A stretch of DNA of 64,000 nt, from positions 1-64,000 of the forward strand of contig JAKORG010000053.1 of NCBI GenBank assembly GCA_029777945.1, read 5' to 3'. A program made the translations under genes and the position numbers. Shown piece by piece: positions 1 to 64,000 of the stretch (positions are counted from its first letter, which is position 1; each line of letters begins with the position of its first letter). Under the pieces are notes generated by a model. It was given only the letters and a program-made list of their open reading frames with translations, did not search any database and was not told where the DNA came from. The DNA is from Deltaproteobacteria bacterium. GTDB taxonomy: Bacteria > Desulfobacterota > Syntrophorhabdia > Syntrophorhabdales > Syntrophorhabdaceae.

Positions 1-700
1 ATTGCCTCTTCAAGGGCTTCTATGCAGAAGGATACATCCAGTGTGTTTGATAATCTCCAGGATAATATTTTTCTACTTGCCCAGTCCATAACAGCTACAA
101 GATAACAGAATCCTCTTGCCATAGGAATGTCATATATATCTAAACACCAAAAGGATATACCTTATGGCCGGGATGGGGTTTGGAAAGACGAAGGGACTCA
201 CGTGAATCCTGCCTACTTTATAGCCTTTTTTTTTATCTTCCGTGAACCAAAAGGAATTTCATCTATTAGATGTATAAGCTCTCTATCTTTATCGCTTACC
301 GGGGTAGGCTTATAGTAAATGCTTGAACGGGATATATTGAGTATTGTGCACTGCTTTGTTATAGGCAATTTATGTTTCTTATCGATCATTTTTTTGCACT
401 CGGTTCGTGTTTGGTTTTAAAGCGCTACTCGTTCTCCATGGCAAGCTGCCCTATCCTGGCATGGAGTTCCTTGATATCGGGTTCCTTCTGAGAAGATTTT
501 CCTTTTTCAAAGATTTTCGGTGCTTTTTCTAAAAGAATCTTCTTCCACTCTGTTATCTGATTTACATGCACCTGAAACCTTTCTGATAACTCCACTGATG
601 TCTGATCTTCCTTTAATTGCTTCTAATGCTACTTTTGCCTTAAATGTTGCTTATGTGATTTCTTCTTAGTCTTTTTGTCATTTGTCTACCCCTTTCTGTT
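1..700 (-). mobile_element. Degenerate IS3-family insertion sequence, cut by the left window edge
   Basis: Translating the minus strand gives broken pieces of both IS3 transposase ORFs. At 1-120 it reads GYCYLVAVMDWASRKILSW, a DDE integrase-core segment of OrfB that continues off the window. At about 430-690 it reads OrfA: FKAKVALEAIK, then SERFQVHVNQITEWKK, then EPDIKELHARIGQLAMEN. These pieces lie in different frames and are separated by stops, so the element cannot make an intact transposase. The pseudo-ORF on the plus strand at 127-315 is only the antisense of OrfB. The element's right boundary is uncertain; it may extend to a possible terminal repeat near 775-790. Confidence 0.8.
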
Positions 701-906
701 GTTTATTAGAATGCAGCAAAACACTTATGGCAGTGTATTATTTGTTGTACCATTTCTCTTGCACGGATACTTTTTACTGACCCACTATGGCAAAAAAAGG
801 TAAAAGATAAATAACCGACCATATGATGACATGTAATAATCATGCTCTCAATGCACGGACATGATATTTATAGGAAGAATAACTTTTTTGCTACTACTTA
901 AATATT

Positions 907-924
907 AAAGGTATGCACACCTTT
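907..924. repeat. Near-palindrome AAAGGT-N6-ACCTTT
   Basis: A 6-bp perfect inverted repeat with a 6-bp spacer lies about 80 bases upstream of the promoter of the DUF364 operon. It could be an operator half-site pair or chance. Nothing else is recognisable between the IS remnant and the promoter (about 790-1000). Confidence 0.3.
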
Positions 925-1001
925 AGACAAAAAACTGGCGGATAATGCACAACATCTATGAGTTCACTTTTCATTCATAAATAACACTCTTCAAGAAATC
1001 A

Positions 1002-1031
1002 TTGACAAAGCGTTATATAAAATGATATATA
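1002..1031 (+). promoter_or_regulatory. Sigma70-type promoter of the DUF364-ABC-FmdE operon
   Basis: A perfect -35 hexamer TTGACA (1002-1007), an 18-bp gap and a -10-like TATATA (1026-1031) lie about 110 bases upstream of the first gene. The -10 falls inside the first ModE-like palindrome, so a bound regulator would occlude RNA polymerase. Confidence 0.65.
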
Positions 1032-1059
1032 ACACCATTATATTAATTAATATATAACG
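1011..1059. promoter_or_regulatory. Two tandem ModE-like operator palindromes
   Basis: Site 1 (1011-1034) is CGTTATATA, 6 bases, TATATAACA. Site 2 (1036-1059) is CATTATATT, 6 bases, TATATAACG. Both have the same geometry (9-6-9) and start 25 bp apart. From memory, the ModE (molybdate/tungstate sensor) operator in proteobacteria has CGnTATATA / TATATAnCG-like half-sites. The position over the -10 predicts repression when the oxyanion is plentiful. No modE gene is in this window. Confidence 0.7.
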
Positions 1060-1140
1060 AGGTCAGTAAATTTGTAATATACAAACAGTTTAGTGAGTTT
1101 AAATCATTATTAAAAAAGAAATCTATGAGGAGGTGATATC

Positions 1141-1860
1141 TTGAATCACTACAACATGTTAAAAAAGGAATTGGAAAAAATGGCCACACAAATGTTAGAC
1201 GATACAGTCAATGTTATTTCCTCAAGACCCCTTACCCCTGAAGAGGCAATCGGTAGACCGGACCGCACAGATTTCCCCCTCTTGAAGGGAAAAGAGTTTA
1301 TGATAGAGGCAACGTTTAGAGATGCGAAGGGTCAGGCATTCACAGACATGCCCGGTAATTTCCAGGGCACCCTGCAAGACCTCCTCAGTCTTGAGCTCAA
1401 GAACAATTTTGAGCGGGCTTTATTTATTGCAGGGTTCAATGCAGTCATGCGGTATTTTGGTCGGGTAGCTGATACAATTCATTGTAAAGATAACGAGCCA
1501 AAGGCATGTGCGGAAAAGTTTCACACCTTTATTATGGAGCATTTTAAAAGGCCTAAGATTGCCTTTATCGGATACCAGCCTGCAATGATTGAAAGATTGT
1601 CAGCCTCTTTTGAACTCCGCGTTGTAGACCTTGATAAGGACAATATCAGTGCAAATAGATTCGGTGTGATAATTGAGGGCCCTGAAAGCACTTTAGATGT
1701 TGTTGACTGGAGCGATATCATCCTTGCTACTGGTTCTACCTGCGTAAACAATACCATCGTTAATTTTCTAAATAAAAAACCTGTTATTTTTTATGGGGTG
1801 ACCATCGCAGGTTTTGCCTCTGTTTATGGTTATAAACGTTTCTGTCCATATGGTAGATGA
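1141..1860 (+). CDS. DUF364 (putative heavy-metal chelation) family protein
   Basis: This 239-aa protein starts at TTG, chosen because the strong ribosome site GAGGAGGTGATATC sits immediately upstream. The C-terminal half (about residues 135-239) is a Rossmann-like DUF364 domain: it begins with RPKIAFIGYQP, has an ATGSTCVNNT loop and ends FASVYGYKRFCPYG with a near-terminal Cys. The N-terminal half matches the usual DUF4213-like partner less clearly. DUF364 proteins are proposed, from structure, to bind a small metal-related ligand, but no activity is established. It is the first gene of a run with an ABC transporter and an FmdE-like protein behind ModE-like sites, which suggests handling of Mo/W or an associated pterin. 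A second DUF364 protein lies at 19992-20747. Confidence 0.8.
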   Translation: MNHYNMLKKELEKMATQMLDDTVNVISSRPLTPEEAIGRPDRTDFPLLKGKEFMIEATFRDAKGQAFTDMPGNFQGTLQDLLSLELKNNFERALFIAGFNAVMRYFGRVADTIHCKDNEPKACAEKFHTFIMEHFKRPKIAFIGYQPAMIERLSASFELRVVDLDKDNISANRFGVIIEGPESTLDVVDWSDIILATGSTCVNNTIVNFLNKKPVIFYGVTIAGFASVYGYKRFCPYGR

Positions 1861-1937
1861 AAATCTTAATAAAGAGATAAGTTAAAGGATCATGCTTACG
1901 GATATTATTAAAACTACATAATCGATGGAGAGAAGTT

Positions 1938-2933
1938 ATGAAAAAGCAGATATTATTGTTTTCTGTGGCCTTGATATGTCTTTTTAATATAACTGGTTAT
2001 ACAAAGGAAATTTTTCCCATCAATATCGCTGTAGAATTTACCGACCATGCGGCAAGCGCCTATGTGGCTTTCCATAAAGGATGGTTTGAAGAAGAAGGAA
2101 TAAAGCCGACTTTTTACAGTTATGTCACCGGTATGGCATTGGCCTCAGCCTTGGGCCGCGGAGATATCCAGGCTGCCTATATGTGTCTTTTGCCTGCTAT
2201 AACTGCATATGCTAATGCCAAGGTGCCGATAAAGGTAGTTTCGGGATTACACAAGCACGGCTACGGTCTGGCAGTAAATGCAGAAAAGGTAAAAACCATA
2301 AAGGACTTAGAGAAGCCAGATATTCGTATAGGATGCAACAAAGTAGGTGGACCTGCCAATGCAATAATTCACAAGACTATAGAGAAGTATAATCTTGATC
2401 GAGATAAAATACTGAACAAAATACAAAGGATGAATCCAGCAGCACAGATTATGGCCATCAGGATGGGAAGGCTCGATGCCTTTTTCAACTGTGAACACTG
2501 GCCTGCCATGGCAGAAGACGCTGGATTCAAAATGCTGCTTACAAGCCAGGATGTCTGGCCTGGTATGCAGGGGAGTGTTCTTGTTGTAAGAGAGGAACTA
2601 ATTAAAAACCATCCCGAGATCGTAAAAAAGCTCGTAAAAGTCACCAAAAATTCGATTGAGTGGATAAAAAAGAACCCCCAAGAGGCTGCTTTAATAATGT
2701 CCGAACAACTGCAGATTACAGGTGATAAGAGCTATCCTTCAGATTTACCGAAAGGCGCTCAAAAGCTTAAAGTGACCCCAGAGACGATACTTAGGTCAAT
2801 GGCAAGGATCGAGCATTCCTTCTGTGTTGATAAGGCTGAAGTACAAAAGTCCATAGATTTTGCCAGGCAATACGGCTATATAAAGACCGGTTTCAGCGCC
2901 AAAGATATTCTTGATATGAGGTTTTCTCAATGA
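1938..2933 (+). CDS. ABC transporter substrate-binding protein, SsuA/TauA/NMT1-like
   Basis: 331 aa with a signal peptide (hydrophobic residues 5-20, probable cleavage after TGYT). The fold is the type-II periplasmic binding protein of the nitrate/sulfonate/taurine class: INIAVEF at the mature start, HKGWFEEEGIKPTF, and a GRGDIQAAY stretch typical of the family. Ligand specificity cannot be read from sequence. The context (ModE-like operator, TOBE-type ATPase, FmdE-like and DUF364 partners) points to an oxyanion or metal complex instead of a sulfonate. A ribosome site GGAGAAG precedes the ATG. The stop codon overlaps the permease start (ATGA). Confidence 0.85.
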   Translation: MKKQILLFSVALICLFNITGYTKEIFPINIAVEFTDHAASAYVAFHKGWFEEEGIKPTFYSYVTGMALASALGRGDIQAAYMCLLPAITAYANAKVPIKVVSGLHKHGYGLAVNAEKVKTIKDLEKPDIRIGCNKVGGPANAIIHKTIEKYNLDRDKILNKIQRMNPAAQIMAIRMGRLDAFFNCEHWPAMAEDAGFKMLLTSQDVWPGMQGSVLVVREELIKNHPEIVKKLVKVTKNSIEWIKKNPQEAALIMSEQLQITGDKSYPSDLPKGAQKLKVTPETILRSMARIEHSFCVDKAEVQKSIDFARQYGYIKTGFSAKDILDMRFSQ

Positions 2934-3703
2934 AGAACAAGACCGGGCGGCTCCAGTGGGCCTGGGGTGCTATGCCCGTTATTTTGTTTGTGGTTGTATG
3001 GGAAATCATTGGACGTTTCAATCTTTTTCCAGGTCAGTTTTTCTTCCCTCCCTTTTCAGCAGTTGTGAAAGAGTTTTATGACCTTACAGCAAACGGTATT
3101 CTGGGCAAAAACTTCTTAAGTAGTCTCACAAGGGTGCTGATCGGTCTTTTTGGCGGTTCCATTGCAGGTATTTTTGTAGGCGTTATCATGGGTTGGAAGC
3201 ACATGGTCAATAAGGCCTTAAGCCCCATTATCAGCCTGTTGTATCCCATCCCTGCCTTAGGATGGCTGCCACTTTTGATGCTTTGGATAGGCATAAACGA
3301 GATGCTGCCCATTACCATAATATTTATCTGTTCATTTTTCCCTGTGGTATACAACACCACCACAGGTATCAAAAATGTGGATAAAAGTTATATATACGCT
3401 GCAGAGACATTAGGGGCATCGAATATAATGATACTTTTTAAGGTGATCATACCCCTGGCACTTCCAAATATCTTCACTGGCCTGAGACTGGAGGCCGGTA
3501 TGTCATGGCGGGTTCTTATAGCTGCTGAGATGGTCGCAATCCCCACAGGAATTGGTGCCTTGATGATACAAGCGGAGAGTCTTGTAAGGGTGGATATCAT
3601 AATGGTCTGCCTTATAGTCCTTTCGGTAATGTGTCTTCTCTTTGAAAAAATCTTTGCGCTGGCAGAAAAACATATGGTGGGTAGATGGAGTAGCCATGCC
3701 TGA
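2930..3703 (+). CDS. ABC transporter permease, SsuC/TauC-like
   Basis: 257 aa with about six membrane segments. The cytoplasmic EAA-type loop is at YAAETLGASNIMILFKVIIPLALPN's first half (about residues 163-190), the contact for the ATPase. It overlaps the preceding gene by 4 bases and the following ATPase by 8, so the three are translationally coupled. The family (BPD_transp_1, SsuC/TauC/NrtB branch) normally pairs with SsuA-like binding proteins, as here. Confidence 0.88.
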   Translation: MKNKTGRLQWAWGAMPVILFVVVWEIIGRFNLFPGQFFFPPFSAVVKEFYDLTANGILGKNFLSSLTRVLIGLFGGSIAGIFVGVIMGWKHMVNKALSPIISLLYPIPALGWLPLLMLWIGINEMLPITIIFICSFFPVVYNTTTGIKNVDKSYIYAAETLGASNIMILFKVIIPLALPNIFTGLRLEAGMSWRVLIAAEMVAIPTGIGALMIQAESLVRVDIIMVCLIVLSVMCLLFEKIFALAEKHMVGRWSSHA

Positions 3704-4745
3704 AATCAGGCTTGTTAATGTAAGTAAACATATCTGTAGCGAATTAAATATCACGATCCGAAACAATGAGATATTTGTTATTATAGGGCCAACAGGTTCT
3801 GGCAAAACAACAATACTTAATATCATAGCAGGGGTTACAGATTATAAGGGCAAAGTCTATATTGATGAACAATGCGTTGATGGGGTATCTCCTGGAAAAA
3901 GGAATGTAGGCTACCTGTTTCAGGGCCTTGCACTCTTCCCTCACCTTACTGTCTTTGAGAATATCGCATTTGGTTTAAGGGCTAAAGGCATGAAGGAAGG
4001 GGCTATTAAAGAACGTGTTTTGTCACTTATGGAGATGATGCGTATAAAACACCTCTCAGCTCGCTATCCCCATATGCTCTCCGGTGGTGAGAAAAAAAGG
4101 GTTGCCCTGGCCAGATCTCTGGCGCCATCGCCACAAATACTACTCCTTGATGAGCCAACATCCAGCCTTGATCATCAGACCGCAAAATATCTGCGAGGCG
4201 AAATGATCGACCTCCTTAGGAAACTGAGAATAACGACCGTATATGTAACCCATGATTTAAGGGAGGCAGAGGAGATAGCTGACAGGATTGCTTTAATATT
4301 CCATGGGAAAATAGAACAAATATCAACTCCGAAAGACCTCTTTTTTAATCCCCAAAACGAGAGTGTATCCCAGTTTGTGGGAATGCCTAATATCATAGAA
4401 TGTACCCAATCCCGTATACTCACATCAGGTCTTGTGGAGGTGGTTTCTGGTGAGATGAGGATGATTTTGCCCTATGACGGAGGCAACATCAAAAAGATTG
4501 CCATCCCGCCAGAGGACATCTATATATCCGATGTAAAACCCCCGGGTCCTGCCTTAAACCGCTTTATGGGGAAGGTGGAAGAGATTACACGGTATAATTC
4601 TGCGGTAAGGGTAAAATTATCTACAGGGAATAGGACCCTCCTTGCAGAGCTACCCATAGCCGCCTTCGATGAAATGAACATTGAAGAGGGAAAAGAGGTG
4701 CACGTGGTGATCAAGCTGAGACGATTGCGCTATGTGAAGTCGTAA
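3696..4745 (+). CDS. ABC transporter ATPase with C-terminal TOBE-like (molybdate-type) domain
   Basis: 349 aa from the ATG at 3696, which has a GGAG five bases upstream; an in-frame ATG at 3642 would overlap the permease by 62 bases and is unlikely. Walker A GPTGSGKTT, signature LSGGE, Walker B ILLLDEP and the His-switch VTHD are all present. After the ATPase core (to about residue 235) there is a roughly 110-residue extension ending in GKVEEITRYNSAVRVKLSTG, which resembles a TOBE/MOP-like domain as in ModC-, WtpC- or PotA-type ATPases. SsuB/TauB proteins usually lack such an extension, so this is a hybrid architecture that supports an oxyanion role. Confidence 0.88.
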   Translation: MPEIRLVNVSKHICSELNITIRNNEIFVIIGPTGSGKTTILNIIAGVTDYKGKVYIDEQCVDGVSPGKRNVGYLFQGLALFPHLTVFENIAFGLRAKGMKEGAIKERVLSLMEMMRIKHLSARYPHMLSGGEKKRVALARSLAPSPQILLLDEPTSSLDHQTAKYLRGEMIDLLRKLRITTVYVTHDLREAEEIADRIALIFHGKIEQISTPKDLFFNPQNESVSQFVGMPNIIECTQSRILTSGLVEVVSGEMRMILPYDGGNIKKIAIPPEDIYISDVKPPGPALNRFMGKVEEITRYNSAVRVKLSTGNRTLLAELPIAAFDEMNIEEGKEVHVVIKLRRLRYVKS

Positions 4746-4841
4746 TGGGCTTTCCAGGCGCTGTAAAAAGTCGAAACAATAGGAGATAGGATAATATTTG
4801 GAAAGATTTAAGAAATCAGCTTAAATATAAGGAGGTATAGA

Positions 4842-5795
4842 ATGAAATGTTTTGAATTTTTTAAATTTATCTCTACAAGAAAGACAGAAGGTTTGATTTT
4901 TTTACAGAAAAGATCATATAGAACATGGAGTTTCTTATTCTGTTTTGTCCTCATTGCCACGTTGTTTGTTAGCTTTCATGCCTGGTCAGGCGAACCGGCA
5001 TTCAGACAAGGGGTGGATATATTCATTGAAACCGGCACGGACCAACCCGATAGAGTCCCTACATGGTATGCTCCTATGGTTGCAAGGCCATACGCTCCTG
5101 TATTCGAAATACTTGCCACACGCGGAACACAGGGCAGGTACTATCCATATACATATTCAGTCACTATGAAGGATATCGTCAAGTTTCATGGCCATGATTG
5201 TGAGGGCTTGAGCCATGCCGCTGCATGTGCAAAAGTGGCATTTGATATACTTTTTCCGGACGGGATCATTGATAGAAGTGTATTGTGGGGTATTTCCGGG
5301 ACATCTCCATGCTATAGCGATGTTGTTGCCTTCCTCACAGGGGCACGAATTCAATACGGCAATCTGGGATTCTTCAAAGATAAGAGATATGACCATGCCA
5401 TAATTCTATATCGTGAAGATACCGGTGTTGCCGTCCTCGCCACATGGAAAGAGGGCATAAATAATATACCAGGCGAACCTGTTGTCCTACCCGGAAAAAT
5501 TACATGGAAACCCCAAGTGGATATGGAAGAGGTAAAGCGTCTAAAAGAGGTCGTGAAAAAGGCCAATGGAAAGCCAACACCTTACCAGGTGGATCTGATG
5601 CGCTACTACCAGTGGAAGCATATTAACGATATTTTCAGCCGCCCCCTTGAGGAAAGTTACCAAGCCCAGATAATACAAAATTTCAAATGGACAGACTGGG
5701 TTGATCCGGCAAAAACAATCACCAGAACGCATCAACGTTCGGATATATTGTTGAAAAACTATCCTTATAGAGAAAAACCGGTCTCTTTGAAATAA
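4842..5795 (+). CDS. Secreted or membrane-anchored FmdE-like protein
   Basis: 317 aa. An N-terminal cytoplasmic stretch of about 28 residues is followed by one hydrophobic segment (about 29-47) ending at SFHAWSGEP, so it is exported or anchored. The central part contains the FmdE signature VKFHGHDCEGLSHAAACAKVA (shown here up to position 130-150), where His-Gly-His-x-Cys is the predicted metal site, followed by GTSPCYSDVVAFLTGAR. FmdE was named from the molybdenum formylmethanofuran dehydrogenase operon of methanogens, but the domain occurs widely with Mo/W transport genes. Start ATG with AAGGAGG upstream. It is the last gene of the ModE-box operon. A relic of a related gene lies at 8259-8319. 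Confidence 0.82.
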   Translation: MKCFEFFKFISTRKTEGLIFLQKRSYRTWSFLFCFVLIATLFVSFHAWSGEPAFRQGVDIFIETGTDQPDRVPTWYAPMVARPYAPVFEILATRGTQGRYYPYTYSVTMKDIVKFHGHDCEGLSHAAACAKVAFDILFPDGIIDRSVLWGISGTSPCYSDVVAFLTGARIQYGNLGFFKDKRYDHAIILYREDTGVAVLATWKEGINNIPGEPVVLPGKITWKPQVDMEEVKRLKEVVKKANGKPTPYQVDLMRYYQWKHINDIFSRPLEESYQAQIIQNFKWTDWVDPAKTITRTHQRSDILLKNYPYREKPVSLK

Positions 5796-5805
5796 AATAG
5801 GTAAA

Positions 5806-5845
5806 GTACTATTTTAGCCACCAAAGTTATAAAATAGTGGCTTGA
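5806..5845 (+). terminator. Possible hairpin after the FmdE-like gene
   Basis: CTATTTTA ... TAAAATAG forms an 8-bp A/T-rich stem around a 13-base loop just after the operon's last stop. There is no clear T-run, so it may be the end of the neighbouring IS remnant instead. Confidence 0.35.
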
Positions 5846-5988
5846 AATACAAGAAATGTTCTAAGTGTAATTATACTAAACATTGGACGATAAGAAGAGG
5901 AAAACTTAAGTGCGCAAAGTGTAGATATGAATGGTTTACTCTGATAAATTGCCGCTTAGACTTACAAGAAGGCAATAGCGAAAGATAA
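5842..5988 (+). pseudogene. Fragment of an IS1595/IS1016-like transposase (N-terminal zinc ribbon)
   Basis: A 48-codon open stretch encodes two Cys pairs, KKCSKCNYTKHWTIRRGKL then KCAKCRYEWFTL, the zinc ribbon at the N-terminus of IS1595-type transposases. It stops after the ribbon, and no DDE core follows. It is a truncated mobile-element relic between the FmdE operon and the next IS. Confidence 0.6.
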
Positions 5989-6062
5989 TCAGGGTTTTCG
6001 TGTTGGGACTTTGCAGCAATAAAATTGTTACTGAAACAAAGACTGACAAGAGGAGCAAGGAG

Positions 6063-7260
6063 TTGCCCCCGTCAAACCGGACACCCTTCTAACTTATTTT
6101 GCATATTTCTATACTCCCTCGGTGACATCATCTTAAGCCCCTTGTGGGGATGATTAATATTATAATCTTCAAACCACAAAGGCAATAATTCCATAACAGT
6201 TTTTACAGAAGAAAGATCATGCATATACACATAGTCTCTCTTAAAGGTCTTTATAAAAGCTTCTGCCATACCATTAGATTCAGGACTATAGTATGGGGCC
6301 TCAAATCTCATCATACGGGCAAATGCTATTGTGTCTTTTGCTGTATAGGAAGGGGCATTATCACTTAACCACTGGATCCTGTGAGGGAGTCTATATACTT
6401 TACCAAAACGGTATTCAATGGATTCTGCCATGAGGTCTTTAACTAATTCAGATGTGATTCCACAGGTATTTATAGGAAAGATAAGTTTTGCCTTTTCTCC
6501 ATTATGGCAGAGAATCTCAAAGACATCGGAACACCAGCGCATGTTACTACCGAGAGTTGTAATGGTTCATCATTCATGGGTCCTTAACTGGCTTTCCCGT
6601 ATACCCGGGCAAAAGAATACGGTATACCCTCATATGGTTCACAGTGCTTTCTCCCTTTCCTGTAAGAAACCGGTTTATGAGGGCTATATATCCATAGGCA
6701 GGCCTGTTGTCTATAATCTGCCTGATGAGGGGGAGATATTTTGCATCATCAGGATGGGGTTTATATCTTTTCCTTTTTTTCTACCCCTCGTGTACTGGTT
6801 CGACCTGGTTACCTGTAATGTATCGGTTATACGCTTCATGGGGTAGATGCGATATCAGTTTTTTTCACGGGCTTTTCCTTAATATCTCTACCTCCATGGT
6901 CTTCTTCCCTAAAAGGCGCTCAAGCTCATGGATTTGCTTCCTAAGATTCTTCACTTGAGACAGCCAGAAGGGCACCTTCATGGATAAGGCGTCTCCATCT
7001 GAAGAGCTGATCGGGATGTACCTCATACTTTTTTGCTACCGATGAGATGCTGTTTCCTGGCTGCTTGAGCTTCTTCTACCATGGCTTTCTTCTTATGTGC
7101 TGACCAACGCCTTCTTCTCTTACCCGATGTAATGACCTCTACCGGACTCATAGTTTTTCCCTCCTCTTATCTCTTAATTATAGTAATAATTCTATGGCTA
7201 TCCCGCTTTTGCGGGACAACTTATTTTGGTTAGGAGGGTGTATGGTTAAAACGGGGGCTA
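6063..7260 (-). mobile_element. IS3-family (IS2-group) insertion sequence with terminal inverted repeats, frameshifted
   Basis: The left end reads TTGCCCCCGTCAAACC and the right end, on the opposite strand, TAGCCCCCGTTTTAACC; both are followed by a further (A)CACCC(T)(T/C)CT match, so the roughly 1.2-kb element is complete at both ends. OrfA (about 6850-7150) reads RRRRWSAHKKKAMVEEAQ, then in other frames KKYEVHPDQLFRWRRLIHEG and RELE/LLGKKTMEVEIL-type IS2 OrfA motifs. OrfB is open only at 6072-6542. Several frameshifts make it inactive. No clear target-site duplication was found. Confidence 0.82.
6072..6542 (-). pseudogene. IS2-group transposase OrfB, C-terminal part
   Basis: A 156-residue open frame covers the end of the integrase core: HRIQWLSDNAPSYTAKDT (second catalytic Asp region), SPESNGMAEAFIKTFKRDYV (third motif with the catalytic Glu), and the closing NHPHKGLKMMSPREY. 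The upstream part with the first Asp (6543-6850) is in other frames, so this is the tail of a broken gene. Confidence 0.8.
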
Positions 7261-7284
7261 GTACAAAGAAGGTATTAATAACTT

Positions 7285-7833
7285 GATGAAAAGATGGTGC
7301 TATGTCTTTTTATTCATTATATATTTATTTTTGCCAGCCTTTTGAATTGCTGAGACCAATAGGTTTATTTTAAAGGCAAGCACCATTGGACCCATTGATT
7401 CAAGGATTGTAGATGTCCGCGAGGATGCCTTTGAAAGGGAGACCGGTATAAGGGTGCGTCATGCAGGGGCAGGAACAGGAACTGACCTCAATATTGCCAG
7501 AAAAGGGGATGTGGACCTTGTGATGGTCCATGCCAGACCCTTTGAAAAGAAGTTTGTAAATGAAGGATTTGGCACAGAAAGGATTGACCTTATGTATAAT
7601 GACTTTGTAATTGTTGATCCTAACTCTGATCCTGCCGGAATTAAGGGCATAAAAAAGGTGAAAGAAGCGCTTAAAAGGGTATCCAATACTGAAGTCCCTT
7701 TTATAAGCCGTGGAGACAGATCAGGGACCCGTGTAGCAGAAATGGCTCTGTGGGAGAAAGCCGGAATCAAACCATCGGGTGCCCGGTACGTAGTGTATGA
7801 AAAAGAAGTTGAAGACAATGTAGTATGTTCTAT
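7285..7833 (+). pseudogene. tupA: Tungstate-binding protein tupA, truncated and interrupted
   Basis: Reading from ATG 7285 gives a signal peptide, MKRWCYVFLFIIYLFLPAF, then an in-frame TGA, then the mature protein in the same frame. Family hallmarks of TupA (periplasmic tungstate-binding protein of TupABC) are present: KGDVDLVMVHARPFEKKFV, YNDFVIVDPNSDPAGI, and ISRGDRSGTRVAEMALW. The gene stops being TupA-like at about 7833, where a REP-associated transposase element begins, so the C-terminal third is missing. The IS2-type element ends 24 bases upstream of the start and has probably removed its promoter. No tupB or tupC remains nearby. The TGA sits in the signal peptide, where selenocysteine would make no sense. 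Confidence 0.85.
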
Positions 7834-8258
7834 GGGGTCAGGTCTTGAAATATCAAATTTTCTTTGTATGTTTTGAAAGCCCTTCATTCTTGATCACCTT
7901 GCTGACCGTAGTATAATGAATCCCTAAATATTTGGAAATCTCATTCAGCTTATAACCATATTTTACATGAGCCACGTAAATACCCCTATATCCCTTTTCT
8001 TATTCCCCCTGCCAATATGTCCGCCAACCCAGGTCTGCTTAAATAATGTTGTATTCCTGGAATTTCTTTAATCTGGTCCTTACCTTGTAACAGCTCTCTG
8101 CATCTCTCAATAAAGGTCTCGTTGCCTAACAAAATCTGACCTTGAAGCCTATTCCAAGGCGAATCTGAATTTATTCCCTCTTCCACAAATCTACAATAAA
8201 GCTTTTGCGCTTCCGCTTCGCTCTTGCTGAAATGCCCAAGAATCCAGTTCGTCGTTAA
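7834..8258 (-). pseudogene. REP-associated tyrosine transposase (Y1_Tnp) remnant, C-terminal half
   Basis: The minus strand encodes FVEEGINSDSPWNRLQGQIL, then LGNETFIERCRELL and an EIPGIQHYLSRPGLADIL stretch, and after a frameshift the C-terminal helix-turn-helix GYKLNEISKYLGIHYTTVS. This is the C-terminal region of RAYT/TnpA-REP transposases of the IS200/IS605 superfamily. The N-terminal catalytic HUH/Tyr domain is missing. The left boundary GGGGTCAGGTCTTGA is a typical end of such elements. The insertion truncated tupA. Confidence 0.75.
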
Positions 8259-8319
8259 AAAACAAAGATCACATAGTCCATGGAGTATTATATTCTATTT
8301 TGTCATCATGGCCATTTAA
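8259..8319 (+). pseudogene. Relic of a second fmdE-like gene (signal-anchor region only)
   Basis: The plus strand encodes KQRSHSPWSIIFYFVIMAI then a stop. This aligns residue by residue with the membrane-anchor region of the intact FmdE-like protein at 4842-5795 (QKRSYRTWSFLFCFVLIAT), and the DNA is similar as well. It is too short to function and ends where the porin-like gene region begins. It indicates a duplication of the 1.1-5.8 kb cassette, or of its last gene, before IS damage. Confidence 0.6.
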
Positions 8320-8359
8320 CTTTTTTGTATTCCTGTTAGATCAGATGAGCCGATTTTCT

Positions 8360-9157
8360 TTAAAATCTGAAGGCTATCCCTCCAAGGAAGGCGACATCGG
8401 TTTCTGGTTTATTAAGCCCAGCCTTGACACCAAAATCAATATCAATGTTTTTTGATACCGAATAAATGACCCCACCTAAAATAAAGGCAGGATGTGTATT
8501 TGATGCCTTTTCCGAATTTCTCTCTATCCCCATATCATAAACAAGCTTCAGGTTCTTTATTACCTCCAACTCCGATGCAATGGATACATGCCATATGTCT
8601 TTTCTGTTTGCTTCTTTATCTTCCCTAAGCTTGTATCCATTTCTCGTATATCCAGCATTAAGATGAAATGCCCACATCCCTATTTCTTTTGTTGAAATAA
8701 AAGTCAGGCCAAAAGATGGTCTGCCGCTGCCAAGACCTTTTTCTTCTTCTCCTGTGGGGAAGGTAATACCTGGCTTTAAAGCAAAACTAAAACCATCTTT
8801 TTCGTAAAACCTCCATTTAACTTCTAACGATAAATCAGATATTCCCCTTTCCTTAGCAACTAATTCACTGTCTTTTTCCACTCTAAACCACTTATAGGGC
8901 ATACCAAGGACAATATCAATATTGTCCAAAATTCCATAGGAAAAAATCGTTGCTATCTCCCAACCTATCTCTTTTATCTTTACCCCCTCCTCTCTATTTT
9001 TGTCATAGCTAAATTCACAATTTGCCTCAACCTGAAATTTTCCCTTCCCCTGTGTGCCTGTGTCATCGGTAATCAAGGGATGGGCAGCAAAGACTATCGT
9101 TGAATAAATAACCATGGCAATTAACATACAGAAATAGATTAATCCTCTTCTAATCAT
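8360..9157 (-). CDS. Outer-membrane beta-barrel protein (Phenol_MetA_deg-like), feo operon
   Basis: 265 aa with a signal peptide (hydrophobic residues 7-23, cleavage near VFAAHP). The mature protein begins HPLITDDTGTQGKGKFQVEA and then alternates short hydrophobic strands through to a C-terminal FRF, typical of a 12-or-so-stranded outer-membrane barrel ending in Phe. The LITDDT..QG.G..Q.E pattern matches the 'MetA-pathway of phenol degradation' transporter-like family. It lies 25 bases after feoB on the same strand, so it may carry iron or an iron complex across the outer membrane, but the substrate is not shown by the sequence. Confidence 0.75.
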   Translation of the reverse strand: MIRRGLIYFCMLIAMVIYSTIVFAAHPLITDDTGTQGKGKFQVEANCEFSYDKNREEGVKIKEIGWEIATIFSYGILDNIDIVLGMPYKWFRVEKDSELVAKERGISDLSLEVKWRFYEKDGFSFALKPGITFPTGEEEKGLGSGRPSFGLTFISTKEIGMWAFHLNAGYTRNGYKLREDKEANRKDIWHVSIASELEVIKNLKLVYDMGIERNSEKASNTHPAFILGGVIYSVSKNIDIDFGVKAGLNKPETDVAFLGGIAFRF

Positions 9158-9182
9158 TTTTTTCCTCCTTTAATTGAAATTT

Positions 9183-11183
9183 TTAAAAAAATATCTTTCC
9201 TACCTGATAGATCCCTGTAGCAAGAAGCCATCCAAGGAGAATACTGTATCCAGCTGCAAAGAGGGCCCACTTCCAGTTTGTCTCGCGCTTTATAGTTGCA
9301 ATTGCTGCAATGCAGGGAATATATATAAGTGACATGACCATAAAGGCGTATGCAGAAAGGGGAGTAAAAACTTCTTGTATTACATTGGTTAACCCGGCCT
9401 CTTTAACACCATAGAGTGTTCCAAATGTTCCCACCACTACTTCCTTGGCCAAAATTCCAAAGAGCAAGGCCACCCCTGCCTGCCAGAAACCAAAACCAGC
9501 CGGTTTGAGAAAAGGGGCAAAAAAAGAGCCAATCTGTCCGATTAAACTCTCCTTTGAGGCGTATTCAACCCCTAAAGGTAAGGATGCAAGTAGCCATATC
9601 AAAACCACGCATCCAAGGATGATTGTCCCTGCCTTCTTTATAAAAAGGCTTCCCCTTTCCCACATATGGATCAACACCCCTTTTAGCGTTGGCATGCAAT
9701 AGGGAGGAAGCTCCATAATCAAAGGAAAAACCTCGCCTTTAAAAAAAAGGCCCTTAAATATCCTGGCAACAATGATGGCCAGTATGATTCCTAAAAGGTA
9801 AATGGAGAAAACTACCCACCCCTGATTCTCTGCGAAGAAGGCCCCTGCAAAGAGCGTATATATGGGAAGCCTTGCAGTGCAGGACATAAGGGGGATAACA
9901 AGGATGGTGAGGATCCGATCCTTTTGCGATTCCATGGTCCTTGTAGCCATTATGCCCGGGATATTGCAGCCAAATCCCATAACCATGGGGATAAACGATT
10001 TTCCATGAAGCCCCAGGGCGTGCATAAATCTGTCCATGACAAAGGCAGCCCTGGCCATGTAACCTGAAGCCTCCAGAATCGCAATGGCTAAGAAAAGAAG
10101 GAAGATTGGGGGCAAAAAGACAAGGACACTTCCCACCCCACCGATAATACCATCAGAAACAAGTGATGATAGCCATTTCGATCCGCCAAATCTTTCGATT
10201 CCGTAAGAAGTGGATTCACCCAGCCAGCCCATAAATATTTTGATTCCATCGGAGATGGGGTTGCCTAAAGTAAAAACAAATTGAAAGAGAAGCCACATCA
10301 TCCCTAAAAAGATAGGGATTCCAAGATATCGATTTAGTAAAATTCGATCGATTCTGTCTGAGATTTCAAGCTGTTCTAAGAGGTCGTATTTTTTACTGAT
10401 TGATTCCTTTATAAGACCGGACAGAAAGGCATATCGTTTTTCTACCAGGGCTGTCTCAAGTTCGTGATTCAGATGTTCTTCAAGCCTCTTTTTACTATTA
10501 AGGACCTGGGATTCTACGTTTTTTCCTTCTTTTTTTGTCATCTCTAAGATTTCCCTGTCTCCCTCAAGAAGCCTGATGGCCAACCACCTTGGTGGGTAAC
10601 CTGTTAGATTTATTATTCTCTCAATGCGGCCTATCTCCAACTCGATATCATCTCCATAATCAATCCTAAAAGACCCCTTTGTTTTCTTTGATTCATTTAC
10701 AATCGCCTCTTTTAATTCCTCAATTCCTTCGCCCTTGCTTGCCACAGTCTCTACGATAGGGACCCCAAAGATCTCAAAGAGTATTTTCGTATCGATTACG
10801 ATTCCTTTATTCTTCACAATATCCATCATGTTTAGATTGAGTATGACATTTGCCCCTGATTCGAGAAGTTGGGTAAATAGATAGAGGTTTCTCTCTAAAT
10901 TTGAAGCATCAACAATAACAACGATCTTATCCGGTTTTTCTTTCATGATAAAATCCCTTGCAATCTGCTCATCGATAGAATGAGAAGAGAGGCTATATAT
11001 GCCTGGCAAATCAACCACTGTTACCTCGCAATCGCGAAATTGAAATTTTCCTTCCTTCTTTTCCACTGTCACTCCTGGCCAATTTCCCACATGGGCGTAA
11101 CCACCGGTTAGACGGTTAAAAACCGTGCTTTTTCCTGAGTTGGGATTTCCGGTAAGTGCAATCTTTAATTTTTTTTCCTTCAT
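9183..11183 (-). CDS. feoB: Ferrous iron transport protein B
   Basis: 666 aa. The N-terminal G domain has G1 GNPNSGKST (residues 12-20), G3 DLPGIYS and a G4-position LNMMD. A linker helix region (about 190-280) is followed by a polytopic membrane domain with two Gate motifs, including [14 protein letters not shown] and a later [11 protein letters not shown] segment, as in FeoB. It imports Fe(II) across the inner membrane. It has its own DtxR-type operator 34 bases upstream and is preceded by two feoA genes. Length is slightly below E. coli FeoB but normal for anaerobes. Confidence 0.96.
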
Positions 11184-11216
11184 CCATACCTCCTTTATGT
11201 TTTATTTATCTAATGA

Positions 11217-11234
11217 TGTTAGATAGCCCTAACA
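11217..11234. promoter_or_regulatory. DtxR-family operator TGTTAG-N6-CTAACA upstream of feoB
   Basis: A perfect inverted repeat of 6+6 bases with a 6-base spacer (20 bp if the flanking A/T pair is counted), lying between the second feoA and feoB. The same motif recurs at 11798-11815 and, with one change, at 12359-12376. It suggests a separate regulated promoter for feoB. Confidence 0.75.
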
Positions 11235-11257
11235 TTTATAATAAAAAAATTTTGCTC

Positions 11258-11485
11258 TTAGCCTAATTGTTCAACAAAAATGCTTTTCGCCATACCAAAT
11301 CCAATACCAAGTCGTAACCCTCCAACACCGATTATAAAAGGTCCTCTACGGCCATCAGATATAACCTCTATCACTACCCCAGGGTAGAGCCCCATTTCTG
11401 TAAGGTGCTGAACAAAACCTCTTCCTCCTGAAATCTTTAAAACCCTTACTTTTTCACCCTCTCGTGCCATATTTAGCGGTGTCAT
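11258..11485 (-). CDS. feoA: FeoA family protein (second copy)
   Basis: 75 aa SH3-like FeoA protein: LNMAREGEKVRVLKISGG, HLTEMGLYPGVVIEVISD and a closing LGIGFGMAKSIFVE segment. FeoA is a small cytoplasmic partner that modulates FeoB. It follows the other feoA by 5 bases and precedes feoB by 74 bases including an operator. Two consecutive feoA genes before feoB are common in anaerobes. Confidence 0.9.
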   Translation of the reverse strand: MTPLNMAREGEKVRVLKISGGRGFVQHLTEMGLYPGVVIEVISDGRRGPFIIGVGGLRLGIGFGMAKSIFVEQLG

Positions 11486-11490
11486 AAATG

Positions 11491-11742
11491 CTAAACCCTT
11501 TCTAATAAAATGATTCTCGCTTCTTTTTTCCTCAAGGAAAGATGATAACCTTTTACTAAAATATCGATAGGATCTCCCAATGGGGCAACTTTCTCTAACT
11601 TAATCTCAACTCCTGGAACAACCCCCATGTCTAAAAGTCTTCTTTTCAGATTCTTATCCCCTTCTACTTTGATAACTTTGCCTTTTTCACCGGGCTTTAA
11701 ACCTTCAAGAGTAAATTCCCCTTTGTTATTTTTATCTTCCAT
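11491..11742 (-). CDS. feoA: FeoA family protein (first copy)
   Basis: 83 aa. The FeoA core begins after a short acidic leader: TLEGLKPGEKGKVIKVEG, RRLLDMGVVPGVEIKLEK, then DPIDILVKGYHLSLRKKEA. This is the canonical FeoA pattern (G-x-x-G-D-x-x-L-x-x-M-G-x-x-P-G) and the better match of the two copies. First gene of the transport unit; its start lies 55 bases downstream of the operator at 11798-11815. Confidence 0.92.
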   Translation of the reverse strand: MEDKNNKGEFTLEGLKPGEKGKVIKVEGDKNLKRRLLDMGVVPGVEIKLEKVAPLGDPIDILVKGYHLSLRKKEARIILLERV

Positions 11743-11797
11743 ATCTTTTCTCCTTTTCTTATAAAGTTTTAGCTTTTAAGTTTTGAGATTCTATCTA

Positions 11798-11815
11798 TGT
11801 TAGAAATGTCTAACA
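11798..11815. promoter_or_regulatory. DtxR-family operator TGTTAG-N6-CTAACA upstream of feoA
   Basis: Perfect 6-6-6 inverted repeat in the 90-base gap between the regulator stop and the first feoA, flanked by A and T that extend the symmetry. Same consensus as the site at 11217-11234. Confidence 0.78.
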
Positions 11816-11832
11816 TTATCTCCAAAAAAATT

Positions 11833-12318
11833 TTATTTATCCTCTCTTTTTGTGCAATTTTGCCGTTTACCTGTTTTTATATAAAAGTCAAAATTCTGTA
11901 ACCAGATAGGCCTTTCCTTTTTGGGGCAGGTCTCCACGAATTCCATAAATTTTGTGAATTTTTCAAAGGTCTCATCACTCATGGCATGCTCCATTCTGCA
12001 TGCATCTTCTTCTGCAGTTTTAGGGTCAATCTTTAAAATAGTTGTAAGAAATCTTACCATTATATCGTGTCTCTTTTTGATGTTCTGGGCTAATTCCTCA
12101 CCTTTGTCAGTAAGGTCCACATAGCCATATCTTTCATGAAAAACAAGCCCTAAATCAGAAAGTACATTTAATGCAGCGTTAACACTGGGGTTTTTAACAT
12201 TGAGCAGTCTACCTATATCTTTTACCCTTGCAACACCTATTTCTTTTTTTAATGTTGCAATTGTCTCAAGGTAATCCTCCATGTTTGAGCTCAATGGTTT
12301 ATCCTTCTCAAAAGACAT
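11833..12318 (-). CDS. DtxR/MntR-family metal-dependent transcriptional regulator
   Basis: 161 aa. The N-terminal winged helix has NMEDYLETIATLKKEIG, IGRLLNVKNPSVNAALNVL and LVFHERYGYVDLTDKG; the dimerisation helices contain RHDIMVRFL and EDACRMEHAMSDET, the usual metal-site His/Glu/Cys positions of DtxR proteins. There is no SH3-like third domain, as in MntR. It has a Cys-Pro (ETCPKKERP) after the core. Located directly upstream of feoAAB and preceded by a similar operator, so it most likely represses the feo genes and itself when Fe(II) is plentiful. Confidence 0.9.
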   Translation of the reverse strand: MSFEKDKPLSSNMEDYLETIATLKKEIGVARVKDIGRLLNVKNPSVNAALNVLSDLGLVFHERYGYVDLTDKGEELAQNIKKRHDIMVRFLTTILKIDPKTAEEDACRMEHAMSDETFEKFTKFMEFVETCPKKERPIWLQNFDFYIKTGKRQNCTKREDK

Positions 12319-12324
12319 AATTGT

Positions 12325-12376
12325 CTAACACCCCTATGCTGTTAGTAAAATCTTTATTAGTTAGATGAAACTAACA
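12325..12376. promoter_or_regulatory. DtxR-type half-sites and operator upstream of the regulator gene
   Basis: AGTTAG-N6-CTAACA (12359-12376) matches the feo operators with one changed base. Closer to the start there is an everted pair, CTAACA (12325-12330) and TGTTAG (12340-12345). Together they indicate autoregulation. Further upstream, 12410-12432 has GATGTTA-N9-TAACATC, a different spacing. The rest of 12433-12640 shows nothing recognisable. Confidence 0.6.
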
Positions 12377-12642
12377 TATACTTAAAAATATGTCAACTAT
12401 TTTTTTAATAAGTGATGTTAAAAAGAGGATAACATCTCAAAAAAACTCCTAAAAGAAGTATTCGAAAAAGAAAAGTCTCTGGAGAAATAAAATGACACAA
12501 TATGTCTGAAAAGGGTTTAAAAATGAGGAAGTCAAAAAATTTTGAAAAAGATGAAGGCTATTGAATGATCTGTTTTTATCGATAGATTTTTACAGCTTAA
12601 AAATATATTATAATAATAAAACAAATTAAAAAGGAGCGGGAC

Positions 12643-13421
12643 ATGGAATATGAATATATTATTTAAACATCGGTGATGATCATGTTGGTGAAATTATATT
12701 AAATCGACCTAAGCAGTTGAATGCCTTTAATACAGCTATGGCAGGGGAATTGGATAATGCATTATGGGAATTTGACAAAGACAAAAGTGTCAGAGTAATC
12801 CTTTTAAAAGGTGCTGACAAAGCCTTTTGTGTGGGTATTGATGTAGGCGAATTTCCAGGAAAGACAGCATTAGAATATAGAGATTGGATAGGGCATATGG
12901 GTAAAAGCCTTGCAACAATATGTAAAATTAGCAAACCTGTTATTGCACAAGTTCATGGTGTGGCTGTTGCAATTGGAACAGGGTTGGTGGCTGCATCTGA
13001 CTTAGCAATTGTGTCTTATGATGCAAGGTTTGGTCTGACAGCAATCAATGTAGGTCTCAATTGTATAGGCCCGGCTGTGCCAGTTGTCCGTTCTATAGGA
13101 AGGAAACGCACTCTTGAGCTTTTGTTGTTTGGTGATACCATAGAGGCCTCAAGGGCTTTGGAGATTGGACTTGTGAACAAGGTAGTGGCGCGGGATGAGC
13201 TGGATCAAAAGGCCCGTGAATGGGCTGCTATGCTGGCAAAAAAGAGTCCTCTTGCGGTTCAGATGGCAAAAAAAGCATTTCACACAGCCCAGGATATAGA
13301 CTATTACAAGGCCCTCGAATATATGACAGACAATCTTGCTCGTCTCTGCACAACTGAAGATGCAAAAGAAGGCATCAACGCCTTCCTGGAAAAAAGAGAA
13401 CCTCAGTGGAAAGAACGGTAA
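12643..13421 (+). pseudogene. Enoyl-CoA hydratase/isomerase-like gene with a 5' frameshift
   Basis: An ATG at 12643 with GGAG upstream opens MEYEYII and meets a stop at once; in another frame from 12654 the expected continuation IGDDHVGEIILNRPKQLNAF runs to 13421 with no good start codon before TTG 12717. A single indel near 12655 would restore a roughly 258-aa crotonase. The fold is clear: KGADKAFCVGIDVGEF, KPVIAQVHGVAVAIG and DLAIVSYDARFGLTAINVGL. The two catalytic Glu positions of classical crotonases appear as Thr/Gly and Asn here, so hydratase activity is doubtful even without the frameshift. It could still be expressed as a shorter protein from TTG. Confidence 0.65.
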
Positions 13422-13499
13422 TTTGAGTATTATCATTTCTTGATTCACAAAGAACAACTCTGGAAAACTAATGTTGCCGTTTCGGAGGAAACTATGTTT

Positions 13500-13845
13500 T
13501 TAGCCTCCGATTTTATACATGGGACGCACGCACTTTCGGGGTTCCCATATACATATTCCGTGTTTTTTTGGCTTGTTACGGATAGTGATTTCGATGAAAC
13601 CAAGCAGGATGTCTTAGCCCCCCTGTCTGTAAAGGAGTTTTCAGGTAAGCTTCCTCATCGGAGAAAAGGCATCCCCGCAAATGGCCACACGAGGTAAGGC
13701 TAAGCCTGTTGCATGTTTCACAGAAATGGTTGCTGAGCGCACCGATAAACCCGATCTCACTTTCAGCTCCATCTAATTTGTAGCGTCGGGCTGGACCATC
13801 AAGGGTATGTAATGTTTTAGACAAATTTTTAGCACCATCAACTAC
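13500..13845 (-). pseudogene. moaA: moaA fragment (C-terminal region), frameshifted
   Basis: The minus strand encodes LDGPARRYKLDGAESEIGFI, then LSNHFCETCNRLSLTSCGHL and RGCLFSDEEAYLKTPL, the C-terminal [4Fe-4S] region of MoaA (GTP 3',8-cyclase of molybdenum cofactor synthesis). After a frameshift at the run of Gs the frame resumes DILLGFIEITIRNKPKKHG and ends RPMYKIGG, the usual MoaA terminus. The N-terminal radical SAM core is absent. The antisense ORF at 13440-13697 on the plus strand is not a gene. Confidence 0.8.
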
Positions 13846-13969
13846 TGTGTCTTTTTGGCAAGGGCATTCGATTATCTTCTTCCAGCTTTTTTATCCTCGG
13901 GTCTATCCCGGGTTATTTTCCACTCAAAAAGGTCTCTCACCATGCTTGAAGGCCTTTTTCCACTGATAT

Positions 13970-14223
13970 ATGTTTATAAAAGAAAATCTGCAATATGCCA
14001 GAGACATTGAAGGTATAGTAAGGCAGATTCAACCCGATGAAATTCAAATCAATACCCCCTTGAGGCCATGCAGCATTGAACCTCTCGGAAGAGAAGAATT
14101 ATCCAAAATAAAAAACTTTTTATCGATCTCAACGATATTTCTGTCTATGAAAGCCAGAAAAAATATGTTAAACCTATCAGCGACAAAGACACGCTGATAA
14201 GAAGAAAAAATATAAAAGATTAA
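13970..14223 (+). pseudogene. COG0731-type radical SAM protein, C-terminal fragment, frameshifted
   Basis: Frame 1 gives MFIKENLQYARDIEGIVRQI and PDEIQINTPLRPCSIEPLG; after an indel in an A/T run near 14112 the next frame gives FFIDLNDISVYESQKKYVKP and a closing DTLIRRKNIKD. This resembles the C-terminal part of Fe-S oxidoreductases of COG0731 (wyosine-like radical SAM group). The N-terminal CxxxCxxC core is missing. Together with the moaA fragment it marks 12.6-14.2 kb as decaying DNA. Confidence 0.6.
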
Positions 14224-14229
14224 ACTGTT

Positions 14230-14940
14230 ATGAAGATTAAGATACTTTTTGACAACAAAAGAATAAACAACACCTTTTTTCATGGATGGGGAGTTTCCTA
14301 TCTCATTGAAGACACAATCCTTTTTGATACTGGTGAGAAATCAAGCTACCTTTTTAACAATATGGTTCGCATGGATGTAAATGTGGATAGCATAAAAACG
14401 GTTGTTATTTCTCATGACCATTTTGACCATACAGGTGGGCTATGGGGCCTCCTTCAGGAAAGACCAGGACTTGATTTATATATATGTTTTGGCTTAAGCA
14501 GGGCATTCAGAGATAAAGCAAGATCTTACCGGTGTAACATAATAGAAGTGAATTCTTTTACTCAAATCGCCAATAACATATACACAACAGGCCAGATAAA
14601 AGGAATGTGCGGTCCGTATTATATCGCTGAGCAAGCCTTAGTGCTGGAGACAGAAAAAGGTTTAACAATAATAACAGGATGCGCCCATCCCGGCATAATC
14701 AAAATAGTAGAGCATATCATGAACCACAAAAATGGCAAAATCCATCTTGTGATGGGTGGTTTTCACCTAATAGATGAGTCTATTAGAAAAATCAAAGAGA
14801 TAAACAATAAATTAAGGGAATTAGGCGTGCAATACATAGGGCCTGCTCATTGCACAGGTGAAGCGGCTACGATAATTTTTAAGGAGTCATATAGGGAAAA
14901 TTTCATTGATATTAAGGTGGGGCACACTATAGAGGTTTAG
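14230..14940 (+). CDS. Metallo-beta-lactamase fold protein, COG1237 family
   Basis: 236 aa, cytoplasmic (no signal). The metal-site motif is SHDHFDHTGG (about residues 61-70), with later ligands in TGCAHPGI and GPAHCTG. The MBL fold with GGFH and HCTGE is characteristic of COG1237, a group often annotated as 7,8-dihydropterin-6-yl-methyl-4-(beta-D-ribofuranosyl)aminobenzene-5'-phosphate synthase by analogy with a methanopterin enzyme; the true reaction in bacteria is unknown. It is intact despite the decayed genes just upstream. A longer Tat-exported relative is at 30020-31192. Confidence 0.82.
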   Translation: MKIKILFDNKRINNTFFHGWGVSYLIEDTILFDTGEKSSYLFNNMVRMDVNVDSIKTVVISHDHFDHTGGLWGLLQERPGLDLYICFGLSRAFRDKARSYRCNIIEVNSFTQIANNIYTTGQIKGMCGPYYIAEQALVLETEKGLTIITGCAHPGIIKIVEHIMNHKNGKIHLVMGGFHLIDESIRKIKEINNKLRELGVQYIGPAHCTGEAATIIFKESYRENFIDIKVGHTIEV

Positions 14941-15108
14941 CATAAAAATATATTAGCGAAGATAATGATTGCCATTCGGTTTTGGTAAGGTCAAAAATAG
15001 ACGAATCAGAGATTGAAAGACAGAGAAAATAGTACAAGGCCAATACAGTAAGTTGAACCCTATAAAACTATTAAATTGACCATCTTTAAAAAAATTTTTT
15101 AAAAGACC

Positions 15109-15149
15109 TTGACAATTTATAATTTTGAATATATATTCATATCATGAAT
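15109..15149 (+). promoter_or_regulatory. Promoter with overlapping palindromes upstream of the ORP-like cluster
   Basis: TTGACA (15109-15114), 17 bases, TATATT (15132-15137) is a near-ideal sigma70 promoter. Overlapping the -10 are a perfect 12-bp palindrome GAATATATATTC (15127-15138) and ATTCAT-N3-ATGAAT (15135-15149), which share a half-site. The regulator is unknown; the DUF134 domain of the first gene is a DNA-binding candidate. The rest of the 14941-15187 gap shows nothing else. Confidence 0.65.
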
Positions 15150-15187
15150 TATAACATATTGATATTTATAAAAAAGGTCATAAGTAT

Positions 15188-15949
15188 ATGCCAAGACCAC
15201 GATGCAGAAGAAACATAGGATTTTTGCCCCAGGTTACCTACTTCAAACCTGCAGGTATCAGAATGGGAGAGCTTGAAGAGGTTGTGCTTCAACATGATGA
15301 GCTTGAGGCCATACGTTTAAAAGACCTCTTAGGTGAATCGCAGGAAGAGGCGGCAAAAAAGATGAATGTCTCACAGCCAACATTTCACCGTTTGCTTTTG
15401 TCTGCCCATGAGAAGATTGCCCATGCCATAATCAATGGCAAGGCATTAAGGATTGAAGGCGGTAATGTTACAATTGAAGAAAGATATATACCGCCCTGTG
15501 GTTGGCGCCACATGTGCAGGCATGGATGGAAGGAAAAACCCGGATTATCTAAGGGTGGTATGCAACCAATAGTAGAAAAAGGAGGGAACATGAAGATTGC
15601 CATAACAAGTGTGGATGGAACAATGGAGGGCATGGTAGATGAGCGTTTCGGAAGAAGCAGAAAATTTGTCATTTACGATACTGAAACAAAAACCCATACT
15701 GTGATTGATAATGCGTTAAATATGGGCGCTGCCCAGGGTGCAGGTATTCAAAGTGCACAGAACATTGTCAATTCCGGTGCACAGGTAGTTATAAGCGGCC
15801 ATCTGGGACCAAACGCTTACCGTGTTCTTCAGTCAGCAGGGATAGAAGTATATACAGCCTCTAATATGACCGTTGCGCAGGCAATTGAGGCTTATGAACA
15901 GGGAAAACTTTTTAAATTAACCGGTCCCGATGTAGGCGGGCACTGGTAA
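15188..15949 (+). CDS. DUF134 - NifX/NifB-type (dinitrogenase iron-molybdenum cofactor) fusion protein
   Basis: 253 aa. Residues 1-100 are a DUF134 domain: MPRPRCRRNIGFLPQVTYF, a helix-turn-helix SQEEAAKKMNVSQPTFHRLL; a Cys/His-rich tail CGWRHMCRHGW follows. Residues 135-253 are a Nitro_FeMo-Co domain beginning MKIAITSVDGTMEGMVDERF with the GAAQGAGIQSAQ and SGHLGPNA segments. Such fusions occur in ORP (orange protein) loci of Desulfovibrio, where a NifX-like protein carries a Mo-Cu-S cluster. An in-frame ATG at 15590, with AGGAGG four bases before it, lies exactly at the domain junction, so the second domain may also be made alone. Confidence 0.85.
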   Translation: MPRPRCRRNIGFLPQVTYFKPAGIRMGELEEVVLQHDELEAIRLKDLLGESQEEAAKKMNVSQPTFHRLLLSAHEKIAHAIINGKALRIEGGNVTIEERYIPPCGWRHMCRHGWKEKPGLSKGGMQPIVEKGGNMKIAITSVDGTMEGMVDERFGRSRKFVIYDTETKTHTVIDNALNMGAAQGAGIQSAQNIVNSGAQVVISGHLGPNAYRVLQSAGIEVYTASNMTVAQAIEAYEQGKLFKLTGPDVGGHW

Positions 15950-15969
15950 AAAGAAAGGAGGTGTTTTTT

Positions 15970-16347
15970 ATGCCAAGAGGAGATGGAACAGGGCCTATGG
16001 GAATGGGTCCAAAAACAGGCAGAGCAGCAGGTTATTGTGCAGGCTTTGGTGTGCCAGGTTATATGAATCCAGTTCCTGGTAGAAGATTTTTCCCGAGATA
16101 CTGGGGATTTGCAGGTAGAGGAAGAGGCTACAGACACTGGTTTTATGCCACAGGGCTACCATTCTGGGCAAGGATGAACCCGTATATGTATGGACAACAG
16201 CCTTTTTATGGACAGCCCCAAGGATATAACCCACAGCAGATGACCAAAGAAATGGAGATTGACCTGCTCAAAAGAGAAGCAGAAGATTTAGAAAATGCGC
16301 TGAAACAGATAAAGGATCGTCTTGCTAAACTTGCAGAAGAAACATAA
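15970..16347 (+). CDS. DUF5320-like Gly-rich protein of the NifX/Mrp cluster
   Basis: 125 aa from ATG 15970; the GTG at 15961 lies inside the AGGAGGTG ribosome site and is not the start. It opens MPRGDGTGPMGMGPKTGRAA, the hallmark of the DUF5320 family, has an aromatic/Gly/Arg/Pro-rich middle and ends in a predicted coiled-coil helix (MEIDLLKREAEDLENALKQI). Function is unknown. It regularly sits beside NifX and MinD-type ATPase genes in anaerobes, and does so here. Confidence 0.8.
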   Translation: MPRGDGTGPMGMGPKTGRAAGYCAGFGVPGYMNPVPGRRFFPRYWGFAGRGRGYRHWFYATGLPFWARMNPYMYGQQPFYGQPQGYNPQQMTKEMEIDLLKREAEDLENALKQIKDRLAKLAEET

Positions 16348-16412
16348 AATCAGATGCGGGCAGGGTTGATACCCCTTCCTTGCCCGCATTATCACGATGA
16401 AAGGAGAAAAAA

Positions 16413-16640
16413 ATGGCACAAAGAATGGGAGGAAGAGGCCAGGGAGCTCAAGGACAAAAAGCAGGCATGGGTCGTCGTTTAGCAGGAAGTGGAGGAAGAG
16501 GCAGAATGGGCGGTAGAGGCTTAGGACCAGGCGGTGAATGTGTATGCCCTCAGTGCGGAACACGAACACCCCATCAGCAGGGCATTCCATGTTATGAACA
16601 GAAATGTCCTAATTGCTCAACCCCAATGGTTAGGGCGTGA
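16413..16640 (+). CDS. Small Gly/Arg-rich zinc-ribbon protein
   Basis: 75 aa. The first half is a Gly-Arg-Met-rich low-complexity segment (MAQRMGGRGQGAQGQKAGMG); the second has two Cys pairs, CPQCGTRTPH and CYEQKCPNCSTPM, consistent with a zinc or Fe-S ribbon. Start ATG with AAAGGAG upstream. It resembles short proteins found beside DUF5320 and MinD-type genes in sulfate reducers and methanogens; no function is known. It ends 5 bases before the next start. Confidence 0.7.
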   Translation: MAQRMGGRGQGAQGQKAGMGRRLAGSGGRGRMGGRGLGPGGECVCPQCGTRTPHQQGIPCYEQKCPNCSTPMVRA

Positions 16641-16644
16641 TAAA

Positions 16645-17517
16645 ATGGATGACATGAGAATCGCATTTGCAAGTGGAAAAGGGGGCACGGGTAAAACGAC
16701 TGTGGCAGTAAATCTTGCCTACTTTCTCGCCTATTCAAAGCAGCAGGTGCAGTATCTCGACTGCGATGTGGAGGAGCCGAATGGTCACATTTTCTTGAAA
16801 CCTCATATTGAAGAAATGACCCCTGCACAGGTGATGATGCCTGTTATAGATAAAGATAAATGCACTGCCTGCGGTGAATGTGTTTCCCATTGTCAGTTCA
16901 ATGCCCTCGTGCTTATTTTAAAGGATGTACTCATCTTTCCAGAACTCTGTCATGGCTGCGGTCTGTGTGCACGTATTTGCCCCACAGGTGCTATCAAAGA
17001 AGGTAAAAGAGTGATTGGTTCTGTTGAACAGGGAAAGGCGTTTCTGAATATCGATTTCGTCCATGGGATCCTCAATGTGGGAGAGCCAATGGCAGGCCCC
17101 CTTATACAGCAAGTAAAACATAATTACAAAGAAGGATATATTCAGATTATTGATGCACCTCCTGGCACATCCTGCCCTGTGGTTAAGACCATTGTTGATG
17201 CTGATTGTGTGGTGATGGTTACAGAACCAACGCCCTTTGCCCTTCACGACCTAAAAATTGCTGTCTCTGTTGCTCAAACACTCAATAAGCCAATCGGGGT
17301 CGTTATAAACAGAGAAAATGGAGAATTTAAACCCCTTATGGACTATCTGTCGAAAAACAGGCTTCCCATACTTGCCACTATCCCTGAAGACAAAAACATT
17401 GCCCGTCAATATTCAGAGGGTAATATCATTATAGAAAGGCTTCCCCAATACATAGATAACTTCATGGAGCTTGCGATTAATATTAAAAAACTGCTGGAGA
17501 TAAAACAATTCAGGTGA
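16645..17517 (+). CDS. MinD-superfamily P-loop ATPase with inserted ferredoxin domain (first of two)
   Basis: 290 aa from ATG 16645. The deviant Walker A is SGKGGTGKTT (residues 10-19), and the switch regions are DCDVEEPN and IDAPPGTSCP. Two [4Fe-4S] motifs are inserted at about 72-113: CTACGECVSHC and CHGCGLCARICP. This architecture (COG1149) is found in ORP loci (DVU2103/2104-type), where two such ATPases accompany the Mo-Cu protein. Probably an ATP-driven metal or Fe-S cluster carrier in the cytoplasm. Confidence 0.9.
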   Translation: MDDMRIAFASGKGGTGKTTVAVNLAYFLAYSKQQVQYLDCDVEEPNGHIFLKPHIEEMTPAQVMMPVIDKDKCTACGECVSHCQFNALVLILKDVLIFPELCHGCGLCARICPTGAIKEGKRVIGSVEQGKAFLNIDFVHGILNVGEPMAGPLIQQVKHNYKEGYIQIIDAPPGTSCPVVKTIVDADCVVMVTEPTPFALHDLKIAVSVAQTLNKPIGVVINRENGEFKPLMDYLSKNRLPILATIPEDKNIARQYSEGNIIIERLPQYIDNFMELAINIKKLLEIKQFR

Positions 17518-17521
17518 TACT

Positions 17522-18406
17522 ATGACAGACATAAAAGAAATGGTTATTGTAAGCGGGAAAGGAGGCACAGGAAAAACTTCCATTGCTGCTGCCCTGACAT
17601 CTCTTTTCAAGGATAAAGTAATAGCTGATTGTGATGTGGATGCAGCCAATCTCCATATTATAATTACCCCTGAAGAGGTGGTATCCCAGAAAGAATTTAT
17701 CGGCGGGAAAAAGGCCAGAATAAACCTTGACCGTTGTATCCAATGTAATGTATGCAGGGATGTATGCAGGTATGATGCAATCTCTGAAAAGTTCGTTGTA
17801 GATCCAGTATCCTGTGAAGGATGTGGCGCCTGCTATTATCTCTGCCCTGCAAAGGCAATTGATTTTACGCCACAACTTGCAGGCTATTGCTATATTTGCA
17901 GGACACCTTTAAATGAATCTTTTGTCTTTGCTGAGTTACTTCCAGGGGAAGAAAATTCAGGGAAACTCGTAGCTGAAGTAAGAAACGAGGCTCGGGAAGA
18001 AGCAAAAAAGAGGGATACTGGATTAATCCTTATAGATGGACCACCGGGTATTGGCTGCCCTGTAATTTCTTCTCTCACAGGAGTTAATTTTGCATTGATA
18101 GTTACAGAGCCAACACCCACAGGTGTCCATGATTTGAAGCGTATTTGTGACCTTATAAACCATTTTAAAATCAAGGCAGCCGTTGTGGTTAATAAAAGCG
18201 ATATTAACCCCGATTACGTTGAAGAGATAAAAAGATATTGTGAGAATGAAGGACTCACCTATCTCGGTGAAATACCCTATGATTCGAAGATAACAGAGGC
18301 ACAGAAAAATATGACAACAATCCTTGACTTTGCCCCTGATAGTGAAGCAAGCAGGGCAATAAAGGAAATCCATAAAAAAATACAAAAAATTCTGGAGGAT
18401 GTATGA
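17522..18406 (+). CDS. MinD-superfamily P-loop ATPase with inserted ferredoxin domain (second of two)
   Basis: 294 aa. Deviant Walker A SGKGGTGKTS (11-20), DCDVDAAN, DGPPGIGCP, and inserted cluster motifs CIQCNVCRDVCRYDA and CEGCGACYYLCPAKA, plus an extra CYICR pair. It starts 4 bases after the preceding paralogue and overlaps the next gene by 4. The two paralogues differ throughout, which suggests a heterodimer, as in ORP complexes. Confidence 0.9.
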   Translation: MTDIKEMVIVSGKGGTGKTSIAAALTSLFKDKVIADCDVDAANLHIIITPEEVVSQKEFIGGKKARINLDRCIQCNVCRDVCRYDAISEKFVVDPVSCEGCGACYYLCPAKAIDFTPQLAGYCYICRTPLNESFVFAELLPGEENSGKLVAEVRNEAREEAKKRDTGLILIDGPPGIGCPVISSLTGVNFALIVTEPTPTGVHDLKRICDLINHFKIKAAVVVNKSDINPDYVEEIKRYCENEGLTYLGEIPYDSKITEAQKNMTTILDFAPDSEASRAIKEIHKKIQKILEDV

Positions 18407-19656
18407 GTTTAGAGAGACAGAACGAAGATACGTTATTACAAAACAAACTTGATAAAATTAAACAAACATATTTGGTTTTATCAGGAAAAGGCGGTGTAGG
18501 TAAGAGCACAGTTGCGGTAAATCTTGCCCTTAGCCTATCACTTAAGGGTTTGAGGACAGGCATACTCGATGTGGACATCCATGGCCCCAGTGTGCCAAAG
18601 CTTCTGGGCATCACACAGCTAAAGGTTGGTGTACACGAAGAGGAGATAATACCCATTGAGGTCTATGGCAAGATAAAGGTGGTCTCCATGGGTCTACTAC
18701 TGAGCGGAAACGAACAGGCTGTGATATGGAGGGGGCCACTTAAGGCAAACGTAATAAGACAGTTTATACAAAATGTCGCATGGGGGGAGTTAGATGCCCT
18801 TGTTGTAGACTGTCCTCCTGGCACAGGGGATGAGCCTTTATCAATTGCCCAGATTCTTGGAAAGAAGGCAAATGCCATAATCGTTACAACCCCTCAGCTC
18901 GTTGCAACTATAGATGTGGAGAAGTGTATTACCTTCTGCAGGCAACTTGAACTTCCCATAGCAGGAATCATAGAGAATATGAGTGGATTTATATGTCCCC
19001 ATTGTGGTAAAGAAGTGGATATCTTTTCTTCTGGAGGTGGACAAAACCTCGCAAGGGCTTACGGTGTTCCATTCCTGGGTAGTATACCCCTTGACCCTGA
19101 TATAGTAAAAAGCGGAGATGCAGAGACACCTTATGTATACTTTTATTCAAAATCAAAGACTGCCCAGAGATTTGATGAGATTGTTGAACTGATTATAAAA
19201 AGTGAAAGTTTAAAGGAATACAATAAAGAAGATCAAGGGGTTATCCCATCTGCCTCAGCAACAAACGAAAAGACCGTTGACAAAGATTACAATAATTTAA
19301 AGGAGAAAGGAGATGGTTTTATGAGATTTGCAGTCCCTACCTATCAGGGTAAACTGTGTGCCCACTTTGGTCACTGTGAGGCCTTTGCCATTATCGATAC
19401 CGATGGTGAAGGCAGAATCCTAAAAGAGGTATTCGAAACCCCACCGCCTCACGAACCAGGCATTCTGCCAAGATGGCTTTCAGAAAAAGGCGTAAACTGT
19501 GTGATAGCCGGCGGCATGGGTTCTCGAGCGCAGCAGCTATTTGCCCAGCAGGGTGTAAAGGTCATAACCGGTGCACAAGGTGAATATCCAAAGGAAATAG
19601 TGGAACAATATCTAAAGGGCACATTACAGACAGGTGCAAATACATGCGACCATTAG
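18403..19656 (+). CDS. mrp: Mrp/NBP35 Fe-S carrier ATPase fused to a NifX-type domain
   Basis: 417 aa. Residues 1-280 are Mrp/ApbC: SGKGGVGKSTVAVNLALS, DVDIHGPSVPKLLG, VDCPPGTGDEPLS, and the cluster-binding GFICPHCGKEVDIF. After a linker, residues 307-417 are a Nitro_FeMo-Co domain (MRFAVPTYQGKLCAHFGHCE ... GGMGSRAQQLFAQQG). Mrp proteins carry [4Fe-4S] clusters to apo-proteins. An in-frame ATG at 19321 with AAGGAG eight bases upstream coincides with the domain junction, so a free NifX domain may be made in addition. Confidence 0.9.
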   Translation: MSLERQNEDTLLQNKLDKIKQTYLVLSGKGGVGKSTVAVNLALSLSLKGLRTGILDVDIHGPSVPKLLGITQLKVGVHEEEIIPIEVYGKIKVVSMGLLLSGNEQAVIWRGPLKANVIRQFIQNVAWGELDALVVDCPPGTGDEPLSIAQILGKKANAIIVTTPQLVATIDVEKCITFCRQLELPIAGIIENMSGFICPHCGKEVDIFSSGGGQNLARAYGVPFLGSIPLDPDIVKSGDAETPYVYFYSKSKTAQRFDEIVELIIKSESLKEYNKEDQGVIPSASATNEKTVDKDYNNLKEKGDGFMRFAVPTYQGKLCAHFGHCEAFAIIDTDGEGRILKEVFETPPPHEPGILPRWLSEKGVNCVIAGGMGSRAQQLFAQQGVKVITGAQGEYPKEIVEQYLKGTLQTGANTCDH

Positions 19657-19665
19657 GAGGTGCCA

Positions 19666-19914
19666 ATGCCTATATATGAATATAAGTGTAAAGATTGCGG
19701 GTCTATCTCTGAATACCTGATAGGTGTCGGTAAAGGCAATGAAGATATAAAGTGCAAAGGTTGTGGAAGCAGCCTAATGGAAAGGGTGTTATCTACTGCC
19801 AATCTATCTAAAAGCAGATCCATGATAGCATCCCATGGAGGAACAACCTGCTGCGGCAGGCAAGAAAGATGTGAAACCCCTCCATGCTCAGCAGGTGGAG
19901 GATGTGGAAGATAA
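19666..19914 (+). CDS. FmdB-family zinc-ribbon protein
   Basis: 82 aa from ATG 19666 (the GTG at 19660 is part of the TAGGAGGTG ribosome site). It begins MPIYEYKCKDCGSISEYL and has the second ribbon pair KCKGCGSSL, the classic FmdB/Zn-ribbon_8 pattern, then a Cys-rich tail TTCCGRQERCETPPCSAGGG. Small putative regulators or metal carriers of this family accompany amidase and formylmethanofuran dehydrogenase genes; here it sits in the cofactor cluster. Confidence 0.85.
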   Translation: MPIYEYKCKDCGSISEYLIGVGKGNEDIKCKGCGSSLMERVLSTANLSKSRSMIASHGGTTCCGRQERCETPPCSAGGGCGR

Positions 19915-19991
19915 AAAGCATAGGGGGATGGGCAATGGATTAGACACAAAATATATAATTATAATGAAGCGAGATGCGTTAAAAAAGGTCT

Positions 19992-20747
19992 ATGAAGATA
20001 CTGGAAGACATCATAAAGAGTTTAAAAGATGATGCACCTGTAAAAGAGGTGAGAAAAGGTATCTTCTGGACCGCTATTGTAAGTAAACACTGTGGACTTG
20101 CCTCCACCATGATGTATGAATCCTGTTTTCAGGAAAACAACGATACCCCTAACCCTCCTTCGTTTACAGAAAAAACAGCCTTAGAGCTTGCACAACTGGT
20201 CTTTTCTAACAACATCTCCAATGCATCCTTAGGACTTGCCGCAATAAATTCATTACTTGACATTGATGAATCACGCTGTTTTGATATAAACGCAGGGGAA
20301 CTACTGATCCGTTTAGGGGCAGGTAAAAATGTTTCTGTTATAGGCCACTTCCCATTCAGTGAAGAGTTGCGCAGGGTAACAAAGAACCTTTGGATTATTG
20401 AAAAAAGGTTAAAACCTGGTGATTATCCGGAAAAGGATGCAGACACCTATCTACCCCGCTCGGATATCATTGCCATATCCAGCATAACACTTATCAACCA
20501 TACCATTACAAACATCTTGAACCTCTGTCCTGAAAGGAGTATAAAGATATTACTTGGCCCATCTACACCAATGAGTACAGTTCTATTTGATTATGGGATT
20601 AATGTAATATCGGGCTGTGAGGTTATTGATGATAAAAAGGCCCTTAAATATATCGGTGAAGGAGCCAATTTTAGACAGTTAAAGAGAACTGGTGCAATAA
20701 GATTAATCACAGTAACAAAAAATGATACAATGTTAAAGGGAGTATGA
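19992..20747 (+). CDS. DUF4213-DUF364 family protein (putative heavy-metal chelation)
   Basis: 251 aa. The N-terminal part (to about 100) is the enolase-N-like DUF4213 domain, including KGIFWTAIVSKHCGLASTMM and SLGLAAINSLL; the C-terminal part is the Rossmann-like DUF364 domain with GKNVSVIGHFPF, DIIAISSITLINHTI and LGPSTPMSTVLFDYG. It is the second DUF364 protein of the window and a fuller match than the one at 1141. Overlaps the iscU-like gene (ATGA). Likely related to a metal or cofactor ligand; activity unknown. Confidence 0.85.
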   Translation: MKILEDIIKSLKDDAPVKEVRKGIFWTAIVSKHCGLASTMMYESCFQENNDTPNPPSFTEKTALELAQLVFSNNISNASLGLAAINSLLDIDESRCFDINAGELLIRLGAGKNVSVIGHFPFSEELRRVTKNLWIIEKRLKPGDYPEKDADTYLPRSDIIAISSITLINHTITNILNLCPERSIKILLGPSTPMSTVLFDYGINVISGCEVIDDKKALKYIGEGANFRQLKRTGAIRLITVTKNDTMLKGV

Positions 20748-21142
20748 TTATGAACATTTACAGCAAAAAGGTTCTTCAACATTTTTCAAATCCGAAAAAT
20801 GCAGGCACCATAGAAGATGCAGATGGTATAGGAGAGATAGGTGATCCTAACTGTGGGGATTTTTTGAGGGTATTTATAAAGGTTGTAGATAATCACATTT
20901 CTGATGTGAAATATCAGATAAGGGGTTGTCCTGCCTCAATTGCCTGTGCCAGTGCTATGACCGAAATGGCTATTGGTAAAAATTTAGATGATGCCATGAT
21001 GATAACAGATGATGATATTGTAAATGAATTAGATGGTTTACCTGAATTTAAGATTCACTGCTCTGCCCTCGCAGCTTCAGGGCTACAAAAGGCTATAATC
21101 GACTATTTTGAAAAATATATAAGTAGTTCCAACAAAAAGTAG
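20744..21142 (+). CDS. NifU/IscU-type Fe-S cluster scaffold
   Basis: 132 aa. IscU signatures: MNIYSKKVLQHFSNPKNAG, the three ligand cysteines in DPNCGDFL, GCPASIACASAM and IHCSALA. It is the N-terminal-domain-only form used in many anaerobes. It assembles Fe-S clusters for transfer; the nearby Mrp and MinD proteins are plausible recipients. No IscS cysteine desulfurase is adjacent; a rhodanese two genes downstream could contribute sulfane sulfur, which is inference. Confidence 0.92.
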   Translation: MIMNIYSKKVLQHFSNPKNAGTIEDADGIGEIGDPNCGDFLRVFIKVVDNHISDVKYQIRGCPASIACASAMTEMAIGKNLDDAMMITDDDIVNELDGLPEFKIHCSALAASGLQKAIIDYFEKYISSSNKK

Positions 21143-21150
21143 GAGACAAC

Positions 21151-21678
21151 ATGCTCTACAGTTTCGATGGAAAAATACCAATAGTAGGTGAGGGAACATA
21201 CGTCAGTAAAACAGCCATTGTAATTGGTGATGTAAAGATAGGTAAAGACTGCTACATTGGACATGGTGCAATAATTCGCGGTGATTACGGCAGAATCGAG
21301 ATAGGAGATGAGACATCAGTAGAAGAAAGTGTAATAATCCATGCACCACCAGATGATGTTTGTTCTATAGGCAACGGAGTTATAATCGGGCATGGCGCTA
21401 TAATTCATGCAAAAAAGATAGGTAATGCTGTTTTGATAGGTATGGGTGCAATTCTTAGCCTCGAGTCTGAAATAGGAGATGGTTCAACAGTGGCAGAGGG
21501 CTCTGTTGTAAAAAGAAATCAAAGGATAGACAATAATATCATAGTGGCAGGCAATCCAGCAAAAAAGATTCGTGATATGTCTAAAAAAGAAAAGGAATAC
21601 TGGGAATATTCAAAAAATCTCTATACAAACCTGGCACATAAATATATAAAAGTTGGTATTGAAACTGTGGATGTCTAA
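21151..21678 (+). CDS. Gamma-carbonic anhydrase family hexapeptide-repeat protein
   Basis: 175 aa left-handed beta-helix: repeated I-G-D/N-G turns such as VIGDVKIGKDCYIGHGAIIR, with the metal-ligand pattern VIIHA, IIGHGAIIHA, and GMGAILS. C-terminal helices finish the fold. This group (YrdA/PaaY/CaiE-like) binds Zn or Fe, and some members are carbonic anhydrases. It lies 9 bases after iscU in the same operon. Confidence 0.88.
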   Translation: MLYSFDGKIPIVGEGTYVSKTAIVIGDVKIGKDCYIGHGAIIRGDYGRIEIGDETSVEESVIIHAPPDDVCSIGNGVIIGHGAIIHAKKIGNAVLIGMGAILSLESEIGDGSTVAEGSVVKRNQRIDNNIIVAGNPAKKIRDMSKKEKEYWEYSKNLYTNLAHKYIKVGIETVDV

Positions 21679-21704
21679 AAAACATAAAAAAGGAGGTGAG
21701 GGTA

Positions 21705-22616
21705 ATGAAAAGGTGCATTTTTTTACTATTTTTTATAGTTATATTTTTTTATCCTTTAATAACCTCTTACGGACAGGATAATTTTGAGCCCATTTTATCT
21801 ACAGAATGGTTAAAAAAGAATATGGATAATCCATCGGTAATCATCTTGGATATAAGAGGTGTTCAAGAGTATAAAGAAGGACATATACCAGGTTCTGTAA
21901 ACCTTACCTTTACAGCATGGCGAACAATGGAAAAGAACCTTGATTGTCAGCTACCACCAGAGGATGAGTTAAATGATACAGTTTGCTCTATAGGTTTACA
22001 AAAATATAAACATGTTATCATAGTAGGAAAGACTTCTACAGATTTGGACTGTGTAAATATGACCAGAGTCGCTTGGACCTTAAAATATGCAGGTATTAAA
22101 GGGTTAGGCATATTAAATGGTGGTTTTAATAGCTGGCAAACTCATAACCTGCCTATCCAGACAGGCTGGCAAACAAAAGAAAAGGCTCGACAGAAGTGCA
22201 AATGGGATAAATCTGTTGTAGCAACAAAAGAACATCTTATTAAGGTTATGGATACTGCAGCAATTATCGATACAAGGCCTGAAAAGTTTTATATTGGTTT
22301 GGAGACCGACCCAAAAACAAAACGAAAAGGACATATCCCTAAAGCAATAAACCTCCCTTACTCATTGGTTTTTAAAAAAGACGGTGCATTTGAAGACAAA
22401 AAGAAACTAATGTCTATTGCTTATAAAACAATTGGAGATAACAGGGAAAGGGAGGTGATTGTGCTCTGTTGCAACGGTCAATATGCCTCATCTTGGTGGT
22501 TTGTATTGAGTGAGGTCCTTGGCTATAAAAAAGTCTCCATATATGATGGTTCAATGGAGGAGTGGTGTAGGGATGAAGGCCCACTTATTATTGAATCAGA
22601 AAAAAATAAAGATTAG
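21705..22616 (+). CDS. Exported two-domain sulfurtransferase (rhodanese)
   Basis: 303 aa from ATG 21705 (AGGAGG eight bases upstream; GTG 21696 overlaps it). Signal peptide residues 1-22 with a long hydrophobic core. Two rhodanese domains: the first, inactive, has VIILDIRGVQEYKEGHIPGS; the second has AAIIDTRPEKFY and the active-site loop VLCCNGQYASS. It transfers sulfane sulfur (thiosulfate or 3-mercaptopyruvate type) in the periplasm. Confidence 0.88.
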   Translation: MKRCIFLLFFIVIFFYPLITSYGQDNFEPILSTEWLKKNMDNPSVIILDIRGVQEYKEGHIPGSVNLTFTAWRTMEKNLDCQLPPEDELNDTVCSIGLQKYKHVIIVGKTSTDLDCVNMTRVAWTLKYAGIKGLGILNGGFNSWQTHNLPIQTGWQTKEKARQKCKWDKSVVATKEHLIKVMDTAAIIDTRPEKFYIGLETDPKTKRKGHIPKAINLPYSLVFKKDGAFEDKKKLMSIAYKTIGDNREREVIVLCCNGQYASSWWFVLSEVLGYKKVSIYDGSMEEWCRDEGPLIIESEKNKD

Positions 22617-22631
22617 TTAAAATCTTTTCAT

Positions 22632-23090
22632 ATGGACATTCTCATTGTCTACCATTCCCAGACAGGCAATACAGAAAGACTCGCAAGGTCTGTTTATAAA
22701 GGTGTGAGCGATACGGAAGGTGTAAATGCAGTCTTTAGGTGAGCAAATGATACCTTAACTGAAGATATCAGAGATTGTAATGCCATTATTATATGCTCAC
22801 CTGAATACTTTGGTTATATGGCAGGGGCAATAAAAGACCTGTTTGACAGGACCTATGATGAATTAAAAGACGATAAAGGCATGTATAAAAAACCTTATGC
22901 AGTGGTCATAAGCGCTGGCAATGACGGCACAGGGGCATTAACACATATAGAGCGTATATTAAGGGGATACAGATTCAAAAAGGTGCAGAATCCCATTATA
23001 TGTAAAGGTGCTGTAACAGAAGAGGCATTGGCAAAATGCTACGAACTCGGCAGAACCATCGCTGAAGGTGTAAAGGCAGGTATTTTTTAG
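22632..23090 (+). CDS. Flavodoxin-like FMN protein with an in-frame TGA (possible selenoprotein or nonsense mutation)
   Basis: A 152-codon frame runs from ATG 22632 to 23090, interrupted only by TGA at 22740-22742 (codon 37). Before it: MDILIVYHSQTGNTERLARS, the FMN phosphate-binding loop. After it: ANDTLTEDIRDCNAIIICS, EYFGYMAGAIKDLFDRTYDE and AVVISAGNDGTGALTHIE, so both sides belong to one flavodoxin/NADPH-dependent FMN reductase. No other lesion is seen. A 7-bp imperfect hairpin, GATA-C-CTT / AAG-A-TATC with loop AACTG, starts 6 bases after the TGA. The usual residue here is Lys or Arg, not Cys, as far as I recall, so CGA-to-TGA mutation is an equal explanation. No clear ribosome site. The next gene is a TGA-containing peroxiredoxin. 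Confidence 0.6.
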
Positions 23091-23137
23091 TATCTTGGTA
23101 ATGGCGATGAAATAATATTTTAAAAAGGAGGTGTTTT

Positions 23138-23845
23138 ATGGGTGAGCAAGAATCGTGTGTAAAACCATCAAGGGGACCTATAGGTGTCCCGAAATCAGAA
23201 GCTGGTGAATCTCATCAAACAAACCAAAAGGAGGTGATTTCCATGATTGCAAAGGTAGGAAAACCAGCACCAGATTTTGAGGCAAGTGCATTCATAAATG
23301 GTGGATTCAAAAATATCACGCTATCTGAATTTAAAGGAAAATGGGTCGTTTTATGCTTTTACCCCGGAGATTTTACGTTTGTTTGACCCACTGAACTTAC
23401 GGCAGTTGCCGTAAAATATGATGAAATCAAATCTCTTGGCGTCGAGGTCCTTGCCATGAGCATGGACAGCCGTTTTGTCCATAAGATATGGCAGGAAACA
23501 GAACTCTCCAAGATGGTGCCAAATGGTGTGTCCTTCCCGCTACTTACCGATGCAGGCGGTATGATTGGCAGGGTCTATGGGGTATATGATGAGGAGGCAG
23601 GCGTTGATATAAGGGGTAGATTTATTATTGACCCAGACGGTGTAATCCAGGCAATGGAGGTCCTTACACCCCCTGTCGGTCGTAATGTAATGGAATTTAT
23701 AAGACAAATAAAGGCCTTCCAGCATGTCCGTGCCACAGGTGAAGCTACACCCTCTGGGTGGCAGCCAGGCAGAGCAACACTCAAGCCAAGCCCTGAACTG
23801 GCAGGCAATGTCTGGAAGGTATGGAAACCGGAGATGGCATTTTAG
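23138..23845 (+). CDS. Selenoperoxiredoxin (AhpC/Prx family) with TGA at the peroxidatic position
   Basis: 235 codons with one in-frame TGA (23384-23386). The surrounding sequence is [24 protein letters not shown], where the TGA replaces the peroxidatic Cys of FTFVCPTE. Downstream: [35 protein letters not shown] and a C-terminal [14 protein letters not shown]. Selenocysteine Prx is a known bacterial selenoprotein family. The usual resolving CP motif before GWxPG reads ATPSGWQPG here, so no canonical resolving Cys exists. Two starts have strong ribosome sites: ATG 23138 (AGGAGG) and ATG 23243 (AGGAGG); the second gives the standard roughly 200-aa protein with Sec at position 48. Confidence 0.9.
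23387..23414 (+). promoter_or_regulatory. Candidate bacterial SECIS hairpin after the peroxiredoxin TGA
   Basis: TTACGGCA (23397-23404) and TGCCGTAA (23407-23414) form a perfect 8-bp stem around GT. Opened to a six-base loop CAGTTG, the loop begins 16 bases after the TGA. This matches the known placement and short G-containing apical loop of bSECIS elements bound by SelB. Confidence 0.75.
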
Positions 23846-23866
23846 TTGAAAGTATATAATGTTGTG

Positions 23867-23902
23867 CAATCAGGGTCCTATTTTTTATTTAGGCCCTGAT
23901 TG
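23867..23902. terminator. Bidirectional terminator between the Prx and DUF1847 genes
   Basis: CAATCAGGG pairs with CCCTGATTG around a T-rich loop, with further CCTA/TAGG pairing inside. It separates two convergent genes; A/T-rich sequence follows on the plus strand (ATTATTTTTT). Confidence 0.75.
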
Positions 23903-23931
23903 CCTATAATTATTTTTTCATAAAAATATTA

Positions 23932-24633
23932 CTATTCCTGTTTAATCCAGGCATAATAGCCCTCAAGTAAATAAAGGGCTGCTAAAGGGTTATGCCCTGT
24001 AACACGGTCTTTCACAGCAAGGACTGTTGTAGGTGCCTTTGCATATTTAAAAAAGAGAGAATCGTGCCCAACGCATAAACCAACGAGGATGTTAAAATCT
24101 ACATTTTCTTTGTTTGCAACCATAGCTTGAAAGATGGGATTACACATGGATTCATAGTTGCCCCTAAAGACCTTTTCTAAATCGGATAGGCCAATATCTT
24201 CCTTTGGCACACAACCTGCCTTACATATAACAGAAATCACTTCAAACCCCTTTTTTTCAAAATAATCAGAGATTGCCACTGCCTCCCTTGCAAGACCGGC
24301 ACAGAATATAAGCCCCAATCTTTTATAGCCCATCTTTTTTGCAAACTCTGCAATCTCAAGTATCCTTGGCTTTACAGGATGCATTACATAGGGCCTTTTG
24401 TCCCTGTCTGCATAACATTCACTTTCCTGAATGGATGCCTGACGGGCAAACTCATAATTATCGGGGTTTAGGTATTCTTTTTTTGCATTGGCAAGGAGCT
24501 TTGAATAAGATGCTGTAGGACAGCCTAGAGATGTTGCGCCATCAGGTTTCATGCATGCCCTTTCTCTGAGCTCTACGCTGCATTTTGCACATTGAACTTT
24601 GACTTTCTTTTTCACAGGTGATTTCATATCCAT
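23932..24633 (-). CDS. DUF1847 family protein (putative metal-binding)
   Basis: 233 aa. N-terminal CAKCSVELRERAC motif, then LGCPTA, CYADRDKRPYV and a core LGLIFCAGLAREAVAISDYF. Further conserved cysteines occur in CKAGCVPKE, MCNPIFQA and VGLCVGHDSLFFKYAKAP. The family is a Cys-rich cytoplasmic protein of anaerobes with unknown function. It follows the CobW-type gene by 33 bases on the same strand, so the two are likely co-transcribed. Confidence 0.85.
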   Translation of the reverse strand: MDMKSPVKKKVKVQCAKCSVELRERACMKPDGATSLGCPTASYSKLLANAKKEYLNPDNYEFARQASIQESECYADRDKRPYVMHPVKPRILEIAEFAKKMGYKRLGLIFCAGLAREAVAISDYFEKKGFEVISVICKAGCVPKEDIGLSDLEKVFRGNYESMCNPIFQAMVANKENVDFNILVGLCVGHDSLFFKYAKAPTTVLAVKDRVTGHNPLAALYLLEGYYAWIKQE

Positions 24634-24666
24634 CTTCCTTTTTTTATTTTTAAAGATTCTACGAAT

Positions 24667-26583
24667 CTAATCACTGATAATTATTGCCTTCAAATTGTAT
24701 TCTATAACATCTTTTTTAAAACCCTGTCCAATAAATACAAGCAAATTTGATTCTACATTTTTCTCGGAAAAAATGCTTAGCTCGTAGTGTCCACTTACAT
24801 ACTGTAAAAGTAAAGGTTTACTATCCTCATCAAAATAGATAATTCCTTTTGCTCGATAAACAGTGTTGGGCAGTTGGTTTAAAAAATTAATAAAACTATG
24901 CCTTTTAAACTTGCCTTTAAGTCTTATACTTGCAATATCTAATGACTCTGTATGATGGAATTCAGAAGTGTTTTCTTTTAACAAAGGCTCTGACTTTTTA
25001 TCTTTTTGAAAAAACTCTATAGTTTCACCAAATGAAAAAAATACAGAAGGATTTATTTTTTTAAAGGAGTTTTTTATAATAGGTGCGCGATTATTCAATG
25101 GGGTAAGCATTTTTTCGATAACCTTTATTTCTTCATCGTTTAATAAATCTGTTTTATTCAAAATAATCAGATTAGCGTGGGCAATTTGAGACTTTGCAAC
25201 AGGATATTCTTCAAGCGTTTTTTTCAAGTTTTTACCATCCACCACTGTTATCAGTGAATCAAACTTCACGAAGGGGGAAAGGGAGGGAAGCTCTTTTATA
25301 ATATTTTTTGGATCAGCGACACCTGTTGTCTCGAGAATTATTATATCAGGATTATACTGGGTGCAAACCTGACGAACTGCTGTCCTTAATTCTCCTCTCA
25401 CAGTACAACACACACACCCATCATCTAATGAAGTAATGTTAAGGGCACCATCTATTAAAGTACTATCGATATCTATCGTGCCTATCTCATTTTGAATAAC
25501 TGCAATAAATCTATTGTGTTGAAGAGAATAATATTCTGCTATACTATTGATAAGTGTTGTCTTTCCACTTCCAAGAAATCCTGTAAAGATAAACAAAGAG
25601 GGGTAATATCTCTGGACATGCGATTCTTCCCACGTTTCTTTCAATGAATCGCTCCATTTATATGCCTCATACCAAAGGGGATTTCCCCTATGAGAAGACT
25701 GGTGCAATCGTTGGTAAGACCAGATTATAGTTTTTTTATTTGAAAGCGGATAAAAATCAAAAACAGGAAAATGATTATTAGCAAATCGTATTTCTTTCTT
25801 TGCCTTATCTTCTTTCTTATCCATACTGAATCCTACTGAAAGGATATACTCTGTAATCTTATATCTTTTAGAAGGGAGGCAGGTTTTTTGTTTAGAAATC
25901 TCTATGCCATGGGAATACCGTTTCTTTAATATTACATAGTCTGGATAATCCTTAAGATGATAGCAAAAGGTAAGTGCCATTTTATCAAAAAATTTCCATC
26001 CTATTTTAAATGAAGGAACATTTCTGTCGAAACTTCCAGGTTGTAATACCTCGATATTTCCACCTTTTTTATCAGTTACTGAAAGACCATCAATCTGGAT
26101 TGTGCGCCATCTTAATGGGGCAATAAAGGAAATAAATATCGTATTTTCATCTTTTGAAATAGTACACATTAATTTACCAATAGTAAAAGCATATTCAAGG
26201 GGGTCTTCATTCTCAGGGGCATTACGAACAAATTGATGAAACTGAGGATCAGCTCGCAATATATTTTCACCCATTGAAAACATATCGAGAATTTGCTCAT
26301 CCTCTTCAGGAAAATACTGGAGATTAAAAACCCCTGTAATCCATGGGGTCTTTTTTCTCATAGTGTTAAAATAACTCAAGCAGTATATGCCTTTTTCTCT
26401 TTGAATCTTAAATGTCCAGGATCTTTTCTTGCCTAAACGATAAGAAACACCAACCCAACCTATTTTATCTTTTATCATAGGTTCAAAAAAAGTTCTTATC
26501 AGTATGTTGTCTATTAATTCAGGTAATCCTTTATCAGGATTATTTATAATTCCTGTAGGTTGCAGTTTATTAAGAGGTATCAT
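24667..26583 (-). CDS. CobW/G3E-family GTPase with a large unknown N-terminal domain
   Basis: 638 aa. Residues 1 to about 340 match nothing I recognise: mixed alpha/beta sequence with WxxxxxQREKGIYCLSYFN-like segments and few Cys. From about residue 342 it is a COG0523 G3E GTPase: Walker A FTGFLGSGKTT, the metal-binding GCVCCTV motif, Walker B LETTGVADP, and NKTD. The C-terminal CobW_C-like region is at about 545-625 (RLKGKFKRHSFINFLNQLPN). COG0523 proteins are metallochaperones or metal-insertion GTPases (cobalt, zinc, nickel, iron). Cytoplasmic. It is divergent from the sigma54 activator, 66 bases away. Confidence 0.82.
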   Translation of the reverse strand: MIPLNKLQPTGIINNPDKGLPELIDNILIRTFFEPMIKDKIGWVGVSYRLGKKRSWTFKIQREKGIYCLSYFNTMRKKTPWITGVFNLQYFPEEDEQILDMFSMGENILRADPQFHQFVRNAPENEDPLEYAFTIGKLMCTISKDENTIFISFIAPLRWRTIQIDGLSVTDKKGGNIEVLQPGSFDRNVPSFKIGWKFFDKMALTFCYHLKDYPDYVILKKRYSHGIEISKQKTCLPSKRYKITEYILSVGFSMDKKEDKAKKEIRFANNHFPVFDFYPLSNKKTIIWSYQRLHQSSHRGNPLWYEAYKWSDSLKETWEESHVQRYYPSLFIFTGFLGSGKTTLINSIAEYYSLQHNRFIAVIQNEIGTIDIDSTLIDGALNITSLDDGCVCCTVRGELRTAVRQVCTQYNPDIIILETTGVADPKNIIKELPSLSPFVKFDSLITVVDGKNLKKTLEEYPVAKSQIAHANLIILNKTDLLNDEEIKVIEKMLTPLNNRAPIIKNSFKKINPSVFFSFGETIEFFQKDKKSEPLLKENTSEFHHTESLDIASIRLKGKFKRHSFINFLNQLPNTVYRAKGIIYFDEDSKPLLLQYVSGHYELSIFSEKNVESNLLVFIGQGFKKDVIEYNLKAIIISD

Positions 26584-26649
26584 AAAAATTCTTTAATAAT
26601 GAATATTTCTTTTCACCGATACATTAAAAAGTCAAGAACAAATTGACAT

Positions 26650-28032
26650 ATGCATAGTATTTTGATAAAGGTTGATAGATATAGATATAAAATGGATGAT
26701 GTCTTTTTATATTTGGAATTACTCAATAATATTACAATGGGTATCTTCGCAGTAAATCTCGATATGGAAATAGTCTTCTTTAATAGCGAGGCAGAAAAAA
26801 TTACTGGTTTTACAAAAGACGAGGCAATGGGACAAAGGTGTTATGAAATATTCAGAACTGAACTCTGCTATAAAAATTGTTATCTTAAAAAAGCAATAAA
26901 AGAAAAGAAAAAATTCACACACGTTAGAAATACCATTCTAAATAAAAACAACAAGGAAATACCTGTAGATATAACAGTTTCTCCGTTATACGATATTAAA
27001 GGAAAAATTAGAGGGGGATTCGAGTCTTTTATTGATAACTCACTCTATGTGCAGTTAGAAAAGGAACTCTATAAAAATTATTCCTTTGAAGATGTTATTG
27101 CAAAAGATGAAAAAATGGTTAATCTAATGCATACTCTTTTACGTATATCCCAGACAGATATTCCAGTCATTATTACTGGAGAGACTGGTGTTGGAAAAGA
27201 TGTCTTTGCATCGGCAATTCATAATAGAAGCAATAGACATGATAAACCTTTTATAAAAGTAAACTGTGCTGCTTTACCGGTAAGCCTTATAGAATCAGAA
27301 CTCTTTGGCTACAAAAAAGGCGCCTTCACTGATGCAAAAACAGATAAACTTGGAAGGTTTCAAGAAGCAAATGGAGGAACAATACTACTTGATGAAATCA
27401 GTGACCTTCCTATTGAATTGCAGGCAAAACTCTTGCAAGTACTCGATGAAAAGGAATTTTATCCTCTTGGATCAAAAAAGCCTATAAAGGTTGATGTTAG
27501 AATCATTTCAACTACAAATAAAAACTTGAAAGATTTAATAAAAAATAGATTGTTCAGAGAAGACCTCTATTACAGACTTAATGGAATAGAATTTGAAATA
27601 CCTCCCTTAAGGGAGAGAAGAAGCGATATACCCCTTTTAATCGAACACTTTCTCGATATATTCTCTAAAACATATAACAAAACTGTTCAAAGGGTAGATT
27701 CAAATGTTTTGAAGGCTCTCCTCAACCATGATTTTCCTGGAAATGTTCGTGAATTAAAGCACATCATTGAATTTGGAGTGGCTGTAAGTGATAATAATGA
27801 AATCACATATGAAAGTTTACCAATAGATTTTAGAAAAAAAACAGAATCCAAAAACAATATTAAAGATTCATATATAAAAGCCAGTAATTCTTATGAAAAG
27901 GAACAAATTCTTAATATATTAGAAAGCAATGATTGGGATATAGGCAAAACAGCCCAGATTCTCAATATACATAGAACTACTCTATGGAGAAAGATGAAAA
28001 AATACGGGCTTTTTAATACACATGTTGCATAA
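26650..28032 (+). CDS. Sigma54-dependent transcriptional activator with PAS sensor
   Basis: 460 aa. Residues about 15-130 are a PAS domain with an unusual Cys set, GQRCYEIFRTELCYKNCYL, typical of redox/Fe-S-type PAS sensors. The AAA+ domain has GETGVGKDVFASAIH, the sigma54-contact loop GAFTDA (variant of GAFTGA), Walker B ILLDEISDLP, and the R-finger region. The C-terminus is a Fis-type helix-turn-helix (NDWDIGKTAQILNIHRTTLW). The start is uncertain: ATG 26650 or ATG 26692. Its last codons overlap a palindromic UAS, and a -24/-12 promoter lies 160 bases downstream, so it most likely activates the 28219-31192 operon. Confidence 0.92.
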   Translation: MHSILIKVDRYRYKMDDVFLYLELLNNITMGIFAVNLDMEIVFFNSEAEKITGFTKDEAMGQRCYEIFRTELCYKNCYLKKAIKEKKKFTHVRNTILNKNNKEIPVDITVSPLYDIKGKIRGGFESFIDNSLYVQLEKELYKNYSFEDVIAKDEKMVNLMHTLLRISQTDIPVIITGETGVGKDVFASAIHNRSNRHDKPFIKVNCAALPVSLIESELFGYKKGAFTDAKTDKLGRFQEANGGTILLDEISDLPIELQAKLLQVLDEKEFYPLGSKKPIKVDVRIISTTNKNLKDLIKNRLFREDLYYRLNGIEFEIPPLRERRSDIPLLIEHFLDIFSKTYNKTVQRVDSNVLKALLNHDFPGNVRELKHIIEFGVAVSDNNEITYESLPIDFRKKTESKNNIKDSYIKASNSYEKEQILNILESNDWDIGKTAQILNIHRTTLWRKMKKYGLFNTHVA

Positions 28033-28120
28033 ATGCAACAATAATAACTACCCAAAAACTATTTAGTTTTTTTTAATAGCATAAAATGTTGCAGCATATA
28101 TGTCGCAATTATATGCAACA
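28023..28120 (+). promoter_or_regulatory. Enhancer (UAS) sites for the sigma54 activator
   Basis: A perfect palindrome TGTTGCAT-AA-ATGCAACA (28023-28040) contains the activator's own stop codon. Further half-sites follow: TGTTGCA (28087), TGTCGCA (28101), TGCAACA (28114-28120). They lie 70-170 bases upstream of the -24 element, the usual distance for enhancer-binding proteins. Confidence 0.78.
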
Positions 28121-28190
28121 TTTTATTTAACATCTGTCTTTAATCTATACAACATATTTGAAATTATAAATAAATTTAAATAAACGTATC

Positions 28191-28206
28191 TGGTATAAAT
28201 TTTGCA
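28191..28206 (+). promoter_or_regulatory. Sigma54 (-24/-12) promoter
   Basis: TGGTATAAATTTTGCA places GG and GC exactly 12 bases apart, as in the consensus TGGCACG-N4-TTGCA. Transcription would start at about 28216-28218, right at the GTG start of the next gene. Confidence 0.8.
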
Positions 28207-28218
28207 CTTTTTATTTCT

Positions 28219-28557
28219 GTGAGATTTGCAATATGCTCTCTAAATCACAGAGTTGCCCCACTTATAAACCATACGAAAGAAATAATAGTAGTATCAAAGG
28301 TGCAAAAAAAAGATATATCAATAAAAGAGATAGAGATGGCATCCTGCAACGCATTAGAGATTCTCAAAGTTTTGAAGGATAATAAGGTGAAAACTCTGAT
28401 TTGCGGAGGCATAAAAGAAGAATACAGTCAGTTATTAGAAAAAAATAATATAAAGATAATCGAAAATGTGATAGGCGATATTGGTGATGTGATTAAGATG
28501 TATCTCCATAAGAATATTCATTCAAATAACACAAAAAGGGTAAGAATAGCAAAATAA
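28219..28557 (+). CDS. NifX-type (dinitrogenase iron-molybdenum cofactor) domain protein
   Basis: 112 aa from GTG 28219, needed to include the first beta strand MRFAICSLNHRVAPLINHTK. The middle EIEMASCNALEILKVLKDNK and LICGGIKEEYSQLLEKNNIK segments follow the Nitro_FeMo-Co pattern, though divergently. The C-terminus is basic. First gene of the sigma54 operon. The predicted transcript starts 1-3 bases before the GTG and no ribosome site can fit, so the message may be leaderless; alternatively transcription starts further up. Confidence 0.7.
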   Translation: MRFAICSLNHRVAPLINHTKEIIVVSKVQKKDISIKEIEMASCNALEILKVLKDNKVKTLICGGIKEEYSQLLEKNNIKIIENVIGDIGDVIKMYLHKNIHSNNTKRVRIAK

Positions 28558-28593
28558 AGGTTTTTAAAAAAAAATAAATCATGGAGGTAGCTT

Positions 28594-30006
28594 ATGGAAG
28601 AAAAAACTGAAAGGCGATATGGTGAGGGCTACCTGGAAGAACGGGTCCTTATTCCCAGATGGCGCGCGCCATGGCCTCAGATAGTTAATCTTTTGCTAAT
28701 TCTTGCTGTCTTCTATATATCGTGGTGGATTTTCCAAGACAGACGGGGATGGCTCAGGATGTATACCCCTTATCTCGGTTACATGTATACTCGATGGATA
28801 CTCATTGTTCTTATTTGGATGGTATATATCTTTGAATTCTGGCCTTTCAGAAGAAGGCAGCTTGAAACATGGCACCCTTTATGGAAAGGATTTATAATGA
28901 CCTGTGTGATGACAGGTGTTTTACTCATACTTATAAAGATATTCTTTGAGGGGATACTTGGCAACTTTTCAATGGCTTATTTTAATCCTGCCCGGAGTAT
29001 GAAACTCCCTGGTATCACAGAGTTTTTTGCTATTGAATACGCATCCCTTGCCTGCCTTATGTTTGCAGCAATTGCTTCATGGCTGAGCCCTTCTTGGCCT
29101 GTTGCAATGGAAAATGTACCATGGCAAAACCTTAAACAGCCTGTGCTCGGCTGGACTGTCCTTATTGTCACGTTCTTTATAGGAACTATTGTGTATCTCT
29201 GCACTATGCACCCCCACATGGGAATCCTCTCCTACCCATGGCAACGGTTTGCATCTATTGCACCTCCTTATTGGGAAAAATTTGCAAACACAGTAAGCGG
29301 CAACTTTCATGTATCATGGATTATGTGCTGCACAATTACTGTATGGCTTTACGAAACCATATGGGAAAGATATCCTTTCAAATTAATAAAACACGACACA
29401 TTAAGACGACTTTCTGTATTTTTTGGGATTATAGTAATTGCCTGGTGTTTCTTCTTCTTTCTCCATTTTGCCCAGGAGTTATGGTGGGGACCAGCCATCA
29501 GGGGCACCAGAATGGATTTTTCTCCAGATTGGCGCTGGCTCCATGTTGGTGAAACAATGGTATTTTTCCTTATCCCTGCCCTTTTCCTCACTTTTTACTG
29601 TAACAACTGGCCAACAAAATACAGTGCCCCTGTTAACTGGCTGATTCGCACACTTATTGCTATTTTTGGTGGTATGGCTATATACTGGATCTACTATAAT
29701 ATAGGCCATCTCACCCTTGGCACACAAAAAGGGTATGCCCAACCTGAACAATTTCCTATGATTCCAACAATCTGGTTAATAAATATAATGCTTATAAATC
29801 ATTGGTTCATGGATAACTGGCCTGGCTGGAGAAAGGCAAAGCCAGAGGAGGCGGCATTAATAAGGAAAGAAAAGGCGCCAACAGTTTCTGCAGCAAAACT
29901 CGCCCCTGCTGGCATTATAGTAGGTATTGTCATCGGGATTATTATCTATTTTATAGCTATCTGGTTGTTTCCAATACTTGGAAAATTAAAATGGGTTTAT
30001 ACATAG
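28594..30006 (+). CDS. Polytopic membrane protein of unknown function
   Basis: 470 aa with about 11-12 hydrophobic segments. It is very rich in Trp, Tyr and Phe, with conserved-looking polar patches HPHMGILSYPWQRF, HFAQELWWGP, WRWLHVGETMVFF and HWFMDNWPGWRK in or near the membrane, where His and Glu could bind a metal or a substrate. ATG with GGAGG upstream. I recognise no transporter family. It is translated between a NifX-type protein and a Tat-exported MBL protein under sigma54 control, which suggests a membrane step coupled to a periplasmic hydrolase. Confidence 0.8.
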   Translation: MEEKTERRYGEGYLEERVLIPRWRAPWPQIVNLLLILAVFYISWWIFQDRRGWLRMYTPYLGYMYTRWILIVLIWMVYIFEFWPFRRRQLETWHPLWKGFIMTCVMTGVLLILIKIFFEGILGNFSMAYFNPARSMKLPGITEFFAIEYASLACLMFAAIASWLSPSWPVAMENVPWQNLKQPVLGWTVLIVTFFIGTIVYLCTMHPHMGILSYPWQRFASIAPPYWEKFANTVSGNFHVSWIMCCTITVWLYETIWERYPFKLIKHDTLRRLSVFFGIIVIAWCFFFFLHFAQELWWGPAIRGTRMDFSPDWRWLHVGETMVFFLIPALFLTFYCNNWPTKYSAPVNWLIRTLIAIFGGMAIYWIYYNIGHLTLGTQKGYAQPEQFPMIPTIWLINIMLINHWFMDNWPGWRKAKPEEAALIRKEKAPTVSAAKLAPAGIIVGIVIGIIIYFIAIWLFPILGKLKWVYT

Positions 30007-30019
30007 GAGGTGAAAAAAT

Positions 30020-31192
30020 ATGGATAATGAAAAAAAGAATGAAGATAAGGGTATGACTCGAAGAGATTTTGCAAAAAGCCTTGTTGTAGGTGGTGCTATA
30101 GGTGCAATAGGCATGATGGGTCTTTACTCTTATAGTCCATGGCGTAAAAAACACTTTGCAAAGGTTGAACCTAAACAGATAGATATTGGCGAGTGTAAAA
30201 GTATAAAAATAATCAACATCTCTGAAACAAGCTGGTTTGATAATAAGGTTCTTATGGGGGACATAAAGGGTGCAGGTGGACTTCTTGTAAATCAATATGA
30301 GTATAACTGGCCTCCTTTTTCAGATATAAAAGGAAAGTTGGGTAAGGGTTCTTATGAGACTGGCATAAAACACATAAAACAGTATTTGCCAAATAATCTT
30401 GAAAAGGCATGGCAATTCCAAATGGAAAACGCAGTTCATCCTGAAAATGCAGGGGGTTATGCATGTCTTATTGATGTTGAGCTTTTGGATGGTTCCCATA
30501 AAAAGATACTTCTCGATAGTGGATGGGCATATAACTGGATGGATGAATGCTTCAAAAGAGAGGGCATTGACAAGATGCTCATGAAAAAGGAGATAGATTT
30601 TCTTGTGATTTCCCATGAGCATTTTGACCATTTCTGGGGACTCCCTGTCACATTAAAATACTATCCTGATATTACAATCTATGTGCCAGAAGGGTTTTAT
30701 CCAGAGGGAAAACAATACCTTAAAGATAGTGGCCATAGAGGAAAAGTAATTACAACAAAGCCTGGCTTAACACCCCTTTTCCCGGGGTGTGCCCTCTATA
30801 CCTTTGCAATACCAATTATTTGCAGGGTCTACGGAGAACAATCCCTTTACTTCAACGTAAAGGATAAAGGTCTTGTATCTGTAACAGGATGTTGCCACCA
30901 GAGTATTATTCAGTTCGCTACTACAGGTCGCAACACAATTAAATTCAAAAAACTTTACGGTGTATATGGTGGTCTCCACATCTCTCCTTTTGAGGATTGG
31001 GACCCCAAATATGATGACCTTGTCATAGCTTTTAAAAATTACGATTTTGAAAAGGTGGGTTGTAACCATTGCACAGGTATTGTTACAGCAAAAAAGTTTA
31101 TTGAAGCTGGTTATCCGGTTGTAAAAGGTACTGCAAGGTTTCGTTCAAAGGACACAGCGTATCTTGGAAATGGAGATATAATAGAATTTTAA
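30020..31192 (+). CDS. Tat-exported metallo-beta-lactamase fold protein (COG1237-like)
   Basis: 390 aa. Tat signal TRRDFAKSLVVGGAIGAIGM (residues 12-31) with the twin arginines. The MBL site is SHEHFDHFWG (about 195-204); other ligand regions are TGCCHQSI and CNHCTGIVTAKKF. It is longer than the cytoplasmic relative at 14230 because of an N-terminal 80-residue insertion. Export folded through Tat is consistent with a pre-inserted metal cofactor. ATG with GGAGG upstream; 13 bases after the membrane protein. Confidence 0.85.
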   Translation: MDNEKKNEDKGMTRRDFAKSLVVGGAIGAIGMMGLYSYSPWRKKHFAKVEPKQIDIGECKSIKIINISETSWFDNKVLMGDIKGAGGLLVNQYEYNWPPFSDIKGKLGKGSYETGIKHIKQYLPNNLEKAWQFQMENAVHPENAGGYACLIDVELLDGSHKKILLDSGWAYNWMDECFKREGIDKMLMKKEIDFLVISHEHFDHFWGLPVTLKYYPDITIYVPEGFYPEGKQYLKDSGHRGKVITTKPGLTPLFPGCALYTFAIPIICRVYGEQSLYFNVKDKGLVSVTGCCHQSIIQFATTGRNTIKFKKLYGVYGGLHISPFEDWDPKYDDLVIAFKNYDFEKVGCNHCTGIVTAKKFIEAGYPVVKGTARFRSKDTAYLGNGDIIEF

Positions 31193-31355
31193 AATAGTTA
31201 CAAACATATTGATGTTTTATAAAAAGCGGGGAATATTTTTTCTAATAAATTCCTCTTATACTTTTTCTATCTTTTTTTTAAAGTGCTAATAATAAATTTT
31301 ATTTTGCAAACATAGAACCTGTATTGTTAAAATTATTAAGACAGTGAGATAGAGC

Positions 31356-32417
31356 ATGTTCGAATTGAAATTCAATCAAGATCTCTGTTACCATTGCAAT
31401 ACCCAGGCATGTTTGACTAAATGTAAATTCATGGATATTGACAATGCTACTGCAAAAAATGAGATATTAAAGATAGTCCGTGGTGAAGATTCATTTGTGC
31501 TCCATGAATGTGTAACCTGTTATGCCTGCGAAGAATATTGCCCTTATGGCAATCATCCTTTTTATCTTATTGTAGAAAGACAAGAGGCCCTTGGCATCAC
31601 ACCACAGCCATTGCCTCTTGTCAAAAGGGCTATCAATATTAGCATTCCCTTCAGGGGTGAACCAGAGATAAATGAGATAAACGGTCCTGTAATAAATTTG
31701 GGTGCCTTTTCTCAACTGAAAAACAAGATACAGGGTAAATTATTTGATGGTCTCTCGATCATATCATCAGACGAAAGAAAGATGTTCCACTATTTCTGTC
31801 AGCTAATGTATCTACACTATGGCAAAATTTCTTTAATAAAAGAGAGGTTGCCGAATGTAATATCCACAATTACAAAACATAAGCCAGCAGAGGTGATATG
31901 TTTTCATGACGAATGTTATGGCGCATATACCTCGTTCTGTAATGCCTATGGTATCTCTGTTCCATTTAGACCTGTCCATCTTTTCGAATATCTTTTTAGC
32001 CGTCTCATAAAGCTCAGGGATCTAATTAAGCCCATAAATATAAAGGTTGCATACCAGAGACCATGTTCCTCCCGCCTTTGCCCTGACAAACATCTATATG
32101 TAAACCGAATCTTTGAATTAATAGGTGCAGTATTGGTAAAGAGGCAGTTTTCAGATGAGAATGCCCTATGCTGTGGTCTAACCATTCAAGGCCAAAAAAA
32201 AGAAGGTAGCAGAAAAAGGGCACTTGAAATACAGAGGAAAAATATTGAAGACATAGAGATGGCAGGTGCCGAGGTCTGTGTCTTTAATTGCCCTGCCTGT
32301 TTTGATACGTTGAGCATAAAGCTAAAGGAGCGTAATATAATACCTACATTTATGAGTGACCTTTGCAGGATTTCAATAGGGGAGATATCTTTTAATGACA
32401 TAAAGATGAGTGGATAA
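31356..32417 (+). CDS. Fe-S protein with two CCG domains (HdrD/GlpC-like)
   Basis: 353 aa. N-terminal cluster motifs: LCYHCNTQACLTKCK (unusual spacing) and CVTCYACEEYCPYG. Then two CCG-type cysteine domains: CFHDECYGAYTSFC and, C-terminally, RPCSSRLCPDKH, LCCGLTIQG and FNCPACFDTL. CCG domains bind the non-cubane or noncanonical clusters of heterodisulfide reductase-type enzymes. It overlaps or abuts the FAD oxidoreductase gene and likely passes electrons to or from it. The 163-base gap upstream has only a weak hairpin. Confidence 0.85.
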   Translation: MFELKFNQDLCYHCNTQACLTKCKFMDIDNATAKNEILKIVRGEDSFVLHECVTCYACEEYCPYGNHPFYLIVERQEALGITPQPLPLVKRAINISIPFRGEPEINEINGPVINLGAFSQLKNKIQGKLFDGLSIISSDERKMFHYFCQLMYLHYGKISLIKERLPNVISTITKHKPAEVICFHDECYGAYTSFCNAYGISVPFRPVHLFEYLFSRLIKLRDLIKPINIKVAYQRPCSSRLCPDKHLYVNRIFELIGAVLVKRQFSDENALCCGLTIQGQKKEGSRKRALEIQRKNIEDIEMAGAEVCVFNCPACFDTLSIKLKERNIIPTFMSDLCRISIGEISFNDIKMSG

Positions 32418-32418
32418 G

Positions 32419-33777
32419 ATGGACAGCATATACAATGCACTTTGTGATATAGTAGGTAAAGAGTACTGCTCTAATCTTCCTGAAGAAATATATATTTACT
32501 CCTATGACCTCGGAACAGCAGAACCAAAAAAACCTGATTATGTAGTGTCTCCAAGGACAGTAGAGGAGATACAAAAGATTGTGCTTCTTGCAAGGGATAA
32601 AAACATACCTCTTGTCCCTTTAGGTGGTGGGTTATCCCTCGCCGGTCTGGCAATCCCCCAAAAAGGGGGCATAGTAATAGACCTTAAACGGATGGATAGT
32701 ATTATAGAGGTAAATGAGAGGGCAAGATATGCCGTAATTGAATGTGGGGTCTCCCAGGGACAGCTTATATCGTATCTCAAAAAACACCACCCCAACCTTA
32801 CCCATTCAGAGCCAGGTGCCCCACCTGCTGCAACTGTAGCAGGAAATATCATAATCCACGGTCAGGGCGACCTTGCACATCCCTATGGATTTTCATCGGA
32901 TATGGTGTTAGGACTCGAAGTCGTTCTCCCATCTGGTGATATCATACGCATAGGTTCGTGTGCCCTTGGGTCAGGTTGGTTTACCATTCATCCACTGCCT
33001 GATATAGGGCTATTTCTTGGATGGTGTAGGACAACGGGCATTATAACAAAACTATCGATAAAATTATTTCCAGCAAAAAAGATAAGGGGGACAGGAACCT
33101 TTGTGGTAGAGGACGAAGAGCTAATCCCTGAAATTATATACAAGATTACACATACACAAATTCCAGAAGACATCATTGTTTATAGTAGGGCAATCCCACC
33201 ATTTGCTAAAGGATTGCATCATATTACAGTGAATTTAGCTGCTGACTCTGAAAAGGAGCTTGAGTTCAAACAGGAGCTCATCTGGGATGATACCCTCGGC
33301 GAATATATAAAAAACGATCTTGGAGGATATCTTGGATTTACAAAAGAGCTTGAGAGGCCTCAAATATCCAAGACATCGGATTACAAAAAAGGTGGTGGAT
33401 TTGAGTATGTAGGAGGTATTATGCCCATCGATACATATCCACAATGCTACATAAGAGGCCGTGAGATATCGGAAAAACATGATATACCCTATACTGTAAC
33501 TGCACGAATAATTGGGCTTGCCCACTCAATGATGTTTGCCTGGACATATGCATTCAACAGGGCAGACGAAGAAACAATAAAAAAGGCGCGTGAGGCCCTA
33601 TATGAAACAGATGAGCTTGTCATAGAGTTAGGCGGTGTTATCTGGAAACCTGGCATATACGGACAGAGATTAGTTATGGATAGACTCCATCCTGGAACCA
33701 AGAATTTGATGAAAAAGATTAAAACAATAATCGACCCTCTTGGGATTATGAACCCTGGAAATTGGGAGTTGTTATAA
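32419..33777 (+). CDS. FAD-linked oxidoreductase, GlcD / D-lactate dehydrogenase family
   Basis: 452 aa (GTG 32410 overlaps the previous gene and is the alternative start). The N-terminal FAD_binding_4 domain has YVVSPRTVEEIQKIVLLARD, VPLGGGLSLAGLA, and EPGAPPAATVAGNII; the C-terminal domain ends PGTKNLMKKIKTIIDPLGIM then NPGN, the GlcD-type ending. Such flavoproteins oxidise 2-hydroxy acids. The flanking CCG Fe-S proteins are its likely electron partners. The acid cannot be deduced. Confidence 0.88.
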   Translation: MDSIYNALCDIVGKEYCSNLPEEIYIYSYDLGTAEPKKPDYVVSPRTVEEIQKIVLLARDKNIPLVPLGGGLSLAGLAIPQKGGIVIDLKRMDSIIEVNERARYAVIECGVSQGQLISYLKKHHPNLTHSEPGAPPAATVAGNIIIHGQGDLAHPYGFSSDMVLGLEVVLPSGDIIRIGSCALGSGWFTIHPLPDIGLFLGWCRTTGIITKLSIKLFPAKKIRGTGTFVVEDEELIPEIIYKITHTQIPEDIIVYSRAIPPFAKGLHHITVNLAADSEKELEFKQELIWDDTLGEYIKNDLGGYLGFTKELERPQISKTSDYKKGGGFEYVGGIMPIDTYPQCYIRGREISEKHDIPYTVTARIIGLAHSMMFAWTYAFNRADEETIKKAREALYETDELVIELGGVIWKPGIYGQRLVMDRLHPGTKNLMKKIKTIIDPLGIMNPGNWELL

Positions 33778-34955
33778 TGACCCTTAATGATTTCCAGTAT
33801 AGCAATATTATTCATAGGTGTTTTAGGTGTGGCTATTGTAAGTTTCCCGTCGACTGGACAGATGTAAACAACTGTCCGCCTTATGCCCGTTTTAGGATGG
33901 AAAGTTACTCTTGCGGAGGCAGGCTCTGGCTTACAAGGGCATGGCTCAACGAGCAGATAAACTGGTCAGAATATCTTGCTGAGATCCTTTATTCATGCAC
34001 AACATGCAAGAACTGCGAGATTAAATGCCCCCTTCGTTTTAATGTGGATATAGTTAACATGGTCGTTAGTGCAAGGGCTGAAATGGTAGAGGCAGGTAAG
34101 GTGCCAAAGGCAGTAAAGGATTTTTTGCAGAACATCGAACTTTACGGAAATCCTTATGGTGCAAGCAGAACAAACCGCATTGCCTGGACAAAGGGAATAG
34201 AAATAGACCGATATAATGGTCATGAATATCTTCTTTATATTGGATGTGCAGGTTCTTATGATATTAGGGCACAGAAATCATCAAAGGCTTTAGCCCAGAT
34301 ATTACTTAAGGCAGGGGTTTCCTTTGGTGTTCTGGGAGATGAGGAAACCTGCGATGGCAACGAAACCCATAATCTTGGTGAAAAAGGGCTTTTTGAACTC
34401 CTTGCAAATAAAAACATTAAGACTTTCAACAAAATGGGGGTTTCAAAAATCATAACCCTGTCTCCTCATGCATTCAATGCATTCAAAAACTATTATCCTT
34501 CATATGGTGGTAATTTTAATGTTTTTCATTATACGCATATCCTAAATAGTCTTCTTAAAACAGGGAGAATCAAATTTTCTGACTCCTTTCATAAAAAAAC
34601 AGTATTCCACGATCCCTATTTCCTTGGGCGATGGAATGGTGAGTATGAAACACCAAGGGAGATTTTAAGAGTAATCCCCGATATAGAACTCATGGAAATG
34701 GAAAAAAATAGGTCAGGCGCCCTTTGTTGCGGTGGAGGCAGTGGAAACTTTCAGATGGATCTTTTAGGGGGAAGTGAGAGTAGCCCTGCAAGACGCAGAA
34801 TAAGAGAGGCGTATGAAATGGGTGCCCAAATTATTGCTGTTTCTTGCCCTAAATGTCTTATTATGCTTGAGGATGCAATAAAGGCAGAAGGTATGGATGA
34901 TAAACTCTCTGTTATGGATATCTCTGAGATAGTGGCAAAAGCCTGCAACATTTAG
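33777..34955 (+). CDS. Fe-S oxidoreductase with CCG domains (GlcF/HdrD-like)
   Basis: 392 aa from ATG 33777 (shared A with the previous TAA; GGGAG nine bases upstream). Cluster motifs CFRCGYCKFP near the N-terminus and CTTCKNCEIKCPLRF at about 76-90. CCG-type segments: YIGCAGSYDIRAQ, HDPYFLGRWNGEYETPREIL, LCCGGGSGNFQMD and SCPKCLIMLE. The N-terminal Cys region, with NCPPYARFR, differs from standard GlcF. It closes the Fe-S / FAD / Fe-S triad. Confidence 0.88.
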   Translation: MTLNDFQYSNIIHRCFRCGYCKFPVDWTDVNNCPPYARFRMESYSCGGRLWLTRAWLNEQINWSEYLAEILYSCTTCKNCEIKCPLRFNVDIVNMVVSARAEMVEAGKVPKAVKDFLQNIELYGNPYGASRTNRIAWTKGIEIDRYNGHEYLLYIGCAGSYDIRAQKSSKALAQILLKAGVSFGVLGDEETCDGNETHNLGEKGLFELLANKNIKTFNKMGVSKIITLSPHAFNAFKNYYPSYGGNFNVFHYTHILNSLLKTGRIKFSDSFHKKTVFHDPYFLGRWNGEYETPREILRVIPDIELMEMEKNRSGALCCGGGSGNFQMDLLGGSESSPARRRIREAYEMGAQIIAVSCPKCLIMLEDAIKAEGMDDKLSVMDISEIVAKACNI

Positions 34956-34977
34956 AAAATTAAAGCTGTAAGTTAAA

Positions 34978-35679
34978 TTAAGACCTTTTTTTGCATTTTT
35001 TTAAACAGTTCTTGCACATAAGATTAGCGTTGTATATTTCGTAAAATCTTTCAGGGTATTTGTTGTAGAGATATTCCCATTGAATAATGGCTAAAATAGA
35101 GAGGAAAAGGATTGAATATGTCCAGAATGATTTTATAAATATCATGGGAGAGAATGCCATAAGATACCCCCAATTGTTGATTCTGCATGTATTACAGCAC
35201 TTGTTCCCAATGATTGCCTGGAAAGGACACCAGATTGTAGCGCAAAATTCATCCATAAAAATGAAAAAAATCACTATTATAAATATCCATAGATCGCTTA
35301 GCAGTTGAGCCTTTCTCCATAACCACATGGTAAGCACCAGAAGAACCCAATATATGGCAGACCTTATTGCACCGTTATCTATTTTCCTCTTGTATTTCAG
35401 CAATCTTTCCCTTTTTGAAGGGCTATCGTCTCCAGCCTCTCTGTAGTTTTTACCGTAAATTTTTCCGAGATTGATCTTTTTATTTAGGGAAGGGATAAAT
35501 CTTTTTAATAACACTAAAACCGTTAGCAACCACAAAATATGATAGGTTTTAACAGAAAAAAATACATTATAGGTAAAAAACCCTTTTAGCACATCAGGCT
35601 TGATTATGGCCATCACAAAAGAAATAATTAAGATTGACCCTTTTATTGCAAGTTCGAGGATGTTTTTGTTTGTCTTCAT
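34978..35679 (-). CDS. Integral membrane protein with cytoplasmic Cys motifs
   Basis: 233 aa with about six hydrophobic segments. Between segments four and five is WCPFQAIIGNKCCNTCRINN, and the C-terminus is LMCKNCLKKCKKRS, together seven or eight cysteines that could bind a Fe-S cluster or metal. I recognise no characterised family. It is convergent with the oxidoreductase triad, 23 bases apart, so it is not in that operon. Confidence 0.75.
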   Translation of the reverse strand: MKTNKNILELAIKGSILIISFVMAIIKPDVLKGFFTYNVFFSVKTYHILWLLTVLVLLKRFIPSLNKKINLGKIYGKNYREAGDDSPSKRERLLKYKRKIDNGAIRSAIYWVLLVLTMWLWRKAQLLSDLWIFIIVIFFIFMDEFCATIWCPFQAIIGNKCCNTCRINNWGYLMAFSPMIFIKSFWTYSILFLSILAIIQWEYLYNKYPERFYEIYNANLMCKNCLKKCKKRS

Positions 35680-35870
35680 GTAAATTACCCCTCCCTTACA
35701 GAAGGGGACTTCTCAAAGAAAAAGTCATAAGATTATATTTTTCTTTAATCCTTCTTGGCATTTAGTTTTCTGTTTATATTATCATTTGTTCTACAAGTCA
35801 ATACAATAAAAATTCTTTTTTGAGGTCTATCCATTGGAATTGCAATTTTAAAAGTCTTCTTTTAAATAAT

Positions 35871-36674
35871 CTAATTTGGCCTTTGATACCCCTTTAAATC
35901 AAGGGTTATGTAAAAAAACCCGAAGCTAATCAGGGTTTCTGCAATATGCTGTCTGTTTTCTATAATTTTTACCATCTCATCTTCTTTTACTTCTATACGG
36001 GCAATGCTTCCATGGTATCTTACTCTAACGTCTTTTATGCCCAAATTTTTTATATACTCCTCTGAAAGATCAATAAGTTTTAGTATTTCTTTTTTTATAA
36101 CCGTTTCATGGGGTATTCTTGTGGCAAGGCATGAAAAAGAAGGCTTATCATATGTGGGAACCAAGAGCATCTTGGAAAGCTCCCTTATTTCCCTTTTATT
36201 CAGACCTGCCCTAAGCAAAGGACTTATTATACCCAACTCGTTACATGCCTTCATGCCCGGTCTGTAATCGTCTAAATCGTCAATATTAGAACCTTCTATG
36301 ACATATTCAAAATTATAGGCATCTGCTACATTCCGTGCCTTCTCCATTAAATGCCTTTTACAGTAATAGCATCTATTTGAATCATTTTTTAAAAAATTCG
36401 GGTCATCTAATTGCCCTGTTTCAACGATTTCGCACTTACAATCCATTTCTTTGACAAGATTTTTTGCAAGGGCAAGTTCTCTTTCAGGAAAGGCAGGGAA
36501 ATTACCAATAAAAGCCACGACATTCTGCTTGCCTAAAACATCCCTTGAAATCTTTAAAAGCAGTGAACTGTCAACGCCACCTGAAAAGGCAACGACAACC
36601 CTTTTGAGGTTCTGTATATTTTTTTTAAGTTTTTCGTATTTCTGTTTAAATGTTAATGATAAGGCCATGACCAT
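35871..36674 (-). CDS. larE: LarE-like ATP-dependent sulfur transferase (PP-loop)
   Basis: 267 aa. PP-loop AFSGGVDSSLLLK, then RCYYCKRHLM, EGSNIDDLDDYRPGMKA and the sulfur-donor region KPSFSCLATRIPHET. LarE inserts sulfur into the pyridinium-bis-thiocarboxylate precursor of the nickel-pincer nucleotide cofactor of lactate racemase. Cysteines of the CxxC plus the donor Cys could support the cluster-dependent variant. LarA, LarB and LarC are not in the window. The start is ATG 36674 or 36668. Confidence 0.88.
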   Translation of the reverse strand: MVMALSLTFKQKYEKLKKNIQNLKRVVVAFSGGVDSSLLLKISRDVLGKQNVVAFIGNFPAFPERELALAKNLVKEMDCKCEIVETGQLDDPNFLKNDSNRCYYCKRHLMEKARNVADAYNFEYVIEGSNIDDLDDYRPGMKACNELGIISPLLRAGLNKREIRELSKMLLVPTYDKPSFSCLATRIPHETVIKKEILKLIDLSEEYIKNLGIKDVRVRYHGSIARIEVKEDEMVKIIENRQHIAETLISFGFFYITLDLKGYQRPN

Positions 36675-36682
36675 AAATAAAA

Positions 36683-36706
36683 GGCCCTGGAGCTATGTCC
36701 AGGGCC
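36683..36706 (-). terminator. Terminator between the HgdB-like genes and larE
   Basis: GGCCCTGG-N8-CCAGGGCC is a perfect 8-bp GC-rich stem; on the minus strand it is followed by TTTTATTTAT. It lies between the stop of the upstream gene and the larE start, so larE is probably transcribed separately or at reduced level. Confidence 0.75.
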
Positions 36707-36725
36707 AAGCCTTAAAAACCATTTT

Positions 36726-37982
36726 TTATGCCACCTTAGCCTGCAGTCTATCTAAGGTCTCAAAATATGCCTCTATCCTTGTGCGGATTTGAGTCTCTGA
36801 ATAAAACCTCTGATCGCCCATATCGCTTTCAAACACAAGGGCTGGAATGCCTGTTCTCTTTACGAGGACATCTTTTAATGTAGGCACGGCAAAGGAAACT
36901 GCCTTGCAACTCCTGTTCATAAACATAATCATACCGTTTAATGAATACCTCTTGAAGAGGTCCATTGCCATTTCAGCTCTATCTTCAAGAGTGGAATTTG
37001 AAAATCTTGAAACATAATTTTCAGCGAGAGTAACAAGGGGGTCCTTGTCAAGGTCGAATTCAAAGCTCCATGCATGGACATAAAGGGATGTGAGTATAAC
37101 ACCACCGTATGAACCAAGCAATTTTGCATGGTCACTGAATTTGAACCATACCGGCAGGTTTTCCCAGTAAAGACGATATTTTTCTTTATCCTTTGGAAGC
37201 ACGCCAATACCTTTATCTGCTTTTTCCTGAAACTCTTCACACAGGGTCCTGTAATATTCAACACATTCAGGTGTTCCCCTTCTGTAGACTGCTATTGCCA
37301 TACCAATTAATGCGTCAAATATGCTAATCGGTGATGGTTTATACTGTGCCATATCGAGAAATTTTTTGTAGAGTCTACTTGATTCTGCAGAATATTTCAT
37401 AACTTCGTTCAGTCTGTCGTAATCAAATTTCTTCTTTGTAACCTCTTCAAGAAAACTTATTAGCTCTTTAAGCTGAATAACACAGTACTTGATAATCTCT
37501 TCTCTTGCCTTTTTATCCATAATGTATTCAGGGGTGTCAAAAACAAATACAGGAAGATTTCCCCTTCTTGCAAGCACCTGAAACCATTTAGTTAATGTAA
37601 AACACTGGGCATTGCATGCAAGAAATAGGTCAGGCTCTGGTATGCCCCTCGTAACGGTTATGCCTGTTTCTCTATAACCTAAATCACTTCTCGCATATGC
37701 ACATAGATGACTGGTATAGCCTAAACTTTCAGTTACAGAACAGAGCTGGGCCCCTTTTTTTGCTGTAAGATTTGCAACAGCATGGTTTTCAGGATATATG
37801 GGTATTATATCGTGGGCTACGAATATTTCAACAGGAGATATAGCCGTTGTATAGCCTATCAATTTGCCAAGCTCGTGGGCACGAAATGCCTCGTTCATAT
37901 AATCTTCTGTTATCTTCTTTGATAACATTTGAGATTTTGTTAGTTCCTTTTTTGGTTTTTCTGTTTTTTGTGTATCACTCAT
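36726..37982 (-). CDS. 2-hydroxyacyl-CoA dehydratase-like subunit (HgdB/BcrB family), copy 2
   Basis: 418 aa. The family's Fe-S ligand cysteines appear in LCSVTESLGYTSHLCAYARS and LACNAQCFTLTKWFQ, with the third region NRSCKAVSFAVP near 340. It ends in the conserved PALVFESDMGDQRFYSETQI and RTRIEAYFETL. These subunits house the catalytic cluster of benzoyl-CoA reductases or 2-hydroxyacyl-CoA dehydratases. It overlaps the paralogue by 4 bases, as a heterodimer pair would. An HgdC-type activator ATPase is not found nearby, so the substrate is open. Confidence 0.82.
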   Translation of the reverse strand: MSDTQKTEKPKKELTKSQMLSKKITEDYMNEAFRAHELGKLIGYTTAISPVEIFVAHDIIPIYPENHAVANLTAKKGAQLCSVTESLGYTSHLCAYARSDLGYRETGITVTRGIPEPDLFLACNAQCFTLTKWFQVLARRGNLPVFVFDTPEYIMDKKAREEIIKYCVIQLKELISFLEEVTKKKFDYDRLNEVMKYSAESSRLYKKFLDMAQYKPSPISIFDALIGMAIAVYRRGTPECVEYYRTLCEEFQEKADKGIGVLPKDKEKYRLYWENLPVWFKFSDHAKLLGSYGGVILTSLYVHAWSFEFDLDKDPLVTLAENYVSRFSNSTLEDRAEMAMDLFKRYSLNGMIMFMNRSCKAVSFAVPTLKDVLVKRTGIPALVFESDMGDQRFYSETQIRTRIEAYFETLDRLQAKVA

Positions 37983-39112
37983 AGAGCGCCCCCTTTCAAA
38001 GATTCAAAGAATGCCTGAAGTCTTGTCCTCAGGTGAGATAAAGACAGAGTCTGATACTCTGTGTCCATTACATGGAAAGGTATGCCTTCTTTTCTCAACA
38101 TATTTTTAAGATCAGGAAGGTCATATTCCTGAGATTCACAGAATTCAATATGTATGTAGATAACTGCCTTTGCATTATTTTCTTTATACAATGTTTTTAT
38201 CTCTTCAAAATTTCTGTAAACATTATCATGGATCGGCGAAAAGAACATCCTGTTCATATGTCTATCTACCAGTGCATCTACTGGATTTCCATTCTGTGCT
38301 ACGACGCCATCAATGTAGCGTGTTCCTGTAACCAGTGTATCTGCTACAATATTCAACTTGATCTCATCAAATAGTGCATACACCTCAGGAGGGTCACATG
38401 TAATACCTGCAAGGACAATATCCGTATAACCTTCGCCTTTCTGTGGTTTTAGCCCATCTTTTATTCTTTTTAGACTTTTGTTGAATTCTTCCTTGTCCAC
38501 CTGCATGGACAATTTTATAAGGGAAAACAATTCTTTGTTGGTTAAAGCAGCCGGATTTTTCTTTTTAAAATCGTAGATTTCTTTCAGTAACTTTTTGTTC
38601 TCGTTAAAAAGAGCTATGGAACTATTTAGGCCATCATCTGTTATCTTTCTGTTTGTCCAGTTACTCAAAGATGAGATTAGCCTTTCAATTTCCTCCTTTG
38701 TCCAATACCTTGCACTTGGTCTATCAACCTGGCGTGGGGCCAAAAAACATTCAGTATACTTATCGGGAAAGTGAATTCTCCATATGTCTGATAGGTGCTG
38801 GGTTGTATCACATACCTGGGGCAAGACAAAACCGTCAAAAAGGTCACCTTCATAGCTCATTACAAGTTCAAGATTACTCCTTGCTAATGAACATGCATTG
38901 TCAGGGAGGCGGCTTGGTGCCTTTTTTAAAGGTTTATCTGTCCCAATTAGTGAAACAGGGAGAAAATCAAAGGCATGGATGACCTCTTCAGGAACATCAG
39001 GGATAGTGCTACCTATAACCTTTTTGCCTTTTTCTTTAACCCATTTTCTGATAGACGGAAATGGGTCTTTTGTTAACTCCACAACTTCTTTTAAGCTCAA
39101 ATTGTCCCACAT
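37979..39112 (-). CDS. 2-hydroxyacyl-CoA dehydratase-like subunit (HgdB/BcrC family), copy 1
   Basis: 377 aa from ATG 39112, chosen because CTGGAGGCATT precedes it; the longer frame to 39187 has no such signal. Cys segments: DNACSLARSNLELVMS, LPQVCDTTQHLSD and HIEFCESQEYDLPD, and the conserved GIPFHVMDTEYQTLSLSHLR near the C-terminus. Partner of the following gene. Confidence 0.82.
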   Translation of the reverse strand: MWDNLSLKEVVELTKDPFPSIRKWVKEKGKKVIGSTIPDVPEEVIHAFDFLPVSLIGTDKPLKKAPSRLPDNACSLARSNLELVMSYEGDLFDGFVLPQVCDTTQHLSDIWRIHFPDKYTECFLAPRQVDRPSARYWTKEEIERLISSLSNWTNRKITDDGLNSSIALFNENKKLLKEIYDFKKKNPAALTNKELFSLIKLSMQVDKEEFNKSLKRIKDGLKPQKGEGYTDIVLAGITCDPPEVYALFDEIKLNIVADTLVTGTRYIDGVVAQNGNPVDALVDRHMNRMFFSPIHDNVYRNFEEIKTLYKENNAKAVIYIHIEFCESQEYDLPDLKNMLRKEGIPFHVMDTEYQTLSLSHLRTRLQAFFESLKGGAL

Positions 39113-39212
39113 AATGCCTCCAGAAATTAAAAAAATTTTCCTTATTTTAAAAGCCTGACCATCATTTGTCAAGGATTGAAATTTCAAAAAAAATTAATAT
39201 TTACTGTAATGT

Positions 39213-39995
39213 TTACTTTTTAAAACGAAATGTCTTTATATAAAATTTTAGAATGAAACCAATGCATACCATGATAAGGCTAAAAATCTGCCCCATTGTT
39301 AACACGCCAAAGATAAATCCGATTTGGGCATCGGGCTCACGAAAAAACTCACAAAATATTCTAAATATACCATAGAGTATAATAAACAATGCAAGCACAT
39401 CGCCTTCATATTTTTTTCTATCTTTATATAACCACAGTATTATAAAAAGGCATATCCCTTCCAAAAACGCCTCATATAACTGTGACGGATGCCTGGGTAT
39501 ATTGTCTGTGCCAGGAAAAACCATAGCCCATGGAACAGAAGATGGTTTTCCATATAATTCACCATTTATAAAGTTTCCGATTCTGCCAAATGCTAATCCA
39601 AGGGGACACGTAGGTATGATGAGGTCGGCTATTCTAAAAAAATCCATGTTCCCCTTTTTAATAATAATGAATCCTGCAACAAAAGCACCTATTAACCCTC
39701 CATGGAAGGACATACCACCGTGCCAGAATGCAAAAATCTCAACGGGATTTTTAATATAGAAATCGAGATTATAAAAAAGAATATACCCTAATCTTGCACC
39801 GACTATCAAACCAAGTATTAGATAAAAATAAAGGTCATCGATAAACTTACGGCTTATGTCTACGTACTTATTTTTTATCTGATACAAAACTAAAAAATAT
39901 GAAGTAGCAAAACCAAAGATATACATAAGACCATACCATCTTATAGCAAATGGTCCCACCTTTACAATTACAGGATTAATATTAGGATATTGCAT
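39213..39995 (-). CDS. lgt: Prolipoprotein diacylglyceryl transferase
   Basis: 260 aa with seven membrane segments. Signature: GGMSFHGGLIGAF (His loop), GRIGNFINGELYGKPSS (the Lgt signature with catalytic His/Tyr/Arg region) and RHPSQLYEAFLEG. It transfers diacylglycerol from phosphatidylglycerol to lipobox Cys in the inner membrane. Length is typical. It closes a three-gene run whose other two members overlap or abut. Confidence 0.95.
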   Translation of the reverse strand: MQYPNINPVIVKVGPFAIRWYGLMYIFGFATSYFLVLYQIKNKYVDISRKFIDDLYFYLILGLIVGARLGYILFYNLDFYIKNPVEIFAFWHGGMSFHGGLIGAFVAGFIIIKKGNMDFFRIADLIIPTCPLGLAFGRIGNFINGELYGKPSSVPWAMVFPGTDNIPRHPSQLYEAFLEGICLFIILWLYKDRKKYEGDVLALFIILYGIFRIFCEFFREPDAQIGFIFGVLTMGQIFSLIMVCIGFILKFYIKTFRFKK

Positions 39996-39996
39996 G

Positions 39997-40632
39997 TTAT
40001 TTTTTATTCCCCCTGTCTAAAACCTTTTTAATGTGCATTTTTAATTCATCTGCACCCTTGAAAACAACTCCATAGAATCCAAATATTTCTTTTGCCTTTA
40101 AAACATATGATTCTGTATCATCAACATAGAAAACCTCATGACCGTTAACATCTGCTCTATTAAATATTTCTTCAAAAATCCTTTTTTTAGGTTTTTTTGC
40201 ATGCACCTCGTATGATAATATCCACTCATCAAATACATGCACAATGGGATAATTTTCTTTGATATAGGTAAAATGAAGTTCATTTGTATTGCTTAAAATA
40301 AAGAGCGGATAACCCAGCTGTTTTAAATTAAGTATAATTTTATTTACCTCAATGTCCTCTTTAAAAATATGTGTCCAAATTTCTTTAAAGTCTTTGAAAT
40401 CCATCTCAAGGCTATATCTTTTGCAAATTATGTTAAAAAATTCTTTAGAATTTATATAACCTTCTTCGTAGGAATTAATAATGCCATGCTCTACATCAAA
40501 TAAATATGTAAACATCTCTTGAGGACTGAATAGCTCTTTTTTCGATGACCAAGCAAGGAGTTTTTCCGGTATCTTTCTATGGTCAAAAGGCAATATGACA
40601 TTTCCTAAATCAAAAACAAAGATTTTAATCAT
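39997..40632 (-). CDS. HAD-superfamily hydrolase
   Basis: 211 aa. HAD motif I VFDLGNVILPFD (catalytic Asp, with Gly-Asn following as in YihX-like phosphatases), motif II FILSNTNELH, motif III Lys at HAKKPKKRIFEEI, motif IV YVDDTESYVLKA. Subfamily IA with a helical cap. Probably a small-molecule phosphatase. It overlaps the upstream gene by 8 bases. Confidence 0.9.
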   Translation of the reverse strand: MIKIFVFDLGNVILPFDHRKIPEKLLAWSSKKELFSPQEMFTYLFDVEHGIINSYEEGYINSKEFFNIICKRYSLEMDFKDFKEIWTHIFKEDIEVNKIILNLKQLGYPLFILSNTNELHFTYIKENYPIVHVFDEWILSYEVHAKKPKKRIFEEIFNRADVNGHEVFYVDDTESYVLKAKEIFGFYGVVFKGADELKMHIKKVLDRGNKK

Positions 40633-41296
40633 ATATAAACACCTTTATAGGCTTTAATGGTTCATAAACATTATAGGGGTCGCTTAAATGCTGCCATCCG
40701 CATATATGTAGAAATCTCTTCTCATTATGACATCTCATGATAAGGGATATTTTATTCTTCATATGAATATCTCTGATTCGCATTTCTTCAGTATATTCAA
40801 ATGTTTTTATACCTTTTTCAAAATAAAGCCTTGTGAATATAAGCTCAGAGTTTGTTTTTTCTTCATTCTTTAAATCAATAAGAGACCTAAGGTTATTAAC
40901 ATCCAGCAGTTTATCAATATCCTTTAATTTTATTAAGGAAAATATATCCAAATCAATAAGATATAAATATCCCCCATAATCTCTTACATATTCTTGAGCT
41001 GCCTTGTATTCATAGGGAATATCTAAATAAGCATATATGTCTCTTATGTATTTGTTTGTAACATGACCTGTATTGTTACAGAATTTTATCTTTTTCAAAT
41101 TTTCTTCAAGTTTTTGTTTATAGTAATCAGCCATCTTTTCCCTGAATGTCAGTCCATAATTTGATAATTCTAATGTTATTACCTGGGGCATCTCTTTTTT
41201 TAGCCATTTTATAAGCATCTCTTTACTCGAAATATCTCTATGGATGATGCCAAGCATAAAAAAGACCTTATCCTCATCCATATCTACATCTACCAT
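40625..41296 (-). CDS. Hypothetical protein
   Basis: 223 aa of soluble, Lys/Ile/Tyr-rich sequence, start ATG 41296 with AAAGGA just upstream. It begins with an acidic stretch and LGIIHRDISSKEMLIKWLKK, VITLELSNYGLTFREKMA, and later FLHICGWQHLSDP. The GIIHRD...ITLELS pattern is a weak hint at a TraB/ChaN-like fold, not enough for a family call. Translationally coupled to the HAD hydrolase. Confidence 0.65.
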   Translation of the reverse strand: MVDVDMDEDKVFFMLGIIHRDISSKEMLIKWLKKEMPQVITLELSNYGLTFREKMADYYKQKLEENLKKIKFCNNTGHVTNKYIRDIYAYLDIPYEYKAAQEYVRDYGGYLYLIDLDIFSLIKLKDIDKLLDVNNLRSLIDLKNEEKTNSELIFTRLYFEKGIKTFEYTEEMRIRDIHMKNKISLIMRCHNEKRFLHICGWQHLSDPYNVYEPLKPIKVFIYD

Positions 41297-41468
41297 AAAT
41301 CCTTTTATGCCTTCTACTTTTTTCCTTATTTTTTAATTGGTCTTGTTATAAAAATACCATACAAAGGATCTTATAACAAAAAAATGATGTCAAAGGATTT
41401 TCATGCAAGGCTTATGCTTAGGAGATGTTTATTTGAAAATTTATAATATTTTTAAACCTTACAGGATT

Positions 41469-41500
41469 TAAAAAGGGCAGGCATGCCCCGCCCTTTTTTG
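41469..41500 (-). terminator. Terminator downstream of dodecin
   Basis: AAAAGGGC ... GCCCTTTT with an 11-base GC-rich loop, flanked by A and T runs, so it can work in both directions. Only small unlikely ORFs lie between it and 41296. Confidence 0.8.
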
Positions 41501-41522
41501 TTTAAATAATCATTTTCTAATG

Positions 41523-41738
41523 TTAGGTCTCACCGTGATACTTAAATGATATATTTACCCTTGCCCTGTATGTTGTAACTTTTCCGTTTTCAAGGGTCAT
41601 GTCGAGCTTTACAATCTCGGCAATTCTTAAATCTTTTAAGGTCTTAGAAGCAGTTTCAACAGCTGTTTTGGCAGCATCTTCCCAAGACTTTGTGCTTGTG
41701 CCCACAATTTCAATTATCTTATATACACTGTCAGGCAT
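41523..41738 (-). CDS. Dodecin family flavin-binding protein
   Basis: 71 aa. Typical dodecin: YKIIEIVGTSTKSWEDAAKT, VETASKTLKDLRIAEIVKLD and RARVNISFKYHG. Dodecins form hollow dodecamers that store or buffer flavins (or bind CoA). Single gene with ribosome site GGAGGGG and its own terminator. Confidence 0.93.
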   Translation of the reverse strand: MPDSVYKIIEIVGTSTKSWEDAAKTAVETASKTLKDLRIAEIVKLDMTLENGKVTTYRARVNISFKYHGET

Positions 41739-41864
41739 AATACCCCTCCTTTTAATTTTTATAAAATTTATTTCACCCCCCTCTTTTTAAAATTAAACTA
41801 AATTAATTAAACTGTCTATTTTTAATGGGTAGCATTGATTTAAATTTTTGTCAAGAAAGAAAAA

Positions 41865-42917
41865 TTATGCCCAATTTATAAAAAAGAATGGCGGCACTAA
41901 GTTTATATTCCCGTAATTTCTTTTATGCCTTATATAATAAATTGAATCAAGGTCAACAAAATCGAATTGTCCTGTCCCGCAGGCAAGGTAGATTCCTGCT
42001 GACAGGCCTATCATCGTTTCTGTCATACAGCCAATCATGAGTTTTAATTTATGCCTTTTTGCTATTTCTATCATTCTTTTTGATTCTAAAATCCCGCTTT
42101 TAGCAACCTTAATATTTACTCCATCGCAGATATTTTCTGAAATAACACGATTCAATTCGCAGGAACTAAAAACAGTTTCATCGAGTATAATAGGTATATG
42201 GGAGTATTTTTTTATGACCTTCATACCTGAAAAATCGTTTTTTTTAAGGGGTTGTTCAAAACACTGGATTATGTAACCCTTTTTTTCCATAATATCCTGG
42301 AGTTTTAAAAAGGTCTTTTCAGTAAAACCTTGATTACCGTCAAGACGTATAGTATGGCTACTGGTAGAATCATTTAAAATTTCATTTACCTTAGAAAGTA
42401 ATAGAATGTCCTGTATCACATCCCCGCTTAATTTTAATTTAAATATTTTAAATCCTTTTTTAATTCCATAATTAAGCCATGAATTTATAGCATTCAAATC
42501 CGTCAAAAATGGTATGGTTATATCTGTCTCTAAATTTTTAAGTCTTGCACCCCAATACGTATATTCATCGATACCAATAACATTAAGGTATGCCCTGAAT
42601 AAAGCAACCTCAATACCTGAAACTGTCATAGGATACATGAAAAATCTTCTTCTCAAAAATTGCACAATTTCTTCAAAATCTTCTATCGGTTTGTTTTGAA
42701 TCTGTTTCTTTGTATATGTTAATATCTCTTTTATGGCCTCTATGGTTTCTAATTTTGAAACAAAGCTTGTGGGGCATTCGCCTAATCCATATGAACCATT
42801 GTCCAGAGTAATCTTTACCAAGACACTCATCATCTCTTCTTTGCTGCCGAGGGATGTGGAGAATAAAACCTTTAGTGGTTTTATTACGGTTTTCACACTC
42901 AAATTTTTAATTATCAT
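41865..42917 (-). CDS. Enolase-superfamily dipeptide epimerase-like protein
   Basis: 350 aa. All catalytic positions are visible: Lys pair FKLKLSG, metal Asp RLDGNQG, Glu CFEQPLK, Asp IILDETVFS and Lys NIKVAKSG. The muconate-lactonising subgroup with this pattern includes L-Ala-D/L-Glu epimerases. It follows an SH3/NlpC-P60 peptidase gene by 2 bases, which supports murein-peptide salvage. The substrate is inferred from context. Confidence 0.82.
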   Translation of the reverse strand: MIIKNLSVKTVIKPLKVLFSTSLGSKEEMMSVLVKITLDNGSYGLGECPTSFVSKLETIEAIKEILTYTKKQIQNKPIEDFEEIVQFLRRRFFMYPMTVSGIEVALFRAYLNVIGIDEYTYWGARLKNLETDITIPFLTDLNAINSWLNYGIKKGFKIFKLKLSGDVIQDILLLSKVNEILNDSTSSHTIRLDGNQGFTEKTFLKLQDIMEKKGYIIQCFEQPLKKNDFSGMKVIKKYSHIPIILDETVFSSCELNRVISENICDGVNIKVAKSGILESKRMIEIAKRHKLKLMIGCMTETMIGLSAGIYLACGTGQFDFVDLDSIYYIRHKRNYGNINLVPPFFFINWA

Positions 42918-42919
42918 CG

Positions 42920-43837
42920 CTATATAACTCTTTTAAAGTATACAAATCTGTCTTCAATTTTAACAACGCTATCCTTTAATTGGGATAGCTTTATGCCAAA
43001 TCTTTGAAAAAATTCTATCTCTCTAACGAGAGTTTTTGTCTCATATGCCTCAATAACTTTTTCTTCACCGGCATACAATACTACATGGACAATCCTTTCG
43101 GGGTTGTTCTTTTCTGATAAAAAAATAAGGTCCCCTATCTTTATTTCATCTGGTAATATATCTTTTGACACCAACCACTGGTCTTTTGCATCTCTGGGCA
43201 AATCAATATCTACGGTTCTATAAGAAAGATTAACAAGCCCAGAACAATCAACACCTGTAGGTATATTTATTTCAGGCGTATAAATACTTCTACCGCCCCA
43301 TAGATAAGGAGTTCCAACAAACAATCGGGCAGTGTTGATGATCTGTTGTCTTAAATCCCTTTCATGGAACATTTCTTGTTTTAAAAAGGCATCGTCTTTT
43401 TTTATCCATCCAGTCTCTCCTTTGATTAAAAAAACTTTATAGAAGTCCTTTGATTCACATATCTCGTCAGAAATATATAGCCTTGTACCCAAAAGGAGAT
43501 TTAATAAAACTTGCGATTTTTCTGTAGGCTCATTAAAAACCTTAGATATCTTGCTTTTTATTATTAAACTTTTGCCAGTTAAAACCTTTTTTAAAGATAT
43601 AATATTTTCATCTCTAATCCATCCTGGATAACCCTGCCAGGTCTTTTTTTTTCCAAAGGTCTTTTGTTCCTCTGCTTCAATATAACACCAACCCCTTTCT
43701 TTTTTTTTCAAAATCACTTTTTCATTATATAAGACCTGTGTTTCCTGCAGTTCATCGTGGGTGTAGACAAATTCCATCTCTTTCGGTTCTCTTCTTAAGT
43801 TTCCTACAGGAACAGAAACAAGGAAAAAATTAGACAT
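42920..43837 (-). CDS. SH3-domain NlpC/P60 peptidase
   Basis: 305 aa from ATG 43837 (MSNFFLVSVPVGNLRREP); a GTG at 43879 is a less likely alternative start. Two bacterial SH3 domains (to about 160) precede the NlpC/P60 domain with catalytic Cys GVDCSGLVNLSYR, His region RIVHVVLYAG and EAYE. No clear signal peptide, so it probably acts on imported peptides as a gamma-D-glutamyl-L-diamino acid endopeptidase, with the epimerase next door. Confidence 0.85.
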   Translation of the reverse strand: MSNFFLVSVPVGNLRREPKEMEFVYTHDELQETQVLYNEKVILKKKERGWCYIEAEEQKTFGKKKTWQGYPGWIRDENIISLKKVLTGKSLIIKSKISKVFNEPTEKSQVLLNLLLGTRLYISDEICESKDFYKVFLIKGETGWIKKDDAFLKQEMFHERDLRQQIINTARLFVGTPYLWGGRSIYTPEINIPTGVDCSGLVNLSYRTVDIDLPRDAKDQWLVSKDILPDEIKIGDLIFLSEKNNPERIVHVVLYAGEEKVIEAYETKTLVREIEFFQRFGIKLSQLKDSVVKIEDRFVYFKRVI

Positions 43838-43939
43838 AGTTTTATCTTCTTTGTTTTTCAATTTTTCAGATATTATCACGAAATATCATATGAAAAAAAT
43901 CAATTCAAGGAAAATGAACACACTTTTTTGAAAGTATGC

Positions 43940-43945
43940 TATAAT
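43940..43945 (+). promoter_or_regulatory. -10 element of smpB
   Basis: A perfect TATAAT ends 7 bases before the smpB ATG, preceded at 17 bases by a poor -35 (GAACAC-like). If it is used, the transcript begins at or one base before the ATG, and no ribosome site is present, so smpB would be leaderless. Confidence 0.5.
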
Positions 43946-43952
43946 TATAAAC

Positions 43953-44399
43953 ATGAAAACCATATGCACGAATAAAAAGGCATACCACGATTACCATATA
44001 GAAGATAAATATGAGGCCGGGATTGTATTAACAGGAACAGAGGTAAAATCTTTAAGAGACGGTAATGGGAATCTAAAAGATAGTTATGCAAAGATAAAAG
44101 ATGGGGAGCTCTACCTTATAAATGCACATATAAGCCCCTATTCATATGGAAATATATTCAATCATGACCCAAAAAGGGACAGAAAGCTTCTTATGCATAA
44201 AAGGGAGATAAACAGACTTTTGGGTAAAGTAAGTGAAAGGGGGTTTACAATCGTGCCTTTAGCATTATATTTTAATAAGAAAAACAAGGTAAAGGTAGAG
44301 CTTGGTCTTGCAAAAGGCAAAACCCTTTACGATAAAAGGGAAGCTATAAAGAGAAGAGATGAAAAGCGACTCGCTGAGAGGGAAATGCGAATAAGATAA
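43953..44399 (+). CDS. smpB: SsrA-binding protein
   Basis: 148 aa. SmpB motifs: [56 protein letters not shown] and a basic tail ending [16 protein letters not shown] that enters the ribosome A site. It binds the tRNA-like domain of tmRNA during trans-translation. The tmRNA gene follows 15 bases downstream. Confidence 0.97.
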
Positions 44400-44414
44400 A
44401 AAAGGATTTTTTAT

Positions 44415-44766
44415 GGGGGCGATAGGTTTCGACAGGGAAGTGTGGGTCAGAGAGGCATGCCGGGGAACTGCCAACCCGAAAAAAGGCAGACCTAAATATA
44501 ACTGCAGACTCTCACGAGTACGCATTAGCCGCATAAGACGGCTACATCATCTAAACTTTCTGCCTGCTTTAAGTTTAGAATGGTGTGATTCAAGCAGGAT
44601 AGCCTTTCTTGACACCTATAGAGAAAGGCGAAATTTTATAGGTTTGGATGTAAGAAAACCTGTCAGTGGGTGCTCTTTCATCCGAGATAAAAACACTGAC
44701 TAAGCATGTAGTCTCTTTGCATCTCAGCTTTCTTGGACGCGGGTTCGATTCCCGCCGCCTCCACCA
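44415..44766 (+). ncRNA. ssrA: Transfer-messenger RNA (tmRNA)
   Basis: About 352 nt, from GGGGGCGATAGGTTTCGACA to the tRNA-like 3' end GGTTCGATTCCCGCCGCCT with encoded CCA (44764-44766). The 5' GGGGGC pairs with the 3' GCCTCC-side acceptor. The tag frame starts at 44504 and reads ADSHEYALAA followed by TAA (44534-44536), a normal proteolysis tag. Pseudoknot-like stems follow. ORFs called across it are not genes. The 3' end is a common integration site, and accessory DNA follows. Confidence 0.97.
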
Positions 44767-44908
44767 TCTAACTTATTGAAATCATTAGAGGTAGCTTCCA
44801 GAAACCCCCCAAAAAAACTGTCCCCAAACTGTCCCCAGACGAGAATTTACTGTCCTGGACTGGATTTGCATGGAATATGAATGATAACACTTAATAATTA
44901 TTAGGGAT
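44767..44908. other. tmRNA-flanking sequence, possible island junction
   Basis: Contains a short direct repeat AACTGTCCCCA / AACTGTCCCCAG, a type of sequence often seen beside integrase att sites. No integrase gene and no second copy of the tmRNA 3' end were found in the window. Confidence 0.35.
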
Positions 44909-45280
44909 TTATTTGGCACACCTCTTATTACTGTTACCGATATTTTTTTGTGCTAAAAAAAACCAGAAAGACCTCATAAAGATAGAAAGTCGGGAGAGAT
45001 TTTCCTGATAAAGAGTTAGCCTTGTGTTATTGAACCCGGAGAGTGGTTTCCCGCTTGCCGCCTGATTCCAGGCGTCTTTGGTTGCCTGATTTTCTGCCTG
45101 CCAGGCCATTACCGCTATGGTAAAATAGTCCCTGATCTGAAGCTGATTATCAGTCCTGGGGTTTACAGAGATGGCATACTGCCTGCTGTATTTGATCCAC
45201 TTCCATTTGGCATAGACTATCGTATCTACAAAGGCGCCGCTGGCGTCAATGGACATCAAAGGCCTGGTTACTTTTGCCAT
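44909..45280 (-). CDS. Hypothetical phage- or island-type protein
   Basis: 123 aa. Sequence MAKVTRPLMSIDASGAFVDT, WKWIKYSRQYAISVNPRTDN and WQAENQATKDAWNQAASGKP resembles short structural-type proteins of prophages and islands, rich in Trp, Asn and Gln. No family call. Preceded by GAGGTGAGAAGAC-like ribosome site. The DNA around it is unlike the core genes and starts the accessory region. Confidence 0.55.
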   Translation of the reverse strand: MAKVTRPLMSIDASGAFVDTIVYAKWKWIKYSRQYAISVNPRTDNQLQIRDYFTIAVMAWQAENQATKDAWNQAASGKPLSGFNNTRLTLYQENLSRLSIFMRSFWFFLAQKNIGNSNKRCAK

Positions 45281-45507
45281 AGTCTTCTCACCTCATCAAA
45301 AAGGTTATGATTGCATTCTTCACCGGGGCAAAGACTGATTGCTCCTCTACTAATAGCGAGATTTAAGGATATGCTACTCAAGTTGTAGAAATAGGCTTGA
45401 ATAATTTTGATTATTTCTGTTGAAAAACGCACTTTGATGTTGTATATTGTATTTAATTTAAGTCTTTTGCTTTCTTATGAGGTGGAAGAATTAGAGGAGA
45501 ACTTAAG

Positions 45508-45714
45508 ATGGATAAAGAGGTTTTGACTGTCAAGCAGGTTGCCGAGTTCTTCCAGATGGATGAGAGGACTATTTATAAACTGGCAAAGCAGGGAGATATC
45601 CCATCCTTCAAGGTGTCCAATCAGTGGCGTTTTTTAAAAAAGGATATAGAAAGCTGGGTTGAAAAGAAAAAAAGCGAGGTTATGGGAAAAGCAGAAAAAC
45701 CCCTTAGGGAGTAG
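45508..45714 (+). CDS. Excisionase-type helix-turn-helix DNA-binding protein
   Basis: 68 aa. The HTH_17 pattern is plain: LTVKQVAEFFQMDERTIYKL, QGDIPSFKVSNQWRFLKKDI, ESWVE. Nine bases upstream of the methyltransferase and with GGAGAA before its ATG. It may regulate the RM genes (a control-protein role) or be a leftover excisionase of the island. Confidence 0.82.
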   Translation: MDKEVLTVKQVAEFFQMDERTIYKLAKQGDIPSFKVSNQWRFLKKDIESWVEKKKSEVMGKAEKPLRE

Positions 45715-45723
45715 AATTGAAAA

Positions 45724-47334
45724 ATGACAAAGAAGCAACTTACATTCTTTAAAGAAGAAGATAAAAAATTGATTAATTTAAAAGAAGCAAGTATCTGGGC
45801 TTCCCAATATCTAAATCGTAAAATTACCATCTCAAATATATCATATCTAATTCAGTATGGGAGAATAAAAAAATACGGAAATGATGGAAATCCTCTTATA
45901 AATATAGAAGAATTAAGAGATTATTATGATTCTTTTTCCAAGGAAAAAAAATGGCGAAATATGTTAGGGGAGGATGTTAATTGGCATCTTTCTTTTTCTC
46001 AATATAGAGAAGCAGAAAGAACAAAACATGTTCATAGATTGCATCCTTACAAAGGTAAATTTATCCCTCAATTGGTAGAATATTTTCTTGATTCTCACAC
46101 GGATGAGTTTAAAAAAGAGGTATATTTTTATAAAGACGATATAGTATTGGACCCATTTTGTGGAAGCGGAACAACATTGGTTCAGGCAAACGAATTAGGA
46201 ATGCACGCCATTGGGATAGATATTTCTCCTTTCAATGTTTTGATTTCCAATGTAAAAGTTGAAAAGCATAATTTAATTTTAATTGGAGATACGATTCGTA
46301 AATTGAATTCAAAACTAAAAGAATTGCAGAAGACCAAAAATAATATAACTTTTGAAGAACATGTATTGTCAGAACTTTCAAAATTTAATAATAAGTATTT
46401 TCCCTCGCCGGAATATAAAAGGAAAGTTGCTAATGGGACAGTAAATGAAAACGAATACGCAAAAGAGAAAGAAAAAGAATTTCTTACTATTTATGATGGG
46501 TTGATACAGAAGTATCAAATTAAAATAAGACAGGATAAAAGTGAAACCTTTTTAGATAAGTGGTTTTTAGACCCTGTGAGAGAAGAAATAGATTTTTTGT
46601 CAGAAGAAATAAAAAAAATAAATAACATAGATGTAAAAAATGTTTTAACCATCATTTTAAGCAGAACTGCCCGTTCATGCAGAGCAACAACCCATGCTGA
46701 TCTGGCAACTTTAAAAGAACCTGTTACTACTACCTACTACTGCAAAAAGCATGGAAAAATTTGTAAGCCAATATTTTCTATAAAAAAATGGTGGAAATTT
46801 TATACAATAGATACGCTAAATCGTCTTAAAGAATTTGATAAATTAAGAACAGATACAATTCAGCTGTGTTTAACTGGAGATAGTAGAACAATAAATATTT
46901 ATGAGGAAATTAAAAAGAAAAACACAGAGTTTGCAGAAATGTTACTAAGACAAAAGATAAGAGGAATATTTTCTAGTCCGCCTTATGTTGGGCTTATTGA
47001 TTATCACGAACAACATGCCTATGCATATGAGATATTTGGATTTGAACGAAATGACGGATTAGAGATAGGGTCTTTATCAAATGGTCAAGGAGAAGAGCAA
47101 AGAAATTCTTACATTAAAGGTATAGCTGAAGTGCTTATAAATTGCAAAAAGTATCTTCAAGACGACTATGATGTATTTTTAGTGGCTAATGATAAATTTA
47201 ACCTTTATCCAAAGATTGCAGAATTAGCTGGAATGAAAATTGTTAATGAGTTTAAACGTCCTGTTTTATGCCGAGTAGAAAAAGACAGGGAAACACCTTA
47301 TTCTGAATCAATATTTCACTTAAAGGAAAAGTGA
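45724..47334 (+). CDS. Type II DNA methyltransferase of a TdeIII-like RM system
   Basis: 536 aa. SAM-binding motif I DPFCGSGTTLVQANELGMHA at about 142-161 and catalytic motif IV SSPPYVGLIDYH at about 418-429, separated by some 260 residues that hold the target-recognition region. The SPPY form indicates N4-methylcytosine or N6-adenine chemistry. The N-terminal 60 residues look like a helix-turn-helix DNA-binding segment. ATG at 45724; the endonuclease follows 3 bases after its stop. Confidence 0.88.
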   Translation: MTKKQLTFFKEEDKKLINLKEASIWASQYLNRKITISNISYLIQYGRIKKYGNDGNPLINIEELRDYYDSFSKEKKWRNMLGEDVNWHLSFSQYREAERTKHVHRLHPYKGKFIPQLVEYFLDSHTDEFKKEVYFYKDDIVLDPFCGSGTTLVQANELGMHAIGIDISPFNVLISNVKVEKHNLILIGDTIRKLNSKLKELQKTKNNITFEEHVLSELSKFNNKYFPSPEYKRKVANGTVNENEYAKEKEKEFLTIYDGLIQKYQIKIRQDKSETFLDKWFLDPVREEIDFLSEEIKKINNIDVKNVLTIILSRTARSCRATTHADLATLKEPVTTTYYCKKHGKICKPIFSIKKWWKFYTIDTLNRLKEFDKLRTDTIQLCLTGDSRTINIYEEIKKKNTEFAEMLLRQKIRGIFSSPPYVGLIDYHEQHAYAYEIFGFERNDGLEIGSLSNGQGEEQRNSYIKGIAEVLINCKKYLQDDYDVFLVANDKFNLYPKIAELAGMKIVNEFKRPVLCRVEKDRETPYSESIFHLKEK

Positions 47335-47337
47335 AAA

Positions 47338-48111
47338 ATGGCTCTTACAAAAGAACAAATAAAGAAAGTTGAAAACACTATTAGAGAAAGTCTAAGAAAT
47401 AAATTTCTAACATATAAACCAGAAACAAGTAATATGCCATTTCATTATCGCCTACTTGGTCGGGATAGAATGGCATTATTTTCTTTTATCCATTCTTTGA
47501 ATACCACTTTTGGCACTTCTATTTTTGAACCCGTAGCTGAAACATTGGCAAGTTTGAAATTTGCCCTGGCACAAAAACAATTTGTGGTAGGTGATACAAT
47601 AACTGAACAAGCACAGCTTGAAATTCAGCATATTATGAATGAACTCACGATAGGAAAAAATCCAAATAAAGTAGAAGAAATTGAAAGAATAAGAAAAGTT
47701 GCTACTTCTGGCAAGATGAATAAGCTAAAGACTGTAAAAGTGGATTTATGCGTCAAAAGTAATGATGGGGCTGTTCATTTATTTGATTTAAAAACAGCCA
47801 AGCCAAATATCAGCAATTTCAAAGATTTTAAGAGGACATTATTGGAATGGATAGCAATCTATTTGTCAAAATATCCAGATGCAAATGTAAAGTCTTATAT
47901 TGCCATCCCTTACAATCCTTATGAACCTAAACCCTATGAAAGATGGACGCTAAAAGGGATGCTGGATTTAGATAATGAATTAAAGGTTGCAGAGGAATTT
48001 TGGGACTTTCTGGGAGGAAAAGGATCTTATTTAGAACTGCTGGATTGTTTTGAAAGAGTAGGGATAGAGTTGTGGCCAGAAATAGATAAATGTTTTTCAA
48101 AATTCAAATAA
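47338..48111 (+). CDS. TdeIII-family type II restriction endonuclease
   Basis: 257 aa. Family pattern: PFHYRLLGRDRMALFSFIHS, NTTFGTSIFEPVAETLASLK, and the PD-(D/E)xK-type site VKVDLCVKSNDG with HLFDLKTAKPN. TdeIII cuts GGNCC as far as I recall; specificity may differ here. The close partner of the preceding methyltransferase. The ORF is intact. Confidence 0.85.
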   Translation: MALTKEQIKKVENTIRESLRNKFLTYKPETSNMPFHYRLLGRDRMALFSFIHSLNTTFGTSIFEPVAETLASLKFALAQKQFVVGDTITEQAQLEIQHIMNELTIGKNPNKVEEIERIRKVATSGKMNKLKTVKVDLCVKSNDGAVHLFDLKTAKPNISNFKDFKRTLLEWIAIYLSKYPDANVKSYIAIPYNPYEPKPYERWTLKGMLDLDNELKVAEEFWDFLGGKGSYLELLDCFERVGIELWPEIDKCFSKFK

Positions 48112-48200
48112 AAAAACAATTTGCAAATGATGGTAGGTGACCACTGACCCCTGATGCCAATAATAGACACGAAACTTTACTCATGCTGCCTGCCTCACTT

Positions 48201-48272
48201 GTTGGTCTGTTCGGTCTGTTCCGTCTATCTGGTCTATTTCGTTTATCTCGTTTATCTTGTTTATTCTGTTGG
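48201..48272 (+). repeat. Degenerate 9-bp tandem repeat
   Basis: Seven or eight units of a 9-mer with pattern T-Y-Y-S-G-T-Y-T-R, for example TTCGGTCTG, TTCCGTCTA, TCTGGTCTA, TCTCGTTTA. The encoded Val-Tyr-Leu repeat (ORF 48154-48399) is a by-product, not a protein. Confidence 0.7.
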
Positions 48273-48308
48273 TAATGTCTTTGATTGCTCCACCCCTTGT
48301 TTATTCAA

Positions 48309-48612
48309 AGGGACGTCCTTCAATTATTCAATAACTCCTCCATTATCTGCAATCCCGTCTCTTCCACTATCTTCTTCCCCCTCGTTACCGCATAACTGAT
48401 GGCAGAGGGCGTCATGCCGACAAGTTCATGCCACAGGGTCGATATTATAAAGGGCTACGACTCTCTGTAATCCATGAAGACATTCCTTCTCTCTATTTCT
48501 CGAATCATAATGTGATGCAGGAATATCGAGTCTGGCCTGTCTTGGCATGATAGTTATGATAACAAGGGTGGTATTTTTGTGTCAATTGAAATATTGAAGG
48601 ACGTACCCCCTT
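48309..48612 (-). mobile_element. Internally deleted (MITE-like) copy of a REP-associated transposase element
   Basis: The left 115 bases (GGGACGTCCTTCAATTATTC onwards, with the 3' end of the transposase gene) match 52167-52281, and the right 125 bases (ending TATTGAAGGACGTACCCC, with its 5' end) match 53089-53222 nearly base for base. The central 800 bp are missing. Same orientation as the long copy. It can move only in trans, if at all. Confidence 0.78.
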
Positions 48613-48749
48613 GTCCTCTGTTTGATTAAACGTAAAAAGCGACCGTGAAGACACAAAAAGACGACAAGCTGGAATTATGCGAATGTCTGATTGACAAATA
48701 TATTGTCAAATAATATGATAGGATTATGGATGCAGGCGAGGAAGGTCCC

Positions 48750-50033
48750 ATGGATATAAATCACAAAAATCTTACTGCCAGAATTTGTCCCCCCTTAATA
48801 TTTTTTCTTTTAACCCTTCTGTTGATTATGCCTCCAATATCAATTGGCCTTGATTGCAATAATCCACCAAGAGGCTTCGGTGGGAGTTGGGCACGCGCCT
48901 ATAAACAATGGTGCGAGAGCTGCGGTGGAACCTACTCGTCACGGGGACCAAGCTGCACTCCCGGACCCAAATGGGGAGGTGTCCAGCGAGGTACAGGTGT
49001 TCCAAGCTATGATTATGAAGCCGAGCGTCAGCGCCAAATCGAAGAGGAAAGACGATGCCTCGAAGCCGAAAGGCAGCGACAACAGGAGTTGGAGGAACAG
49101 AGAAGGAGAGAGGAAGAGGCAGCTAAGCTCAGACAGGAACAGTTTGAACGAAACAAGCAGGAGGCCCTAAGGAGCATGAAGGACATCGCGGAGGGCGAGT
49201 TGGGGCTTAAGGGTGCCGAAGCCGGAGCCCTGGGCCTGAAGGACATCGGTGACACGGGCACGGGCAGCCTCGGATTGAAGGATATAACAACCTCCGCAAG
49301 GGCGGATCATCCGCAAAAGGCCGAATGCGAGTGGGGAAATCTGGGTGCGTCCGTGGTCGATATCAGGTGCCTTGGTCTTGACCCTGACAAACCTATCTCC
49401 GTGGATCCCAATATTACAAAAGGAAAGGAACGGGTCTTCCCGGCACAGATCGATCCGAAGACCTTTGAAAATGCCAACTACAACAAGGGGTTCGAGACTC
49501 TTATGAGTTTTGACGCCGCCTCTGCCGCCATAGCCGTTGAGTACTTCAAAAAGGCACAGAAAGAACGCCCGAAAGACCCGCTGGTCAGGAACGGTCTGCT
49601 TCTGGCGCAGGACATCTACAAGGCCAGGCTGAAAAAGGAACAGGAAAAGAACGACCAAGCCCGCGCCACATACTTTACTTTACAGAGCTATGCCGCCATG
49701 ATGATGGGCGATATGGAAAAGGCAAAAGATTATATTACAGAGGCACGGAAACTCGATCCGGAAAACAATAATACCAAGTTCGTGGAGTCCCTTGCTAAAA
49801 TGGATTTGGCATTGAAGGGTACCTACCCTGCGCGGAGAGATGCATACAGGCTGGTTGCTAACAGCCTTGTATCTATAAACAGATACGGTGATCTTGCCGT
49901 AGCGGAAGTCATGCTTGAATCAGCGCGAGGGTTGCAGCCGGAGGACAAGTTTATCGACATGTTCCTTCAGGAGTTGCGAAATTATAGGGCCGGTCTTGTC
50001 CCGGCAACTACAAAAAACAAAAAAACACCTTAA
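48750..50033 (+). CDS. Secreted coiled-coil / TPR-type protein
   Basis: 427 aa from ATG 48750 (GAGGAAGG upstream; ATG 48726 is possible). Signal peptide residues 9-35. The mature N-terminus has LDCNNPPRGFG and WCESCGG, so disulfides are likely. Residues 70-125 are an Arg/Glu-rich coiled coil (EERRCLEAERQRQQELEEQ). Then three copies of a short repeat, GELGLKG, GALGLKD, GSLGLKD, followed by tetratricopeptide-like helices (ASAAIAVEYFKKAQKERPKD). Function unknown. Higher GC than the core genes. Located between two copies of one mobile element. Confidence 0.78.
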   Translation: MDINHKNLTARICPPLIFFLLTLLLIMPPISIGLDCNNPPRGFGGSWARAYKQWCESCGGTYSSRGPSCTPGPKWGGVQRGTGVPSYDYEAERQRQIEEERRCLEAERQRQQELEEQRRREEEAAKLRQEQFERNKQEALRSMKDIAEGELGLKGAEAGALGLKDIGDTGTGSLGLKDITTSARADHPQKAECEWGNLGASVVDIRCLGLDPDKPISVDPNITKGKERVFPAQIDPKTFENANYNKGFETLMSFDAASAAIAVEYFKKAQKERPKDPLVRNGLLLAQDIYKARLKKEQEKNDQARATYFTLQSYAAMMMGDMEKAKDYITEARKLDPENNNTKFVESLAKMDLALKGTYPARRDAYRLVANSLVSINRYGDLAVAEVMLESARGLQPEDKFIDMFLQELRNYRAGLVPATTKNKKTP

Positions 50034-50057
50034 GGATTTTACGTGAACGAGAAGATT

Positions 50058-51599
50058 ATGAAGAAGATGCCTCTTACCGGCTTATTAATCTTTATTCTGA
50101 TAGTCGCAACAGCAGCTCCGGTGTTTACCGGAGAAATACATGACGCGATACTGGCAAAAGATGTTACCAAAGTCAGGCAACTATTGGACCAAGGCGTAAA
50201 CGTCAATGTCCTTGGCGAGTACAAGCGGACTCCGCTGCATTTTGCTGCCGCGTGGGGCAATATTGATTTGGTGAGACTGCTTATTGATAGGGGCGCAAAC
50301 ATAGACGCCCGTGATCACTTCAAGTACACACCGCTACATATGGCAGCTGAATCCGGCACCGCGGATATAGTTAAACTGCTGATTGAAAAAGGAGGGGCAG
50401 ATGTGAATGCCCTGACCGAATATAAACAAACCCCGTTGCACAGAGCAGCCGGTCAAGGCATGGCCGATGCAGCTGCGCTGCTCATACAGAAAGGCGCCAA
50501 CGTAAGTGCCCGGGACATGACTCAGAATACTCCGTTGCATGTAGCAGCCGAGTATGGGGACAAAGGTGCGGCAGGAAGAGGTAATAACGAGGAACTGATA
50601 AAGTTGCTAATTGAAAATGGAGCTGATATTAATGCCCGTAACAACACTGGAGATACCCCGCTACACAGCTTCGCCGTAGGATACAGTTCTACCAACAAGT
50701 TGGCGGCATTGCTTATTAATAAGAGGGCCGATGTAAATATCCGGAATAATAACGGGGATACACCAGCTATGATTGCGGAAAAAAGGGGGAAACCCGAGCG
50801 AGTTGCCATATTGCGCAAGACCGGCGGCGCTTCCGTGCGCCAGGACTTCGATGCCAAGCTTCAAAAGGTCGCAAAGGCAGGGGCTGTCTATCAAGACGAC
50901 GTAGAGGTTATAGTGAAGCTCGCTCGCTCCCTTACCCCTCCACCGGTTGTACCTCGGGAAGTTCTGACAGAGATGACAAACGGCAAGGCAGCATTCAAAC
51001 TTGCGAGGCAACCAAAGGACTACAAAGAAGCAGAAGAGCATTTCAAAAAGGCTTCGATATTGGCCCCATGGCTTCCGGAACCGTACTTTAATCTATCTGT
51101 TGCGCAAGAGAAACAATTCAAATGGGATGAGGCAAAGAGCAGCCTCGAAAAGTATCTCATTGCCGCCCCTGATGTGAAAGATGCCCAGGCAGTGAGACAG
51201 AAGGTTGCGGAACTAAACCTGCAGAAGAGACGCTGGGATGACTTCGAGCAGGAGGTAAACATAGGTGTCATCCTTTACAGGAAAGGGCCGGGCGAATATA
51301 ACGAGGCTATTCAGCATTGGAAGAAGGCCGTTGAGCTGTTCCCGGAGCACCCTCGAATTGACCAGGTGTACTACAATATTGGCGAAGCGTACATGAACCA
51401 GTCCAACCTGGATGATGCGCTTAAATACATGCAGAAATCTCTGGAAGTGAACCCGAATACCGATATCGCTGCCAGATATAATAATATGGGCATAGTACTG
51501 GAAAGACGAGGAGATCGGCCAAAGGCATGCACATACTATAAGAAAGGTTGCACCCTGGGATCCAATGTAAGCTGCGGCAACCTGTCGAAGTGCCCGTAG
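50058..51599 (+). CDS. Secreted ankyrin-repeat and TPR protein
   Basis: 513 aa from ATG 50058 (GAGAAG upstream). Signal peptide residues 1-24. About six ankyrin repeats, residues 28-250: each shows the TPLHxAAxxG core, for example TPLHFAAAWGNIDLVRLLID and TPLHMAAESGTADIVKLLIE. C-terminal TPR units (about 300-500): AEEHFKKASILAPWLPEPYF, AIQHWKKAVELFPEHP, ALKYMQKSLEVNPNT. The end has C-x-Y/S cysteines (CTYYKKGCTLGSNVSCGN), like Sel1-type repeats. A protein-protein interaction scaffold in the periplasm or outside the cell. Confidence 0.85.
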   Translation: MKKMPLTGLLIFILIVATAAPVFTGEIHDAILAKDVTKVRQLLDQGVNVNVLGEYKRTPLHFAAAWGNIDLVRLLIDRGANIDARDHFKYTPLHMAAESGTADIVKLLIEKGGADVNALTEYKQTPLHRAAGQGMADAAALLIQKGANVSARDMTQNTPLHVAAEYGDKGAAGRGNNEELIKLLIENGADINARNNTGDTPLHSFAVGYSSTNKLAALLINKRADVNIRNNNGDTPAMIAEKRGKPERVAILRKTGGASVRQDFDAKLQKVAKAGAVYQDDVEVIVKLARSLTPPPVVPREVLTEMTNGKAAFKLARQPKDYKEAEEHFKKASILAPWLPEPYFNLSVAQEKQFKWDEAKSSLEKYLIAAPDVKDAQAVRQKVAELNLQKRRWDDFEQEVNIGVILYRKGPGEYNEAIQHWKKAVELFPEHPRIDQVYYNIGEAYMNQSNLDDALKYMQKSLEVNPNTDIAARYNNMGIVLERRGDRPKACTYYKKGCTLGSNVSCGNLSKCP

Positions 51600-51645
51600 G
51601 CTACCTGTGTTTTTATGATCTATGACAATAAATGAGGAGGATAAT

Positions 51646-52041
51646 ATGAGAAACGGGATCTCTTGGAAGGTACCTTTGTTGACGGCAATGTTTTTGCTCA
51701 TTTCGATTCCAATGTTTATGGTGCAGTCTGTCCGGGCGCAGAACGATATTGACGTAAGCGGTATCTGGCGGTTTAAAGGACAAAATAAATTCCATATAGA
51801 ATTCATTAAAAAGGGGGCGCAGCTCATAGCGACCTTCGTTTACGACGACGAAGCACTGAAACGGGACTACGGAGAGCGCCTTCCGTTCTTCACCGCAACT
51901 CTCAATGGAAATAAATTTAATGGACGGATGGACTACTATCAGAGCAAAGGAGCCATTGTAACGGGGCGAATTAAAGACAGTAAAACCATCGAATTCATCG
52001 ACGGATCAAGATCAGGAGAGAATGTGTTGTATCGAGAGTAG
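51646..52041 (+). CDS. Hypothetical secreted protein
   Basis: 131 aa from ATG 51646 (GAGGAGGATAAT upstream). Signal peptide residues 8-31 (cleavage near VRAQ). The mature part, DIDVSGIWRFKGQNKFHIEF ... LNGNKFNGRMDYYQ ... IEFIDGSRSG, looks like a small lipocalin- or avidin-type beta barrel. Third member of the cargo between the mobile-element copies. Confidence 0.7.
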   Translation: MRNGISWKVPLLTAMFLLISIPMFMVQSVRAQNDIDVSGIWRFKGQNKFHIEFIKKGAQLIATFVYDDEALKRDYGERLPFFTATLNGNKFNGRMDYYQSKGAIVTGRIKDSKTIEFIDGSRSGENVLYRE

Positions 52042-52158
52042 GGGAAGTGCGGGAATGAACTCATTGGCAGTTACGAAGCCATATACATTCAGCAACCGCA
52101 AAAAACAAAAGATGCCTTAAAAATTTTAGTCGATGGAGTGAATCAAGACTTTTGGATG

Positions 52159-53225
52159 TGGACAAGGGGACGTCCTTCAATTATTCAATAACTCCTCCAT
52201 TATCTGCAATCCCGTCTCTTCCACTATCTTCTTCCCCCTCGTTACCGCATAACTGATGGCAGAGGGCGTCATGCCGACAAGTCTTGCCACTTCCGTTACT
52301 GTGGCGTTCATATCATGGACGGCAATATGACATAAAAGGCTTCGGGCCTCAACATTTACCCTGCGGGTCAATTTTATAAAGGGCTGCGACTTTTGCAGCT
52401 ACATTTTCTATAGTGTGCCCCTTATTCTTAAGCGCTAATTTACGTTCATAATGCTCCTTTGCTTCTGTCAGGATTTTTAGAACAAAATTGCTGTCGCCCA
52501 GTATCCTCTGGTCTCCCTTTACCCTCTGTCTTTGATTTTTTATCTCCGACCAACCACCGAGACTTCTTTTTAGACCTCCTCCGGATAATTCGTCTTTTCT
52601 GCCCTGATGGATGCCGTCCTCTACATATGAACGATAGGCGCTTCTTGCATCTTCGATACTTTTTCCGAAGAAGCGCAATACATAATCTGTATCCTGCCAG
52701 GGTCTTTCTTTTTTGCCCAGTATGGCACTGTGTCCTGAGTAGGCAAAGCTGTCAAGTCCGGCGATGGTGGATACAATGTTGGCCCTGATTGGATTTAGAT
52801 GTATATAACGAACGAGTTGTACAAAATAGGTGTCTTCCTAACAGATTATTGATTTATAATAGTTTTGGAAAAGCTGGCCTGTTCTGTGATAACGACGATT
52901 GAAAGAGACGGCATATCCCGTAAGGAGCTTCCTCATCAGAAAGGCTATGCCCGAAGGGCCACTTCTTACAAGAAAGTGGGCATGGTTTGGCATCAATGCC
53001 CAGGCATAGCAGATTGTCTTCGTTTCCGTTAAAAGGGAGGCTAACCGGTTCAAAAGATCATCCCGATCTCTGTCATTCCGAAAAATGTTCCTTCTCTCTA
53101 TTCCCCTTATCATAATGTGATGCAGGGTACCAGAAATATCGAGTCTGGCCTGTCTTGGCATGATAGTTATGATAAAAAGGATGGTATTTTTTGTGTCAAT
53201 TGAAATATTGAAGGACGTCCCCTAG
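52159..53225 (-). mobile_element. REP-associated tyrosine transposase element (full-length, inactive)
   Basis: Ends: GGGGACGTCCTTCAATTATT at the left and TTGAAGGACGTCCCC at the right, an inverted repeat of about 15 bp. It contains one minus-strand transposase gene. It inserted into the hsdR gene of the type I RM operon and truncated it. Its deleted relative is at 48309-48612, in the same orientation, so the two copies bracket three secreted-protein genes. Confidence 0.8.
52177..53161 (-). pseudogene. REP-associated tyrosine transposase (Y1_Tnp) with one stop and one frameshift
   Basis: From ATG 53161: MPRQARLDISGTLHHIMIRG, the HUH-type WALMPNHAHFLVR and FNRRYHRTGQLFQNYYKS. Then TAG replaces a usual Glu (CEED context), and the same frame continues YFVQLVRYIHLNPIRANIVS and DTDYVLRFFGKSIEDARSAY to about 52350, where a frameshift leads to the C-terminal helix-turn-helix (ARLVGMTPSAISYAVTRG). 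IS200/IS605 superfamily, single-strand transposition. Inactive as it stands. Confidence 0.85.
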
Positions 53226-53637
53226 TCCTCTGATATTCAACTTTAAACTGGTTTGCAACAAGGAATTCATTATTTTCTATGTTTTCAAAATCCACTATTC
53301 TTACAATCCTTGTTTTTTCTTCTCTGCCTTCTCTAAAAGTCAGTTTTACACCATTTGTCAAAAGCTCATAAAATATCTTTCCTTTCATAATAAAATCAGG
53401 ATGGTCAAATTCAATCACTTTTTTATAAACTTCTTCAGCAAGATTATCTGTAAGCCACGGATTTATTTTCTTTATTGATTTAATAAACATTCTTTTTAAA
53501 ACACAATGCCGGTAAGATTCCCTTTCTCCGTTATCAGGTATAAGTTCTGAACCGTGGATGTAAGAATAGCCGTTTTCTCTAAACCAATTTATTGCTGGTT
53601 GTTCTACAAGATAGTCTTCAGTGACATGCGCTATCAT
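53167..53637 (-). pseudogene. hsdR: Type I restriction subunit hsdR, N-terminal fragment
   Basis: 156 codons. The HsdR N-terminal nuclease region is clear: TEDYLVEQPAINWFRENGYS, WLTDNLAEEVYKKVIEFDHP and ENNEFLVANQFKVEYQ. At about 53222 the frame runs into the transposase element and ends with element-encoded residues. The helicase and C-terminal parts (some 800 residues) are missing, so restriction is lost. Confidence 0.85.
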
Positions 53638-53694
53638 ATCTCCTCCACCTTTAATTTTCTGAAGACAAGATTTGGTAACTCAATATCCCTTTTG

Positions 53695-53937
53695 TTATCT
53701 TTTAGAAGCTTCAAGAATGGTTATTCCCACTAATTCATCATCTTTATATCTAAACAGTATTCCATCTTTCGTCATTTCTGTATCAGTTGCTTTTTGTGGT
53801 CGCCGAAAACTTATATATAAGACATCTGCTGTTTCGTCGTAGTCTATCCACATCTTTTTCTGAGGGAGTCTTAAGAAGGAAGAAACGGCTTTAAACAATT
53901 CATTAATTGATTCCTGTTTTAAGATTTCTTTTGCCAT
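53695..53937 (-). CDS. DUF2283 family protein, probable antitoxin
   Basis: 80 aa. The core KMWIDYDETADVLYISFRRP and GILFRYKDDELVGITILEAS is DUF2283. It overlaps the preceding gene by 19 bases. Small DUF2283 proteins commonly partner with small nuclease-like toxins, and the neighbour fits. Both lie inside the hsd operon between hsdS and hsdR. Confidence 0.75.
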   Translation of the reverse strand: MAKEILKQESINELFKAVSSFLRLPQKKMWIDYDETADVLYISFRRPQKATDTEMTKDGILFRYKDDELVGITILEASKR

Positions 53938-54224
53938 ATTATCACCTCTTCTTTTAATTTTATTTTACTTGTGAAATAGGCTGTTATGATAAATCCATCT
54001 TCTTTGCTTAGCTCTTTGTATATTACCGCCAGAAATTTGTTATCTATTTTTTTCAATGCTATAAGAGCTCCTTTGTATCCCTCTATAATAATATCAGGGT
54101 CTTCAATTGTGTTTAAAACCTCTTCATAGTATCCTGCCACCTCATCATGGTTTTCCACAATATGAATCCATCTTTCTTCGGTAAGCCTTATGGGAACATT
54201 ATTTTTAGATTTTACAATATCCAT
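53919..54224 (-). CDS. Small PBECR/RelE-like putative toxin
   Basis: 101 aa. VPIRLTEERWIHIVENHDEV with later TIEDPDIIIEG and YFTSKIKLKEEVIIW matches the pattern of phage-type barnase/EndoU/ColicinE5-D/RelE-like nucleases (R..ERW.HI...H). Paired with the DUF2283 gene. The order toxin then antitoxin is inferred. An RNase activity is unproven. Confidence 0.6.
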   Translation of the reverse strand: MDIVKSKNNVPIRLTEERWIHIVENHDEVAGYYEEVLNTIEDPDIIIEGYKGALIALKKIDNKFLAVIYKELSKEDGFIITAYFTSKIKLKEEVIIWQKKS

Positions 54225-54227
54225 ATA

Positions 54228-55580
54228 CTATATTTCCTCCACTCTTAATTTTCCAAAAACAAGCAAAGGTAGAAATGTATCCCTGATTTTACGAAGTGTC
54301 ATTATTTGTTTTTGATTGAGGATGATTTTTTGAAATAGAGGTTCAACCAGGGAGTGGAATTGTTGTAGGATGGGGGATGGAGGTAAAGCGATAGAATAAT
54401 TTATTTTAAAATGTGGTAGATCGAAACCCCATTCGCCTGTTCCTGTATGAAATGATTGAGCGAGTTCCTGCTGATATAATCTGAATGTTAAATAAAGAAG
54501 AAATTTCATTATATTATCTTTTGGATTAATTTTAGTTAGATGATGAGAAAATACGCCATCAGATTTTGAATACTCAGTCGGGAAAATAACAAAAGCCGGT
54601 GTTCCCAACAATCTTCCTGTTTTAGTCTGTTCAGTATTTGCAAATATTATATCGCCCTCGCTTAATAAATGCTGTTTTTTTATTCTTTCGCTTTTAATCC
54701 AAACATACTCCGTTTTAAAACCACCACCTTCAATTATGTTGTTCAAAGTTATAAAAATAAAACTTTCATGATGAGGCTCGCTGAACTTCTCGCTTCCTCT
54801 ATAGGATATTCCATTTTTAAAATCCGCTACTTCACCAATTCTCATCACCGCCCATCCCTTTGGTATTTCCTTCCCCAATTCCTCATTATACACAAACTCT
54901 CCATCCTTAAACGGCTCAAAATCAACAAACCAACTTTTGAAAATTGCCATTGCTGTTTTCTCAAGAATTTCATTTTGCTTTTTCTTATTTTCTGTTAAAT
55001 CGTCAAACCAGGATAAGACAATGGCAATGCGGGATTGCTCGGGAAGGGGGGGACAGAATACTAAAATATTATCTTGAATAGATTTATTAATTCCGCCCTG
55101 TGCACTTCCAGAAATTGAACTTTCAATTTGTTGTTGTCCTGTTTCTGAAAACAAAAAATAATATAAAAATCTTGAGTCAACCTTAGAGATATCGGATTTA
55201 AGCAAAAATACATGTTCATTAACCATTGCTTTACCTTCTGAAATTTCACAAATATAAGCAAGTTTTCCTATCGTTGCTCCATCTTTTACTAACAAAATAT
55301 CTCCTGTTCCCATTTTCCCTTTTTTCAAATTATTATAAAAATTTTCTTCAAACCTTAAACAATTTTTAAGTTCCAAACTCCCATCCCAATTTATATTTTC
55401 ACCACCAATATTTAAAATTCCGTTTGGATTATGAGCTAAAACTCCACCTTTAGGTCTATTACCACTTTCTAAACTTCTCAAAACATCTTTTAATCTTCCA
55501 ACCTCCCAAACCCCCGGTATCTCCCCAATTTCTGTTTCCTTAAATTCAGTTTCCCATCGGAATTTCATTTTATTTCCCAC
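54228..55580 (-). CDS. hsdS: Type I restriction-modification specificity subunit
   Basis: 450 aa. Two target-recognition domains in tandem, opening WEVGRLKDVLRSLESGNRPK and, after the central conserved helix (LTENKKKQNEILEKTAMAIF KSWF region), GWAVMRIGEVADFKNGISYR; a second conserved helix closes the protein (KIILNQKQIMTLRKIRDTFL). Full length and intact, although hsdM and hsdR on either side are broken. It overlaps the hsdM remnant by 16 bases. Confidence 0.9.
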   Translation of the reverse strand: MGNKMKFRWETEFKETEIGEIPGVWEVGRLKDVLRSLESGNRPKGGVLAHNPNGILNIGGENINWDGSLELKNCLRFEENFYNNLKKGKMGTGDILLVKDGATIGKLAYICEISEGKAMVNEHVFLLKSDISKVDSRFLYYFLFSETGQQQIESSISGSAQGGINKSIQDNILVFCPPLPEQSRIAIVLSWFDDLTENKKKQNEILEKTAMAIFKSWFVDFEPFKDGEFVYNEELGKEIPKGWAVMRIGEVADFKNGISYRGSEKFSEPHHESFIFITLNNIIEGGGFKTEYVWIKSERIKKQHLLSEGDIIFANTEQTKTGRLLGTPAFVIFPTEYSKSDGVFSHHLTKINPKDNIMKFLLYLTFRLYQQELAQSFHTGTGEWGFDLPHFKINYSIALPPSPILQQFHSLVEPLFQKIILNQKQIMTLRKIRDTFLPLLVFGKLRVEEI

Positions 55581-55873
55581 CCCAAACTCTTAAATACCTC
55601 TTTAACCCTCTCAGTCAATTCAGCCTCTTTCTTCAAAAGCTTTGCCATTTCCCTTGAATACTCTGCCATCTTTTCCTCAAAGGGTATATCTTCTTCATCT
55701 AACTTAATTCCTACATATCTTCCAGGTGTCAAAATATATCCATTCTTTGCAACCTCTTTAATCGTTGCAATCTTTGCAAATCCAACTTCGTTTATCTTTT
55801 CCTCTAAATCTCCTTTCTCAAACATCCTAAATTTTTCAACAATCTTTGCGATATGTTCTTCAGTATTGAATTT
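55565..55873 (-). pseudogene. hsdM: Type I methyltransferase hsdM, C-terminal fragment
   Basis: About 103 codons. FNTEEHIAKIVEKFR and the typical HsdM tail GFAKIATIKEVAKNGYILTP, GRYVGIKLDEEDIPFEEKMA. In-frame stop just upstream (TAA at 55874-55876) and no motif I or NPPF sequence precedes it, so the N-terminal methyltransferase core is gone. The internal ATG at 55825 gives an 86-aa ORF only. Confidence 0.82.
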
Positions 55874-55876
55874 TTA

Positions 55877-56121
55877 CGCACTACAAGTGCCATTGCCCTT
55901 ATCTTACCACTTTTTTCGAGTTATAAAAATGAAATATATGCAAAAGCGAACCGACCTGTATCACCGGGTTTTTCGTTTTTTGTGCAAAAGCTGTATTAAG
56001 CTAAATTCATTTTTTAAAAAGCTGGCCACAGTGGGAAAATTACCTTTTTATTATCTACAAAAAAACTGATATGTGAGAGTTTTCAATAAAGTCTTTGCTT
56101 TTGAATATATCTTAAAATATT
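55877..56121. other. Gene-poor end of the accessory region
   Basis: About 245 A/T-rich bases between the hsdM remnant and the next core gene. A 67-aa ORF (55866-56069) is present but has no ribosome site, family pattern or context. No second tmRNA end is visible. Confidence 0.5.
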
Positions 56122-56832
56122 TTAAATACTTGCAGTCAAAAAAGTGCCTATACCAATGGCACAACATGCCCCTGATTCCCCATAAAGCGCCGTTACAGTA
56201 TGATGCTTACGACCTTTATGGGTAATTTCACGGGCAACGATCACACACCGTTCCCCTATTGAGACACTTTTCAAAATTTCTGCCTGAAGTTCCCCAAGAA
56301 GAATTACTTCACCAACAGGTTCAGGAAAAGTAAAAGCCCCTGGACAATCAAGTATAGCCCATATAAATTCAGTAGATACGTATTTACTGTTTGACTTACT
56401 TGCAAGGGAAGCATCAGGAATCCACGGACAACCAATAAGATCGCTTCCTTCTATTGGCCCTGGGAAAATACGAAGACCATCACCTGGGCCACGATGTGGG
56501 CCACATACAAAACAGTCAGGAAACCAATGTGATATAAAGCCTCTATATTTCTCTGATGCTGCTTTTACCTCTTTGTAATCAGGACAAAGAGGTGGTTCGA
56601 ATGTAATTCTTGAAGGCCGAGCCACTGCTAAGACTGTATCACCTTCAACTAAAATAATACCCCAAGCCTTTTTTTGAATCTCTAATTCAGTATCAAGGGG
56701 AATCGGCTTAAGCAGTCGAACTATAGCGCCAGGGCTATCAATAAAACTTGCTAAAAGCCCGCATACATATCCACCATTTCCTGATGTGGAAGGCCCGCAA
56801 AATCGTTTATCTATTACAATTTTATTCTCCAA
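56122..56832 (-). CDS. Hotdog-fold thioesterase-like protein
   Basis: 236 aa. Opens RFCGPSTSGNGGYVCGLLAS and has a central FPDCFVCGPHRGPGDGLRIF, a signature of a family of two-hotdog proteins near acyl-CoA genes, then STEFIWAILDCPGAFTF. No catalytic triad can be assigned from sequence alone. It lies upstream-to-downstream of the oxoacid oxidoreductase operon on the same strand, 85 bases after the ACT protein, so a role in branched-acyl metabolism is possible. Confidence 0.65.
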   Translation of the reverse strand: MENKIVIDKRFCGPSTSGNGGYVCGLLASFIDSPGAIVRLLKPIPLDTELEIQKKAWGIILVEGDTVLAVARPSRITFEPPLCPDYKEVKAASEKYRGFISHWFPDCFVCGPHRGPGDGLRIFPGPIEGSDLIGCPWIPDASLASKSNSKYVSTEFIWAILDCPGAFTFPEPVGEVILLGELQAEILKSVSIGERCVIVAREITHKGRKHHTVTALYGESGACCAIGIGTFLTASI

Positions 56833-56916
56833 TGTGAAAAACCCTTAAAAAAAACTCTTTTTCTGTTTCCAGAATAAAAGCCATCATTGTATATCAAATG
56901 TTAATTAACCCCATTA

Positions 56917-57345
56917 CTAAATATTATACGCTTCTTTACCGAGCGTATGGATCCAGTTCTGCTGAAGAACCCTTTGTGCCTCCTCTGTCTTATCAACGCC
57001 AAGGATCACAATGGCATTATTACCGATTCTTCCCAGATGGGGATATAAATAATGGACATTTATACCTGCATTTTTTAAAGGTATAAGCACTGCATTTAGA
57101 CCTCCTGGATGATCAGGGGTCTCAACGGCTAAGACATCCGTTTCTTTTGGTGAATATTCGTTTGCTCTCATAATGTTTTTTGCCTTTTCAGGGTCATCTA
57201 CCACAAACCTTACCGTGCTTATATCAGATGTGTCTGCCACAGATATTGCCCTTATATTGACACCTTCTCTACCCAAAAGCTCACTTAATTTTGATAGGGC
57301 CCCTGGAACATTTTCAAGGCTTACTGATATCTGTTTTATAACCAT
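56917..57345 (-). CDS. ACT-domain protein
   Basis: 142 aa made of two ACT domains: VIKQISVSLENVPGALSKLS and ETPDHPGGLNAVLIPLKNAG, each with the Pro-Gly-x-L ligand loop. Such free-standing ACT proteins bind amino acids and follow oxoacid:ferredoxin oxidoreductase genes or phenylacetate-CoA ligase genes. It starts 9 bases after the gamma subunit, same operon. Confidence 0.88.
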   Translation of the reverse strand: MVIKQISVSLENVPGALSKLSELLGREGVNIRAISVADTSDISTVRFVVDDPEKAKNIMRANEYSPKETDVLAVETPDHPGGLNAVLIPLKNAGINVHYLYPHLGRIGNNAIVILGVDKTEEAQRVLQQNWIHTLGKEAYNI

Positions 57346-57353
57346 TTCCTAGC

Positions 57354-57893
57354 TCACTCCTTAATAAAATTATATCCCGTCTCAAGGGCATCTTTGTTTA
57401 GTTGTATCAGTTTTGATTTTCCTTCACCGAGTATTTCAGCGAGGTGGTCTATTAAAAAATCAAAGGACACGATGCTGGTCGCCTTTATAAATGCACCTAA
57501 CATGACCATATTGGCAACCTTAATTTGGCCCAATTTTTCTGCAAGCTCACTTGTGGGAACCGATATTATTTCTATATCTCCTCTTGCCGATGAAGTATTT
57601 ACAAGGGAAGAATTGACTAAGAGCAACCCCCCTGATTGCAAAATACTCTGGAACCTCACAAAAGATAGCTGATTCATGGCGACAACAAATTCAGGCTCAG
57701 AGGCTACAGGGGATGCAATCTCCTCATCTGATATAACCACAGTACAGTTCGCAGTGCCTCCTCTTACTTCTACACCATAAGATGGAAGATACGTAACATA
57801 TTTACCCTCATGCATGGCAGTATTTGCCAGTGTATAACCCATTGACAAAACACCCTGACCACCAAAACCTGAAAAAATAGTTTTAATAAGCAT
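57354..57893 (-). CDS. vorC: 2-oxoacid:ferredoxin oxidoreductase, gamma subunit
   Basis: 179 aa. IFSGFGGQGVLSMGYTLANT, SYGVEVRGGTANCTVVISDE and NMVMLGAFIKATSIV: the gamma domain (POR gamma) of KorC/VorC type. Together with the alpha and beta subunits it makes a CoA-acylating, ferredoxin-reducing enzyme that oxidises 2-oxoacids or runs in reverse. One base overlap with the beta gene. Confidence 0.9.
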   Translation of the reverse strand: MLIKTIFSGFGGQGVLSMGYTLANTAMHEGKYVTYLPSYGVEVRGGTANCTVVISDEEIASPVASEPEFVVAMNQLSFVRFQSILQSGGLLLVNSSLVNTSSARGDIEIISVPTSELAEKLGQIKVANMVMLGAFIKATSIVSFDFLIDHLAEILGEGKSKLIQLNKDALETGYNFIKE

Positions 57894-58630
57894 TATTTTA
57901 CCTCTTTAATCACACCCAGAGGGAATTGTTTTGTCATTACTTCATCTATCCACTTGAATGCCTCTAAAGGGCTCATCTTCCAGTTTGTTGGACATGGTGA
58001 CAAAATCTCCACAAGGGAAAACCCTGTTCTATTTAGCTGATGCTGAAATGCCTTTATTATGGCCTTTTTTGTCTTTTTTATATTAGCGGGGCTACTGACC
58101 GCTACCCTTTCGAGATAAGACGTGCCATCAAGCACAGAAAAGACCTCACATACCTTAACAGGATACCCTGCATTGACAGGATTTCTTCCCGAAGGTGTCG
58201 TTGTTGTTATTTGCTCCTTTAGGGTGGTAGGTGCCATCTGTCCACCTGTCATGCCGTAAACACCGTTATTTACAAATATAACTGTAATAAGTTCACCGCG
58301 GTTGGCAGCATGAAACCCCTCAGCTGTGCCAATGGCTGCAAGATCTCCGTCTCCCTGGTATGAAAAAATGAGATTTTCTGGCAAAACCCTTTTAATACCC
58401 GTTGCCACAGCAGCGCCTCTACCATGGGCAGATTCAAGGGTATCTATATCTAAGTAGTTATATATGAGCATGCCACAACCTGCAGGGGCAACACATATAG
58501 CCTTGCCTCTTAACCCCAACTCATCTATTACCTCTGCAATGATACGATTAATTATGCCATGACCACAACCAGGGCAGTAATGAAAATGGGTGTCTTTTAA
58601 TGCATTGGGGCGGGTATATATCTTTTTCAT
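57893..58630 (-). CDS. vorA: 2-oxoacid:ferredoxin oxidoreductase, beta subunit (TPP-binding)
   Basis: 245 aa. HFHYCPGCGHGIINRIIAE, the TPP motif YQGDGDLAAIGTAEGFHAAN with VNNGVYGMTGGQMAPTT. It binds thiamine diphosphate with the alpha subunit. Symbol by analogy with VorABCD; the substrate (branched-chain or 2-oxoglutarate) is not certain. Confidence 0.9.
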   Translation of the reverse strand: MKKIYTRPNALKDTHFHYCPGCGHGIINRIIAEVIDELGLRGKAICVAPAGCGMLIYNYLDIDTLESAHGRGAAVATGIKRVLPENLIFSYQGDGDLAAIGTAEGFHAANRGELITVIFVNNGVYGMTGGQMAPTTLKEQITTTTPSGRNPVNAGYPVKVCEVFSVLDGTSYLERVAVSSPANIKKTKKAIIKAFQHQLNRTGFSLVEILSPCPTNWKMSPLEAFKWIDEVMTKQFPLGVIKEVK

Positions 58631-59697
58631 GATTTTCTTACCTTCTGGCTCTTATAGTAATGCCTCGATATAATCCTTGCTATTTCAATGGGCGTGGGAA
58701 TTACACCGCCTGGCCTTCCATAGAAACTAATATGACCCCTTCCTTCAAGACTTAATTTCACATCCTCTACCATTTGACCTGTAGACATTTCAAACACAAA
58801 GAAATCGTTTATTGTCTTTGCAAGCTCCCTTATCTGTTTGTATGGAAAGGGCCAAAGTGTAATAGGTCTTAAAAGTCCAGCCTTTATACTTTCCTGTCTT
58901 AACCTCTTTATTGCACCTTTAGCAATCCTTGCTGCAATACCGTAAGCAATTACCACTAACTCTGCATCTTCTACAAGATATGTTTCATATCGAATTTCAT
59001 TGTTTTCAATCCTCTGAAACTTTCTGAAAAGCTTCCAGTTGTGTTCCTCTTCTTCTTTTGTATCAAAAAGAAGGGAGCGAACCATCCTTGATGGTCTATT
59101 TTCCGCCCCTGTGAGTATATAATCTTTTGGATAATCCTTTGTCTTCTTTATATGTTCGAACTCAACTGGCTCCATCATCTGGCCAAGCATACCATCCCCT
59201 AAAATGATAACGGGATTTCTATACATATCGGCGAGATCAAATGCAACGGGAACAATATCTGCAAGCTCTTGAACAGAAGATGGCGCAAGCACTATGGTTT
59301 TATAATCACCATGACCGCCACCTCTTGTGGCCTGCATATAATCTGACTGGGCAGGGGAGATATTGCCCATACCAGGACCACCTCTTACCATGTTTACAAT
59401 AACAGCAGGAAGTTCATCTGCTGCGAGATAGGATATCCCTTCCTGTTTTAAGCTAATGCCAGGGCTGCTTGAGGAGGTCATAGCCCTTGCACCAGCAACG
59501 CTTGCACCAAGAACCATATTAATTGCTGCAATCTCGCTCTCTGCCTGGATAAATATACCACCTGACTCTGGCATCCTCTTGGCCATATATTCTGTAAGTT
59601 CATTTTGCGGTGTAATGGGATAACCAAAATAGCATGTGCAACCTGAAAGTATTGCTGCCTCTCCAACGGCAGCATTTCCACTCATTAATCTTTTCAA
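58627..59697 (-). CDS. vorB: 2-oxoacid:ferredoxin oxidoreductase, alpha subunit (VorB-type)
   Basis: 356 aa from TTG 59697 (GAGGTG nine bases upstream; ATG 59685 is the alternative). SGCTCYFGYPITPQNELTEY, QAESEIAAINMVLGASVAG, TSSSSPGISLKQEGISYLAA, GGPGMGNISPAQSDYMQATR: the VorB/KorA signature. Overlaps its neighbours by 4 bases on each side. Confidence 0.92.
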   Translation of the reverse strand: MKRLMSGNAAVGEAAILSGCTCYFGYPITPQNELTEYMAKRMPESGGIFIQAESEIAAINMVLGASVAGARAMTSSSSPGISLKQEGISYLAADELPAVIVNMVRGGPGMGNISPAQSDYMQATRGGGHGDYKTIVLAPSSVQELADIVPVAFDLADMYRNPVIILGDGMLGQMMEPVEFEHIKKTKDYPKDYILTGAENRPSRMVRSLLFDTKEEEEHNWKLFRKFQRIENNEIRYETYLVEDAELVVIAYGIAARIAKGAIKRLRQESIKAGLLRPITLWPFPYKQIRELAKTINDFFVFEMSTGQMVEDVKLSLEGRGHISFYGRPGGVIPTPIEIARIISRHYYKSQKVRKS

Positions 59698-59900
59698 TTC
59701 TTATACACCTCTATGGCAACATCAGGGCAAACAAGGACGCAACTTATGCATCCTGTGCATTCTTTTTTCTCATCAAATGCAGCAACAAAATAGCCTTTCA
59801 TATTAAGCTTTTCGGATATAAAAAGCGCCTTTTTTGGACAAAATTCCACGCACAATGAACAGCCTTTACAACGCTCCTGGTCTATTTTGATTTCTATCAT
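59694..59900 (-). CDS. vorD: Ferredoxin subunit of the 2-oxoacid oxidoreductase
   Basis: 68 aa 2[4Fe-4S] ferredoxin: CKGCSLCVEFCPKKALF and CTGCISCVLVCPDVAIEVY. First gene of the vorDBAC-like operon; electrons pass from the alpha-beta pair through it. A short gap of about 100 bases upstream (59901-60007) shows nothing distinctive. Confidence 0.95.
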   Translation of the reverse strand: MIEIKIDQERCKGCSLCVEFCPKKALFISEKLNMKGYFVAAFDEKKECTGCISCVLVCPDVAIEVYKN

Positions 59901-60007
59901 TTCTGAATATCCACAACAGCTTAATTTATAAAATAAAACGCATATAGATATAACATTTAAGCCTGTTTGTCAAATTTTTAAAACGAATAATTGAATAATC
60001 AAGAGTT

Positions 60008-61228
60008 TCATTGTAAAACCTCTATAGGAACAAATTTAGTACCCTGTATGGCAGGATAAATACCTGCAGCAATGCCTATGAAAACACTTATAAAAATGGA
60101 AAGAAATATGTTTCCTATGTGCAAAAAGAACGGGAATCCACCTAAAAAGTCAACAATAACAGTGATAATGCATCCAACGAGAATACCAAAAATACCCCCT
60201 ATCATGGCAACGATCACAGATTCTGTTAGAAACTGAAATATAATATCCTTTTTTTTAGAACCCACAACCCTCCTTATACCGATTTCCATCTTTCTTTCTG
60301 CAACGGATAAAAGCATGATGGCGAATATACCAAGCCCACCTATTAGAAAGGATACTATGGACGCAATTATAGTAAGAACAGAAACGAGTCTTATGCCCTC
60401 TTCCCTTGTTTTTAAAATATCGTCCAGTGTAAATATGGAAAAATCATCCTTCTGTGTGTCTTTTAGATTATGAATCCTCCTCAAGAGGTTTCTTATCTTC
60501 TGTTTTATCTCACCAAGATTTACCCCATCTTCTGTTTGGAAATAGGCGCCCTTAATATAATCCACATTGCTGTATCTTCTCATAAAAGTATTCAAAGGTA
60601 TATAAACCTGGAGGTCCTGATCCTGGCCTGTAAAATCAACCCCCTTTTCATCTATAACACCTATTATTTCTGTTGGAACCCTATATATTAAAAGATATTT
60701 ACCGATAGGGTTTTCTGATTTAAAAAGATTATCGTATACCTTAAAACCCACCACTGCACTTTTTAATGTATCCTCGTTATCCTTATCTGTAAAAGGTTTA
60801 CCAACCATAAGCTCTATGTTTCTCACCGTGAAGATATTCGGTGTGGCACCCATTATACTTACCTTAAGGGTATTCTCTCTGTATCGTGCAGGATATGTGG
60901 TGTCGAAAAAAGGAACAGCCTCCTTTATCTCGGATAACCTTTCCTTTATTATCTTTATGTCTTCAAGTTTCAATGTCTTAGATTCTGCAAACTGTCTTGC
61001 CCCTCTTCCTGTTATAAATACAAGGCCTGACCTTAATATAATAAGATTTTTACCAAATCTACTTATTTCATTGTCTATCTTTAACTTCATACCGCTGCTT
61101 ATGTTTCCAAATGCAACAAGACTCATCACTGCAAATAGAATACCTAAAAGGGATAGTATCATCCTTGCTTTATGGATAACAAGATTTTGAAAGGCAATCT
61201 TTAGATAGAAATTAAAGGAATACATCAT
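60008..61228 (-). CDS. MacB-type ABC transporter permease (second)
   Basis: 406 aa. Membrane segment near 20-45, a periplasmic MacB_PCD domain (about 45-270), then three C-terminal membrane segments of the FtsX fold: ISFLIGGLGIFAIMLLSVAE, RKMEIGIRRVVGSKKKDIIF. Mechanotransmission-type transporter that pushes substrates from the periplasm. Overlaps the previous permease by 4 bases. Two separate permeases may form a heterodimer. Confidence 0.88.
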   Translation of the reverse strand: MMYSFNFYLKIAFQNLVIHKARMILSLLGILFAVMSLVAFGNISSGMKLKIDNEISRFGKNLIILRSGLVFITGRGARQFAESKTLKLEDIKIIKERLSEIKEAVPFFDTTYPARYRENTLKVSIMGATPNIFTVRNIELMVGKPFTDKDNEDTLKSAVVGFKVYDNLFKSENPIGKYLLIYRVPTEIIGVIDEKGVDFTGQDQDLQVYIPLNTFMRRYSNVDYIKGAYFQTEDGVNLGEIKQKIRNLLRRIHNLKDTQKDDFSIFTLDDILKTREEGIRLVSVLTIIASIVSFLIGGLGIFAIMLLSVAERKMEIGIRRVVGSKKKDIIFQFLTESVIVAMIGGIFGILVGCIITVIVDFLGGFPFFLHIGNIFLSIFISVFIGIAAGIYPAIQGTKFVPIEVLQ

Positions 61229-62451
61229 CCCCTGATAGCCTCTATTGGCTCAATTCTACTTGCCTTGAGTGCAGGTTTAAACCCTGAAATTGTTCCGGTA
61301 AGGCAACTGAAAAGTATTGCAAATACTACAACTTTAAAAGAAAATTCCATAGGTATATCGAAGAGTTTCTCAAAAATACCCTGGAGTAAAACACTTAAAA
61401 CAATGCCCATTATCCCACCCAAAAAGGTTATCAAAACTGATTCAAATAGAAAAGAAATGAGAATCCCCCTTCTCGATGCACCATACGCCCTTCTTATACC
61501 GATGTCTTTTTTTCTTTCCTGTATGGTAAGATAAAATAAATTTGCAAGAACAAAACCACTTACAACAAGGGCAACAATCGAAGCTGTTCCTAAAAATAAA
61601 AATAGAGAGCCAGAGATAACGCTCATAAACTGCAATATATCCCTTGAGCTCCTTATAGTAAAGTCATCCTGGTCACCTACTATACCGTGATTTCTACGTA
61701 AGACTGTTTTTATGTCCTCAATGGTTGTATCTACATCCCTTGACGTCTTAACCCTCAATACGCCTAAATACCTCTTTTCATTAGATAATTTTTTAGTTAC
61801 CGTTGATAAAGGCATAATAACCCTGTCGTCTATATTAGGTCCCCCTGCTGCCCCACCTCTTTCTTGAAGGACACCTATTACTTTTGCCGGAAGTTTTCCG
61901 ATCTGAATGGTTTTTCCAATGGCATCTTCACCCCTGAATAGCTCATCGTATACTTTATACCCTATAACGCAAACCGGTTCAGCGTTTACTTCATCGGTCT
62001 TTCTAAATACAGTTCCCATATAAAGATTCCACTTATACGACTCAAAATAGTTTTCCGTAGAACCAATGACATTCGTCTGCCATTTTCTATCCTTATATCT
62101 TAATGTTAGACCCCTTACAGAATAGGCCTTTGTTATATCGTATATGCCGTTTATTTTTTCTATTGATTCAGCATCCTCATAGGTAAGTGTCGTAATTTTT
62201 TCCCTTGCCATCCTCTGCCTCTCACTTCCTCCGAATATCATTATAGAATCAGGCCCAAGGGCCTCAAAGATTTCATAAGCCTTTTTGTTTGCTCCATCTA
62301 TTGTAGTTATTATTACACAGATTGAAAGGATACCGAGGGCAACACCTGAAAGGGAAAAGATTACCCTGCCCTTATAATAAAAAAGGATCTTTATGGTCTC
62401 TTCTAAAAATTCTTTAACTTGTAATATCTTGAGAGATAACCCCATCCTCAA
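61225..62451 (-). CDS. MacB-type ABC transporter permease (first)
   Basis: 408 aa with the same architecture: [20 protein letters not shown], MacB_PCD core, and [20 protein letters not shown] before the last segments. The start overlaps the ATPase gene by 38 bases (ATG 62451; the second Met, 62445, is equally possible). Paralogue of the following gene. Confidence 0.88.
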
Positions 62452-63088
62452 TCCTTATTAATCTCTTTCCAAATTGGGCGAGTTTTGGATCGTGTGTTAC
62501 TACTATTATTGTTTTTCCCTCTTCATTTAACATCCTGAATAATTCCATAATTTCATTGCCTGTTTTGGAATCGAGTGCCCCTGTTGGTTCATCGGCAAGA
62601 ATAAGGTCAGGGTCGTTTATTAATGCCCGGGCTATTGCAACCCTTTGCTGTTCTCCTCCAGAAAGCTGGGATGGTTTATTGTGCGTTCTTTCTGCAAGCC
62701 CAAATCTTGTAAGAAGTTGCTTTGCCTTTTCTTTTGGATGTTTTATATTTTTTTTTGAATAAACTATAGGTATAAGGACATTTTCTAATGCATTTAAATA
62801 AGGCAGAAGAAAAAATTGTTGAAAAACAAAACCAATATATTCGTTTCTAAGAACTGCAAGGTTTTCATCATCAAGGCCATCAACATTTTTTTCCATAAAA
62901 AAATATTCGCCTTCTGTCTGTTTATCCAGTAAACCTATTATATTCATAAGGGTAGTTTTCCCTGAGCCTGAAACACCCATAAATATTACGAGCTCACCGG
63001 ATTCAATGGTAAGGTCTATACCTTTAAGTATGGGAAGTTCCCTTTCCCCTATAAAATAACTTTTTTTTATGCCCTTAAGCCTTATCAC
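62414..63088 (-). CDS. MacB/LolD-type ABC transporter ATPase
   Basis: 224 aa. Walker [16 protein letters not shown], signature [15 protein letters not shown], Walker [20 protein letters not shown] and the His switch VTHDP. The short single-domain form pairs with two permeases. 4-base overlap with the adaptor gene. Confidence 0.93.
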
Positions 63089-64000
63089 TTTTTTGGACCC
63101 AGCTGGTTTTTCTTGATGACGGGTATGATTATCTTATCGCCTTCCTTAACCCCTGAAATAATCTCTGTAAATCTATCGTCCCTGATCCCTGTTTCAACAT
63201 CCACACGGACATCCTTATCCTTTGTCTTTATATACACCACATTTTTTCCCTCCTCAAAACGCACTGCGCTATTGGGAACGACAAGAACATCCTTTTTCTT
63301 TTCTACAATTATTTTTACATGGGTTGTCATCTCAGGTTTAAGAAATTCTGTATCCTTTGGATCTATTTTGACAATGGCAAGATAATATACTATATTGTCC
63401 TTTATTTCAGGCTGGGGGTATATCATGGAAATAGTGCCTGTAAATACCTTTCTTTTATAGGCATCTACCCAGTATTCAACGATCATACCTTTTTTTACCT
63501 TACCTATGTCTGTTTCATCCACGTAAATCCACATTTCAAGTCTTGTAGGGTCTATTATGGTTATAAGGTTTACGGCAGAAAGGCCTGCAACTACTGTCTC
63601 ACCTTGCTGGGTAGTAACCTGAGAGACATATCCTGATATGGGAGAAAAAATCTTATGATAACTCAATGAAACTTCAAGACTTTTAAGTTTTTCTTTAATT
63701 TCTTTTATCTTTGCCCTTGATGCCTCCAATTGCGCCTTTGAGACATCCATTTCCCTTTTTGCCCTCTCCACATTGTCCTTTGTGGTAAACTCTTTCTCGA
63801 GAAGCATTGTTTCTCTTTCATAGTTCTGTTTGTTATATGCGTATTGTGCCTCTTTTGCCTCGAGGTCTTTTTTCTGCTCTTCAATCTGAGCCTCTAAACT
63901 CCTCTTTTCTGCCAATTTTTCCCTATCGTCAATCTCTGCTATAAGGGCACCTTTTTTTACAAAATCACCTACCTGATAATTAAGACGTGTTATTACCCCT
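63085..64000 (-). CDS. MacA/HlyD-type periplasmic adaptor, N-terminus beyond the right edge
   Basis: Open from the right edge, so the start is not seen. The biotinyl-lipoyl domain is split around a long coiled-coil hairpin (KRSLEAQIEEQKKDLEAKEA ... KREMDVSKAQLEASRAKIKE); the first half, NYQVGDFVKKGALIAEIDDR, reads at 63916-64000. Then the barrel IFSPISGYVSQVTTQQGETV and the membrane-proximal domain ending IPVIKKNQLG. Links the inner-membrane MacB-type permeases to an outer-membrane channel. Confidence 0.9.
   Translation of the reverse strand, partial: GVITRLNYQVGDFVKKGALIAEIDDREKLAEKRSLEAQIEEQKKDLEAKEAQYAYNKQNYERETMLLEKEFTTKDNVERAKREMDVSKAQLEASRAKIKEIKEKLKSLEVSLSYHKIFSPISGYVSQVTTQQGETVVAGLSAVNLITIIDPTRLEMWIYVDETDIGKVKKGMIVEYWVDAYKRKVFTGTISMIYPQPEIKDNIVYYLAIVKIDPKDTEFLKPEMTTHVKIIVEKKKDVLVVPNSAVRFEEGKNVVYIKTKDKDVRVDVETGIRDDRFTEIISGVKEGDKIIIPVIKKNQLGPKK

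Follow-up and report, generated by a model that had tools for sequence, protein, structure and literature searches.

A double ModE-type operator before a five-gene operon that encodes a candidate molybdenum importer on a taurine-type transporter scaffold

The molybdate and tungstate importers ModABC, WtpABC and TupABC, together with the taurine, sulfonate and nitrate importers TauABC, SsuABC and NrtABC, are the described systems with which the operon presented here can best be compared. ModABC is controlled by ModE. In Escherichia coli, the ModE operator of modA and other promoters is a 9-6-9 palindrome with the consensus ATCGNTATATA-N6-TATATANCGAT (PMC545781), at which the repressor lies over the -10 element, and ModE itself is of the two-domain type, in which C-terminal TOBE/Mop domains bind molybdate. 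Single-domain ModE proteins are known in Desulfovibrio, and the way in which they sense Mo has already been termed unclear (PMC545781). In addition, several known users of Mo or W are without any annotated Mod, Tup or Wtp transporter (PMC9246946). The operon discussed here is located in a window of 64,000 nucleotides (the whole stretch of DNA that was analysed) and probably encodes a ModE-repressed, high-affinity importer of molybdate or another Mo species, built on the TauT rather than on the Mod, Tup or Wtp scaffold. The features of the promoter, the operator and the operon are listed in Table 1.

Table 1. Promoter elements, operator boxes and genes of the operon in the window.
Feature	Position	Strand	Evidence
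-35 hexamer TTGACA	1002..1007	+	Direct sequence; TTGAC at the same distance from box 1 in L051, L052, L053, L054 and L055
-10-like hexamer TATATA	1026..1031	+	N18 after the -35; inside the right arm of box 1; position kept in orthologues
ModE-type operator box 1, CGTTATATAAAATGATATATAACA	1011..1034	+	1/18 mismatches; matrix score 25.5 bits; conserved in orthologous operons
ModE-type operator box 2, CATTATATTAATTAATATATAACG	1036..1059	+	2/18 mismatches; matrix score 19.4 bits; second box also in L051, L053, L054 and L055
DUF364 protein, 239 aa, putative heavy-metal chelation family	1141..1860	+	PF04016, 6.5e-8, over cut-off
Exported substrate-binding protein, NMT1/TauA/SsuA fold, 331 aa	1938..2933	+	PF13379, PF09084; AF2 model
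ABC permease, TauC/SsuC/NtrB type, 257 aa	2930..3703	+	PF00528; NCBIfam matches all below cut-off
ABC ATPase with C-terminal TOBE, ModC/WtpC-like, 349 aa	3696..4745	+	PF00005 and PF03459
FmdE-family protein, N-terminal hydrophobic stretch, 317 aa	4842..5795	+	PF02663, 1.6e-9; HxHxC metal motif, residues 116-120

The original prediction had described two adjacent 9-6-9 palindromes, the first of which overlaps the -10 of a TTGACA-N18-TATATA promoter, and a direct reading of the sequence confirms both statements at the exact positions given in Table 1. Box 1 is composed of CGTTATATA-AAATGA-TATATAACA and box 2 of CATTATATT-AATTAA-TATATAACG, with their centres 25 bp apart. The palindrome geometry, the half-sites and the position over the -10 are those of the E. 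coli operator, whereas the presence of two adjacent boxes is a difference. Measured against CGTTATATA-N6-TATATAACG, as in Table 1, every other place in the 64 kb has at least five mismatches, and when the surrounding, AT-rich 280 bp were re-drawn 5000 times with an order-1 Markov model, two or fewer mismatches never occurred. A scoring matrix was trained only on 18 boxes located 5' of modA or tupA in relatives, which score 23-32 bits; both boxes fall inside or near this range, while the next site in the window scores 7.4 bits and the top score over 30 Markov-redrawn 64-kb windows is 15.6. A chance AT-rich palindrome is ruled out by these re-draws and the matrix. The -10 is weak compared to TATAAT (TATATA without the final T) and is absent from a strict sigma-70 scan list; nevertheless, the TTGAC...TATATAA spacing is preserved in orthologues. 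No Rfam match to a Moco or Tuco riboswitch, as a possible Mo sensor, was found in positions 1-9000 of the window.

The search of the whole genome (2.4 Mb) was performed by pattern, allowing up to two mismatches to CGNTATATA-N6-TATATANCG, and returned only boxes 1 and 2 and an intragenic site at C31:17870. A second perfect TTATATA-N6-TATATAA place (C84:53189) lies within the predicted frame of an HtpX-like peptidase, scores only 15.3 and was not counted. The genome's own modA carries a weaker box of 11.8 bits, about 20 bp before its ATG, and the operon is apparently the best ModE target of this host. In a set of 99 genomes, consisting of the window's own genome and relatives, the same pattern with at most one mismatch gave 36 sites in 24 genomes, compared to 4 sites for a reversed-pattern control. 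Half of these sites (18 of 36) could be assigned by coordinates, using ModA, TupA and ModE searches, to a position 5' of modA or tupA, usually with a distance of about 150-180 bp to the conserved part of modA; three of the 18 are located between divergent modA and modE genes. Other boxes of this quality are found before a small TOBE protein with a ModC-like ATPase behind it (L098) and before a solitary DUF364 gene (L099). The motif is therefore taken to be the ModE box of this lineage.

The operator is also conserved before orthologous operons (L051, L052, L053, L054 and L055, with single boxes in L061 and L062), of which the nearest have both boxes. The promoters of the orthologues in G012 (two copies), G037, G021 and G030, all relatives, retain TTGAC, the box that bears the -10 and a second box 26 bp further on (this distance is found in L051, L053, L054 and L055), while the flanks of the operators have diverged. 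The best box scores for G012 (two copies), G037, G021 and G030 are 30.4/22.0, 19.3/14.7, 13.4 and 10.7, and the first box of G030 is eroded. The G012 loci (L054/L055) and L144/L147 belong to the same MAG, which was counted once. In G040 and G044, from another family, one box is located before an operon that starts with the ATPase gene. In total, a box is present in 7 of the 9 orthologue-bearing genomes that have a ModE and in none of the 4 that do not (Fisher p 0.02; n=13). In distant lineages the boxes score 11-17, which is near the chance level for 600 kb of sequence, and what would favour them as operators is solely that they lie between modE and the transporter. In five loci of the Dehalococcoidia type and of Deltaproteobacteria (L149, L150, L163, L171 and L177), the box found between these two is a variant, CGCTATATC-N6-GATATAGCC, which perhaps reflects a shifted ModE specificity.

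The genome encodes one ModE homologue, a protein of 132 aa (C14:45978; TIGR00637, E 2.7e-18) that scores 67 bits, below the curated cut-off of 98.5. It consists of the winged-helix DNA-binding domain only, without the C-terminal molybdate-binding domains of the E. coli protein, and its relatives beside homologous operons are also short (111-130 aa). A profile of this ModE and its operon-linked relatives matches the E. coli ModE structures 1b9m and 1o7l and the short protein 2ijl in the PDB. Judged by sequence, the gene is clustered with mocA-, moeA-, yqeB- and xdhC-like genes. TOBE domains are found in only three proteins of the genome, which are all ABC ATPases (ModC, TupC and the ATPase of the operon), and a separate Mop protein was not detected. 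The lack of both possible Mo sensors, a molybdate-binding domain on ModE and a separate Mop protein, was counted against the importer reading. It may be speculated that the single-domain ModE receives its Mo signal by interacting with a TOBE-bearing ATPase. In a relative (L098), the small TOBE protein (1046-1495) starts 17 bp after the ModE box and is encoded 5' of the ModC-like ATPase; this protein is a candidate for a separate Mo sensor of a single-domain ModE.

The lack of a Mo-binding domain, the AT-rich promoter and the different box that has been assigned to the single-domain ModEs of Desulfovibrio, CGGTCACG-N14-CGTGACCG (PMC545781), could all suggest that the palindromes are the site of another regulator or a chance symmetry. 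This explanation is very improbable, since chance is excluded by the Markov re-draws and the matrix, promoters of modA, tupA and modE in the family carry this box too, and boxes are missing where ModE is missing. The three points named beforehand, namely a ModE homologue in the genome, copies of the motif before Mo/W genes and palindromes conserved before orthologous operons, all came out in favour of a ModE-like operator, although ModE is below its cut-off, the copies before modA/tupA are those of relatives and the genome's own modA has the weaker one.

The genes of the operon combine parts of different known importers. The binding protein and the permease, which is a BPD_transp_1 permease of the TauC kind, have the composition of a TauT-type importer. 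The AF2 model of the binding protein (pLDDT 88) has TauA (6ssy) as its best PDB match and is predicted to be nearest to TauA, SsuA and thiamin-precursor binders, not to ModA. In line with this, the ModA model matches only C52 in the genome, and the TupA model NF041772 matches only C84 and a remnant downstream of the operon. The best NCBIfam matches of the permease are SaoP, TauC and SsuC, all of which are sub-cut-off (119-137 bits for the TauC/SsuC types), and against ModB (TIGR02141) it scores 24.7 bits with a cut-off of 182.6. The binding protein and the permease also have the SaoXPA families (NF040735, NF040733 and NF040729) among their best sub-threshold matches; the scores, 86 of 300 and 149 of 295 bits, are far under the curated thresholds. 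The operon therefore shares the binding-protein fold and the permease family with TauABC, SsuABC and NrtABC, and differs from them in its TOBE-bearing ATPase, its ModE operator and its Mo gene neighbourhoods.

In contrast to the other two components, the ATPase resembles those of Mo and W importers. It shares 52.9% identity with the genome's ModC and 31.6% with its TupC, and it scores 200 of 285 bits against ModC (TIGR02142). Its best NCBIfam match is WtpC, at 302 bits and thus below the cut-off of 440. The proposed ModE control and the likeness of this ATPase to ModC connect the operon with ModABC, from which it is set apart by the binding-protein fold, the permease type and the additional DUF364 and FmdE genes. 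Similarly, the same functional class as WtpABC and TupABC is proposed, while the binding protein and permease are of unrelated families. That these two proteins appear unrelated to Mod, Tup and Wtp at the family level was counted against the importer reading. The flanking genes have metal-related precedents: FmdE structures bind metal via His-x-His-x-Cys and a further Cys, FmdE genes are commonly located next to metal transporters (PMC2954224), and DUF364 genes have been described beside genes for Mo, W and V transport (PMC2954201).

A single scan across GTDB genomes recovered 80 homologous loci. They belong to Deltaproteobacteria, Dehalococcoidia, Atribacterota, Omnitrophota, Auribacterota, Spirochaetes, Elusimicrobia and one Caldarchaeales archaeon. 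A Mo gene (modE, modABC, mocA/moeA, xdhC/yqeBC or nifB/EN/V) is present within 6 kb in 44 of the 80, whereas a rough chance expectation of 3-4% per locus corresponds to 3 loci. Almost half of the loci have no Mo gene in the available flank, partly due to contig ends. A DUF364 gene lies beside the binding-protein gene in 47 of the 80 loci; modE is a neighbour in 18, mocA-type genes in 15, moeA-type genes in 13, xdhC in 9, yqeB in 8 and yqeC in 5, and about 10 have nif genes nearby, with nifB above its cut-off and nifN- and nifV-like genes. None of 17 paralogous NMT1 binding-protein loci has a modE, and only one has a box. In a Desulfomonilaceae MAG (L145, 259-8192), the whole five-gene cassette is inserted between modA and modBC on one strand, and in L164 it is located 3' of modABC. 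These neighbourhoods, as far as gene content can tell, argue for Mo as the candidate substrate and not for taurine, sulfonate or nitrate. The operator had been proposed as the best evidence for the substrate class of the operon; it does count as evidence, but not as the sole evidence, since the TOBE-bearing ATPase is ModC-like and the neighbourhoods are at least as strong an argument. The transporter is located among nif genes (nifB, nifEN-like and nifV) in Omnitrophota, Auribacterota, Clostridia and Smithella MAGs (L176, L181, L184, L189, L192 and L197).

With the same operator and importer, the substrate might also be tungstate, or Mo and W without preference, which is considered unlikely. 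WtpC as the top match of the ATPase, the broken tupA 1.5 kb 3' of the operon, a ModE box before tupA in a relative and a homologue in a Caldarchaeales MAG (L198), from a lineage that is reported to be W-dependent (PMC9246946), fit this possibility. However, the ATPase is far closer to the host's own ModC than to TupC, and AOR genes are absent from the recurrent neighbour clusters of the homologous loci. Mo is favoured over W because the recurrent neighbours are Mo-specific, comprising FeMo-co genes (nifB, nifEN-like and nifV) and Mo-hydroxylase maturation genes (yqeB, yqeC, xdhC and mocA).

Even less probable is a cargo other than Mo or W that would be useful under Mo scarcity, for example vanadate, iron, or a sulfur or nitrogen source, taken up under ModE control. 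The binding protein shares its fold with binders of taurine, sulfonate, nitrate and pyrimidine, and there is the precedent of a binding protein annotated as phosphonate-type that proved to bind vanadate (PMC3223731). On the other hand, the ModC-type ATPase with its TOBE domain, the linkage to Moco and nif genes and the cassette inside modABC in L145 all speak for Mo.

The host already has modABC and tupABC (with intact tupA copies at G000:C84), which was also counted against the importer reading. Its genome has 6 molybdopterin-family matches and about 8 Mo-hydroxylases, which suggests a heavy Mo user in which the operon would be an additional importer. Three other genomes, G040 (97% complete), G055 (98%) and G094 (92%), carry the transporter and 5-7 molybdopterin-enzyme matches, and searches with ModA and TupA models gave no match in them. 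This is a lead that the transporter may fill the Mo need there. The transporter is present in 3 of the 11 genomes without ModA and TupA and in 10 of the 88 others, an enrichment that is weak, was judged by eye and was not used as proof.

In the proposed mechanism for Mo import, ModE would bind the double operator and shut off the five-gene operon when Mo is sufficient. With one dimer on box 1 and another on box 2, the -10 and the start-site region, respectively, would be covered and RNA polymerase excluded; the position of the boxes suggests this occlusion of -10 and start. When Mo is scarce, the operon would be expressed, and the TauA/SsuA-type binding protein, the TauC-type permease and the ModC-type ATPase would form an importer for which a Mo species is suggested by the gene linkage and the ModC-like ATPase. 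The TOBE domain of the ATPase probably senses the imported anion, and TOBE-mediated inhibition of transport is established for other Mo transporters. The cytoplasmic DUF364 protein and the apparently exported FmdE-like protein may act as metal-handling accessories. A more far-reaching and rather doubtful idea is that the family takes up complexed or thiolated Mo (thiomolybdate or a Mo chelate) of sulfidic water, with exported FmdE and cytoplasmic DUF364 handling the metal, that it is widespread in anaerobes, and that it is the main Mo supply where Mod and Tup are missing.

In a limited open-access set of the literature, no description was found of DUF364 together with FmdE, or of a taurine/NMT1-type molybdate transporter. 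As an element, the operator is of a common type; what it marks is a candidate importer class for which the literature searched gave no description. A ModE-controlled importer on the TauT scaffold is a concrete candidate for the gap of missing transporters (PMC9246946), and its linkage to Moco, Mo-hydroxylase and nif genes spans Deltaproteobacteria, Chloroflexota, Atribacterota, Omnitrophota and others. The orphan families DUF364 and FmdE gain a testable role, and many annotations as taurine, nitrate or sulfonate transporters in anaerobes may be wrong. In a relative (L099), a solitary DUF364 gene follows directly behind a ModE box.

The remainder of the window contains a second DUF364/DUF4213 gene (19992-20747), by a NifU-like gene and Mrp-type ATPases and without a ModE box. 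The operon is flanked by fragments of two different IS3-type transposases (1-780 and 6072-7180, with rve_3 in the right one). A composite transposon was considered on account of these fragments and rejected, as the flanks have no shared DNA similarity. The tupA remnant (7310-7876) is a truncated gene for a tungstate-binding protein, with 65% identity to the genome's TupA across the stretch that matches.
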